Source: Anadara kagoshimensis
Lineage: Eukaryota > Mollusca > Bivalvia > Arcoida > Arcidae
Length of the DNA: 64,000 nt
Direction: 5' to 3'
Assembly: GCA_021292105.1 (NCBI GenBank)
Contig: CM037870.1
Coordinates: 46,642,576 to 46,706,575 of the forward strand
Shown: in pieces, positions 1 through 64,000 of the stretch
Position numbering within the stretch: the first letter of the stretch is position 1
Layout: each line of letters begins with the position of its first letter
Position numbers and translations under genes: made by a program
The notes under the pieces: generated by a model
The model's input: only the letters and a program-made list of their open reading frames with translations
Told to the model about the DNA's origin: nothing
The model's database searches: none

Positions 1-86
1 ATGTATATAGTATAACCATCTAAAAACTTACTTAAAGCTAGGTGGAGATACATGTCCCTGTAACTTAAAGACTTGATTACACATAC

Positions 87-3000
87 CTTGTTGCCTGTGA
101 CTGCATCTGAGGTGTAAATCCTAGACCAGCTAATATAATTCCTGCCCTGGCTGGTGCTTTGTCAGCTTCCATAACATCTAACTCATGATAAATTGCATTA
201 AGTCTGGCTGATAAATCATTATCTGTTCTGGTAGGACTGTATAAATACACATAAATATAAAATCAAATACAACACATCCATGTTTGCATCTATATTACAT
301 AAAAAGTATCACAGACAAATTACATGCAGTTTCATTATTAAACATTCTAATTCAGTAAATAATATTTCAGTTACATGTATTTTACTTCTAAACATTTTTA
401 ACAGCATAAAATCATATCTTTTACATGTTGGAAATTAATAATCCGTAAATTGAATATACTGTTACTGTGTATAATTTGTCTTCATGTATTTTTGTCATAA
501 TGCTCTTTTTATTATCACTTTTCCAACTTGTTTATCGTCACAGTATTTTAAAGTCCGAAAGTCTGTTTCTTTTAGTTTTTTCTTAAGTTTATAAGTATCC
601 CTTGATATATTGACAAACCCCTCTATATACATTTGTATAACATAAAAATATGACAGAACATAACACTGACAGTCAATTGAGGTTATATTGTACAATGTAT
701 TGTTTGTGTCATATTTTGTTCTTCCATTCATCTCACCTAGAGCTTAGTTGTGCTGAAATTTCCCGTTCTTCACGTAAGAGACTTTCACGTTTTTCATCAC
801 AGGAGAGTACACTCTGCAATGCCTGTGTATCATCTCCTTCTACTTCCTGTTCAACATGTAAAACTGTTATATGTGAAGGGATTTTTAAGTGACCACTGAA
901 AAATAAATAAAATTAATGCAGGACTTATTTCATAATGGCTTTTATTCTGGTTTGCAGTACAGGAGAAAGTAAATTATTTCATTTTTATCATCAATTTACA
1001 CAAATGTTTTTCATATATTCCTTTTCCAATCATTAATTAGCATGTGTAGTACATAAAATTCATACTGCAGTTTGTTTTACTGAAGTTTACAATTTTCATG
1101 TTGTACCTACCCTGACAGCATTTTTAGAAGAGTTGTTTTGCCAAGTCCATTACGTCCAACAAAACCATACCTTCTGCCATTTAATAGCTGTACTGTAGCA
1201 CCAGTTAGCAACACTCTAAAATCATAAGATTAGAAACAATAATTGTTTTACTTTGAAGTGTTTACTCCTTGAATAACATTCTCTACTTCATGAACAACAA
1301 CATTAGATCATTATCGACATTATAATTGTATTTTGTTAAAATTATCATGATTGTGTTTGATCATCATAATGATTAATATATATGAATGACGCCAAGATAT
1401 ATGAACAAAAATTCAATATTAAAGTGCTAATTTAGTTGTTAAAACAAGACCATTTTTCAATTTTAAAATTATTTACCAAACACATTGGACACCAACAGAT
1501 GTTCATGCCCGATTACAGCATGACTATGTCCAGAAAATTAAGATGAAACTTCCTTCCGGAGCACCTGGCCTTACTTCCCTGGTGGAAGTTTATGTGTCTA
1601 ACCTAACTTGTCAGTTCCAAAGTTTTTACTTTGCTTCTGGATTGTGATTTGTTCATGGACTAGTATGTTTGTTTTTGATATACAAGCTTAATGTAATTGT
1701 CAGTAAAACATTTAATGTTCTACTTTTCGGATTAAAGCCATATAAACAACCACCTTTTTTTTGGGTGGGTGGGGGGTGGGGGGATTTCAAGCCTTTATTT
1801 GTACCTTTATGAAAATTTTAAATAAGACTAAATGATTTACCTTTCTCCATATGAAATATCAAAATCTTCTATTTTAATATCATATGATCTGTTTGTACCC
1901 GATGCATCAAACTTTGTATCTTTTCTGTTCAACTGTTGTGAGGCACTGGCCATTTCTTGCCTAAAAATAAAAACAAGACAATCATAAAAACAATAATACA
2001 TTAAACTTTCTACCTGCATACATGTAGGCTTTCTTCTATCTTGTACTGGTAATTTCTATTATTATAGCTATCTTTCATTTTGGTTTAATAAACAGTTTAC
2101 GCTCTCTGGAAATACTACTTCTTGCAGGTGAACATTGTTCACATCTCCCACACTAAGAATGTACGGTACATGTATTATATATCTGAAAATTTGTGTCAAA
2201 ATTAAAACCTTAAGCAATAAAGTCTATATTATTAACTATATAACTGGCATTCCTACATTGTTGTTGATGTATGGAAAAAATTCGAAAATGTGAATCCATT
2301 TCTTTTATGTTTTTCTTAATAAGTCTTCCTCAATTTACCACTAAACCCCTTTGTAATGCCAAAGTCTGACTGAAAAACTGGTGTGATACATAGAGGTTTA
2401 AGTATATTTTCATGAGTAGGGAATTATACACATTATTAATGAATTCCTTATTATATAGTATACATAGAGGATCTTAGACGAGTGGGGGTTTAATATGAAA
2501 TTTATTAAACGAGTTTAATAATTAAATATGCCACGAGCCTTGGCGAATGGCATATTTAATTATTGAACGAGTTTGATAAATTTCATATTAAACCCTCACG
2601 AGTCTAAGATTCTATATATCACATAACTCAAAATACCGAGGCATAATGACATGTAGATATTATTTGATGCCATATAGAAACAGACGATTTCTATCTAGGT
2701 CAGACAAATCACCTCCAAATTAACTGCGCAAGTAAGAATATAGTTCTATTTAGTTATAGTAAAAGTAAATTAATCACCAAGAAAAAAAGACATAATCAGT
2801 ATGTAAGTTTAAATCATAATATTTTTCCGAATGCATCAAAATTATTTTTCAAAGAATCGGAAAGTCTTCAAAAGTCTAAAAATAAACAACAGACTGACAC
2901 AGTTTTCATATGACGTCATTAGGCACGACCACTACGTAAATCAGAAGCGTGATAACTGATTACGTCACAATCAAGTGATATTACATGGGTACCTGTGTAA

Positions 3001-5358
3001 TACGAAAAATATTACACCGTTTTATTCCATCAATAAACAGGAGGGTTATGTGATATATGTATTTCTTACTGTTTTTCTGTAGATTTTACAGGGACTTTTC
3101 TGTCTTGTTTCTTCTGTATTTTGGCTTCTGCTTTCTCCAACTTCTTCTGATCAACAACCTGTGATATTAATTAAAACTTTATCACTTCTGCAAACAATTT
3201 GGGTTTGACCTTTTTATAAGACTTTAATAAACTTGATTTTGTAAAATTTGATTACCATACTTAAAATCTCAAGTTTAATTGACTTTAGAATAGACTGAAG
3301 TGGAGTAATTGAGTCCCAGTTAAGATTCTTTCACTTATATCTAGGCAGTCAGTTCATGGACGGTGGAGGAAAATTGAGTGCCACAGGAAAACCATTGACC
3401 TTTGGTAAGAAAACTAACAAACTTTCTCACAAGGATCTGTCCTGAGTGGGATTTGGGTGATGAGAAGCACCATGATCCATAAGAGCATACTAAATAGGGT
3501 TGAATTTAAAGATTAATTGTTTACATTTTTGTATTAAGATCGATATGTACTGACCATGTCTTTTTCTCTTTTTGTTAACCATATACTATTAGTGCTTTGA
3601 TCAGAGTCAGCTTGGTTATTTGTATCTACTAGTGATGATAGCTGTATGGGAGCATGTAACATCTTACGATTTGCTGTTCCATTGCAAACAGTTTCACTGA
3701 AAAATAAGTTAATTTTAAAATAAGTCAAAGTGAAAAACTTGAGCTTCCTGTAAACTTACAAATAATATCTTTAATTTCATTTAAAACAAAAATGCTGCAT
3801 AAAAAGTTAATACAAGGGTAACTATGCCAAGTTAAGATTAAAATAAAAGTTTTTGTTTTTAAAATACTTTTTATCAAAAGTACTTACCTATGTAAGTGAG
3901 AAAGCCACTGAACTTCAGAAATCGAACTGACAAACTGCATGGAATTTGAACCTTTAAGTGGTGAGGTGTGCTGTGATCTATAAGTGTGTGCTGTAGATTA
4001 CTAAGCAACCACCATTTCCAACTTAAATAAAGGTCAGTGTCCATTGGACTTGTTATTATACTACCACTATAATAGTTTATTATAATTACCCATGTAAGAT
4101 CTGGTGAAGACGTTCACAAATATCTTTGATATCTTCTTCAGTTTTGCCCTCATCAACCTGTTCTAGCATGCCACCAATAGCATCATATAAATCGTCTACT
4201 GTTTCAAAATCATCATGACCATCTTCCAGTATTCCTAAAAAACATAGCTTTTGACTTTATTATCCTTTTGAGTATGTTCATAAATGCATTACTCTGGCTA
4301 TTATTGTAATAAAATGCACTTTCAATATTCTGAAATAATTCTGTTTGTTATTTTTATAATTAAGTAAAACTAAGTCTAGGAGGACCTTGAAGTAAAACAG
4401 AAGAATGTACTGGCCTGTGTAATTTCAGCTGGTAGAAAACTCGCTAACAGTGTGGAGGGCTAGCATTTTTCTCTTTCTTGTAATATATAATCTGATGGTG
4501 ATAATCTAAAAATAATGCTCAGGGAAAGAAGACCAAGTATGAAGAGCTGTTAACGGAACGTAAAGGGAAGGAATGGAACACATGGGATTATCCAGCAAGG
4601 TTGGCTGTAGAGCATTCCCTGTGCAAACAGTATGTAGTATGTTGTCAGCGTTGGGAGTGATAGGAAAGATTAGAGAACCATGAGAAGAAGGCAGAAGTCA
4701 GAGAATGTCGCAGGATGTTGGCGGTGAAGCAGCATAAGACCATAGCTCTGATATTTTGTGTACAGTTCATTTGGGTTAATAATTCAGAAAAGTACACATG
4801 TCTATTGGGAATGTTCAACCTCAGAACAGCTAAACTTTCTACTACCACAGAATTAATTTAAAAAATATTATTGGAACAAAATGGCGGATATTCAATTTTC
4901 AGAAATGTAACTGAATAGTTTGAACATTCCCTGTGAGATTTTTCAGCAGAAAACAAACAAACCTGCATGAACGATTTCTGAGCACTGGACTAAAATTCTT
5001 TTCATAGTTCAATTTAATTAACGGTTTTATCAATAAAAACAGGAAACATGGTGGGTTGTAAATATAAATTTCAATGAATGTATATGTTCAAATGACCGTC
5101 TTTAATTCATAAAAATAATTCTCAAATATTTTGATGATTGCACAATCATCAGCATGACTATAAGCACCGAACGACCGGTCTATAAAAACAGAAATATGAT
5201 CGATTAAGGGTAAATGTATAGAAAAATACCAGTGAAACAAATAGAATAGTTGAAACACTCAAAATAGTGAATGAGAATGTCTTACCACTGACATAAGTAA
5301 CAATTTCTTGATCGATTGATTCAAAGCAATCTGACAGAAATTCTCCGTAGGCGGCCAT
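87..5358 (-). CDS. ABCF3: ABCF3-like ABC-F ATPase, 5' part (runs off left edge)
   Basis: Eight coding exons on the minus strand, in gene order 5286-5358, 4090-4234, 3555-3696, 3070-3158, 1841-1960, 1111-1215, 737-895 and 87-236. All have GT..AG borders and phases that agree, giving about 327 residues. The product starts MAAYGEFLSDCFESIDQEIV and carries the conserved DAPIQLS-like block (here HAPIQLSS), a lysine/glutamate-rich linker, and the first nucleotide-binding domain with Walker A GRNGLGKTT at about residues 210-218, then HVEQEV and ADKAPARAG. ABC-F proteins are soluble tandem ATPases without membrane segments; mammalian ABCF3 is tied to translation and antiviral responses (family knowledge). 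The signature motif, Walker B and the second ATPase domain lie beyond position 1. The start codon is the first ATG of an exon matching the ABCF3 N-terminus. Nothing looks broken in the visible part. Confidence 0.93.
1490..1685 (+). repeat. Dispersed repeat family C, copy 1
   Basis: GGAGCACCTGGCCTTACTTC, then TTTTTACTTTGCTTCTGGAT and CATGGACTAGTATGTTTG. Two more copies lie in the window. ABCF3 intron. Confidence 0.65.
2468..2613. repeat. Large imperfect palindrome (66-bp arms)
   Basis: Arms 2468-2533 and 2548-2613 are inverted copies with roughly ten mismatches around a 14-base centre. ACGAGT-type words recur in the same direction in both arms and at the centre, where they break the pairing. 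It lies in ABCF3 intron 4. Confidence 0.8.
2611..3060. mobile_element. Probable MITE next to the palindrome
   Basis: ATATATCACATAAC near 2615 and its inverse GTTATGTGATATAT near 3045 bracket about 450 bp without coding capacity. It abuts the palindrome, and the two together may be one foldback-type element. Confidence 0.5.
3300..3495 (-). mobile_element. SINE family A copy
   Basis: Same tail, central domain and head as the copy at 31258, inverted. It lies in an ABCF3 intron. Confidence 0.65.
3905..4013 (-). mobile_element. SINE family A fragment
   Basis: Contains only the central and head parts (AACTGACAAACTGCATGG, ATTTGAACCTTTAAG). Confidence 0.5.
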
Positions 5359-5780
5359 GATGTGTGTCTGTGACTCTTACTCCCAAACCACAATTTTATT
5401 TCGTTTTCCTCTTAAAACATTTTCTCAAAAATTTCTATTTAAACCTAAAATAAAAATAAATTGTAAGTTTTGTGAGGGATACGTCTCATCAAATAGGTTT
5501 AAAAGAGAAATGCACTGATTTACACTATTTTCTACGAGACTATTTTGAACTTCCGGTTGAATTTAACTCCTACTTTTACTTTCACAGATCAGCTTTGATT
5601 TGACAGATTAACTTTAATTTTGCATTTTATGACTTCGTGGTCATGAATACTTAGATTAGGATATATTTGCAAGCATATTCAATCACAATCATGCATGCTT
5701 ATCAAATAACTCCTTTGTCCATATCGAAATAATTTATAATTTAGATTGTCAAAATTATTTATCATCAACATCTACCTGTA
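5359..5780. promoter_or_regulatory. Divergent promoter region between ABCF3 and PIK3R4
   Basis: ABCF3 begins at 5358 on the minus strand. The PIK3R4 transcript probably begins before a splice donor at 5825 on the plus strand. The roughly 400 bases between them hold no coding exon and must contain both 5' ends if both starts are right. I see no convincing TATA box placement. Transcription starts cannot be fixed from sequence alone. Confidence 0.55.
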
Positions 5781-5824
5781 CTGTGTAGACATCATGATTT
5801 TACGGTGTTAGTTGACACTGATAG
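5780..5824 (+). other. PIK3R4: Probable non-coding 5'UTR exon of PIK3R4 (left end approximate)
   Basis: A consensus donor, ATAG followed by GTAAGT, lies at 5821-5830. It is upstream of an acceptor (TTGCAG) ending at 6239 that sits 13 bases before the PIK3R4 ATG. This implies a spliced leader exon ending at 5824. Its 5' end is unknown, so the left coordinate is arbitrary. A (TC)n run at about 5876-5903 lies in the intron. Confidence 0.4.
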
Positions 5825-5873
5825 GTAAGTGTTGTCTTTGATTTCATGGGAGATCTCATAGGATCAAAATGGC

Positions 5874-5904
<31 letters not shown>

Positions 5905-6252
5905 ATGGGTGGTGACTGCATGAGAACATACTTTTATAGTTTGGATCCAATACCTGATTTAGATGCATTATGCCTGATTTAGATGATATACCAGAAATCT
6001 AGTACTATTATTGGTCCCAATCTGTTTAACCTTACCAGGTAATGTATTTGCCTTTTCAATTTGGCGAGCATTATTTTTGTAATTGAAGTTGCATCATTTT
6101 ACATGTTTTGTGAAATTTGATGCAACACACATCAGTGAAGCTAATTTGGCAATATTAACTTGAATTTATGTGAATTTCACTTTTGCTTACATATGACAAC
6201 AAATAAACAACATTATAATTTTTTTCTGTGTGCTTGCAGATAAAAACTCAGA

Positions 6253-9200
6253 ATGGGGAACCAATTGACGGGAATTGCCCCATCACAGATTCAGCCTGTA
6301 GAACAGTATTTAAATGATATTCCTGATTATGAATTTGATTGCAAGTAAGTAAGAAAATTTAATCGCTTATAATTGATTTTGAATAGGGATGGTACTTTGC
6401 TATTCAGGTCTCTTCCAGGAATGCATGCTACCGGTAATTGCTATACTTTGTGAAACTTGTAAAAGGCAAAAAATTACAAGTTAAATGTCTGTGAAATAAT
6501 TACCGGTACTCCAAGATTTGAAATAACAATGGAAATACAAAATTCCAAAATGCTTAATTTCTGTCACTTAACCTATAGAAGGTGATGTCCCAATAGTGGC
6601 CAATACAAGTAAAATACTAATAGGACTTAAAACCCCATTCAAACTTGAATATAATACCAGTGATTTTGTTTGCTTAAAATTACTATCAAATAAAGGTAGT
6701 TTCCCTCAGGTAAAAATAACTAAAATTTTACAATTTGTCCACAAAAATTCCCCAAAACAATAGTGATATACCGGTACTGTAGTAAAATTAAATATATTGT
6801 ACATATGTACATTGTAGTTGTCCTTGTCCACAAAATATCAGATAGTGCCACAATATAGTGTCTTTGCAATGAACACACTAGCTATTGCCAGCATATTATA
6901 ATGCAGTTTGCTAGATCTTAGTATTTCAATTTTCCCAATCTCAAAGGCAGAAGGTAGTTTTTAAAAATGTAACAAAATCACTGGATACTTTTCCAACATA
7001 AGATACATGAGATACATAAACATATAACTGTTATAGAATGGTAATTTTAAAATGAAATATTCTAATAACAGTAGCTGAACAATTTTTTATATGTCTGTTT
7101 TCAGCCTTGGAAGTACAAGATTTTTCAAAGTAGCCAGAGCTAAATTCAAAGAAGGTTTAACAGTTGTAAAAGTTTTTGTTATTCATGACCCCTCATTACC
7201 ATTATCAGCACTCAGATCACAGCTAGAAGGTAAGTCAGCTGTCTCATACATTTTTTTTTTCACTTTTCAGCATATCATGAAAAGATCATTTTCTGTAACT
7301 GGCATCATACCTATGGGTATTCTCACAATTAAGCTTTTTTTCATGTTTTCATGATTTCACAACTTGGAAAAAACACCAATTCTGAAGTAACAAATGCTAA
7401 ACTAAAGTCATAGGAAAATAATGTTAATTTTTGACAAAAGGGAGTAAAATCTAAATTTAAAAAAATTAACATATCTGAAATCAGAGGGAAATTTTAGAGT
7501 GCATATAAAAAATCTTGAGTTAGTATTTTGCCCTTTCACAGCTCAGCAGATAACATAAGTACTGGTATAAGTAGTTCAAAGCTATGCCATACATGTATTT
7601 GATGATCCCAATGAAACCCAACACATCTTGTGTATCATCTTTCTCCCTTAATTAAACCTGGACAAATAAAGGGAATTTGAATTTATTTACATGTAATCTT
7701 TGTGGCAAGTCCTAAGTAAATGCATTAACTTTTTTTAGCTGATCAGAATGCTGGCCTAGATTTTATAGTTTCACAAACACATCTTGCATCATTCTTTCAT
7801 GATCAAGTTAAATGTGTACCATACATATATAGTTTTACATATATATAATTATCATCGGATCCTCAAGAAATTATTTTTTTTTTTTGTAGATATAGCCTTG
7901 CGTATTCAGGGAACTACAAATTGTCTACCTTTCCAAAGAGCTGTGGTAAGTATGTAACAAAAATTTCATGAAAATCGGTTCAAACATAAATCCAAATAAT
8001 TTAAAAAAAAAAATCTTAATTAACATAGACACCAATGGGAAAATTACATAATGTTATTTCTCATTTCTAAACATCTTCTAACATTGTCTACAAGTCTCAT
8101 TTTAAATCTTTAAATTTGTACCCGGATATGAAAGTGATCATACAATTTTATGCCAAAGAAAAGTTGTTGCCATCAATTATATTCAATGATCATTTGTTTA
8201 GTGACATCATTTAACATGGTTACTTTTCACACCTGAATATTACAAATTTGCTCTGGTCACATGGCAAGACTTACAAACCCTATAACTAATCAAGTTATAG
8301 TACAGATTAAAGATAAATTGATTTAGAGTGTTGAGTATGGAGTGTAATAGTAGAGTACAGTAAAGTGTTTGACAGAATCACACTGCTAATTTTGAATTCC
8401 ATAAATCTGCACTGTACTTGTGTTTTGTTATTTGTTATAGGTCGACTGTAACTTCTTAGATTCAAATCAGTTGCATAAATTTGTACTGAACTTGTGTTTG
8501 GTTATTTTTTATAAACTAACTGTTTGACAGACTTTTCAAACTCATCAAATCACTGACTTAGTTGCATAAATATGAGCATGTATTTTATTATTTGTAGCAA
8601 TCAGATAAAGCTGCTTTACTGTTCAGACAGTTCATCAAAGATAGCTTGTATGACAGAATTAGTACTCGACCATTTCTTATTAAAATAGAGAAAAGATGGT
8701 TGGCATTTCAACTACTCTGTGCTTTGAACCAGTGCCATAAGGTCAAAGTATGTACAGTCATTATAGATTTTGAACTTGTATATAAACCAATTGCTTATAG
8801 ACCACAATCTTCTGTCAGTTTAATTTTGTGTCTACTAGTGTTTCTTTTCGTTTGTTAATCCATTTTATATATACCCTAAAAGTATCCACAAGCAATTTTT
8901 AGGTCCCTGTGTACTAGGAGAAGGGTGTTTCCTATTGCAACACCTGCTACACAAGAAGCACCAGTTAATAGTAAAATTACATGGTAGTATCATATGGAGA
9001 TTTAGCAGTCATAGCTGTATTAGCACAATTTTAGCTACTGTAGGAAGATGTTAAATACAGTTACTGTAGTATTTACCGGTATAAAACATATTTTAATAAT
9101 GTATATCTAGCATTACTGATTGTCATATTGAAACATCTGGCTTAACTATAATTGGTGTGAATTGTGTATGCATTTACATCACATATAGGATATAATTGCA

Positions 9201-12200
9201 GACAGATATTTCTTAAAAGAATTAGATTTGATTAAACAACTTTATTTCCTGAGAGATTCATCATTGCATGTGGTATATAAAATATAATTTTGAAGAATCT
9301 TTATGTTGATCCTTGTTATGATAATTTTACATGGAAATTAAAAAAACTTTCCCCCTCTTTTTAAATTTAAGATTAAGGTCTATTAAATTTTACTGTTACA
9401 GGTTTGTCATGGTGATGTTAAATCAGAGAACATTATGATAACAGGATGGAACTGGTTATTATTAACTGACTTTGCCAGCTTTAAACCAACATATTTACCA
9501 GAGGTAAAACATAACATTGTGTTGTCATGGTAATTCATAATACAGTCGAAACCACTTAATTGCATATCGGATAATCGCATAAATCGGTTAATCGCATAGG
9601 ATTTTGAAATCCAAAACCATTTCTTATTTATTCTATTGAAAATTACCCGCATAATTGCATAGCCAAAAATGCCCAACTCCGGTTAATCGCATAGAAAATT
9701 TCCCGACCCGATCCCAAAACCCTAGGATTTTTAAAAAAAAAATCATAATTTTTCTTTAAAATACGATGTGCACTTCATTTCATTTCCAGATTTTGTAACA
9801 ACCCAAGATCGTCACCGTTAACGAGGGAAAGTATCAAATATGTATATTATACAGACGTACAAGAACATTTTTATTTAATAAATAAAATATGTTGTATAAA
9901 TTCTGTTTACTTGTTTGTGTTTTGTATTTTTCCTTCTTTCTGAACATATCGCGGTACTCCAGTAAAACAGCCGCCATTTTGAATATTTTATTGGTTTGTC
10001 TCCCTTATCGGGAATTTACTAAAATGTGTATCGCCGATGACACAAAACCTAACAAAACTCATAGCTGTTTAACTTATTTACAATGGGTCATTCCGATTAG
10101 CCATTTAGAGCTGTTTAAAGTTTTTATTGTGTAAATATTCTGATACAAACGGCAGTAACTTTAGTGACATATGTCAGTTATAATTTTAATTGTTAAAAAA
10201 ACACAGTGGTAGGTTAAGAAACTGAAACCAATGATAGTAAAGTAAACATCGGAGATTATTCTTTGATCACAGGAAACAACACATTGATTATTAAAATAAC
10301 AATGATTGGAATAAAAACTGCTTTTATAATTAGAAAAAGTTCTAATGTTGTTAATCACGATCTTTGATGGTGATCCGAAAAAGAAGGAACTTACAAAAAG
10401 TTCAGTTACGTTACTTCACCAATAGACGGAATTTATTTCCATGCAATTTTTCCTAAGTTTCTTATTTTACAACTTAAAAATTATTACAATTTAATAAAAT
10501 TGTTTAAAAAAATATCGTTTTGATAACTTGACGTAGATGCCGTTTCATGACACATTATCGAGCACATGTTACACTTCTTAGTAATACTCTGAAAACGGAA
10601 GTTGTCAAGTTTTTATATTGTATTCAACTCGTGGCTAAAAAAATGACAACAACAAACACTTTTTAAATTTTTTTATTCTCGGGATTATCCTCTTTCTTTT
10701 TGTTTAACACAAGAAGTGTAGACATGTTACTTATTCTGAAATTATATACAAGTACAATGTACTTGACAACTGTAGATGCAGATCCCCCCCCCCAGAGCAT
10801 GCATCTCGAGTCCCGACATCGGTTATCCTTGGTTATCGGTTAATCGCATATATCGGTTAATCGCATAGAATTTTGAATCACGGAGCCTATGCGATTAACC
10901 GGGTTCGACTGTACTTGGTTGTCATGGTTATTCATAATACTGAGTTGTCATGGTAATCCATAATATTGGGTTGTCATGGTAATCCATAACACTTAGTTGC
11001 CATGGTATTCCATAATTAAGGGTTGTCACAATCTTTAAAACATCAGTGATCTTCAAAATTTTTTTATGGCATAAGTGCTAAGATCTTCAAATTTTTTAAA
11101 AGATTTTGCTCCTAGGTAATATATATACTATTTTGATTATGCCGTCAGGCACCATTTATCTCTCAAACATATAACACTTACTTTTCACAAATTATGAATA
11201 GCAGAAATAGAATTCTCAAGCATGTGATTAAGTGAAAAATATAAAAATCATCTCACAGAATTCTATTGCAAATTCTGTTTGTACTTTTTATGGCATTAGG
11301 CACGACTAGCACAACTTCCAAAGTGAATTTTTGCACAATTTCCAAAGTAAATTTTCTCTCTTTTAGGACAATCCATCAGATTTTTCTTATTTCTTTGACA
11401 CCTCAAGAAGACGGACATGTTACATTGCACCAGAAAGATTTGTAGAGAGTGGTAGACGGAACCCAGAAACAGAGGGAATAGGTAACCTTGACCTCAATGA
11501 TAGTGAGGTCAAATCTGGAGACCTATCACCGGCCATGGATATATTTTCTGCAGGGTAAGTATTCTGCAAATTTTATATTATGAAGCATAGATTCTTTTAT
11601 TTTGTGAAATTAAAATTCATGGATATAATGCTAACAGACGTTACAATTTTTCTGACACATATTGTTCAGCTTAAGCATTTTTATTTCCCATATATATAGA
11701 TTTAACAAAGTCTTAAAGCTAGATAAAATAATATTGAAGTTACAAAAAATTAATTAATTTTTAGAGGGGGGGGGGGGGGGTGGGAAGGGGAAGGGATTAG
11801 AATGTGACAAGATTACAATATAATTGCTTTCCTGTATAGCCTTATTGATTTATCACCAAAAAGAACCTGCAAACATAGACTTAATGTATATATACAAATA
11901 AGTATATATACAAAACATTTTAAGTTAGAAAACATTTTAACTTATTTTTAAGTTTTTAATATACAAATAAGTATATGGGGTTAGCCAACATACATCTATA
12001 TCCATTCATTATGGAATTACTGATTTTCCTGTAAAAATGATGTTAAGGGGTATTGATCACATGTATGCTACAGAACCCCATTAACAGTCCTTTCCTATTT
12101 TACATCACAGTGCTGTTATATTAAGTATATATTTTTGTTTGTTAATATAGATGTGTCATAACAGAGTTATTTACTGAAGGCACAGCTCCTTTTGATCTGT

Positions 12201-15200
12201 CTCAGCTGTTATCATACAGAAAAGGTGAATACAGTCCATGGAAGGTCCTTGAGAAAATAGAAGATTCCAGTATAAGGGTAATTTATACATGCAATTTCAT
12301 TTGGTCCTTGTAAATCTTGTAACTATGCTACCATAGAGATTTTATTCCAATGAATTGCTCTTTATCCATGTTGTTTTTACATGTATATAGTGATCATCTG
12401 CCCATAAAGGCCACTTTTATTGGTTGCTTTGGGTGGCCTTTATAGACAGGTTTGACTGTATAAGGAAAAATTACCTTAAAACAATGGTCTCAACAGACAA
12501 GTTATCTTTATATAGAGGTGCTTACTGTACTAAGTTTTACTATATATACAGTTGGTTTTATAGAGATGGTCATTATAGCAGGTTTTACTTATCATATGTA
12601 CACTTATTTTTACTTTCCAGGATTTAGTTCGGCATATGATGCAGAAAGATCCTGTCCATCGACTCTCAGCAGAAGAATACATGATACAACAGAGAGGGAA
12701 AGCTTTCCCAGAATATTTCTATACATTCCTTAAGTTATATATACAAAGATTTGCTCAGGCTCCGATATTACCACCAGATGACAGGATAAGTAGGTCAGTG
12801 GTTGTTGTTACATTTTGCCTTGTCACAACTCTATAGGGGAGTCATGGCATTATGAAATGAAAGTCATGGTTCAGTCGGATGGGAAATTAAAATAAAGGAG
12901 GTCCCATGTCACAGTAGATGTGGCATGATAAAGAATCATGCTGTATAATGCCATCAGCGCAACACACAGGCAAAATTTCTGCACCTTTGACTATAGCTTG
13001 CGATGTCTCAATACAAGTGAAATATTCTTGACTCGGGCGTCAAACACCAATACTCAACTCAACTCTGGAGGGGAGTCAAGATATAAGTGTTACTTTTCTG
13101 GTGATGTCACAGTGTGTCAGCATTTATATTTTTTTTAATAAGCAAGGACATATACAGTTAAATGACATTGACCTATTTGATGAAATTAAAAGCTATAGAG
13201 TAGTGGTAGAAGTTCATATTTTGAGTACATTTTTTTATCCTACAGTATGTACAATAAGAAATGAACCCAGCTTGATTTAAAGATGTGTGATTTTTATGTC
13301 ACCTCCTAACCAGAAGGAACTTTTTTTACCAGTATTGTTCAAGCAGTGTTTAAACATTTTATGAATGTACATGTATTATGTTACAGAAAAAACCTGAAGT
13401 GTATTTATGATTAATTGATTTCCAAACTATTGAAAGATTAAAGTAAATTTTGCTGGCGCTTTCATCTAGGCAGAAGACAGAATGCTTATCCCAAAACTTT
13501 TGGTGAATATTAGTGATCACCAAAAATTACAGCTAAAAATCTTGATTTGATGAAAAATCCCTTGTGATGTTGATATAAACTAACTACTTGGAATTCAATG
13601 TTATTTTTACCATATCCTTTTTGTATTTGATAGGATTAACAGAGATCTTGGTTTAATCAAGAAACATTTGTTAATTAGCGAAAATGACCCTGAAGAAAAT
13701 GTGGGACTTGTATTGATTATTTCATTGTTAACTGCTTGTTCTAGAAAGTTACATGTAAGTATTAATCCTACTTTTAGTTAAAACACCTGAAAATATATTT
13801 TGAACAAAAGTGATGACTTTATGTCTGTAAATTACAATAATGCCATGTTTAAATTTTGAAACATTGTTTTGGAAATAAGTGTTGGCAATACGACTGTATA
13901 TTTTTATCACAAAACTAAATATTCTTGTACCATATGCATTATTATTATTGGTTTAATACAGCAATAAAACATATGAAATGTTTTAAATAGAAGTGCTTTT
14001 TGTAACAGAAAAACATGTACTTGTACTTGACAACAATAAAGAACATGACACAATACTGGTTAAGAACAGAAAAAAAGACAAACACTTACTTCAATAGAAA
14101 AGGGATTTGATTTGTCAAATCTTCTACCTAGTTTTAATTCTTATTCATGTTCAAGCTATTGGACAGGCACTGGAGTTTATGTATATATAGAAGCATGGAT
14201 ATAGCAGTATTGGAAGTCTTCCATCCATCCCTCTTATGTTACAACCCGTGGGTGGTCACCTTTAGTAAAATTAGTAAAAATGTGACAATAGCCATTTCAA
14301 CCGATTTTGTTCAAATTTTGAATATAGTTGGTAGATAGCAGGTCACTAGCATGTAACATATGTAAGGGATTTTTCAAGAATTTTTTTTACCGAATTTAGA
14401 TAAGCCTCCTTGTTCTTAGTAATTTGACTTGTTCTGATTTTCATTTTCAGTTTTGTAATACAAAGTTGCTGGCACTTCAGCTGTTTTTAGAGTTTTCTAA
14501 ATATGTAACTACTGATGTTATACTAGATAGAATCATTCCATATATGGTAAGATATTTACTGTAATTACAGTTTTCAAAGTATATTACTACCAGTACTCAA
14601 AATCATTATTTTTTAAAAATCAGATAGAATTTAAATTTGCCAATTTAAAATATTCTTACAAAATCAAAAATCCAAATTTTGCAAAACATTATCAGTTGTT
14701 TACTCCTTAGAATTAACTTTGATGAGTACATTTACGTATCAATCACAATATTGTGTTTACTTTTAAAATAAACATAATTGTTAAGTTAATAAGTACTTTT
14801 ACTCATCACGAAAATATATTTACTGGTACTCAAAAATAAAATTTTGGTGAGTGGATACTCATAATCTTTGAAATTATCTGAAGCGTTGTGTAAATTAAGG
14901 TTAGGATGAACGGTGTGCGCGTTGACCCACATGCTACATGTAGACATTTAACTCCAATAATCATCAGTCAGGATGGTTAAATTCTTTCATGCTTCAATCC
15001 CAAAGTTATTTGCATTTAAACCAAATGATATTGTTTTCAGGATAAATATATTTAACAGACATGAATATTTTATTTCAGTTACATTTTGCTAATGATAGCT
15101 TTCCTAGGGTGAGAGCAGAAACAATACGATCAATTACTCAGTGTCTGGATTGTATCAAATCTATACCTAGAAGGTAAACATAAATTAACATTCTCACTAG

Positions 15201-18200
15201 TACAGTAATTGTCTCATGTTATAAATTATTTTGTGAACATGTTAGAGTCAGACTCTTAGCTTTCCCTACATTCATCATCTATATGTGTATGTCTTTTCAG
15301 GGCACCAACTTTTTGTGTGTACACCCAGTCACCTATATAAAGTCAAAATGATGCCTACATTTCTTGGTTTACAGTTACCAAAAGAGCTGCAAATTTCTAC
15401 AGATTAATTATCTTACACCATGATATATCTGGATATGAGTTATGTGAAATAAAGAGGACTAATGATGTTTTAGGCCCCAGTCAGGATTCTTTCACTGATA
15501 TTGATGCATTTGGTTCTTGGAAGATAGAGAAAATTGAAGCACTTGGAGAAAACCACTGATCTTGGGCAAGCCTACTGACAAACTTTCTCATATGTTTAAC
15601 CTAGATTGGGAGAGATGCTGTGATTCATAAGACTGTGCTGTAGACCATTCTGCTACTGAGGCCCCAGATATGAGTAAAGTATTCCCGACTAAAGTGTTAT
15701 AACCTGTTATATCAATAAATATTATTCTTTATTTCAGTGATAGTAATGTTTTTCCAGAATACATATTTCCCAACTTAGTAAGTATAGATACAGAACTTCA
15801 TGAGTACAGTGTATACTTAAGGAACCAAAAAACCCTGTGAATAAAAATAAAAGTTTGTGTTGGATTGTTGTGAGTTTATCACTTGTAAAGTAAAATGTGG
15901 CAAACTTTTTCTGTATGATAGCAACAAACTTTAAAAGGATTTCTTTACATAGAACAGATATTAAGTTTGTTTGAAACTTATACATTTAGAAAACATCTAG
16001 GGTAGATATTTTTTTACTTCAAGAGTGAAGTTGAGTTATGGTAGTTTACATCTCAGCCGGGATTTTCCAATACATGTATATTGAGGCAGCCAGATCTTGG
16101 ATGGTGGAGAAAACTGAAGTACCCAGAGAAAACCACTGACCTTCAGTAAGCAAACAACAAACTGTCTCCCTAGGATCTGTCCCTAGTGGAATTTGAAGCA
16201 ATGCATAAAGAGTGCTATGATCCATAATTACACACTTCAATCCATTCAGCCACCAAGGCCACTTGACTTGCAGGGTAGTGATATACTTGAATATAGTTGG
16301 CTGTTTATACATGTACTATAGATATTATACCTATACTGAATTTACTTGCATTCTACATGTATCTACTTAATTTAAGTTTAACAGATGAGATATTTCTAAA
16401 TTTCAGACACATTTGACACACGACCCTGTAGCCTTAGTGAGAGCTTCATTTGCTGCAAATATAGCACAACTAGCTGAAACTGCATTAAGGTATTACAATT
16501 TACATGTATAGATTGATTTTAAGATTTTACAATTTACACAACTAAAAGAGAAAGATAGGGTTCTAAAATTTAGCTAGGCAGAATGTGTGACAAAATATGT
16601 TTGTAAACCTTTACCGTCTCCAGTTTGATTAGTGATGTTTATCTAGTCAGTCATGGTGAATTCTTATATATAACACAAAGTATCATTTTAGCAAAAGTGA
16701 GTAGAAACACCACAATAGAAGCAATAATAAAATGTTCTGTGTTAAAAACATGTACTATATGTTCCAGTATTGTATTGTCTCCACAAAGTATTGATAGTTT
16801 GCTGTCTGTTTGCTAATTGGTTTTCTGTATTTCAGAATGAAAAAATCATGATTTCATTATACAATGTTTATTTTAATAGTTTTCTTGAGATAACACAGTT
16901 AAATGGTTTATCAGAGGACCAAGAACAACAACAGCAGCAGGGTGACCAGGAAGAGGAGGGATCTTATGTACAAGTAGGTTGTCATGTGAAATATAATTAT
17001 ATTTCATGTAAAATATAGAATTGAAGGGGATCTGTGCCCTACAAATGTCAATAATGTCATTCGGTGGTGAAAGGTCAATGCTTTGTTATAAAAAAACCAA
17101 ACAAACAAAATAAGCCAAATGAATGATTATAATTTCAGCATTTTATACATCATTTTATTGTCTATTTAGCAGATTTTGTTGATTTGTCGCATAAAAGGGA
17201 TGTATTTTGAGAAAAAAAATCAGTTGATGAAAAATTATATCATCATGTTAATTTTGACTAATAAAGACAAAGACAATGTAGCTTATCTAATCATACCAAG
17301 TCTCAATTTGTATGAGTATGCAGAAACATTTTTTTGTGTATGGAAACACTTCTTTTGTGACTTTTGTACATTCCTTTGTGATAATATTTAAAAAAAGATT
17401 GTTGAATGGTCCTATATTTGTTGAAACATGTATGTTGGGCACATGGTATTTGTATCTTATACATGTGTATAGTATATATGTGTTTTTGTTCTTCAACATG
17501 GTTTGATGCATGTAAATAAATGAATAAATAATTTTTTTACATGGAAATAATTCAACAATATTCATATATTTCTTTATCATTCTAGGCTAATTATGACATG
17601 GAGTTATTGAGTCTACAAGGAACTATACAGCACATGGTGGTTACATTACTGAGTGATCCTGATAATATTGTTAAACAAACATTATTAGAGAGTGGTATAA
17701 AAAGACTGTGTGTATTCTTTGGAAGACAAAAAGGTAAAATTATACATGTACATGTAAAAAAGATTCTTTATACAATTCAGTTATAAACGTTGTGGGTTCA
17801 GTCACTTAGGGCTGCAAGTGAGAACATTTTCTCTTGCCCTAAGCCTCTACTGGTTGGCTCTGGTACCAGTATAATGGGTTGAGTATGATTGAGTGTTTAC
17901 CTGTGACATTCAGGGTTTTCCCTGACACACAAAAAAGCTATGTTTGACACATTTTTATCATAAATGTCCTGTAAAAAATCTTAAAATGTGCCCATGATGA
18001 CACAATCTTGATCAAACGGGAGATCTGGAAATATTCCACCTCAGTCTGATTTTCCTTTTTGCCAAGTGGAAGTGTTGAATAAGTGTTCCAAGCAAGGTAA
18101 CTTGTATATGCATAGCATTTCAGCAGTCGTCTGCACAATTACTATCATGTCAAAAAAAAAAACATTCAGTTTCTTTGTAGCTTCAAAAACTGGGGGAAAA

Positions 18201-21200
18201 CCCTAGACGTTGCTGGCAAATAAACTAAATCTGTCATGAGTGATGAGTGAGCAGTAGTACAAAGTACCGGTAGATCATAAACACTTTCACCAAAATTCCT
18301 GCAGCAAAAGCAGTGAAAGGCACTTTGTGTCATATTGAATCCATCGGCATGACTGACTAGATAAAAATCTCTTCTCCTCAAACTTGAGATGATTAAGAAT
18401 TTGATAAATATTTTTATAGCACAGTCTGTTTAATTTATTTTTCAAAAACTTTTCTTTATCTTTATTTTATGGCCATATTTTAAAGGTTTATTATTTTCCT
18501 TAAAAATAGGTAATATGAAACAAATTCACTTAAAGAAATGACATGTACATGTATTATGATTATTGTGTTCACCGGTGTGTCACATGATCAATACCTATAA
18601 TATTTGAGTGAGATGTTATTGAAAACAGTTACCGTATGTTGCAAAATCCCACAATAATGTTGTTAACTTGTGCAATTCAATATCCAATGGAAATGGGAAT
18701 TCTGCAAAAATTTTATGATATATTGTGATGTACTGTAAACCAACTTTTATTTTCGTGTGCGAATAACTTTCACAAGGAAAAATAATCCGAAAGTTAAACG
18801 TCACAAACTTGTTTCCCAAATGGTTATAAAAGTATCTTGTATACCAAATATTCAGTTAAAGTCCATGTCACAAAAGTTAATAGTCGTAAATTAGTTTTGG
18901 TAAGAGAATCGAGAAAATTAATATCTGCGAATAAATTAGCAAAGTTTATAAAATAAAATTTGATGATGATATTGTTCTATTTACAGCAAATGATGTCCTT
19001 TTATCACACATGATCACCTTCCTCAATGATAAGGTAAGATATATTTTATCCTCCGTCTTTTGAAGAAATAATCTAATCCCTCGGATTGAGATTTCATGTC
19101 TCCACTAAAAACCAGGGATAGATTCTATTACTCTTATTACCATAGAAATTCAGATAAGCACCAGTCTTAACAGATTATTCTTTAGGCTCAGGATAGACTG
19201 ATGAATGTGGAGAGAGAGAGAGAGAGATTGCCTTATGCAAATTTCATATCTTTGGGATTTGATCTTTCGAAGTAAAATCATATTGATGGTCATTATTTTC
19301 ATTTATCACTATTATGTTTCATAATGACAAATCCCTATAATTTTTATTTCTTAAGGATGATTGGCATCTAAGAAGTGCATTCTTTGACAACATTGTGGGT
19401 GTGGCTACTTATGTGGGATGGCAGAGTACTTCAATACTTAAACCCTTATTAGAACAGGTATGTGATGCACAGGTATTAATGTAATGTTTAGGATTTTCTT
19501 AGAAATAACACTTCAATATTCAAAACCTTTAAAACAATATTATTATTGTAGAAAGCAAATAATGGGGTCCTCTAGTGTACCATGTGATACCACATAAAGT
19601 TTCTGCAGAACAGTTATTTCCATTGGAGATGGAATTGCTTCAGTTCACGTTTTCCAGTGAAAATAACGTTTCTCCTGGAAATTTTGATGTAAATGTTTTC
19701 CAAAATGATCTACTCAAATGTTAAGAATATTGATCACCAATATTGGCAAACCCCATTGATTTATTCTATTGCTATCGTGGTAAATTTTATCAAACTGTTT
19801 TTTTTTATCAGAAACTATTTCAATAATACTTTCTGTACATTTTTCTAACAATGTCAATGTGTGGTTTATTTTACACAAAAATTTAATTTCCAGTTTTATA
19901 ATGGACTGGCATTCCATTCTATGTTGAATTTTATACTCTTAAAGATAAAAGATATTATAAAGTGCTTTGATGATAAATCGAAGGAGATATATGACAACAA
20001 CATACATTTGAAAGAAATAAGTTTTATGACTTCAAAATTATGTGGCAATAATCAAGACGGCAAAGTTATTGAGAACATTGAAAGGATGATTTTCTATTCT
20101 TTATACTTTTGTCGTTTAATGTAATATGTGTAAAATTCAAAAGGCTGAAAAAAACATATAAACTAATGGCAATTATATATATATCTGGTAATTATATTTT
20201 GTAACAGGGACTGAATGACCCGGAGGAGTTTGTAGTACACAAAGCGCTGGGAGCTCTGAAGTCGCTGACAGAATTAGGGCTTATACAAAAAGTCATGTTA
20301 CAGGAATTCTTACAAGAAGTTGTGCCATTTCTAGCCCATCCTGTAAGTTATATATGTTCCAAGACATTTAATCTGTTTCTTAAAGTGCAGAAGATCTAGT
20401 ACCTGTGTGGGTTTTTTTTCACATACCGGGGGTATATCTGTTTCAATTTCTAATTATCTCCCCTTTGCCTACCTATCTGAGTCTCTATATTCACTTAAAA
20501 TTCCTGATGTATGATGTTTTTATGTCAATAAAGTCCATTATTATGAAATGAATATTTCGCCTTTTATACAAAAATTTCAGACAGCCCATTATACTTTGTT
20601 CATACAGACATTGGAAAATTACCTTATTTCTTATATTTACAATATTTATAAAATTAATTTTATTGCCGTCTCACATTTTCCATGTTAATTTGAAAAATTT
20701 TTTGAAATGCACTGTTAGCACACCTTTTCATAAAAATAGGCTGTCTCCTGTCAGTCAACGAGAGGCTTTGACATCTGAAGTCATCACCTGAGCACGTGGA
20801 GCACTGTCTCTGTGAAGTTGCAAAGTATAGTCGATGTCAAATACTTTACTGAAGCAAAGATATTGTAATTATAGCTATATAAAAATAACATGAAAAATTT
20901 TATCCTTATTTTTATGTATTTCATGGTATGATTTATTTCAACAATTGCTACAACATTTGATACAGTTATGGCTATGTTTTCATTCCTGATAGTCAAAATC
21001 ACCATTGGCTACTCATTTTTGAAAAAAAAATTCAAAAGAAACCCATTTTTGCAAACTTGTGAAAAAATACTTTTAAAAAGGGCTGTATTGTCTCAAATTT
21101 TGGAAAGGCTTCTAATGATTTTAAAATTGTGGAAACCAAGTGTTATATTAATATTTTTGTGTATTTCAGGGTATGTGGATACGGCAGGGAGCTGTAGGAT

Positions 21201-24200
21201 TTATTTCAGCATTAGCTAACACATTTAATACAGCAGATATTCACTGTAAACTTTTACCTTCCTTACAAATGTTCCTGAAGCAGTCAGTATTACAAGTTGA
21301 TAAAGAAGTAAGATCAAGTTTGTCTTATAAATGTAGTATCCAGTTTTGCATATGTATGATCATGCCTCAGTCAAAATTTTGTCAAATATTTCTAGGTGGT
21401 CATTTCTGAGATGTGAGAAGCCAGTCTGCCTGGGGAAAACTGGTAACCTTTGGCTAGTGAACTGACAAACTTTCTCACTCTAGGATCTTCCTTATTGGGA
21501 TTTAAACCTAGTTGGTGAGAATCAATGCAAAGTTTGTGCTTTAGACACTCCCACAACAGAACACCAACCCCCAACCCCCCACTCCCCAAAAAAATATAGT
21601 TAAACACATGAACTTCCACCTGTGTGCTCCAGAAGGGTAAGCACCTCCTGCTTACCTAGCTACACCTGCCACGTGTGTAATCAAACCTGAGTATGAAAGG
21701 AACATGCAAATATATGTCCATGTATATCCAGAATGAGTTTGGATACAGAGACATACTTATTAACAATGAGGTGATGATGATTTAATATTAAAGATTTATT
21801 GATATTGAAGAACTGTTTTCATATCTTTTTTCAGGTTTATCTTCTAAATGCTCTACAAGACCCTATACCTCGGTTAGTGTTTGATTATATTCTAAGGTCT
21901 AACACATTGGAGAGATTGTTTGATGTTATACAAAAAAGACAGTATATGAGGAATATAGGGAGACAAGGACACAGAGTTGTGTATCCAGAACTAGATGAAA
22001 CTATGTCACAGGTTTGTCAAATATGTAATAAACCAGTAAATATTGACATTGAAATATAACAAGAGAGCTCTAAAACTTTGTATAAAGTTATATAAATAAC
22101 ATTGTAACAAATAAATTTGAGAATGTGGGTGTGAGTGATGTCTTTGTGTCTTGTTATTAAGCGTGTAAAAGTGTGAAAAAGAATTAAATAGAAAAAAACA
22201 TTGTAAAAATGATACTCAATTTTGAATTTGTTACAATTTACATGTTCACTTGTTGCTGATGGCATCTATATAGATATAAACAGACTATTATTGACTTGTG
22301 AGATAAAGCAGTTAAATTATATGTACTGAAGAGCCATATGAACCTAAATAACAATTTGGGCATCATTTCAACCACTGAAATATACCTGTAGTCTCATTAA
22401 AGATGTCAAAATACATGTAATTCCCAAATCACTATTAGGGTTCATATGACTCTTAGCTTTGCTTGCTTGTTATTAACAATATTATTATTATCATTATTGC
22501 ATAGTTAAGAGTTTTATTTTTTATCACAGATTTTCAGAAAACTAACCTCACTTGGAATGACAGAGCCACATGAAGACAAAATCTTTGTAAGTAATTTTAC
22601 AAAGGCGTTATTGATGATGAAGGATTTTATTTTTATTGGGTGGATGCAGGAGTATAACTTACTTTTATTGGATTGGATTAATGTTTTTTGCTCATGCAAA
22701 TATCATTTCACATTGAGACGGTCAGTTCAGGAATGGTGGAGGGAACTGGAGTGTGCGGACAAAGTCATAAACCTTCAGCAAGCGAAATGACAAACTTTCT
22801 CTCCCTAGGATCTTTGAACATAAGTCCTTTTTGGCTATACATGTAACTTAAATTGAGCATTAGGATATCTAACAACTGAAACTGTTATTATTTATTCTCT
22901 GAGTAAATTGAAAATTATTCTGAACTGAGGTTTATTTTATGTCCTCTTACAGTTTATTTATCAAAATTTGACCTGTCTTACTATTGGAAAAATTTTGATA
23001 AAATAATAATGTTTTTATAATGTTCCTGTGTTTAGGTTAGGTCGTCTTCTAATGTGACTGAACATGATCATCAATGTCTGACCTTTTCCACTTTGAGGAC
23101 ATTGGACATTGATATGATGATATCTGAGTCCATTGTTAAAGTTATTTGATTGACTTGATGTGCAGGCCACCATTGAATTATTAGATATGATAAATTTACA
23201 TAACATATTGACAGACCAGAAGTTTAGAGTAAAAAACAATTTTTACATTTTGCTAGTGACAGGGCATATCGGATAAACCCTGTTACCATATACAGAAATA
23301 TATCAAATATGTCAAAAAACTGCACCAAAAAAAAAAATTGATATAGATATATCATGGTTGATGTTGGAAGAGCTTTCATATACACAATGTCATGTATTTG
23401 TTTGTTTGTTTCAGGCAATGAAGGAATATATATTGAAATTACACAGAGCCAGAGCTGGGTAAATAGTCTTTTTGTTTCTACATGTATCTTACCAATATCA
23501 CTTGTCATACCATAGTGTCAATATCAGCAAAAATTGTTTAGGTACTGTGAACATGTATTTGTTTTTGTGATGTAGGAAATTTAGGCATATCCGCATAGTT
23601 AAATTTTCCCACTTTGTCTTAATTTCCAGTTTCACAAAATAAACATAATATAATTTCCACACACAAAACAAATGACTGCAAAATAAACAATATAATTTTT
23701 GTGCAAAACAAACGACTGCGAAAAATAATACACCACGAAAATAAACATGTTTAGAGTAAGTAATTGGTTTATATTTTCTGATGGATAAATGTTATTTTGG
23801 AAAATAAGTGTTCTTGTTTACTAGAAAGAATGTGCTAGTGAGGTTTTTTAGATTTTCCCTTAAATGCATTACATTATATATAATCTTGGTACAAATAACC
23901 AGAAGAAAGCATTATTTTGTGGTATTTTAACTTTTAAAGTTATGTCAGAACTAATTTGTGTAAACATATACATGTATATGTATTTTTTTACTTTGTTAGT
24001 TCAACAGATATTAACAATAAAGACAGTTATGACAGTCAGAGAGTGGGAAGAGTTAGTATATATATACCTGGTAAAATAGCAACAAGAAGACATGCTGATC
24101 TCATCAAAAGTAAAGATTCTAAAACAGAAAGTCAGATTGTACAACCTACGTATGTATGACTTGTGTATATGATTTGTTTGTTTCAATAATTGGAAAATTA

Positions 24201-26196
24201 TACAAATATTGTCCATAGTCCATACTTGACACAAAGGCTCTGGATATGTACTGATTAATTCATACTTGACTGAATGGTCCTGGTACACTTGATTTTGCAA
24301 GGATTCTCAGTTACCAATTCATATATCACACAAATATTTCAAGAATCGTGAAAATTAAAAAGCCATATTGCAAAATATGCTGGCAATCATCTATGACCTT
24401 GGAACATATATATTACATGACAAAACGTCTTAGAAAAGGGAGATTATTGCTTATCCATCACAAATTTTAGTATGTACATGAATTGGGTTAACAAATTTAC
24501 ATATTTGCGAAATGATGTTTAAGGGTCGGCAAGCCAAATGTGATACTCGTGAATTCAAAGTAATGTATTTGAAATGGAATATCATAAGTTGACGATTTTC
24601 ATAAAAATGTTATAGGATATTGATCACGAGGTATGTTAGCCAACCCTACAACTTTCTTAGTCCATTATCAAGTGAAATTTACTATTCCATTTTTTATATT
24701 TAACAAAGCCAATTACATGTATTTGTTGATAATACAAACTTTGTAAAAACTTTAAGTGTAAGTAAAAATGAGCATTCATGTGCATATGTGAATTTAGCTA
24801 TTTCATACTTGTATCATTACTTTACATGCAAATTTGAAAGTTAGAAAAATCCCCTTTAGGAAAATTGAGAATAATTTTGGTGTTAGGTACATGTACATGC
24901 TTATCAAAGAAAACAGGTCTAAATCTAGTATTTTGTCCAGAAATTTCTGCACTGAGAATCTGTGTACCTGGTTGGCTGTATAGAAAACAAGTGTATCACA
25001 TATGTTCTCAAAGTTTGTTTGTTTGTTTTTTTTTTTTTTTTACAATATTAGGAGTGCTAGTAGAAAAAAGAAGAAAAGTCCAGCCACAGATACAACCTCT
25101 GTTAGTAAGGTAAAGATAAGAAAGACACCCACTGAAAGTTAATAAAAAAAACAACCACCCAAAAAAATAGATAAATAAACAAAACGAACACACCAGCCAA
25201 ATACAAGCTATATTTAAAAAAATCTACTCGCATGTATAACAAATTAATATAGAATATTGTACAGGTGCAGTTGAAATGAAAAATATTTACTAAATGTTTA
25301 TCCTTCTGTGGTTATTCACATGTGAGGGAAGTTTAAAACAATTTAAATTGACTGTGATTATCTGAATTGGGGTATACAATTTTATTTTCAGAATGAAGAA
25401 TGGACAACAATGTTTGGATCTAATGAAGCTAATACTACATCTAGTTCTCCAAAGACTAAATCTAATATAAACAAATCATCAGATTCTTTAGATAGGAAAT
25501 CTGGGATTTCAGGAATGTCCAGCCAAGCGTCGTCGTCATCGGGGAGTTTTGTGACAATGTCACAGGGACAGATATCTATCTCTGATAGTGCAGTAAAATC
25601 TGTTAATTCTCAGACACAGGAGAAAACTGTTATTAGTAAGTACAGTTGTGGGAGTGGAATGGAGATGAGTAATGGTGAGCACGCCTCAGTAAAGATTCTT
25701 ACACTTATATGAAGGCTGTTAATTCTGGAACATTAGAGAAAACTGTAGTACTCTTGAGAAAACCACCAACCTTGCCAAGAATACTGACAAACTTTCTCAA
25801 ACCAATATCTTTCTCAGAGTAGGATAAGAACATAGGTGATGAGAGTTAAGTTGATTAATGGTGTTTAACGTCCAAGTCAAGAATATTTCACTTATATCAA
25901 GAGGTTGCCAGCTATAGGCGAAATTTTGCCTTTGTTGTGCTCATGGTGTTATACAGCAGAGTTCTTTATTGTGCCAAGCCAATCGTGAAATGGACCTTGC
26001 TTATTTTAATTTTCCATCTGAAAGAAGGGTGAATTTCATTTTGTTATGCCAAGTGCTTGGCAAAACAGGTCAAAATTTATGCCAATTCACATATAACTGG
26101 TCACTACTTGGTATTAGCAAAGGGTTTCAAAACCCCAATCAATCAATCTAACTTACTTCAGAGTGGAAAATTTGAGTTCTATATTCCTATGGAAAT

Positions 26197-26239
<43 letters not shown>

Positions 26240-29200
26240 TTTTTTTGTCCACAGACCGGTATAATCCTGTAGATTAGAGTTAAGGAGTATTGTACATAGA
26301 CGGAGAGACCAGTATAATGCTGATGTATTATCTAAAGATTTATTGGAGAATATTGCCTGGGAAAGTAGACCTCCTCCAAGTAACTGGAAACCAAAGGGAC
26401 TACTTGTTGCCCACTTACATGAACACAGAGCAGCAATAAATAGGTACAATGTACCAGGCATGGGGCGAATTACATTGCAATGTAATGCATTACATTACAA
26501 TTACTTTGACAAAAGTAGCATTATATTACAATTACAATTACATGTATTTTGGAAAGTAATGCATTACATTACAATTACTTTACCAAAGTAATGCATTACA
26601 TTACACATTACATTTCATAAAGAATCCAAACATATAAATACGATATGTTTCGGATTCAGAATTTGAAATTGAAATTTTGGGTTCTTTTTCTATAAAGTTC
26701 TTATGTTTTGATTTTCAACTGTTAAAAACAGGAGTATATATAGTCAATAAGTGCATGTATAGGTTCTTTTTGCTTTGGGTCATTCAACTGATATTTCTGC
26801 TGTTTACCAGTAGGTTTTACAACATTTGTCAATGTTGATTGTTCATCTATGTCAGGTTTTTTATTATCAAAATATACATTTCTGTTTTACTCTAAAAATT
26901 AAGAAGAAAAAACAGAGATGTTGTAAGGATTTTTTTCATATTGTATGTTTTTATTTTTTATTTATTTTATTCACTGAATGTTTCTTAATTACCATTAAAT
27001 CAAAACAGTAAAAGGAGTTGATAGGTATACAAACTACCGGTAATTAGTGGTATTGTCAGGTGTAATTTATACACCATACATAACAAATAGCTTCCTTAAT
27101 CATTAAAGATAGGTTATCTTAATAGCATATAAAAAGGATTACAAAAAAAACCAATTTCTGGTAAAAATAAAATTGTTTTCATCACAGGTTATCAGTTAAA
27201 GCAAAATTACAAATTATTGTAGTTACTGAAACTTATATTTAGATATGTTGCAAATTTTGATGTGGTCTTTAGACTTCCCGATAGTACTAAAAACAGCATT
27301 TGCATTTTGCTTTAAAATGTATTTTTATCCTTTACATTCGTTGGAAATTCAAAATGATCTGAAGTAAACTATCTTTTTAGCATTTTATATAGTTTTAGTA
27401 TTAAGGTTAAATGAAATAAATCATTAGTTTGACAACAGTTCACAGTTACAATTTTTCTAGACATAAATTTTCATATTTTATATTAGGGAAAAAAGTAGCA
27501 TGTAGGTACTTACTAGCCCTGAATTGTAATGGTATTAATATCTAACATTTAATACAGAGAAGTAATGCTATGTAATGCCATGTAATGCTTAAATTACATG
27601 CATTTTTGTCTATGTAATGCATTACATTACAATTACATGTAATGCAAAAATTAGGGCATTACACATTACATGCATTACTTTGAGAAAATGTAATGCATTA
27701 CAGGGCATTACAATTACAAATTAGCATTACCCCATGCCTGCAATGTACAGTAGTAAGAATGGGGTGAAGTAATGGAATTTTACACCCCAGTCAAGAACCT
27801 TTCACTTATATAGACACAGTTGGTTTAAAGATGGTAGAGTAAACTTGAGAAAACCACTACAGCAAGCAGATTGACAAAGTTTATCAAAAGTGGGATATAG
27901 TCAAAGGTGATGAGAGGCACTGTAGTTCGTAAGTGTGCACTTCAGACTATTCAGACACTGAGGAATATGCTCTGGAGATTTATAATTATACATACATGTA
28001 GAATACCAGTAATCATACATAGAATTTGTATTTGTTTAGTAGGGCCCTAGTGAGGAAAGGAGGTTACATCATATACATGTAAAACCCCCAAAATGTACTG
28101 TTGATATAAAATATAATGTATTTTAAAACTCTGATGTCAGCTGTTTTTGTAAATCCATATTTCCCCTGCAGAATAGTCTATTTGTTGTGTCAAATCCAAT
28201 TTTGAAAATAGCATCAGTATTTGACGTGATGCACAATTTGTTGATCTTCACATCTAAAAGCTTAATAATAATTGGTGCTATGTCAGACCTCAATTACATA
28301 GTAAGTTTGTTATTATGTTCCATGAACAAAGGAGGGAAGGGGTAATTTCTTTTGCCAAAATTTTGTCTGCCAATTTTTTTGAAAACTGTGTAACAGATCT
28401 TTATGAAATTTCACCAGAACAATGTTTTAGGTGGAAAAGATGTGCTATTGACTATTCATATTATCATAAACATGGTTAGTTATTTCCTAGTTGGGGTTTG
28501 TTTGAGGTACACTTTTTAAATGGTATCCCATTTCAGTTATAACTCCTTATTATTTATATATATTTCCTACAAAGCCAATTATTACATGTATTAAGAATAC
28601 TTTATTTTATAGAATCCAGGTTTGTCATGATCAGACATATTTTGCCACAGCATCCAGTGATGGTTGTGTAAAACTTTGGGAGATAGAGAGACTGGAGGGA
28701 AAAAGTGTGGCTAATAGATCCAAACAAACATTGAATAAACAAGGTTATTATTTATATTACAGTATATTACCCATATTTAGACTGGTTGATCATTTAATTT
28801 TGTATATTAAATGGCCCAAAGTTTGAATGTTATGACTTAACATGATTCATTTTAAAGAGATTAAAGAATGTAAAACAGGGATTAAGAAAAATAAGATGTG
28901 ATTTTATTTTACACATAAATGGTATAATAAAAACTATTTATACCAGTCCATGTCCAAATGAAAATCCCAAAAACAATATTAATGCGAAAACTTTGAAAAC
29001 TGGCAAATTTAATTAAACATATGGACTTGCACAAGGGAAGTTAGGTCTGTGTTCCAGAACAGTAAACAGCTACAACCACTATGTGTAAAATTTAAGAACT
29101 ATAATTATTATATCCCCACTTCAAAGAAGTGGGGGGGGGGTATACATGTTTACCTCTGTCCTTCTATTCATCTGTCCGTCCATCTGTAATGCAAAATTCT

Positions 29201-32200
29201 CATAACAGTTTTTTCAGCAACTTCTAAACACTGCCACTTGAAATTTTGTATGCGAGTTCAGTATGAGGTCCCATGGCATGATACCACAAGTACCAATTTC
29301 AAGTCTGCCAGACACCTGCTTCACATTTTGTTTGTATTCTAACATATATATGTTAAAAGCGGGGTATACTATGTGAGCAGTAGCTCAGATTTCTTGTTGT
29401 AAACTGGTATAAAACTTAGTCAGTACACATGTCATACTGAATTGTTATATAGCTTACATTGATATTTATATTTCAGGTGGTAAGATCAGAGGTCTAGTGT
29501 TTTGTGATAACTCAGACTCTTTAGCTGCAGCATCAGATAACAGCACTATATATGTCTACAAGTAATACCTTATAAACAATAATATAACCTTGTTCCTTGA
29601 CTTCAACTCACCTAACTTATAGTATCAAAAAGCTTATAAGCTCCAGCTTAATGTGAGAAAGTATGTCAGCTCTCTCGCTATTGGTTTGCTGGTTTACTGT
29701 AGACAGTCTGGTTTTATTTACTATTATAAAACTGACCACCTTATTATAAGTAATATAATCATGACTTGAGCATAAAATACCATTCTTTTCATCATATATT
29801 TGATTTAGATACTGGTACATGCATGAATGATTTTAGATGCTTCTTTGAAATGCAAATTGTATACCTTTTGTAATAAAATTTGGAGCCTTACAGTGGTGCT
29901 ATAACCACACCATTGGATACTAGTATTAATTGCAGCTTGTTCAAGGTCTGGTGCTTTGTAGTAAGTGTTCCATGTTTTGTCTTGTCTTTGCGGTGTAACT
30001 ACCATTAACTTGTATTGTTCTAAGTTCTCTGTTGCATTGGTTGTTTTTAATTACACTTTTGTTTCTTCTATTATTACAGAATTGAAACAGGAAAGGCTAT
30101 GTTGATGAAAAACATGACCATAGATAAAGATGATGTAGGAAATATTGTAGATATTTCACATTTTGATACAGGTACAGCATAATGATAGATACAGGGTCTG
30201 TAAATTATGTGACTGTTGTGAATTTTTGGTTTCTGGATACAAGAACAATAAGTGAATTTAGAAAAATAAAACCATATTTATCCACTCAATAGTACATAAT
30301 TGTTTTATTATATAAATACCAATCTTGAAAATATTTAAAAACACTCAAAATAATATAAAACTTTGTATTATTTTCAATATTCAACACAAAGATACTGTAT
30401 AAAGCTGATGGTATGATATTCACCAGTTTTTCCATACTGTATGGAATTTTAATTTTTGTGTTCGTGGACAATTAAATAATTATAGAACATTTATTTATAA
30501 TTTACTTGTATATAATAAATATAATAGCCAGTAGCATTTATGTGTATTGTTTGAACTTTTCAGGTGCTCAGTCAGTATTGGTGTATGCTACAGTAAATGG
30601 TTATTTAATTGGTTGGGACTTGCGCAGTAATGAAGAAATATGGCGGCTAAAGAACGAACCAAAAACTGGTAAGATCTGCTTCATAACTTTACATTTTCTG
30701 CAAAGGGGCTTCTTTTTTAAGGAAATTGTTTGTCAATAGTTTTTTGATGTTATTTTAATATGCCATCTGTAATAACTAACTAGAAACTTTAATGGGGGGA
30801 AATTAAATGGGGTAGAATCTTAAGACTCATTCAAAATTATAAATTTCTTCAACTTAACCTGTAATTGGTGATGCCTCAATATAAATTTAGGGAAAAAAAT
30901 TGTGGTTGAACATCATTATAATCAAATCCAGTCGGATATTAATTAGATATAGATATAAAAAAATGATTGTGTAATTCAAAATCTTTTCGTTTTCTTCACA
31001 GGTTTGATATCCTCATTTGCTGTACATCATTCTCAGTGTTGGTTAAGTGTTGGAACCAGTAGTGGGACACATGTATGTTGGGACCTCAGATTTCAGCTAC
31101 CTATTACATCAATAATTCATCCTACAGGTAAGGGTAACCCTATGTTATAAGTGTTGGGTTAAGTATTGAAACTAGTAGTGGGATGCATGTATGTTGGGAC
31201 CTTAGATTTCAGCTACCTATTACATCAATAATTCATCCTACAGGTTAGAGAAGTGGATTGTAGTAATGAAGTGTTCTGCCCCAGTTTGGACTCTCACTTA
31301 TATTGAATTGGTCAGTTCAGAGATAGTGGAGGAAAATGGTTTGCTTGGAGAAAACCACTGACCTTCAGTAAGCAAATTGACAAACTTTCTCACACTAGGA
31401 TCTGCACGAATGGGATTGAAACCTAGGCTATAAGAGGCACTGTATGGATCTGTGAGGCTCTGCCTTAAACCACTTGGCAACAGAAGCACCCAAAAAAAAT
31501 GAACATGTCAAAATGTATGTGCACAAATATCCAGTCACAAAATACTGAACACAATTATGAATATATATTAATTAATGTAACTTTGTTACAATGTACAATG
31601 TAATATGTCTTGATGATATATTGATATACATTTATTATAAACAGGTGCTAGAGTCAGACGCTTAATTGCTCACCCTCAGGAACAATCTTGGATTATATCT
31701 GCTACCCAGGGTAATAATGAAGTATCCATGTGGGACGTAGAGACTGGAGCTAGACAGAGAGTACTCTGGGCAAGTCCTGTCACACCCCTCTCACAGAACC
31801 AGGTTAGTTTTATCAGTCACACTGAAATGAAATTTGCCAAGCTCAGTTATATAGTTGTCCCCCTGTACTAAAGTAACCTTTCCCTTACTGCAGCAAGACT
31901 CTGAATAATTTGGCCTGAAAATACGAGTACTATTGAGCCTACACTGGAGGTCCCAATATAGGATATGATTTAAATGGTCTCTTATGGTGGAGTAGCCTCT
32001 TTTACACACTTACTAGAGGCATACAGCTGCCAACCAGAGAATGCTCAAACATAAGATCACAATTTCAAAATCAAAGCATTTTTGCACTATTCAAGATGAG
32101 TTTGTCAATCATATTGTGGTCAATGAGCAGTACCAAAAAATTTTTCAACAAATTATGGATTTAGGATCTGTTGTCTAGATTTTATACCCCGCCACATGTT

Positions 32201-34063
32201 GTCAGCCACTGACATTATCTTTTCTTGTCAGTATGGCTTGCCATCTGTCATATTTTGATTTCCAAGCAATAACTTGCGAATTTCCACAAATTTTGATGAT
32301 GCTTGGATTACTTATATGTATATATGTGTGATAAAAAACAAGTCAGGTTTGAATTTTAATATTTTTTTACCAAGCAGTTTCCCATTTATTGTACATGTAA
32401 TTTGTTTTTTTTTCCTTTAAATTCATCAGACAGATGTCAACCTGTTAGGTTTTTTTGTATGCTTATTGATACATTTTGGTAAATTCTGAAAATTGAAAAA
32501 TACAACTTTGATACTCCTTCATTTGAGTGGGAGGTTGTGGGCTAGAACCCCAACCGGGTCTGACCCAAGATTTGAAAGTGGGTAGTGGCTTTTCTTTTGC
32601 CAAGCACTCGGCATTATGAAATGAAAGTCATTGTTCTTTTGGATGGAAACTTAAAATAAATTAGGTCCTGTGTCACGGTAGGCCTGGCATGATAAAGAAC
32701 GCTGCTGCATAATGCCATCAGCGCAATGCACAGGCAAAATTTCTGCACCTTTGCCTATAGCTGGCAATGTCTCGATATAAGTGAAATATTCTTGACTGGG
32801 ATGTTAAACACCATTACCCGACTCAACTAAACTCCTTCTTTTGACATATCCTAAAAATTTTTTTGCAGGCTAGCAACCATGCCATATATGGGATACATAC
32901 AGCAGTCACTGATACTAATGTCTTTATGTTGACTGGTGGCTCTGATATGAGGGTCAGATTCTGGGACGTCACATATCCTGCAAACTCTTACATACTGGCA
33001 GGGGCTGCTGCAGATCCAGTACAACAGACAGGTGTTAGTTACAGGTAAGATAGCCACTGATACTAATGTCTTTATGTTGACTGGTGGTTCTGACATGAGG
33101 GTCAGATTCTGGGATGTTACATATCCAGCAAACTCTTATATACTAGCTGGTGCTGCCGCAGATCCAGTACAACAGACAGGTGTAAGTTACCGGTAAGATT
33201 ATTAATCTATTCTAATGAGTGTTTAAGTCTTTATCAAACCTTGGTAGTTTAGGCAGTATATGCTCAACCAACATAACTTTAAAGTAGGCTGCAAAGAAAA
33301 ATGATGTATGCCAGTGTACAATTCATATGTTCTTAATATGAATGACAGCATATGCTTGCCAATTTGTACAGAAACAGTACCACACAAAGCTATGAGGAAT
33401 TACGTATTGTTTCACCCGAAAATTCTCCGTCCAACATGATTATATATTTCTCTTGAACAAAGATTTGAGTCTATAAGCTTGATCATAGACACAATTGATA
33501 TACATACTTTATGTAAATAGTTTTCATTATATGCTTATACAGTTTGACCATACTTTTGTTATCCACATCTTTCAAAGTAATTCTGGATATATTTTTTTCT
33601 TCATAACTGTGAAACACTATTTTACAGAATTTTGATAGGGAACTTTTATCAACATTAATGGGAGATGTGCATATTATTAACCCAAGATGGTTTGATCATT
33701 TTCCTGGGAGTTTTGGCCCTTTGAAGATAAATGCAAATCACAAAAAGTACCTTCTGGTGGGGGATTCCAATTCACTGAATTTTTTTGTTTCAATAGATTG
33801 TCACATCATGGAATTTCTCAAAGAGATCATTATACTAAAACTTGATTGATTTTTTTTTCAGATCAAGGTTAATTGATGGCACTGAGGTAATACAAGAGAC
33901 CTACCAGAAGAAACAAACGACAAATGAGGACATACCTCGTAGAGGACCTGAGATGCCACCTAGTGGCCACCAGGATATTATAAGTGACGTTAATCTATGT
34001 CAAGCTTCTCAGTGTTTAGTGCTTACTGGGTCACGTGATGGTGTCGTAAAAGTGTGGAAATAA
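6253..34063 (+). CDS. PIK3R4: VPS15 / PIK3R4, regulatory subunit of class III PI3-kinase
   Basis: Thirty-four coding exons join in phase to about 1360 codons, close to the human length (1358 as I recall it). VPS15 is the membrane-anchored pseudokinase-like scaffold of the VPS34-VPS15-Beclin complexes that make PI3P for autophagy and endosomal sorting. The start is MGNQLTG, with Gly2 in a typical N-myristoylation context. Order: protein kinase domain (about 26-325), HEAT repeats (about 390-760), a polar low-complexity linker (about 780-1000), then a WD40 propeller to the end ([10 protein letters not shown]). Exon coordinates are given in the four segment entries below. The acceptor of exon 26 (26278) is the least certain junction; it was chosen because it alone keeps the phase. 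Total coding length is 4083 nt including TAA at 34061. The gene appears intact. Two partial exon copies lie in introns 31 and 33. Confidence 0.95.
8360..8597 (+). repeat. Three degenerate copies of the PIK3R4 exon 4 acceptor region
   Basis: Units of about 70-80 bp contain TTTGACAGA, TGCATAAATxTG and CTTGTGTTTxGTTATTT. The last unit ends in the real acceptor TTATTTGTAG and the first ends in a look-alike TTTGTTATAG at 8440. Confidence 0.55.
9515..11030 (+). repeat. Minisatellite (about 29-bp unit) split by a transposon
   Basis: Units of the type GTTGTCATGGTAATCCATAA occur once or twice before 9541 and about four times at 10918-11030. The pogo-like element lies between them, so the array was there first. 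Confidence 0.75.
9543..10911. mobile_element. pogo/Tc1-like non-autonomous element, 1.37 kb
   Basis: The left end CAGTCGAAACC and right end GGTTCGACTG form inverted termini flanked by TA on both sides. Subterminal repeats of CGGTTAATCGCATA occur at both ends. The inside holds a short open frame (9889-10134) unlike any transposase I know. It lies in PIK3R4 intron 5, within a minisatellite. Confidence 0.8.
11977..12080. mobile_element. Short MITE, second copy of the family
   Basis: GGGGTTAGCCAACATACAT at the left and ATGTATGCTACAGAACCCC at the right are imperfect inverted repeats. ATTGATCAC inside the right end matches the copy at 24521. It is in PIK3R4 intron 6. Confidence 0.45.
12835..13075 (+). 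mobile_element. SINE family B copy, 5' truncated
   Basis: Body ATGCCATCAGCGCAACACAC and tail AAGTGAAATATTCTTGACTC match the copy at 32520. PIK3R4 intron 8. Confidence 0.65.
15470..15665 (-). mobile_element. SINE family A copy
   Basis: The minus strand shows the head GGGGCCTCAGTAGCAGAATG and the conserved GGTTTTCTCCAAGTGCTTC block. It lies in PIK3R4 intron 11. Confidence 0.65.
16045..16266 (-). mobile_element. SINE family A copy
   Basis: The minus strand shows the head GGCCTTGGTGGCTGAATGG, the central domain and the TATAxx tail. It lies in PIK3R4 intron 12. Confidence 0.65.
21400..21560 (-). mobile_element. SINE family A copy, tail missing
   Basis: Contains AACTGACAAACTTTCTCACT and a B-box-like region; the tail is lost or strongly changed. 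PIK3R4 intron 19. Confidence 0.55.
22715..22830 (-). mobile_element. SINE family A fragment
   Basis: Contains GGTCAGTTCAGGAATGGTGG and ACAAACTTTCTCTCCCTAGG; the tRNA head is absent. PIK3R4 intron 21. Confidence 0.55.
24521..24647. mobile_element. Short MITE, first copy of a family
   Basis: The ends AGGGTCGGCAAGCC and GGCTAACATACCTCG (inverse of the right end) are imperfect inverted repeats about 127 bp apart, with GATCAATATCC just inside the right end. It shares both ends with the element at 11977-12080. Confidence 0.45.
25683..25850 (-). mobile_element. SINE family A copy beside PIK3R4 exon 25
   Basis: Begins about 45 bp after the exon 25 donor. Tail, central block and part of the head are recognisable although diverged. 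Confidence 0.5.
25855..26080 (-). mobile_element. SINE family B copy
   Basis: Inverted tail (AATGGTGTTTAACGTCCAAG, AGAATATTTCACTTATATC) followed by body words CCAGCTATAGGCGAAATTTTG and TTATGCCAAGTGCTTGGC. Confidence 0.6.
26193..26242 (+). repeat. (ATTT)n microsatellite upstream of PIK3R4 exon 26
   Basis: About twelve ATTT units end some 35 bp before the exon 26 acceptor and supply part of its pyrimidine-rich context. Confidence 0.9.
26455..27740. mobile_element. Non-autonomous hAT-type transposon
   Basis: Terminal inverted repeats CAGGCATGGGG / CCCCATGCCTG are flanked by perfect 8-bp direct repeats CAATGTAC (26447-26454 and 27741-27748), the target-site size of hAT elements. Both ends carry dense subterminal repeats of the type TAATGCATTACA in both orientations. 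The 1286-bp body has no transposase frame. It sits in PIK3R4 intron 26, 11 bases after the exon. Confidence 0.9.
27765..27965 (-). mobile_element. SINE family A copy
   Basis: Tail ACCCCAGTCAAGAACCTTTC, central GAGAAAACCACTACAGCAAG, and the head ends near GACACTGAGG. It lies just right of the hAT element. Confidence 0.6.
29105..29400. repeat. Dispersed repeat starting with a short hairpin
   Basis: CCCCACTTCAAAGAAGTGGGG is a perfect hairpin at the left. CTGTCCTTCTATTCATCTG follows and the right end is AAAGCGGGGTATACTATG. A related piece with TATACCCCGCCACATG is at 32188. PIK3R4 intron 27. Confidence 0.55.
31151..31243 (+). pseudogene. Tandem partial copy of PIK3R4 exon 31
   Basis: The 3' part of exon 31 (about 31035-31127) plus its donor is repeated 116 bp downstream in intron 31. 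The copy has one inserted base and several changes that would alter amino acids (Val to Ile, Gly to Glu, Thr to Met). The end is nearly identical, including ATTCATCCTACAG and a following GT. There is no evident own acceptor. It looks like a decaying, unused copy. Confidence 0.85.
31258..31490 (-). mobile_element. SINE family A, near full-length copy
   Basis: Read on the minus strand, the element starts with a tRNA-Leu/Ser-like head: A-box-like TGGTTTAAGGC, then B-box-like GGTTTCAATCCC. A central domain follows (AAGTTTGTCAATTTGCTTAC, GGTTTTCTCC), then a tail of the type TATAAGTGAGAGTCC. The central domain recalls the core shared by widespread animal SINEs (V-SINE or MetaSINE type), but I cannot confirm the superfamily. 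Confidence 0.75.
32520..32830 (+). mobile_element. SINE family B, longest copy
   Basis: The 5' part has a B-box-like GGCTAGAACCCC. The body contains GGCATTATGAAATGAAAGTC and AATGCCATCAGCGCAATGC. The 3' tail is GATATAAGTGAAATATTCTT followed by GACTGGGATGTTAAACACC. The tail matches that of family A, although head and body differ. PIK3R4 intron 32. Confidence 0.7.
33051..33198 (+). pseudogene. Tandem partial copy of PIK3R4 exon 33 with silent changes only
   Basis: A 148-bp unit (source about 32903-33050) holding the 3' three quarters of exon 33, its donor and about 6 bases of intron is repeated directly downstream. Across 46 comparable codons there are 12 differences and all are synonymous (for example GGC/GGT, CTG/CTA, and AG|A versus CG|A at the splice junction). 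One further difference sits at the breakpoint (GTC/GCC) and may lie outside the unit. The donor GTAAGAT is kept. The only upstream AG is 9 bp after the first donor and would give the wrong phase from exon 32, so normal inclusion is hard to picture. Confidence 0.85.
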
Positions 34064-35015
34064 ATGTATGACCAGTCCCAATGAAGCCATATTGCCGTGA
34101 ATCTATGGAAGTACTTTACTCGGTCACATGATTGTGTCATAAGAGTATGCAAGTCAAGAAATCCAATTGGTGCAGTGACCGTGTCTTTAAACTTTTGAAG
34201 AAATCACTGGATGATGTGATTGATTTCTTAGTAAATGACGAGCTAGCTACCCATGGAATTGTTTTGTTTTGTCAAAGAAATGAAGTAAAGAAAGGGCATT
34301 TTTGTCTCTTTAATGTGCTATTTGAAGACTAGAAATAAGGAAGGGATTTATGATTGAGTCATGAAGTCATGATTGACTCCAAGTGTGGACATACGTGATA
34401 CCATTTGTGTGAAATATTAATTATGTGAAAATCATTCCAATATTTCTAAGTGCATTGTGTATGTATCGGACAAACACTGAATTTGAGTGTGTAAAAATGT
34501 TCATTCATCAGACAGTAAATTCTCACACCATGTGTGCAGAATTCATGATTAACATGTACTTGTAAAATGAATTTTTGTTAACTTTCATATTGAAGACTTT
34601 AAAAGTCATTCAATTTTAAAGGACGACAACAACAAAATATTGACTTAAGATATCTATGGTGTTTTAGATGATGTTGGACTTGCTCAACTCTACAATATTT
34701 TCATGATACAGATATTCTTTATGTAGAATGTTAGCCTAAATACATGTTTTACTCTACCATGCCATGGGAAACCCACCCACCTATGTGGTATTAACATTGA
34801 ACACCATTGGTATGATATGCTATGAACTTTTTGATCATGATTTCCATTGTTCCAGTAGTGCTAAAACTTAGGACCATTTGTTGTTTAAGTTGTTTGTATA
34901 TAACTGTGTTATGATTTTTGGTTGTTAGTCTATACAATCCATGTCAGTTAAACTGTGATGATCATATTTATAATGATGATATTATGTGCAATAAATTCTA
35001 TTCTTATTGTTATTA
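34064..35015 (+). other. PIK3R4: PIK3R4 3'UTR
   Basis: AT-rich non-coding sequence follows the TAA stop at 34061-34063 and continues to the first good poly(A) signal. The open frame at 34132-34332 within it shows no recognisable protein and is taken as chance. Confidence 0.65.
34990..34995 (+). terminator. PIK3R4: Poly(A) signal AATAAA of PIK3R4
   Basis: The canonical AATAAA is about 930 bases after the stop codon and is followed by a T-rich stretch (TTCTATTCTTATTGTTATT) typical of cleavage regions. Confidence 0.6.
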
Positions 35016-35054
35016 ATGTGATTGATTTAATTGATTTATCCAGATCTGCATGCT

Positions 35055-35230
35055 CCTCTTTGGTAGCTCAGTTAATGTTCGTTTCCATAAGGATTATAAG
35101 GATCCATGTAGGATAGGGAAATCACACGCTAGGGGTTGAGCATTTCAGTCAGTTGAGGCTTGGCTCTCATATGGCATAAAATTCTATCTCACATGAGCAG
35201 ATGTGGTAAAACTTAAAGGGCTCTGTCCTC
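35055..35230 (+). mobile_element. Another tRNA-derived SINE or tRNA-like repeat
   Basis: TTGGTAGCTCAGTTAATG is a good A-box-type tRNA head and a B-box-like GGGGTTGAGCAT follows, but the cloverleaf is not intact and the downstream sequence differs from families A and B. Not an active tRNA gene. Confidence 0.45.
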
Positions 35231-35619
35231 ATCTTTGCCAGATTGTAGTTGTTCAAAACTCTGTTAGCTCAACCAACTGGTTTGTAAAAATTCAAAATAT
35301 TATTGAATTTAAAAAATATTTAATTAAAAATGTTGTTTTCACTTTAATTGCTTCTATCTTATAATGTTAGCTTTAACTGTAAATTTTAGAAATATAGCCT
35401 AAAACAGAAAATACAAATTTTGGCTACCAATTGGTTCAACTAATGGAGCTTTGAACAACCGAGTCCTGATTCTTAATTTTAAAATTGGAAATTGTCCTTG
35501 ATTGTGCTTTAGCAAACACTCAGAATTTAGAAGTGAAAATACAGGTATGTAGTATGTAGCGTTCATGGCACAAGGAAAAATCTTCATTACATTTGTCACC
35601 AGTAAAGCTCCACCTATAA

Positions 35620-35700
35620 CTATAGCTGGCAACATCTCGATATAAGTGAAATATTCTTGACTTGGATGTTAAACACCATTACTCAGCTCAATTCAACTTA
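35620..35700 (+). mobile_element. SINE family B tail fragment
   Basis: Only the last about 80 bases (ATATAAGTGAAATATTCTTG, GATGTTAAACACCATTACTC). Confidence 0.55.
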
Positions 35701-35834
35701 CACCTGTAACTGATGAAGCCTTAAATCAGTAAAATATTTTCAGAATTTCCAGTTTACCAATAACTCCTCTCTGATACTACCATATCACTATCAGTGGCCA
35801 AGTACAAGTAAAACTTTAAAAACAGGATTGTAAC

Positions 35835-36025
35835 ATTTCATTTGACAAGTACTTGGCATGTAAAATTAAAATGGAAAGTCTAGATATTTGGTGGAGAGAC
35901 TAAAAACAGATTCTTGTGCCACAGTAAGCATGGCATAAAAGATCTTGATTGCATTTACTATCAGCATATAACACAAGTATTTTGACTCATAGTTGGTAAT
36001 GCCTCAATATAATTGAAATAGTCCT
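35835..36025 (+). mobile_element. SINE family B copy, diverged
   Basis: CAAGTACTTGGCATG, GTGCCACAGTAAGCATGGC and the tail TATAATTGAAATAGTCCTG follow the order of the copy at 32520. It is directly followed by a family A copy. Confidence 0.5.
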
Positions 36026-36034
36026 GAATCTTTT

Positions 36035-36250
36035 CAACCAGTTTGTGGCTGAGCAGTCTTAAGCACATGCTTATAGGTCACAATGCCCTTTGTCATGTTT
36101 GTCTAGGCTCACAACTATTCAGGCAAAAGTTTGTCAGTTTTCTTGCCAAAGGTAGGTGGTTTTCTCCATGTACTTTGGTCTCCTACACCATTCCAGAGCA
36201 GAGCTGAGAAACTCCATACAAGTGAAAGAATCTTGACTAGGGTGTAAACC
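36035..36250 (+). mobile_element. SINE family A copy
   Basis: Head TGTGGCTGAGCAGTCTTAAG, central AAGTTTGTCAGTTTTCTTGC, tail ATACAAGTGAAAGAATCTTG, all on the plus strand. Intergenic. Confidence 0.65.
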
Positions 36251-36647
36251 ACAATTACTCTACTTGACTTGTACAACTAAACAGGCTGCCATATGTAGTT
36301 ACCTCCCTTTAACAAACAACAACATCAAAAATGTTATGAAAATAATTTTAACCTTTATAAAGATACAAAGGACAACAGAATACAAATAATTTAATTACAT
36401 AACAATATCACATAAAATTTCGCACTTTTCATCAGAAAAAAAATCAAAATCCTACAAAAATACTGAAACATTTGTCAATAAACAACACTAATTAAAACTT
36501 AAAATCTCACCAACTAGCCTTTATAAAGGAAATATTATATAATAATAATAAAGATTAACATAATACAATTAATAAAAGTACTTTTTTAAAACAAATGTTA
36601 TATGGTGTGTTAACTTCTTTGGAAATCCCTAATGTATTAAACATCCA

Positions 36648-36963
36648 AACTGGACAGTGTCCTTTTCTCCAAGAATTTTTCATTTATGCTTATTAATGCC
36701 TTTTCAAACCAGACATTCTCTAAATCATGACATACCTTGTCAAACTGGACAGTGTCTTTTTCCTCAGAATTTTTCATTTATTCTTAAAAATGCCTTTTCA
36801 AACCAGACATTCTCTAAATCATGACATACCTTGTCAAACTGGACAGACTATTTTACCCAGAATTTTTCAAACTGGACAGTGTCTTTTTCTTCAGAATTTT
36901 TCATTTATTCTTAACAATGCCTTTTCAAACCAGACATTCTCTAAATCATGACATACCTTGTCA
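36648..36963 (+). repeat. Tandem repeat, 94-bp unit, three full copies plus a partial
   Basis: Each unit runs from AACTGGACAGTGTC to CATGACATACCTTGTCA. A 34-bp partial unit sits at 36835-36868. The units are 95 percent or more alike by eye. Confidence 0.85.
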
Positions 36964-38727
36964 AGTTTATATTAATACTTTCTGAAGTATGCATTTGAGA
37001 GCAAATACTCCAAATTCTCAATCTTTGCTACATGGCACCATTTTAATGTACATTTCAATAAATAAATATTTATTTTATACTCAGAAATTTCAGAAATCCC
37101 CTTGTCATAAAGTTAGTCTTGCTGTTCCTACCAAGAAACAATGACAATTCAACATCTCTTCTCCTTCCTTCATCAAAATTCTCGTGTTTAGTTGAGTTTC
37201 TTTTAGATATTGAGACTAGTAAGAAATATGAATGCTGTGTGAAAATAAAAATAAAGCTCATGACCCTTTTTTGTATTTCATTCTTCTAAACCCTGTATAG
37301 TACATTTTAAACACAAATATATTTGTAAGAAATAAAATAAATAATTGTATATGTCAAAGTTACGACATCTGTGATCATAATTAGCCTAAATTACAGTAAA
37401 GCTGGCTATAGCATCCACATATTTATAAAGATCACCTATCCATTAACATCAGTGTTTATCCATTGCTTCAAATTTCCTCTATTGCTATAAATATCACCTG
37501 TGTATCAAGTACATATTTCTAAGGTCCCATGGGGGTCTGTATATACAGGTTTTAGAGTACATGTATACCAACTTTGTGGGGGGGGGGAAGCAATGTGCAG
37601 ACCCCAGAATTTTAGCTGAAATGAAACTTGGTAGTACAGTACACTTATACATGTAGATGTGGAACCCATACAATAATAACTGCATATGGAGTTTTTATCC
37701 AGTAACCATTGAGTGACTTTTCCAAGTGGAATTAGTTGGTAATGTTTAAGAACTCTAAAAAATATTTTAGTGATATAATATTATAACATTGCTGTATTAC
37801 ATTGTCTACTTTTCAAAATATTACTGTGTCGGCCTCTTGCAACTAATATAACTACTATTAAGAATGATCAGTTAAACAGTAAAGCAACTACTGGTACTAT
37901 TTATTTATATATCTGCTGACTTAGAGGATTAACCTGAAACATATTGTTGTAAAATGCATTTAAACCTAATAATTAACAGATGCATGTAAATGCAGTGAAA
38001 CCTAATTAAACAGAACTCTTGCTTTATACATGTATTTGTTTGAACAGGTTAAGTTATTAACAAACATCATCATAGTATCTCCTGTTTGGAAAAAAATACT
38101 ACTAGTAGTTCAGTGTGGACAAGTTTTCAATTTGTTCAGGGTTTGGTTTTGAGCTTTTCACAGGTTCAAACACACACTTTTAGATGTGACTGGGACGACC
38201 CCTAGTTCATAGGGTAATAATATTTAAATTCTAAGTTTATTTCACAGATTTACAGTATACAAGTAGGTGATAACTTTGAGCTGTATTTATTGTTATGCTA
38301 ACATCATGTTGCATAGAATTTCAAAATGAAAATTACCTCTGTATTAGTCTAACCTTAATTAAAGACCCCAACCTGCATCTCAGCATCTCACCCAACCTAC
38401 CCCCCCCCCCCCCCCCCCCCCCCCGACAGATAAGTTTATGTTATAAATATTGTACAAACATTCATATTACTACCCCTAACCAATGAAGATGTAACGCTTT
38501 TATTTTCAAGGTGTTATATAACATAAACTGAAATGGCTAACTTGAGCCTCATTTATACCAACTTGTCTTCAAACAATACACTCTTTGAGTGTATAAATTA
38601 TATATGTTTGCATTAAACATTGTACCATATCACAGATCAGCTTGTTACAGAGAAACACAAATAATCTTAACACAAGACGAGAACAAATTATTTTTCTGAT
38701 TTTCATCCATCATTTATTTATACTGCA

Positions 38728-38911
38728 CAGTAAAACCTTGTTATAATGTCCCTCTAAAAATGTGCCACTGCACTTATTGCCACATTATTTTGAAGTCCCA
38801 AAATCCATTTTCTTTATGCATTTTATGTTTGTCTTTTTAAACCTCTTTCAATTTATTATCAAACAACTTTATGATGCCAAAATCTGATCGGAATTAATCA
38901 AGGTTTAACTG
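38728..38911. mobile_element. Small pogo-like MITE
   Basis: Ends CAGTAAAACCTTG and CAAGGTTTAACTG form inverted repeats about 184 bp apart, with TA on the right. The left TA is degraded. The ends resemble the two larger CAGT-ended elements in this window. Confidence 0.55.
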
Positions 38912-39110
38912 TATACACGTATATAGATGAACTATTTTTCCATTGATGTAAGAAAATAAATTTTGGAGATTGCTAATAAAACTTTGGCATGACAAAATTT
39001 TTTTAAGAATTAAAATACTAAATGAATGTATTGAATTTAAAATCATCAAAAAAAATTCACATATGTTAATCTGATGGTCTGAAAATCAGAAAATTAATTT
39101 CATTCAGATC

Positions 39111-39938
39111 TTAGTTTCCTCTTTCTGGTCTGTCTCTATCCCGTGATCTCTTGAAAGACAATGTAGTTTCAAGGTCATAGTTAGGTGTGACTACAGCAGG
39201 CTTTAGTACAACTGCTGTGTTAGATGTTGGTATTGAAAGACTAACTCCAAGGTCTGAAAGTTTTGATGTTTTGGGTGTAGTTGCTGGTTTAGCTGCCGTG
39301 GATGTAGATACTGTTGGTGAAGTTTTTGATATAGATGACTGTGTTACTACATTAGCTGGCATTGATATACTAGTTGTTGCCATGGATACTGAGGTACTAT
39401 TTGACTTTGCTATATTTGGTAGAGTGGTTACAGAACTTGTTATGGGTTTTGTCTGTGAGTTGGTAGTCGTAGTATTTGAGGAACGTGTAGAAGATGTTTG
39501 TGCTATACTCGCCACTGTTGCTGCATCTGTATGTGTCATTTTAAGTTTTACAGATTCGTCCAAACTCATATTTTGAGATCGCTGAACAGCAGACTTAGCT
39601 ACAGATGCTGATTTTGGCACAGCTCCTGCAGACTGTTCAGAATTTGATGAGGCTTCAACTTTGTTGGAATTTGCTCCAGAAACGACTGGCGTGCTCTGAG
39701 TTGTCATTCTATGCATTGTTCTCACTGGAGACATTGTTCGCCGTGGCTGTGCTGTTGAGAAGCTTAAAGAATTGGCTTTTGGTGCAGAATTTTCTTTCAC
39801 TGGGGATACACTTCTGGTCTGTCTTGGAGCCACACAAAATGGACGGGTACCACAATACAATACTGTGAAATTATTGAGTGACTGTAGTGGCATTAATGGA
39901 AGATTTCCTTGTTTTCTCAAAACATTCTATGGCTAAAT
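39111..39938 (-). CDS. TTLL10: TTLL10 last exon: Ser/Thr-rich tail with an apparent frame shift
   Basis: The acceptor TTTTCAG precedes 39938. In the phase delivered by the previous exon the reading is [13 protein letters not shown], matching the TTLL10 helix after GVVEES, but it stops about 20 codons in. From about 39907 the next frame reads [18 protein letters not shown], matching the human LPLLSQRRFVLLHN region. It then stays open for about 250 codons of Ser/Thr/Pro-rich sequence ending [13 protein letters not shown] before TAA. The two halves of the homology are therefore one base out of step, in an A-rich stretch. This may be a sequencing error, a private allele or a real disabling change. 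Confidence 0.75.
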
Positions 39939-42900
39939 CTGAAAAGATAACATATAAAATATATTGCTGTGTATAAAAAAATTGTTACAGACATAAATCT
40001 TTTGATTTTAACTGAATAAGAATTAATTTATCTCTCATTAAAATATTTCACTCACAGTTTGATATTATCTGTAATTGCTCATTAGAGAAACACAGGATTT
40101 TAAAGGTTTACAGTAGCAAATTAAAGGCTGGAAGATGTTTTATCTTTGTACAAATGCCTTGGGTACATTTAAGTTAAATTTTAAAAAAAGTTATTTGCAA
40201 CACATAAGTGTCAAAGTGGTCTAAAACATGGGTTTACGGACCACAGTACTTCATTCTGCCTAGGTTTGAATCCCTTATGTAGATTCTATTGCGAGACAGA
40301 TTGTCAGTTTGCTTGCCAGAGGTTTGTGGTTTTTTTTTCAGATCACTCTGGTCCCCTCCAACATTTATCTGGTAATAACTGACTATCTTGACAGGGGCAC
40401 AAAACAACATATCTGAAAATTGTGGTACATCTGATGAAAAAAGGTAATTTTAAATATGGGATGGGAGATGGTGGGACTATTTAAGTTACTAACAACTTTC
40501 AAATACTCTTTTCTAACCATGATATTTTACAGGTTACTGGAGTGAGTAGTTAGGTAAATCCTAAGGGACTCATTAACAACTTACAATTACTTTTAATTCT
40601 TAACTTATCTATAGCCCCTGGAATAACTTTTTTAATGTGTTGCAGTTTATCAGGAGCGGGGGTCATACTTTTTAACAACTTACTTATACTCTCCTCTACA
40701 ACCTGGTATAATTCTTTTAAAGCTTCACAGTTTATCAGGATGGGGTAGGGGGATATGGGGGGTGGGTGTGACTAGGTAACAACTTACATGCTCTCCTCTA
40801 CAACTCCTGGTAAAACTTTTTTAAAGACTCACAGTTTATCAGGGGTGTGGTAGGGGGATAGGGGGGGGGGGGTATGTGACTAGGTAACAACTTACATATG
40901 CTCTCCTCTACAACTCCTGGTATAACTTTTTTTAAAGCCTCACAGTTTATCAGGGGTGGGGTAGGGTTTAGATGGGGTAGATATGACACTGTAACAACTT
41001 ACATATACTCTCCTCTACAACTCCTGGTATAACTTCTTTTAAAGCTTCACAATTTATCAGAGGTGGGGCAGAGGTTAGATGGGGGGTGGGGTGGGGTGGA
41101 TATGACTAAGTAACAACTTACATATACTCTCTTCTACAACTCCTGGTATAACCTCTTTTAAAGCTTCACAGTTTATATGTAATGCTGGATTTATATTCAC
41201 TTCTATCAACCAGATCTTAAAATATATGTAACAAAAAGAAAATGATACAAAATGAATCTGAATACGTAAAATATCATGTAACTGCATTAATATAAACCTT
41301 TGTTATCAATGATGTTCCCAGTCCAAGATGGTGTAAGGAAGGACAAACATGTATATAAATACTTTAGTGATACATGACAACTGTTTTAAAGATTTTTTTG
41401 AGTAAAACTTTTATGGATTGATTTCATTTGTATAATGGCAATGTGTTATGTGACATATCACAGATATTCCCACCCCCTTCAAAAAATTATTAAAATTGTG
41501 GGGCTGGGAAGGGCCCATAGCCCACTTCCTCTTTTCACGATGGATTTATATTTTCATAACTGAAGCAGTATTTGCATTATTTTTCATGTGTTTATAGCAG
41601 AACTGATATCTAACAGTTTATAATTTTACCATACATATATATGGACTATCAAGGTAGAAATTAAGAGACATACTACCATGAGTAATTCTTGTTTGAAATA
41701 AGGCCTCTCACTGCCTAAGTACAAATTCCACTCGTGACAGATCCTAGTGTGAAAAAGTTTGTCAGTTTGCTTGTTAATTAAAGTTCTGTGGTTGTTTCCA
41801 ATCACTCTGGTTTTCTCCACCAAACCAGGTGAAAGAATATTGACTGGGGCATAAAACACAACAAATTTCTCCACTCCACTGTTAGAGGTGTGAAGCTCAC
41901 ATGTACATGTTGTCATTATATATTACAGTACATGTAATAGTTTTGTTTTAGAAGCATAAAACCCCTAATAAAGGTTGCTTTTCTAGGTCCATTTGTGTGC
42001 TGACTTTTATAAAGAGATTTGACTCCATTAGAAATAACATTAGCATTTAATATGATAAAGAGTATGTATGATCAGCCATGTCATATTACCTTCATATCTG
42101 TGTCAACCATAAAGTCCAATCCATAAAGGTCAAAGAAGCCTGTCCTAGCTTGTAGCTTATGTTTAACACTGTTAAATAAATGAATCATAATCTTCTGCAT
42201 CTGTTTCTGTAAATAAATATAAATACTGGAAGTTAGTATCACAGTGGATATACAACAAGAGGCCTATAGATCTTAATGCTCACCTGAGGATATATCCTGA
42301 AGAAACTTTACAGTCAATTGCATTAATTACAAGGACCATAAAAAATTTATCCCAACAGTACCTATTACTTGTTCTTAGAATGTCACATACAAATTATTTA
42401 AGGTCGAGCTACAGTGTTAAGGCACGGTGGATGGTAGACAATGAACCATCCTAATAGCTCATCTGAGCTTTCAGCTCAGGTTAGTTAAAATCAGAAAGAT
42501 CTTCAGACTTAGAATTGCAAGTAAGTAATGTTGACTAAAACACTGCTATGGTCCGTAAGTGATATTCTGGCAAAGTGTTTGTAAACATAGAAAAGTCTAT
42601 ATAATGTCAATAGGGATATATAGAGGAGGTTTTGACAATAACACATGCAAACATGGATATACAAATACGATTACAAAGTATTAATACCTATTTGTGTAGA
42701 ATAGATTCACCCATGTTTATAAATTTTCTGCAAAAATATTGCTAACTGTAAGTGCCATGGCACCCATGAATGACAATTGATGTCAAAAACATGGACAAAC
42801 AAAAAGGCCAATAACAATATGCTATGGACACAATCATTTAATTTTAAAGCATAAAAAACTTCTTGACTGTCCATTTAACTGGGTGTCATTATAGGCAAGT

Positions 42901-45900
42901 CATTAATATACACATGGCGGGTGTAGCTAGCTAAACAGGAGGTGCTTACCCTTACGGAGCACCCGAACTCACATCCCTGGAGGAAGTTCAAGGTTTAACT
43001 TAGTTTTAAAGTTTTTACTTTGCTTCTGGATTGTGATTAAGACATGGATCAGTATTTTTGTTTTTGATGTATTTTTTAATAAGTTACATACTGTTAGAGT
43101 GTTATAAACCCAGTCTTGTTCTAGTCCTTTCTCTTCAGCAAAGGTTTCATTGATGTACTCATTGAACTTATCCATACTCCAAGCTGTGTCCTCCTTTACT
43201 TCTTTATAGTTGGGATCTCTCTTCTGAATAAACTGAAAAATAAAACAGATGGTATTACCATGAGAATTTCATGAATTACTACAAATAAAATTCCGTGGAT
43301 TGATAAAATGAGGAGTTGTTGTATTTTAAATCATTTATGTTTGTTTTAATAAATTTACAGTGGTTTTCATTTATACCACAATCCATGACTTCAAATGTTC
43401 AGGATGTATGTGTCTGAAATTGTAATAGACATATTTCATCAATATTACAATCACAAAGGTGTTATAGTTCATATTAATTATGCCCTTCCAAAAACAGAGT
43501 GTGAGCCTCAAGGGTAAATAGGAATCACTGTGTCAGTCTGTCAGTCCAACCATTTGTATAAGTTGTCCAGACCATAACTCATTGCTGCTATGGAAGAATT
43601 TCATCAAACTTAACACAAATGATCCCTGTGGTCTTAAGGTGTGTCATAACTTTGAAATAAGTTCATATCTTAAAAGTCAAAGACATGGAGGGTGTATTTT
43701 TGAAAATAATATCTGGACCATAACTTATTCCTTTTGGAGGAATTTCACGAAGCTTCACACAAATAAACTCCATGGTCTACAGATGGGCTGTAACCTTGAA
43801 CCAAGGTTTTTATATCAAATGCAATGGACCCCAAGGATTAAGATCACAAAGTTGGGGAGTACATTTCACGACTAGTTATGACTGTCGTTGCAATTTTTCT
43901 GACACCTCCCTCTAATTTTCTGTAGTTGGAAAAAGACTACCCTTTTCCACACAGTGACAATGCAAGTTTCCCTCACTTTCTTAAAACAGTAGTAAGGAGG
44001 ATAGGGGAATTGATTTGAAGTTTTTGCCTACCTGGTTTGTGAGGTGGGTAGTCAGGTTGTTGTCATCATGTATATACTTGTTACAACTCAATCTGACATA
44101 ACCTTTCTGATATAACACTAAAAATGGCACAGTACTGGCTATTAACATGTAAGCTCGTATATCAAACTTCCGACCATCCAGTAGCAATGGATTTTCTATG
44201 TATCTGTGAAAATAGAAATTTGATCATATGACTTCAGTGAAATACATGTATATGTATTTCTAAAACAAACAGTCTTTGTGAATTGAATGACAAATTTTGA
44301 TCAATGAGGTGTTTGCTTGTACAGGTTTAAATTGATTTTATAATAGGTAGTCTATGATATGAAAATGACCCCTACAAATTGACATTCAACAACAACTGTT
44401 GGAAACAGTTACAACAAATGATTGGTTGTTTGTTAACATTATTTGATTCCCTTTCTAATCATGCATATTGTTTTGTACAGGCCCTACAAGCTTAAATACA
44501 AATCCTCAAGATACTGTTCCATTTACCAAAGTTTCAGAGAAAACCACCAGCATAAGATATGAAAGTGTCTTGCCATTAGTGATGTCAAATGATCAATGTT
44601 ACGGTAGTTACATCATTTAAGTTTTAAATCATTCCTGTAAATCACAAATTCAAATTGTTATATGATAAGACTTACAGACCCTATGGGGTTTTCATGGACC
44701 ACATGGTACCCCATAACAAATATTATACTATTGTTTCTACTGGTTATGAAAAACATTTCAATTCTACTGAACAGCATCAAACAACACAATATCATATCCA
44801 ATAGAAATAACAGCTTTGTTGAAATGTTAGTGGATATTACATGTTTTATACCACCTTTTTGTGGATAAAATTTTTATATCACTATATAGTATTTCATACC
44901 TCTGTACAAGTCTTGTCATTAATGGTCTGGTCCGTGTTTTGGACATTTTCTCCTTCTTTTGTTCCCGTTCTTCTAGAAGCTTGGTTATTTCATCTTGACT
45001 TCGTAACAGAAATATCCCTTTACCTTGATTCATACCCGTAGGCTTACATATCCATGTTTCTCCATCTGAAAATTAAATGATGGAGGAATAGAATTAATAA
45101 TGTTTTACACCCCAGACAGAATTCTTTCACTCATACTAAGGTGGTTGTCTTAAATAAAGAGAATCAAATAAAAACAACATTTTTTTCATCATATTAGATA
45201 CCGTATTTGGTTGATAAATGGGAGCTAAGTACTGACATATCAAGACCTAGCACAGTATGGATAAATTTGAAAGTTTTTTGATACCAACATCATCAAGTCC
45301 CATGCTCTTGGAGTTATAAAGTTACACAGTAACTGACAAAAGAAAAATAAATCCTTATTTGAAAAATCTTGGCAAGTCACTCAGCCAGGAATCAACCTAT
45401 GACCTGTCATTTACAAAGCAAGTAAGCTATCATTTGCGTTACCATTATAAGGAGCATGTTATGGAAGAGATAGCAAATACAGGGAAGATTCATTCAATTC
45501 TAACTTTAAAACATTAAAATACATTTATATTTTCAATTTTCCTGTTAATGTAATTACATAAGGTTCAAATGTCCCATCAATTGTTACCTTTATAAGTATT
45601 CAAAAACACCTCCCTATCATTTTTCTCATCCAATCTGTAGGTCTCTGGAACAAAATCTGAAAATCTAAGTCTGGGTGGTCTCCCTTTGGTGCTGAGCGTG
45701 ACACGTTCATATTCCTGTAGACTGTTGAGTAGCCCAAGTTTATTTGTTAATAGGTTGCAGTTTGGTATATGATTAACAATCTGTTCACCTGTAAAAAAAA
45801 AAGGATGAAAACCAGAAATTTTTCTTGTAATTATGCATAAATTTCTATATGTTTAGGACGTTTTACAAACTTACAAATGGTATTTTGAGTAATATCACAA

Positions 45901-48095
45901 AGACAGTGGTTATCCTTTTCTGCTAGGCTACTTAAAAAAATAATCAAAATGTATTTTGTTTTAATCTATTCATTATTGAAATGATACAAGATTCTGAACG
46001 CTGATTCGATCTGTCACTGTTAAAAGCAAAGTGACTGGTTTATCCGCATTGTGCCATTTAAATGTGTGACCTTTAGCATATTATTGTGTAAACTATACTA
46101 TTATACTGGCACAAAATCAAACAAATTAAACTAATTTCTTTTTGTGAATCTGGGTATTCAGGACCATACTCACAATAATGAGAGATAATTGCTCTCAAAA
46201 CTTATGCTCTGTCACTGCTTTAATGTAGAAATAATCTATCTATGTTGTACTGTGAAAATATTCAATTGTATAAGTCATAGTTATAGAGAATTACGCTGGA
46301 CAAGAATTGTCTTGACAGATGGAAAGATGGACAAAAAAGAAGGACAGAGTATCTAATTCAGTATTCCCTCTTTCTTAATAAGGCAGGAGATAAAATTAAT
46401 ACAAAACCAATATTTCTGCTTATACAGCAGACTTTGATTTTTACATCAGTGTCATTATCACTCACTGCTGTAGTTACCTTCTTTAAAGCCACCATAATTA
46501 ATTCTAGTTTTACATTCAACCCATTTCAATCTAAATCTCTCATCATATTTGTCTGTTGTTCTCTTCCATCCAAGAGCAACCAGGGGTGCTTCAACTCTGT
46601 AACAAAAATACAAAAATTAAAATAAATTATTTTAATTTCTATCAATACTAAATGAGAGAAATGAAAATTTAGTTATTAATGGATAACAAATTTAATGTAA
46701 CTTATTTTAGCAAACAGAATAAAGGAAGTAGATAATAGCTCTGTATTGTTGTTGGTGGACTAAGTTGCCATCCAAATGGCCTAAAGCACTGCTTACAGAT
46801 CACAGTGCTGCTCATTGACTATGCTTGAACCCTAATCAGAGTAAAAGTTTGTTAGTCCTCTTGCTCAAGGTCATGGTTTTTTACGATCACTCCAGTTTTC
46901 TACACAATCATGGAACTGAAGGTGGATTTAAGTGAAAGGATTCTTACTGGGGCATAAAACTCCACAACTACATCCTGTTTGGTTCTTGAAAAAGACTTTT
47001 CAGAAAAAACATGCTTATGGATTAAAGTGCAACTTACTGCCAGTTTCCTCCATCAACCCAGAATTTATACCCCTTGAAATGAAAGTGAAAGAATCTTAAC
47101 TGAGAAGTAAAACACTATTACCGGTAATCCTTTCCACTCTCGCCTGACCTTCTTTATGATGTTTATAAATCACTTACATAAAATATCTAAATGGAGTAAA
47201 TTGAGGAAGAAAGTACAACATATGGAATAGATTTAAAATAAATTTGAATTAAACTTACAAAGCAACACCATTACCACCTCCTACGAAAAATGTAGGGACC
47301 ATGTTTGCTGGTAAACTGCATGCTGGGAGTTTTGGTACCCTAGTTGCTGGTGACTTTTTACCTCCATAATCTTTCTTAGATTGCTTTGTGCTGTCATCTT
47401 TTACATCCTGATCTGCAGATTTCCCGGTATCTGTTCTTTCTGCAAAATATAGAATTAATATCATTAATATGCATTTCAAATACAAATTTATTTACTTACT
47501 GATAATATAGCATTAACGAAAATCTTAAGTGTTGTTCAAAAATGTTTCAGTTGTATTGAGCTACAGCTAGAACCATCAAATAAGGTATTAAAGAAATAAA
47601 AAAAAACAAGGATATATAAACATATATTGAGGCAACCAATTAATAACATGTATCACATTCTCAATTTCTTTTTCAACTAGGGTGTAAAACACAAAACACC
47701 ATTACTTCACTCCTCTGGCACTCCCAACTTTTGAAGAGCACCTGGCAAAGAGACAAATCTATGTCCAGTGGTGTGGTTGGAGTAGTTTGTAAACCATCCC
47801 AAATCTTTTCAACTATATAACATACAAAGACAAATGTACATATTGGTACCAGTATTATGAAGAATTACCCAAGGAGTAAGGAAAATACTTCCACACTTTT
47901 AACAACATATAATCTGCAAATATTGTATTTGTACGTAACACTCTACAGCTTAAAAACAAAATATAATTACCTTTAGTTTTAGAATTTAATTTCCTATTTT
48001 TTCTAGCATTTTGTGATTTATGCATCATTTCACTGTTTTCATAAATTTTTTTGAGTACGGAGAGCTTAGACATATCAATATCACAGTTTTCATAC
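39111..48095 (-). CDS. TTLL10: TTLL10-like tubulin polyglycylase
   Basis: Minus-strand exons in gene order: 47971-48095, 47259-47439, 46478-46596, 45588-45788, 44900-45065, 44032-44203, 43092-43232, 42090-42206, 41122-41215 and 39111-39938. Phases agree through the first nine. TTLL enzymes are ATP-grasp ligases; TTLL10 elongates glycine chains on tubulin and other proteins, mainly in cilia (family knowledge). Visible blocks: [36 protein letters not shown] (nucleotide loop), [45 protein letters not shown] and [20 protein letters not shown] (metal-binding Glu and Asn kept). NQGKGIFLL and [17 protein letters not shown] point to TTLL10 over other TTLLs. The true N-terminus is not settled: phase requires at least one more exon upstream of 48095. 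The last exon has a reading-frame problem, described separately. Confidence 0.88.
40215..40400 (+). mobile_element. SINE family A copy
   Basis: Head AGTGGTCTAAAACATGGG with B-box-like GGTTTGAATCCC, central GTCAGTTTGCTTGCC. TTLL10 last intron. Confidence 0.6.
40560..41118 (-). repeat. Tandem array of TTLL10 half-exon copies (about five extra copies)
   Basis: Immediately downstream of exon 41122-41215 (gene sense) the segment encoding [19 protein letters not shown], its donor GTAAGTTGTTAC and a C-rich intron piece recur. Copies sit near 41001-41065, 40891-40950, 40786-40845, 40680-40740 and a diverged one near 40560-40660. Spacing is about 105-120 bp. The nearest copy differs from the exon only at silent sites, the next has one Glu-to-Lys change, and further copies carry small deletions. 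Each is preceded by a C-rich tract and not by a clear acceptor. Confidence 0.85.
41690..41880 (+). mobile_element. SINE family A copy
   Basis: Central AAAGTTTGTCAGTTTGCTTG and tail AAAGAATATTGACTGGGGC on the plus strand, 5' end worn. TTLL10 intron. Confidence 0.55.
42252..42487. repeat. Repeat with inverted ends (AAGAGGCC / CTCAGGTxAGTTAA type)
   Basis: Starts ACAAGAGGCCTATAGATC with CTCACCTGAGG and ends ATAGCTCATCTGAGCTTTC plus AGCTCAGGTTAGTTAAA. The pattern resembles a very common molluscan repeat I know from other genomes. TTLL10 intron. Confidence 0.6.
42915..43080 (+). repeat. Dispersed repeat family C, copy 2
   Basis: GGAGGTGCTTACCCTTACGG, GGAGCACCCGAACTCAC, TTTTTACTTTGCTTCTGGAT and ACATGGATCAGTATTTTTG. 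It ends about 10 bp from a TTLL10 exon border. The GGTGCTTACCCTTCCGGAGCACC type is a repeat I associate with bivalve genomes. Confidence 0.65.
43490..43875 (+). repeat. Dispersed repeat with two internal tandem units of about 150 bp
   Basis: ACCATAACTCATTGCTGCTA with GGAAGAATTTCATCAAACTT recurs in changed form (ACCATAACTTATTCCTTTTG, GGAGGAATTTCACGAAGCTT). The open frame 43582-43875 spans both units and looks like chance. Confidence 0.55.
46775..46980 (+). mobile_element. SINE family A copy
   Basis: Head GGCCTAAAGCACTGCTTACAG, central TTTGTTAGTCCTCTTGCTC, tail AAGTGAAAGGATTCTTACTG. TTLL10 intron. Confidence 0.55.
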
Positions 48096-48399
48096 CTATA
48101 TGTAATAAGTGTTAATTTTTAACTAGTGCCATACAATCTTGTAACAACAAAATATACCTGTATGGTAATAACTATTCTACAAGGGGTTGTATATCATATA
48201 TATATATATAACTCTACATGATATATAGTACCTACTGGTAAGTATCATAAAATAATCATGTATTCCTTTGTAAAAGAATTTCTAAAAAATTAATCAATTG
48301 TTTAATTACAAACTACACCTTTGGGAAATTCCAAAATTCAACAAACATGAACATATATATTACTGCAAACAGAAGGTGCTCACGCATACTATGTCAATA

Positions 48400-48700
48400 T
48401 TGAAGAACTTCAAGGTCGTTAAGGATGGAAGTAGTCTTGATTGAAACAAGAGTAGTCTCTTAACAAACAAATACCATTGTCTCCAGCATGGCTGAGATGT
48501 TATTACTAAAATTTACCATGTGACTTTGACCTTTGACCTATGTACATAAATTTGGTATATAACATTGTTTAATGTTGCTTTACATTTGTTCCAAGTTTAA
48601 TGAAAATCCATCCATAGACATGGATTATGGAGTTGACACAATATAAGAACAGATGCCCAGACAGACAAGGTGATTTGTATATACCCCTTAAACTTTGTTT
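48400..48700 (+). repeat. Old dispersed repeat
   Basis: GTGACTTTGACCTTTGACC, CCAAGTTTAATGAAAATCC and GGATTATGGAGTTGACAC are words of a repeat type common in marine invertebrate genomes. No ends are clear. Confidence 0.4.
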
Positions 48701-48894
48701 ATAGGGTGGATGGGGTGGGGTGAGGGGACAAATATGCAAACCCAGCATGTTTCCTGGATATCAAGTTATTTAAATGATGCTTTTAAACTGAAAATTTGTT
48801 TGAAACTTTGAGAATAAGACTGCACAGGTCAAAAATGCTGATGTTGGTTGGTTTCACATATCATTTTGGCAAGTTTAGCTCTTTGCAACCAGAG

Positions 48895-49120
48895 GGGCCT
48901 CGGTTGACAAGCACATATTTATGGATCTCAGTGCATCTCATCTCCTAGGTTTGAATTTTACTTGTGTAGATCCTAGTTTGACAAAGTTTGTCAGTTTGCT
49001 TGCTAAAGGTACATGTATGTAGTTTTTCTATGGGCACTCCATTTTCCTTCACCATCCCTGAACTGGCTGCTCAAAATAAGTGAAGGAATTTGGGGTGTAA
49101 TCACCAATACTCCACTACAT
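48895..49120 (+). mobile_element. SINE family A copy
   Basis: Head GGGGCCTCGGTTGACAAGC, B-box-like GGTTTGAATTTT, central AAGTTTGTCAGTTTGCTTGC, and a tail near AAGTGAAGGAATTTGG. Confidence 0.6.
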
Positions 49121-49842
49121 TCTAATCTTTGCAACAAGATACCTGGTACTGTCTGAACTTGTAAATGTGTTGAATTCTAAATTTGTTTTGTATTCGTGCA
49201 AACTTAGAGCAAATTCTAGCAAGCTAGTAACTGGCTAAAATTTCACAAATCATTGTCCATTATACTAGTAGGGAGTCAATAGGTAAAGTTGTTTACAGAA
49301 AGGAAAAATCCTATGTACGTCACTATCTATAGGGATTCACTGTACAAAACCAGCACTTTTGATAAACTTCCCTGGGTTAGTTTTTCATAAAGACAGTGAC
49401 CTTGAATGTATTATCTTAAAATTTAAGTGGGACAAATTAAAAAGTCATTGCCCCCACTTAATGGTTCAAACAAAACAAATACTATTTGATGTACATACTT
49501 AAGATAACGGGTCCTTGTCCATTAAACAATTTTCTGAACATTTCTGTTTTAATGTTGGTCCAAATTACAAAATCGAAGTTTTGAGGATGTAGAATAAAGC
49601 CATTTTCTTATTAAAATAACCAAAAGTGACTCTATATATTATTTCCACAGTCTATAGATTCTGATCCCGGTATATACAAATCATTATAAACATTATAATA
49701 CTTTCTTAAATTAATATACTTATAATTTTCAGATTGTAATCTGATTTTAATCTTGAAAAAGTTTAAAATAGTGTTCACAATCCCCTTTATAGAGCTTTAT
49801 GACACAACTTGTATTGAATTATTAAAACACTTATATACTTAC

Positions 49843-49883
49843 CGTTGTTTGTTTAGACTGAATGAGCTTACCAGTAAACTTTG
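49843..49883 (-). other. Candidate small 5' exon of TTLL10
   Basis: The minus strand shows acceptor GATGTGTGCAG, 41 bases open in the needed frame (QSLLVSSFSLNKQR), and a consensus donor ACG|GTAAGTATA. It ends in the phase exon 47971-48095 requires. No homology is recognised, and the upstream partner is not found. Confidence 0.3.
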
Positions 49884-49903
49884 CTGCACACATCAAATGT
49901 TTA

Positions 49904-50142
49904 TAATGTCACTACAATCAAGACAGCACCCCAATCCTGTCTTATGTCACAATGAGCAAGATACACACACATTAAATCCTAACTGCCTTGTAATGTCACT
50001 ACAATCAAGACAGCACCCCAATCCTGTCTTATGTCACAATGAGCAAGATACACACGCATCAAATCCTAACTGCCTTGTAATGCCACTATAATCAAGACAC
50101 ATACAAATACACACACCAAATCCTGTCACATGTCCTACAAGC

Positions 50143-50178
<36 letters not shown>

Positions 50179-50216
50179 AAATCCTGCCCTATGTCCTACA
50201 AGCAACACACACACAC
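49904..50216 (+). repeat. Tandem repeat, 87-bp unit, followed by (CA)n
   Basis: Units start at 49904 and 49991, with a partial one at 50078. They contain AAGACAGCACCCCAATCC. A CA run occupies about 50142-50176. Confidence 0.85.
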
Positions 50217-51004
50217 CAGAAAAGATTTGATTTTTTCATTAACTGGACATGCCAATAGAATTCACCATTGAACCATGTAAGCAGGTACTTGATGCATACA
50301 TATGTGTGGAGCTGTCAGATAAAAGATTATATATATGATTTTTTTTCTGTAAAAATTAGTGGCATCCTAAATTAAACAGTAGAACTCTGATGCCTTCAAA
50401 ATTGTTTTCTCAAATACAATGGATATTTTGAAGTCATTTTTTTGTGCCAATTGTTTTTAATATTGTTGTTTCTATTTAAAAAGCTTTAGCTGCTGGCTCA
50501 GGATAACTCATGGTAGAAATTTACATTCTCTGCACTTCCAATTAACAAATTTTCACTGCAGAGTATTTTCTTAATATTTACATTAACAATATGTATTTAA
50601 ACATAAGCAGCATCACCAAACCCAGTGTATAAATAAGCCTTTGCTTCTGTAGACAATGTGCAAAAAACTTAACCACACCCTTCCTGAATACCTGTATGGT
50701 AACATTATTACAAGGTACGGGACATTATTTTTATGTCATGATTCTATAACTCATTTAATTCATTTCTTTGACATAAACATTTAATGGTCTACATATAAAT
50801 AAACTATAGAGCACTTCAACTGTTAGAGAAATATAAATTATGTGTACACTGGGTAATAAAACAAAGTTTTTGGCCTTTTTTATTTTTACATTAATGCATG
50901 ATTTTTAGGTCCAATTTAAAAACATATTATATAGATGATTTCAAATATTTTAAATACAGCCTTCCAATCACAAGTCATTATGCTGGATTAATAGAATCTT
51001 ACAC

Positions 51005-51134
51005 CCGTTACAGGGTAAGACGGAGATATCTCAAACGAGCATGAATATTTTCCTGTTCAAAACAAGCTTTAGCAAGTTCTGGACATTGAAAATATTCATC
51101 CGAGTTTGAGATATCTCTGTCTTACCCTGTTAGT
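51005..51134. repeat. Foldback element with about 45-bp arms
   Basis: Arms containing CAGGGTAAGACGGAGATATC and, inverted, the same with a few changes, surround a loop of about 35 bases. The arms end in ATGAATATTTTC next to the loop. It would fold into a strong hairpin. Confidence 0.75.
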
Positions 51135-52165
51135 GGTGTTGGATTCTTTTTCTCACACATTTGCAATATAAAACATGATTTGTAAACAAAAAACTGCATC
51201 AGTCATTAGTGTTCAGGCCATCATCGGTGTCCTCTGATAATGACGTAATCAATTTTTGTTGACATTCTCACTAAAATGATTATGACATCATCAATTAAGT
51301 GTGTGTAAGTGATTGTGACATTGAGAAATTGTTTGTTGGGAAAAGTGATCTCATCCCTAAGGTGAGACAGAAAAATCTTACATGGGTAAAAACACAGGAT
51401 TTCCATGTCTCATGTGTGAGAAAAGTTTATCATTAACAAAAATGTTAGCAGTTTGTATATTCTGCTTCAACAGCAACAACAAATATGATAAGAGAAAGAA
51501 GCAAGATGTTGCTTAGGTAAATTAATTTCAGCAAATTCTGGGTTTCAATTTCTTAAACTACAAATGTTTTAGAAGGTGGCCAAATTCTGTGCTAGAATAG
51601 TTAAAACATTCCAATCCTTAAAAACATTTATCATACTCTATATTCTGACCATGAAATAATTTCCTTAGTCACCAAAGAAAACATTTTATCCTTTTCATCA
51701 AAAAAATAGATTATAAATGAAAAATCAAAAAAAAAAAAAAACAAAGCTGCTAATATATATATATAGCAATCTTGAAGGCTATAACTGCGATTTGCCTCTT
51801 TGCCAATCATAAACATAGTGCATTTTAAATCCAATTTAAATTAAAGATAGAAATAAAATGAAAATGGCCTTTCACAACCTTGTTAAAACTTACCGGTATT
51901 TTTATTTTAAATTCAAGGCAGTAATCCTGAACTTTCACATACTGGCAAATACCATATACAAATTTGTATAAATTACATATTATACCAGTTTTAATTTTAC
52001 AGCACTGGTACACTGAAATTACTTTTAGTACCTAGGTGTTTTCAATTGGTCCAGTTTATCAGCAGTTAACAATGGTAAAATTCATGAATTAGAGATCTTG
52101 TAATACCAATATCCGCTGATAGTAAAAATGGAAAGTGATATTTTTCTTGCTTTATATATATCTAC

Positions 52166-52261
52166 AGAGTTTAGAAATACAAAGGCTCTTGGTTCTTGAA
52201 ACAGGTCTCATTTCATCCACTGTCTCAAAACTCATAGCCTCCATACAAGGGCCAATGCCAG
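52166..52261 (-). other. Candidate upstream exon, minus strand
   Basis: A strong acceptor (TTGGCTTTTCTTACAG) is followed by 38 open codons (AGIGPCMEAMSFETVDEMRP, then VSRTKSLCISKLC) before a stop, with a weak donor GTAGAT at 52165. It fits phase 1 from the possible first exon at 59721-59745 but not directly the exon at 49843. It could be a TTLL10 exon, part of another transcript, or chance. Confidence 0.25.
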
Positions 52262-52324
52262 CTGTAAGAAAAGCCAAATACTTCCACTTATGAAGGGCAC
52301 TCTACTAACTTAACAGGGTGGGGG

Positions 52325-52550
52325 CATGATTAGTGGCTAAGTGGTCGGAAGTGAGCACAGATTATGGCACTTCTCACCTTCTAGGTTCGTACCCCACTCA
52401 GAACAGATGCTATTGCAAGTTGTGGGTATTGTAAAGTTTGTCAGTTTGCTTGTTGAAAGTTGGTGGTCATTTGTTTCCTCCATCATCCCTGAACTGACAA
52501 CCTCAATATAAGTGAAAAAAAACTTAACTGGCTGTAAAACTTAATCACTT
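52325..52550 (+). mobile_element. SINE family A copy, well preserved
   Basis: Head AGTGGCTAAGTGGTCGGAAG, B-box-like AGGTTCGTACCCC, central AAGTTTGTCAGTTTGCTTG, tail TATAAGTGAAAAAAAACTTA. Confidence 0.65.
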
Positions 52551-53204
52551 CACTCTCTTCCAGACTTCTACTAACTTAGCCATGTTGGGAAACTTTATGA
52601 CATTTCTTAAAATAAAATTTATGACATGTTGGAAGTTAATCTATCATATTTTATTGGTATTTTGTCAAGAATGTAAATATATGTACCTAATCCAAATAAA
52701 GTTGAAGTGTTAAATTTAGCAATAAAAAATCAATGTTTATAGAGACGTGTACCGAATGTGTTTGATGTTACCATGAATTTTAATTGATGAACAGATTAAT
52801 TATTGAGAAGTGAGGAGAGTTAATTTAGCAAAATTGCATCAATGATTAATTGATAATCAATAAACAGCCAGCTATAATGTCAAATCACATGATATAAATA
52901 CATGTATTTATGTTTTGAATTTACGGGTAACCAAGGGCAACGATGTAATCAAAGTCTGAGATTTCAAATAATTAAGTTTATCTTTCAATATCAACCGATA
53001 TCTTCAAATATCAGAAATGCCTCGCCTTTCGAAAATGTCAATAATTTTTCAAGAAAATTCCTCTTATAATTATGGCAGAAACATATACATGTATATCGTT
53101 TACAATTAATACTTCTGACTTTTCAGGCAAATGTCAGGAGTCTCAAGACAGAAAGTCAAAACATAGTCATGATATTGCAGATTACATCATGATTGATCAA
53201 TGTA

Positions 53205-53258
53205 AAAAGAAGACAGACAGACAAACAGACAGATAGATAGATAGATAGATAGACAGGC

Positions 53259-53291
<33 letters not shown>

Positions 53292-53314
53292 GGTAGACAG
53301 ACAGACAGACAGAC

Positions 53315-53373
<59 letters not shown>

Positions 53374-54060
53374 CAGATAAATAGACAGACAGACAGACAG
53401 ACAGACAGATAGATTCATATACACAGACAGACAGCCAGACAGACAGATAGACAGATACAGACTGGCAGACACGGAAGACAAATGAACATAAACATAAAAC
53501 TGCTAATTAAGACAGATGGACATACTAATAGACGGCTAGACATGCAGATACTGACACACAGACAGACATATGGATGGGCAGGTGCATACATAGACTGACA
53601 GACAGGGAAGACAGACAAACATACAGATAAACCTGCAGACTATGACAGATGGACATACTCAAAGACAAAACAGAAACAGACCAACAGAGAGACAGACAAC
53701 AACCAGGTCATATATGCAGACTGACAGGCAGAAAAGGCAAATAAATTACATAGATAAACCTGCAGACTATGACAGATAGATACTGGATCAGCTGGATAGA
53801 TACAGACTAAGACAGACAGACAGACAGACAGACAGACATATGGATGGGCAGGTGCATACATAGACTGACAGACAGGGAAGACAGACAAACATACAGATAA
53901 ACCTGCAGACTAAGACAGATGGACATACTGGATCAACCAGATAGATATATAGGCAGACAGATGCATATATAGACAGATAGGTTAGACAGAACAAGACAAA
54001 TGGGCATATTACGAAAATTCTAAAAACAGCTGAAAAGGAAAATATTGACAGACAAGACAA
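53205..54060 (+). repeat. ACAG/ATAG satellite with a 270-bp higher-order duplication
   Basis: Runs of ACAG and ATAG at 53205-53415 lead into a more complex array. GACATATGGATGGGCAGGTG occurs at 53565 and again 270 bp on, with about 80 bp of shared sequence after it. Open frames here (Ser/Cys/Leu repeats on the minus strand) are by-products. Confidence 0.85.
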
Positions 54061-54529
54061 TAATAAGACTGAAAGATGGATACATAGTTTTTTAAAAAGA
54101 CAATTAATTAGAAACAGAATAATAGGTAGATAGATTGAAAGATAAATATAGATTAATGACAGTTAACCATGTAGACATAGCAAAAGCACATCTGCCTTTT
54201 AAGGGAACAACAAAAATTACAGTGCAATATGTCTCAATATTTGTAGATGGGATTGATGAAAAGCACAGCAAAATTCGGTCATACATTGTATTATGTCTGA
54301 AAAAACCATTAACCCATTTATACTTAATATCATGCCAGTCTTAGCGATAAGAAAATACTACATGACTGTATTCAAGCTCAATAAAATAATTTTATATTGA
54401 AATATTTTGATACCAAACAATAAAATCCCCTGGCTACAAAGCCTGATAGAATATTAGTCAGACCAACTTTCTGATATATGTGTCATAACATTATCAACAG
54501 AAAACAAAGACAGTGCAATGAACTACAGA

Positions 54530-54735
54530 AGGAGGAGTACATCTTCACCATAGTCAACATTCTTTCACTTATATCGAGGCAATTAGTTATTGATGAAGGA
54601 AACCACAGTGCCTGACGAAAACCACTGACCTACAGCAAGTAATCTGATACTTTTTCACACTAAGATTTTTCTTGAATTGGATTAAAATCTCAGCATTGAG
54701 AAGCACTGTAATATCTAAACTGACGACTCCGCCAT
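54530..54735 (-). mobile_element. SINE family A copy
   Basis: Inverted: tail TTCTTTCACTTATATCGAGG, central GAAAACCACTGACCTACAGC, head end near CTGACGACTC. Confidence 0.6.
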
Positions 54736-55719
54736 CCCCAACCCCACCTCTCATCATCCATCACAGGAGAGATAAAAATAGTTACCCCCCTTTGACCTCA
54801 TAACGATACACTTTGTACTCATTTCATTAAATAAATATCAACCTGGTGTAGAAATCACTGATTTTCTGAAGTTAATTCTGTGAGCTGAGAATCAATACAT
54901 AATCATTATTACAGCTTTGATCTGACAAGCGAAGCGTGTGTAAATCTTGCTCTAAGTCTTAACGCTGGCCTCTATAAATCATTAATTAGAAAAAACCATT
55001 TATATCCCAAAAAGTAAATGTAAAATTGTAAACATTAATTAAAGAACTGAAACACTCCAGTAATCTAATAAAATAAAGGGATACAATAAATAATTACTGA
55101 ACAGCTTTTTTTGTTTTTGATTATATGTGTCATTTCGTGAATTAATTTACGTACATAGGTATCTACCGGTACATGTACATTATTCATCAAAATAAAGATT
55201 CAGACTTTCTCTTCACGACCTTATTACACTAAACTGTAGCATAATTAAGACATGACAATGCCTTTTTTCATTTGTTCTAAACCTTATGAAACATGTCTTT
55301 GTGGAAAATTTCCTAATAACAATATTTTTATGAGAAAATGTCAACTAATGCAAGTGAATTTTCCATGGAAATATAGTTCCATATTTATATTTTATACAGA
55401 ATTGGTGTACCCAATCAACAGCATATCTAATTTATTATTTTTTGGACACGATATCATCTTAGGGAATGTGATGGGCAACATATTAACAAATCCAAAAGTT
55501 CTTCAGCATCAGAGAGAGAGAGAGAGAGAAGCAGAGAGAGAGTACAGGGGAGATGGTCTATAAGTGCAATGTACCTGTACTTTGATTAAGTAACTAAGTT
55601 AAGTAGGTTTTATTCTCTAAGAGATAAGCTACTGGTTCAACTTTCAACACTTACAACAGTAACGGTTGTTCTAACTTTACACTCGAAAACAAGATCCCAG
55701 TGTCTTCCGATGTTACAGT

Positions 55720-56095
55720 CTGAGTAATGGTGTTTAAACCCAAGTCAAATATTTTCACTAACAATTTAATAACTGAAATGGGATGTCATTTCAAAAGTGG
55801 TCCCAAACAAACCTAAACTGGGAAATCCTTTGTTTCAACCATGTGCATGATCTATATATGGCAAGCAGAAGACAAAATTTTGACAAAAAAAATGTTCACT
55901 TCATCTTTGGGACATAATTGTATTGAAGTGATCAGTTCTGGAATGGTATGTGAAGGAACTGAGTGTTCCCATGGAAAACCACTGACCTACAGCAAGCATA
56001 CTTATAGACTTTCAGGTTCTGCCTGCCTGTTGGATTCTAACATAAGTAGTGACATGTGTTTGATCCAAATGCTGGTGCTTTAGAACACCTCCCCC
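55720..56095 (-). mobile_element. SINE family A copy with extra internal sequence
   Basis: Tail-like GAGTAATGGTGTTTAAACCC is separated by about 150 bp from central GGAAAACCACTGACCTACAG and a head-like end. This looks like an insertion or two fragments. A poly(C) run closes it. Confidence 0.45.
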
Positions 56096-56531
56096 CCCCT
56101 GAGACCTACAACATTAGTAAGACTATAATACTGTATATTGCTTTATTTTTCAGGGTGTCTATTTTTTGTGGTTTGACAATGCTTAGGTTTGACAATGCCT
56201 AGTGTTTTCATGTTAAATATTTGTGGTCTTATTTGCTTAAAGAGAAGGAAGTGGTTGAGAACCTGGAATGTTTACTGAATACCTTAAAATGCTATAATTT
56301 CACAGTAGTATTATTTTCGCAGGAAAACATCGGATTGCGAATATAGTGAAACTAAAACTACAGCGAAATATATGCATTATACAGTAATATGACTGCATGG
56401 TTTACAATATTAAATCTCTGATACTGTAACTGAGTTTGCTGGCTAGCAATCTGAGTGTGCTGGCTAGCAATCTGAGTGTGCTGGCTAGCAATCTAAGGTT
56501 TGTCTGTTCTAGTACAACACAGATTTAAATA

Positions 56532-57434
56532 CAGTAGAACTTCGATAACTCGAACTTCGATATCTCGAATACCACGGATAACTCGAAGTAATAATTTTGT
56601 CCCGACCGGTTTTCTATATAAACTATATAAATACATCTTCGATAACTCAAACTCCTGTAACTCGAATACCACCGATAACTCGAAGTAATGTTAAGGTGCA
56701 AAACTAAAAATTATAGGAAAAACAACCTTCTAAAATTCAAAATATTTTTAACAATGGGTGACCAATAGAACGTTTTAGTGAGAACACGGTAATTGATCAA
56801 CAATTAGCTATAATACTTCCGTATACATAATCCGATTAAAGATGAGAGAAGTCGTACATTTCAAAGGTTTTGCTACTGTATTAATTAGTATCAATTAAAG
56901 GATTAGTACTCTGTGCCGTAATCTGATAATGGGCGATGAAGTGTAACCGTGTACCTGAGTTTTGTGCCGCTGGCGACAACAACAAATTTTCAGGTGATTT
57001 AAGCTGGATTTTAATGACTGACACGTGACAGGCACACTAGTTTTATAATTTCTATAAAATGTGCGTCTTGTTTTGTATATTATAACATACAATGTACATG
57101 GATATACCAAGTTTATCTGATTCAGTTCTTTGAATGCATTACGGTCATGTATTGGTAATACACATTTTGTGTATTTTATATATGCGTTTGTTGTCGCCAT
57201 CAGTCCTTATAAAACATAATTAATAATTTGATTTATATTCGTTTATTATTTAATGTAATACCGGTACATATTACACCAGTGCATCGGTTAACAGTTTTAC
57301 ACCATCCAACATTTCTCTCAAAGAAATGAAAGTTACATTGTGACGTCATTCTTCAACTTCAAAAACTCGAACACCCCGATAACTCGAAGTCATCATCGAA
57401 GTCCCGTGCACTTCGAGTTATCGAAGTTCTACTG
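56532..57434. mobile_element. pogo/Tc1-like non-autonomous element, 0.9 kb
   Basis: Termini CAGTAGAACTTCGATAACTC and its near-perfect inverse at 57413-57434 are flanked by TA. Internal repeats of GATAACTCGAA lie near both ends. A minus-strand frame of 101 codons (56895-57200) shows no transposase motifs. Confidence 0.82.
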
Positions 57435-58861
57435 TAATATAAACATAAACTTGTGTTTAGATTAATCATTGAGATTATGAAAATTTTATGTTGCCATGAA
57501 TACCTGAAAAAAACTGCTGATATACAGCCTAAAATATATTCATCCTGCAGGCGCTTTGGAACTATGAAGGAAACTGAACAAAGTGATTAATATGTGTATA
57601 GCCAGTAAAACTGTGATACCAATGCATACAAGCAGGTGCTCTGAACTGTAAAGGACATTGTACCAAAACATCCATTACGCATTCATTTAATAATCTACCA
57701 TAATTGATAAGTTTTGCTGAGTCCCTAAGCAGAGCCACAATGGGGTATGGGTTATTTTCCCTGAGCTTGAGGACATGTAATATAATTTATGATAAGTATA
57801 GTCTATTCATTATTTATGAGAAACTATTGCATCCCCTAAGGATCTAATTGGCCCTCAAACATCCTGTCAGGATGGACGAAATCTAATAATACTTAAAATT
57901 ATGAAATTTAGATAATCAAATTGTGTGTATTGTTTATTAGATGTTATAATTCAGCACATGTTGTAAACCAGTCATAACTTTCCTTACTAATTTATTAATA
58001 GACTATATTATAGAGATCAATAGTGGCTTCACTTTAGGTATTGATATCAATAAAAACTGTGACATAATGTCGGATAAAAACCTCATGTTTTATCATAATA
58101 GTGTATCATCAGGTAATATCATATACCTACACACTTATCAATAATTCATGCAGTAAAAATCCATTGTATTTATGTAACAGTCATAGATTATACATTTACA
58201 CAAAATGTAAGCAAATATAACTTTTCCACAATTTCTACAAACAATCTAACGATTGACCCCACTACACAATAGTACAATATGTATTGCCAAAACTGATTAA
58301 GGTTCTGTAAACTTAAGAACAAGTCATGAAACTTTTTTACAGTTTTTTATCATTACACTAGCTCTTTTTATTCAGAGAAATTTGAATGTTTTCTCTCTCT
58401 ATCTCTCTTTCTCTCTCTCTCAATTAATGGATGTGTATGTTCATGTATGTGCAGTACATGTATATTTGATGATACTAAACAAAAAAACTATGGTGTTCAA
58501 ATGGTTCAGAAGTGAGTGTTGTCACTTGTATATTTGACTGTAAGAAGGTATTATGGGTTCAACAATTAGAATATTTGGGATTTTAGTGTGATCCTTTGGT
58601 TTTAGATTCAGTATGTCGTTAAAATCTAAAATAATGAAATGGATTATGAAAATTGCAGTATAATTTCTTCTAAATCCTCGTAAAATATAAAAATGAACAA
58701 ATTCTAATAACAACCATGGACATCCCCCCTTCTACACCCTCCTTTGATTTAAAATTGATTTTTACAATTGTTTTATCTCTACAACATGTATATCACACAT
58801 TAATACACCGATCCTAGTGAATAATGACATCTTATATTACAAAATCCCATAGATACAATCT

Positions 58862-59462
58862 GAACACACACATACATCATGAAATAGACACAATTACACA
58901 CACACACAAACACACATGCACACTCACATATTCAGACATACACACACATGAACATACATAGACAATACTAATGACATACACACAAGGACACACATTACGG
59001 TACATGTAGACACAACCACATACATGACATACACATATGCACAATGACACACATACATAGACATAATCACACATGAAACACACACATATACATAGACAAT
59101 ACTAATGACACACACATACATATAGACACAATCACACATGACACACATATAGACACAATCACACATGACACACACATAAATAATGACACACATACATATA
59201 GACACAATCACACATGACACACACATACACAGTGACACACATACATAGACACAATCACACACATACATACACAATCACACACATGACACACAGACACAAT
59301 GACACACAAGACACATTCACATCTACACAGACACAATCACACACATGACACACACATGCAAGACACAATCACACACATGCACATACATAGACACGATACT
59401 AATGATGCACACACATAATGACAAACATACATACAGAGACAATTACACACACACACACACAC
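58862..59462 (+). repeat. CA-rich minisatellite
   Basis: About 600 bp of variants of ACACACATACATAGACACAA and TCACACATGACACACACATA. Long minus-strand frames of Val/Cys/Tyr repeats result and are not genes. Confidence 0.85.
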
Positions 59463-59720
59463 TTATCAAAGAGTTAACTACTAAAACATGTTATATCTGT
59501 CAAAAATCTATCAATAAATCAATAACACCTCGTATTACAATATAATGATCCTAATACTGTATAGCGATCCACGTCAATATACTTAATACCCACTGTCCAT
59601 TATAAAAATTATAGCCTAATAGCTATAAACAACAAGGTGTGAAAAAATAAAATTACCAGATTGACAAAAAATAATTCTAATTAAATCATTCTATATCTTA
59701 ATGATGACCTTTGTCCTTAC

Positions 59721-59745
59721 CATTGGTAGCGGAATTACTTTGCAT
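59721..59745 (-). other. Possible first coding exon, minus strand
   Basis: ATG followed by eight codons (MQSNSATN) and a consensus donor G|GTAAGG, in a locally GC-richer stretch (GGCCGCCAGC upstream). This is what a first exon with start codon would look like. It is placed 11.6 kb upstream of the first sure TTLL10 exon. No homology is available to confirm it. Confidence 0.25.
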
Positions 59746-61139
59746 GCTGGCGGCCAAAATCTTGAATTTGTCTTAAACTTCATGGATACGATTCATAACA
59801 GTTCAAACAACGTTTTGTTTCAATAATGAAATTAACGTCTCATATTTATGATCATCTAGTTAAATTTCCATTCCTTTCTCTATTTGTTTTCTCCATAGAA
59901 AGAAGGTGTTTAAGAAAAATATCCCATAATAACCTTAATATGAACAACAAATATGAATTCTTTTTCTCAGGTATAAATGTATACACAATCGGCTATAGAT
60001 ATCAAGTTTCCATATATACACATTGTCACAGCCAAGAAAAACATGCAAGTGCTTGCAAAGATTTAAATACTCAATGTGCCCTCAAAAGCCTTTTCATGGG
60101 GCCATTGATAAAAACTTTAACACCATAAATTAAATCTATACATGTACTTGACATTAGGTATAGCTAAGGCTAATTGAATTATAAAGTATTAAAGATTTAA
60201 ATATTTGAAATGAAATAATTTTACCAGGTTTACAAAATAAGAAATATGCTATTTTCATTTTATTTATTCAATATTTAGTTCATTAATATTGATTGTTTTA
60301 AAGGTTTAGTTCTTCTATAGAGCCCCATAAACCTTATCAGCATATAATCAAAATTTTGAACTACTTCTTTAAATGACTAACTGTCATTATGAATAAAAAT
60401 TTGTACTTAGGTTATAAAGGAAAAATAAATTATTGCCTCATTTTAACATCAATAAAATTCATCAGAGTAAAATTATTAAAAGGAAATTCAAATTTTTTAG
60501 TAATTTCAAATATTTGTCTTATAAATATGATTTAAATTTACCCCTTAATGTACCCTCAATCACCATAGTAGTTATGATACTTTACAGTCATCTAAACATG
60601 GTCCAGAATTTTTATATGAAATTGACATGTAAGGGGGATAATCATGTTTGTAAACAGTAGCTATTGGTGATAGCTGGGGTTCCCCATGGGAAAATGTATT
60701 TATAAATGCCTCATATTTTATTTTATTTTATGTTATTTTATTTGATTATTATCATTTTTTGTTGGGTGTTGGTTTTCCCCTTAGCATTGTTTGGAATTTC
60801 CCTTAAAGTGTTTTTACATTCAAATTTATACAAATAAATTTAAAATAGAAAGAAAAAAGAAAAAATATTTATAGGCATTGGAATAATAAACTACCATAGC
60901 TCTTGTATATCTATAGAGTGCTATAATCTTAATCTTTTAGAATGATTAAAGACCAAGCAGAAAACATCTAATATCAAAAAAAATATTTTAAAAGTCTCAC
61001 ATGAATATAATATCAATATCTATTGTTTGGAATTCTGTTGTTTACAGTTTCCATAACTAAAATCAATCAAGTGTAAAAAACACTTATACATTATTGAAAT
61101 ATTGATAAAAAATGACATTTCAAAACCTTCAGTTTTATT

Positions 61140-61965
61140 ATGGACCAGTAAGGAAGATTCTTAAGGTAACCTATGGGTATGTCATGTCCAACAACTTTAA
61201 AATTTGAAAAAAATTAAGGTAGCCCATGGTTAGGTATTGTCCCACAACTTTAACATTTAAACTACAAAGGGCTTTTAAGGTAACCCATAAGTCTTAATGT
61301 TCAACAACCTTAAAAACATTAAAAGAGGCTTTTAAGGTAACCAAAAGGTATGTCATTTCCAACAAACTGTACAAAAGATTTTGAGGTAATCCATTGGCTA
61401 TACCAAGTCTCATGAACTCGCATAAATAATGTGTATGACTATGTCACCCATTCTTACAAAAGGCTTTTGAGGTAACCATCAACCTTACAAAAGGTTTCTG
61501 AAATAACCCATGTATATTATGTTCCACATTCTTTGAACAGACTTCTTAGATAAACAAATTGGATATGCCATCTCTTACAACCAGGCAAAGGGTTTTAAAG
61601 TAACCAATTTGTATGTAATGCTCCACAACCTTACAAAGATTTTAAAGAAACCCAATCACTATGACATGTCTATAGCCTTATGTAAGTCAATTGATGTGCC
61701 ATATTTAATAACTTTATAAATGGTTTTTAAGGTAACCAATGGGTATGTCACACAACCTTACAAATGCTTCTCAGGTTACAAAAAAGTAGGTCAAGTTCCA
61801 CTACCTTACAAAAGGCCTTTAAGGCAATCCATAATTTGTACCAGTATGTCATATCAAACAACTGAATAGATGTTTTTATACAAAGGTCTATATGGTAACC
61901 AATGGGTGTGTCATGTCCAATAGCCTTATAAAGGAGTTAAATGTAACCACTATGTCTTGTTCCAC
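61140..61965 (+). repeat. Degenerate tandem array, about 14 units of 45-65 bp
   Basis: The approximate unit is TTTTAAGGTAACCAATGGGT, then ATGTCATGTCCAACAACCTT and ACAAAAGGC. Unit length drifts and similarity is low, so it would be missed by strict repeat finding. Confidence 0.7.
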
Positions 61966-62214
61966 AATTTATTAATACCTGACATATAAATTTTATACCA
62001 AGGTCAAGATTGGTTTATTTATATATCCATATGTCATTTCCCATTACTCTGTCAAATTTAAGGTTTTGCAATAAGTCCATGGCCACAAAGACTAGCACAA
62101 CATTCAATCATATTTAGATACAATCAAGTCCCATTGTGAACAAGTCAAATGTACGAGCAATCCCTTAGCAATATGGGTGTCTGTTATGTCCCATAATTTT
62201 AAACAAATCAACGG

Positions 62215-62440
62215 ATTAGTGAAATGGAGTAATAGTGTTTTAAACCCCAATCATGCCTTTTCACTAATACTTAAGTGGTCAGGTCTGAGATCATAGAGGA
62301 AACTGGAGTTCCTTGAAAAAACCCACTGAACTTCAGCAAGCCAAAATGAGAGAAACTTTTTTTACACTAGGATTTGCCAAAGTTTGGTGGTGAAAGATGC
62401 TCTGATCTATACATTTACTTAAACACTTAGGCCTCCTGAG
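62215..62440 (-). mobile_element. SINE family A copy
   Basis: Inverted: tail TAATAGTGTTTTAAACCCC, central AAACCCACTGAACTTCAGC, head end near TAGGCCTCC. Confidence 0.6.
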
Positions 62441-62984
62441 TGGTTAAGTAGTTAGTCTTCAAACCAAAGGTATGTCATTACAGTAGGATAAACATTTCTG
62501 GCCAACAGTGGATTTTTCTTTCTTAATCACAGATCTTATTTAGGACTTGCCCTGGTGCCAGCAGTATAAATTATTACTACATGGAACACAACATCTACAA
62601 ATCAGATAATTGGACTATTTTGATAATCCATGAGTACATGCTACTACTAATATGAAAGTTAACGCAATTAAAAGATTTTCAGAATTCTGGTTTGTAGTTT
62701 GTGGTGAAAGCAACTACAGAGAAGGGTTTGATCTCTTTAAATGCCTTGCCTCTTACCAGATAGTTGGAAGGTTTCTGTCTTTTTTTTCAGGGGCTCATGA
62801 CCTATAACTTTTAGAACATATTAATGTTAAAGACTGACAAAGGGTAAGTCATTACATAACATTGTCCAGATAATTTGTGAAGCTTAGAACAATTCAAACA
62901 ATTCTGTGATACAAGTACATTTATATAAACAAGATTCCAAGCAACAGGCTTTATATGATCCTGTTTCTTGCCTAAAATTGGTTA

Positions 62985-63155
62985 CAGGAAGTGGTAATCC
63001 TTTGGTTTCCAGAGCACCTGGCCTCACTTCTCGGGTTAAAGTTCTGGCGTTTAACTTGATTTTCCAGTTTCAAAGGATTTACTTTGCTTTTGGGATTGTG
63101 ATTCGGACATGGACTAGTACATTTGTGTTTGATTACAAATACATTCCGTAAACAA
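62985..63155 (+). repeat. Dispersed repeat family C, copy 3
   Basis: AGAGCACCTGGCCTCACTTC, ATTTACTTTGCTTTTGGGAT and CGGACATGGACTAGTACATT in the same order as copies 1 and 2. Confidence 0.65.
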
Positions 63156-63894
63156 CATTTTACTGTTATCAAAAGATTTGTTTGATAATAATAATATTAA
63201 TAATAATAAAGACACACTGTTTTATAACATTTTTTATTAATTCATCACTCATTTACAAAATATCACAGTTTGTAAATAAATAAAATATCAGCCTGTATCT
63301 ACCTTTTCAAGTTTTTTATTTTTTTTTAAATTTTCATTTTTTAGAATTAAAAATATAAAGAATACAAAAATTCACACCATAGTGTTTGCTGCAATCAAAT
63401 TACCGATACTTTACATGCCATATTTTGTTAGATTTTAGGTCTGATTATGATGTTTTTTTAACATGTGGGACAACTCTGCCACTGAGGCCACCAGTTGCCA
63501 CTTTGATATATGGCCTCTTAAAAAGGTGGTTCTAACAAAGATGCTTTTTATATATAAAACATTAATTAACATAAATTTGTTGATCTACCATGATTTGTCC
63601 ATGAATAAAATATGATATGTTAATGTGTTGCTGGATTTATCTCCCTTTAATAGCTACACAGATTTTCTTGTTGTACATGTATATTACACGTTGTAATGAC
63701 ATGCTTCTTGCAGACAAATAAATTGTTTAGGTATGTTTAAGAAATAATGTCATAAGTTAAAATAAATGTTCAACAGTATGAGAATACTTATAACTGATGT
63801 CAAAATCTGACATCAATTCCTGTAGATGTCTGAAGTAGCCACAAGATAACATACTTGGCACCACTTAGTTCATATATTGTGGTTTAGTTTGAAA

Positions 63895-64000
63895 ATGGCG
63901 AAAACTTTATTTCAAAATGCTGAACATTATTCATTTGAGACAAGAACCAATTTACGTCTTTTAGTATTGATCTCGAAATCTCTGTCAGTTGACCACTTTA
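63895..64000 (+). other. Open frame at the right edge, possible first exon
   Basis: ATG in a good context (AAAATGGCG) followed by 35 codons open to the window end, MAKTLFQNAEHYSFETRTNL then RLLVLISKSLSVDHF. I do not recognise it. It may be the start of a plus-strand gene continuing beyond 64000, or chance. Confidence 0.3.

Follow-up and report, generated by a model that had tools for sequence, protein, structure and literature searches.

The PIK3R4 gene and its duplicated exon end

The window, that is the whole stretch of 64,000 nucleotides that was analysed, carries the coding part of PIK3R4/VPS15 at 6253–34060, from the start Met to the final ...VKVWK; the gene lies on the forward strand, as do all features of the window described below. 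The gene model was built from open frames, splice signals and the pattern of silent differences between the window and a second locus. It delimits 30 exon pieces and is incomplete. When three of these pieces (at 32869, 11367 and 31647) were compared with the PDB, the best match in each case was to PIK3R4 chains, named phosphoinositide 3-kinase regulatory subunit 4 (E-values 9.1e-13, 4e-16 and 5.1e-17), in agreement with the gene name of the original prediction.

The last but one coding exon found, numbered 33 in that prediction, spans 32869–33044 within the WD40 region. Its frame is open, entering in phase 0 and leaving in phase 2. Splice signals were scored on profiles built from 26 acceptors and 23 donors picked in PIK3R4 itself, on which this exon has an acceptor of 10.8 and a donor of 13.1. 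The 3′ part of the exon, together with the donor bases GTAAGAT, forms the first copy of a tandem unit (W1, 32904–33051), followed head to tail by an intronic second copy (W2, 33052–33199). A repeat search and TRF both gave a period of 148 bp per copy and 91% identity, so that the immediate repeat of exon part and donor was recovered as predicted, with coordinates that agree within one base.

W1 and W2 differ at 13 of 148 positions. Codon-by-codon comparison over 32908–33045 (46 codons, the split codon being read as AGG/CGG) reproduced the 12 differences reported before, and all 12 are silent. The remaining difference, T/C at 32906/33054, changes GTC to GCC (Val to Ala) and lies three bases into the unit, so whether it is counted depends on the chosen unit start, which TRF places at 32907. 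For random hits on the tandem sequence, the expected silent share is 0.261, computed with the transition share measured between the window and the second locus. The chance of 12/12 silent differences is then 1e-7 and that of 12/13 is 1e-6, and none of 20,000 simulated sets of 12 hits was free of amino-acid change. Chance was rejected as the origin of the silent-only pattern.

The same tandem at a second locus

With the tandem as query, a DNA search of the species' own genome (1.115 Gb in 36 contigs) listed two places, both on contig C14: the window itself (46675435–46675775; hereafter W) and a second locus about 1.5 Mb away in the same assembly (45173727–45174065, 97%; hereafter P). P carries the same tandem with the same junction at C14:45173770–45174065. 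A six-frame protein search listed four places, namely the two copies at each locus.

Partial tandem exon duplication, or intragenic tandem duplication with microhomology, is a known class of event. The PIK3R4 tandem is a further example: the two copies adjoin head to tail, the unit crosses an exon border, the junction at P has AGT in common with its parents, and the arrangement is present at more than one assembled place. It is unlike that class in that its copies differ only silently, which means that they either diverged before they were joined or did so independently of it.

The presence of the tandem at P bears directly on the suggestion that the ends of two haplotypes were joined in assembly, making one exon end appear twice. 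The assembly does seem to hold retained haplotypes, and the tandem copies differ as alleles do. But W and P share an identical junction amid different flanking introns, which separate errors would hardly produce; this speaks strongly against a local mis-join, and a one-off mis-assembly is disfavoured. An artefact of this kind is quite improbable. The merging of haplotypes is thus an unlikely cause of the tandem, while on the large scale it fares better, since two haplotypes do seem to lie side by side.

Apart from gaps, the window and P align collinearly on one and the same strand, and the homology extends beyond the window to the left (L028) and to the right (L029, 97.4%; L023, 89–91%). Together with its flanks, the window region C14:46632576–46735500 has a collinear second version at C14:45129132–45230357, of very uneven identity: in 2-kb bins, 0.845–0.999 of the aligned bases are identical. 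Probes of 2.5 kb found a same-strand partner on C14 in four of five cases. The pairs at 46.73/45.23 Mb, 45.90/44.34 Mb (92%, offset 1.56 Mb) and 47.10/45.60 Mb (92%, offset 1.50 Mb) fit one pair of blocks that each measure at least 1.2 Mb and lie about 1.5 Mb from one another. For the 2.5-kb probe at 44.00 Mb (L013), the search of the own genome listed no partner. The probe at 48.00 Mb (L027:3000–5500) matched 49.85 Mb on the same strand at 100% over 1412 bases, and its remainder matched at least 38 further places at 90–99%; with so many matches, it looks like a recent insertion at either 48.00 or 49.85 Mb.

A long collinear second copy of variable identity is what a retained haplotype looks like, and alleles that recombine in a population would explain such unevenness more readily than a single duplication event. 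W and P are therefore probably two haplotypes left side by side in the assembly, judging from alignment. As described in extracts of two sources (PMC7203741, PMC10548655), retained haplotypes resemble the present case in their long, same-strand second copy of uneven identity; they would account for the second locus and not for the 148-bp tandem. Counting against the haplotype reading, W and P may be true paralogues. If the second version of the window is a retained haplotype, as seems likely, this assembly may overstate the number of genes.

Two introns near the tandem also vary between the loci. The intron stretch 32519–32833 of W is absent at the matching place in P and resembles several stretches elsewhere in the P block, as an interspersed repeat would. 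The intron after the tandem (33260–33782) can hardly be aligned between W and P, and the exons on either side of it are nearly the same.

Silent divergence among the four copies

Over 148 bp, the number of differences is 1 for W1–P1, 6 for P1–P2, 7 for W1–P2, 8 for W2–P2, 12 for W2–P1 and 13 for W1–W2. All are silent except at the edge codon of W2, giving 0 or 1 non-silent differences in each of the six pairs. The corresponding silent divergences, taken over codons 32905–33042 without the split codon, are 0.031 (W1–P1), 0.184 (P1–P2), 0.184 (W2–P2), 0.214 (W1–P2), 0.306 (W2–P1) and 0.337 (W1–W2). Copy 1 is thus nearly alike at the two loci and copy 2 is not.

Across the 30 exon pieces, W and P have a silent divergence of 0.112 (0 to 0.346 in single pieces) and five non-silent differences in 1232 codons. 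The tandem copies therefore differ as alleles of PIK3R4 do, with W1–W2 at the upper end, above the W–P value of 29 of the 30 pieces. The original prediction had held the synonymous difference too dense for ordinary alleles. That argument is weakened, since single exon pieces reach 35% between W and P; it keeps some force in that 29 of 30 lie below the 34% of W1–W2. Silent diversity can be very high elsewhere, as in a barnacle, for which the extracted text of PMC8270832 gives about 20% at four-fold sites.

A further suggestion was that copy 2 had been overwritten by gene conversion from a paralogue. The seven changes peculiar to W2 are arranged in a way that such an event could leave: six are silent and bunched at copy-1 positions 32968–33043, and the seventh is at the edge. 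But no source was found: neither the protein nor the DNA search of the species' own genome listed a copy beyond the four known, in the present assembly, which may be incomplete. We regard conversion from elsewhere as extremely improbable.

The amino-acid conservation of copy 2 also limits its age as intronic sequence. Had it been untranslated since the split of W2 and P2, 21.9 non-silent hits would be expected; one was seen (P = 7e-9), and a neutral intronic copy of that age was rejected. Had it been untranslated only since the split of W1 and P1, about 3.1 would be expected against the one seen (P(≤1) = 0.18), an estimate that depends on a single silent difference between W1 and P1, P(≤1) falling to 0.01 or less with two or three. 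The likeness of W1 and P1 could itself arise by chance with P of 0.025 to 0.13. The deficit of non-silent changes indicates that copy 2 has only recently ceased to be coding sequence, or is coding still.

Splice signals and possible uses of copy 2

Each copy ends in a donor. D1 (CAG|GTAAGAT, 33045–33051) scores 13.1, above all 23 reference donors, and in the window outscores D2 (CCG|GTAAGAT, 33193–33199; 10.7, rank 19 of 23). At P the two donors are alike at 13.1, so donor strength alone would not exclude copy 2 there. Besides the exon's own acceptor, two acceptors of note lie ahead of copy 2: one at 33045 (6.7), which leads to a stop, and a weak, in-frame one at 33002 (3.4). Two further arrangements were rejected on reading by hand. 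An exon that kept the normal acceptor and extended as far as D2 would meet a TAA at once, and splicing a GT where copy 1 begins to the AG where copy 2 begins would break the frame. Given the scores of D1 and of the acceptors ahead of copy 2, and the stop met when D2 is paired with the normal acceptor, the plain expectation is that the exon ends at D1 and that copy 2 leaves with the intron.

Continued use of copy 2 would call for a different route. The preceding exon could be spliced to the acceptor at 33002, within the end of copy 1, giving a hypothetical exon (33002–33192) that runs to D2. In this exon copy 2 would keep its normal frame, preceded by the end of copy 1 read in a second one; since it overlaps the normal exon, the two would exclude each other. 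The frame from 33002 to D2 is open at both loci (open reading frame 32969–33193 in the window) and its phase matches the preceding exon, a fit with a one-in-three chance of arising anyway. Translation of copy 2 is also consistent with the silent shares of 12/12 (12/13 with the edge codon) for W1–W2, 6/6 for P1–P2 and 7/8 for W2–P2, with a W2–P2 silent divergence (0.184) resembling that of the exons just upstream (0.11–0.18), and with the small change in copy 1 between W and P. But the 3.4 of the acceptor at 33002 is rank 1 of 26 true sites, and 393 of the 3397 AGs in the window score at least 3. The isoform would moreover drop the first 35 bases of the exon, which probably encode the start of a WD40 blade, and silent-only differences in both copies are explained by an allelic origin as well. 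That copy 2 is translated by this route appears doubtful.

Mutually exclusive tandem exons are a known class. The two PIK3R4 copies resemble them as adjoining copies of one exon end without amino-acid change save at the edge codon. They depart from them in that copy 2 lacks the first 35 bases of the exon and, where each member of such a pair has a good acceptor and donor of its own, has a donor only, with no good in-frame acceptor; its use is hypothetical. It is unlikely that copy 2 is a functional alternative exon overlapping the normal one, in a putative exclusive pair made without a new acceptor region. If it were real, a 148-bp tandem duplication would have made an exclusive exon pair in VPS15, with the end of copy 1 serving two frames.

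Copy 2 might instead supply a small extra exon, with an intron from D1 to ATGAG (33099) or GTCAG (33105) and an exon from there to D2 of 93 or 87 nt, which would add 31 or 29 residues. Splicing to either acceptor preserves the frame, and a TACTAAT upstream of them was read by hand. Such an exon would mirror the gain of an intron by tandem duplication, for which the excerpted text of PMC4974935 describes a precedent in potato RdRp, where a duplication across an exon border gave a new intron. The duplicated segment likewise spans an exon–intron border in PIK3R4, but here the unit spans the donor side and copy 2 has no good acceptor. On the acceptor profile of PIK3R4, ATGAG reaches −4.8 and GTCAG −5.3, and neither is a usable new acceptor. 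The resulting intron would be only 55 or 61 nt long, and three of the silent changes fall in the part of copy 2 that it would occupy. A small extra exon is very unlikely.

Probable joining of diverged alleles

We consider it probable that the tandem is a recent partial duplication whose copies come from different working alleles, and that copy 2 is now lost with the intron. This agrees best with the original suggestion that both versions were shaped as coding sequence and then joined, and the earlier interpretation as a whole is borne out in part. The silent-only pattern is real; alone it is no proof that copy 2 is used.

The proposed course of events, whose order we infer from the copies themselves, would be as follows. 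The 148-bp stretch that covers the 3′ end of the penultimate exon found, with its donor, would have been duplicated in tandem. At P, copy 2 is followed by GTAAGATAGTGTTAAG, and the junction reads GTAAGATAGTCACTG; this junction has the three bases AGT in common with both parents, so the tandem can arise by joining at that AGT. The species would carry very diverged alleles, and either the joining itself took place between alleles or copy 2 was later exchanged with single-copy alleles by ordinary recombination. Both versions would have been held by selection as coding sequence until recently, hence their silent differences. Today the exon would end at D1, and splicing would remove copy 2 along with the intron. 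This course of events builds on three observations: the occurrence of the tandem at both loci, the silent-only nature of the differences, and the silent divergence between W and P. The single difference between W1 and P1, against eight between W2 and P2, is what one would expect if the two loci had a young copy 1 in common and drew copy 2 from separate alleles.

Several observations count against the joining of alleles. Neither of the two loci is a single-copy allele of the exon, the tandem being present at both. The W1–W2 divergence is higher than in nearly all exon pieces, as given above, and the likeness of W1 and P1 is perhaps due to chance. In a very diverse species, adjoining copies that differ only silently can give a false impression of selection on a spare exon.

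A decayed exon copy elsewhere in PIK3R4

Two exons upstream, TRF and the comparison of W with P revealed a partial tandem copy of another exon's end and donor (31035–31245). It is doubled in W only, P having one copy. Its second copy, from about 31150, is decayed, with one inserted base, a changed donor and six substitutions counted by eye, two silent and four non-silent. Spare exon ends do decay in the PIK3R4 locus. This decay points to either youth or use of the 148-bp copy 2, and does not decide between them. It also counts against the joining of diverged alleles, as spare copies here can decay unrefreshed. The gene thus offers a case, with its own decayed control, for telling a recent joining of alleles from genuine use of an exon duplicate. 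Tandem repeats of two to three copies and a period of at least 80 bp are not rare in this region, with 18 in 314 kb when the loci are counted separately.
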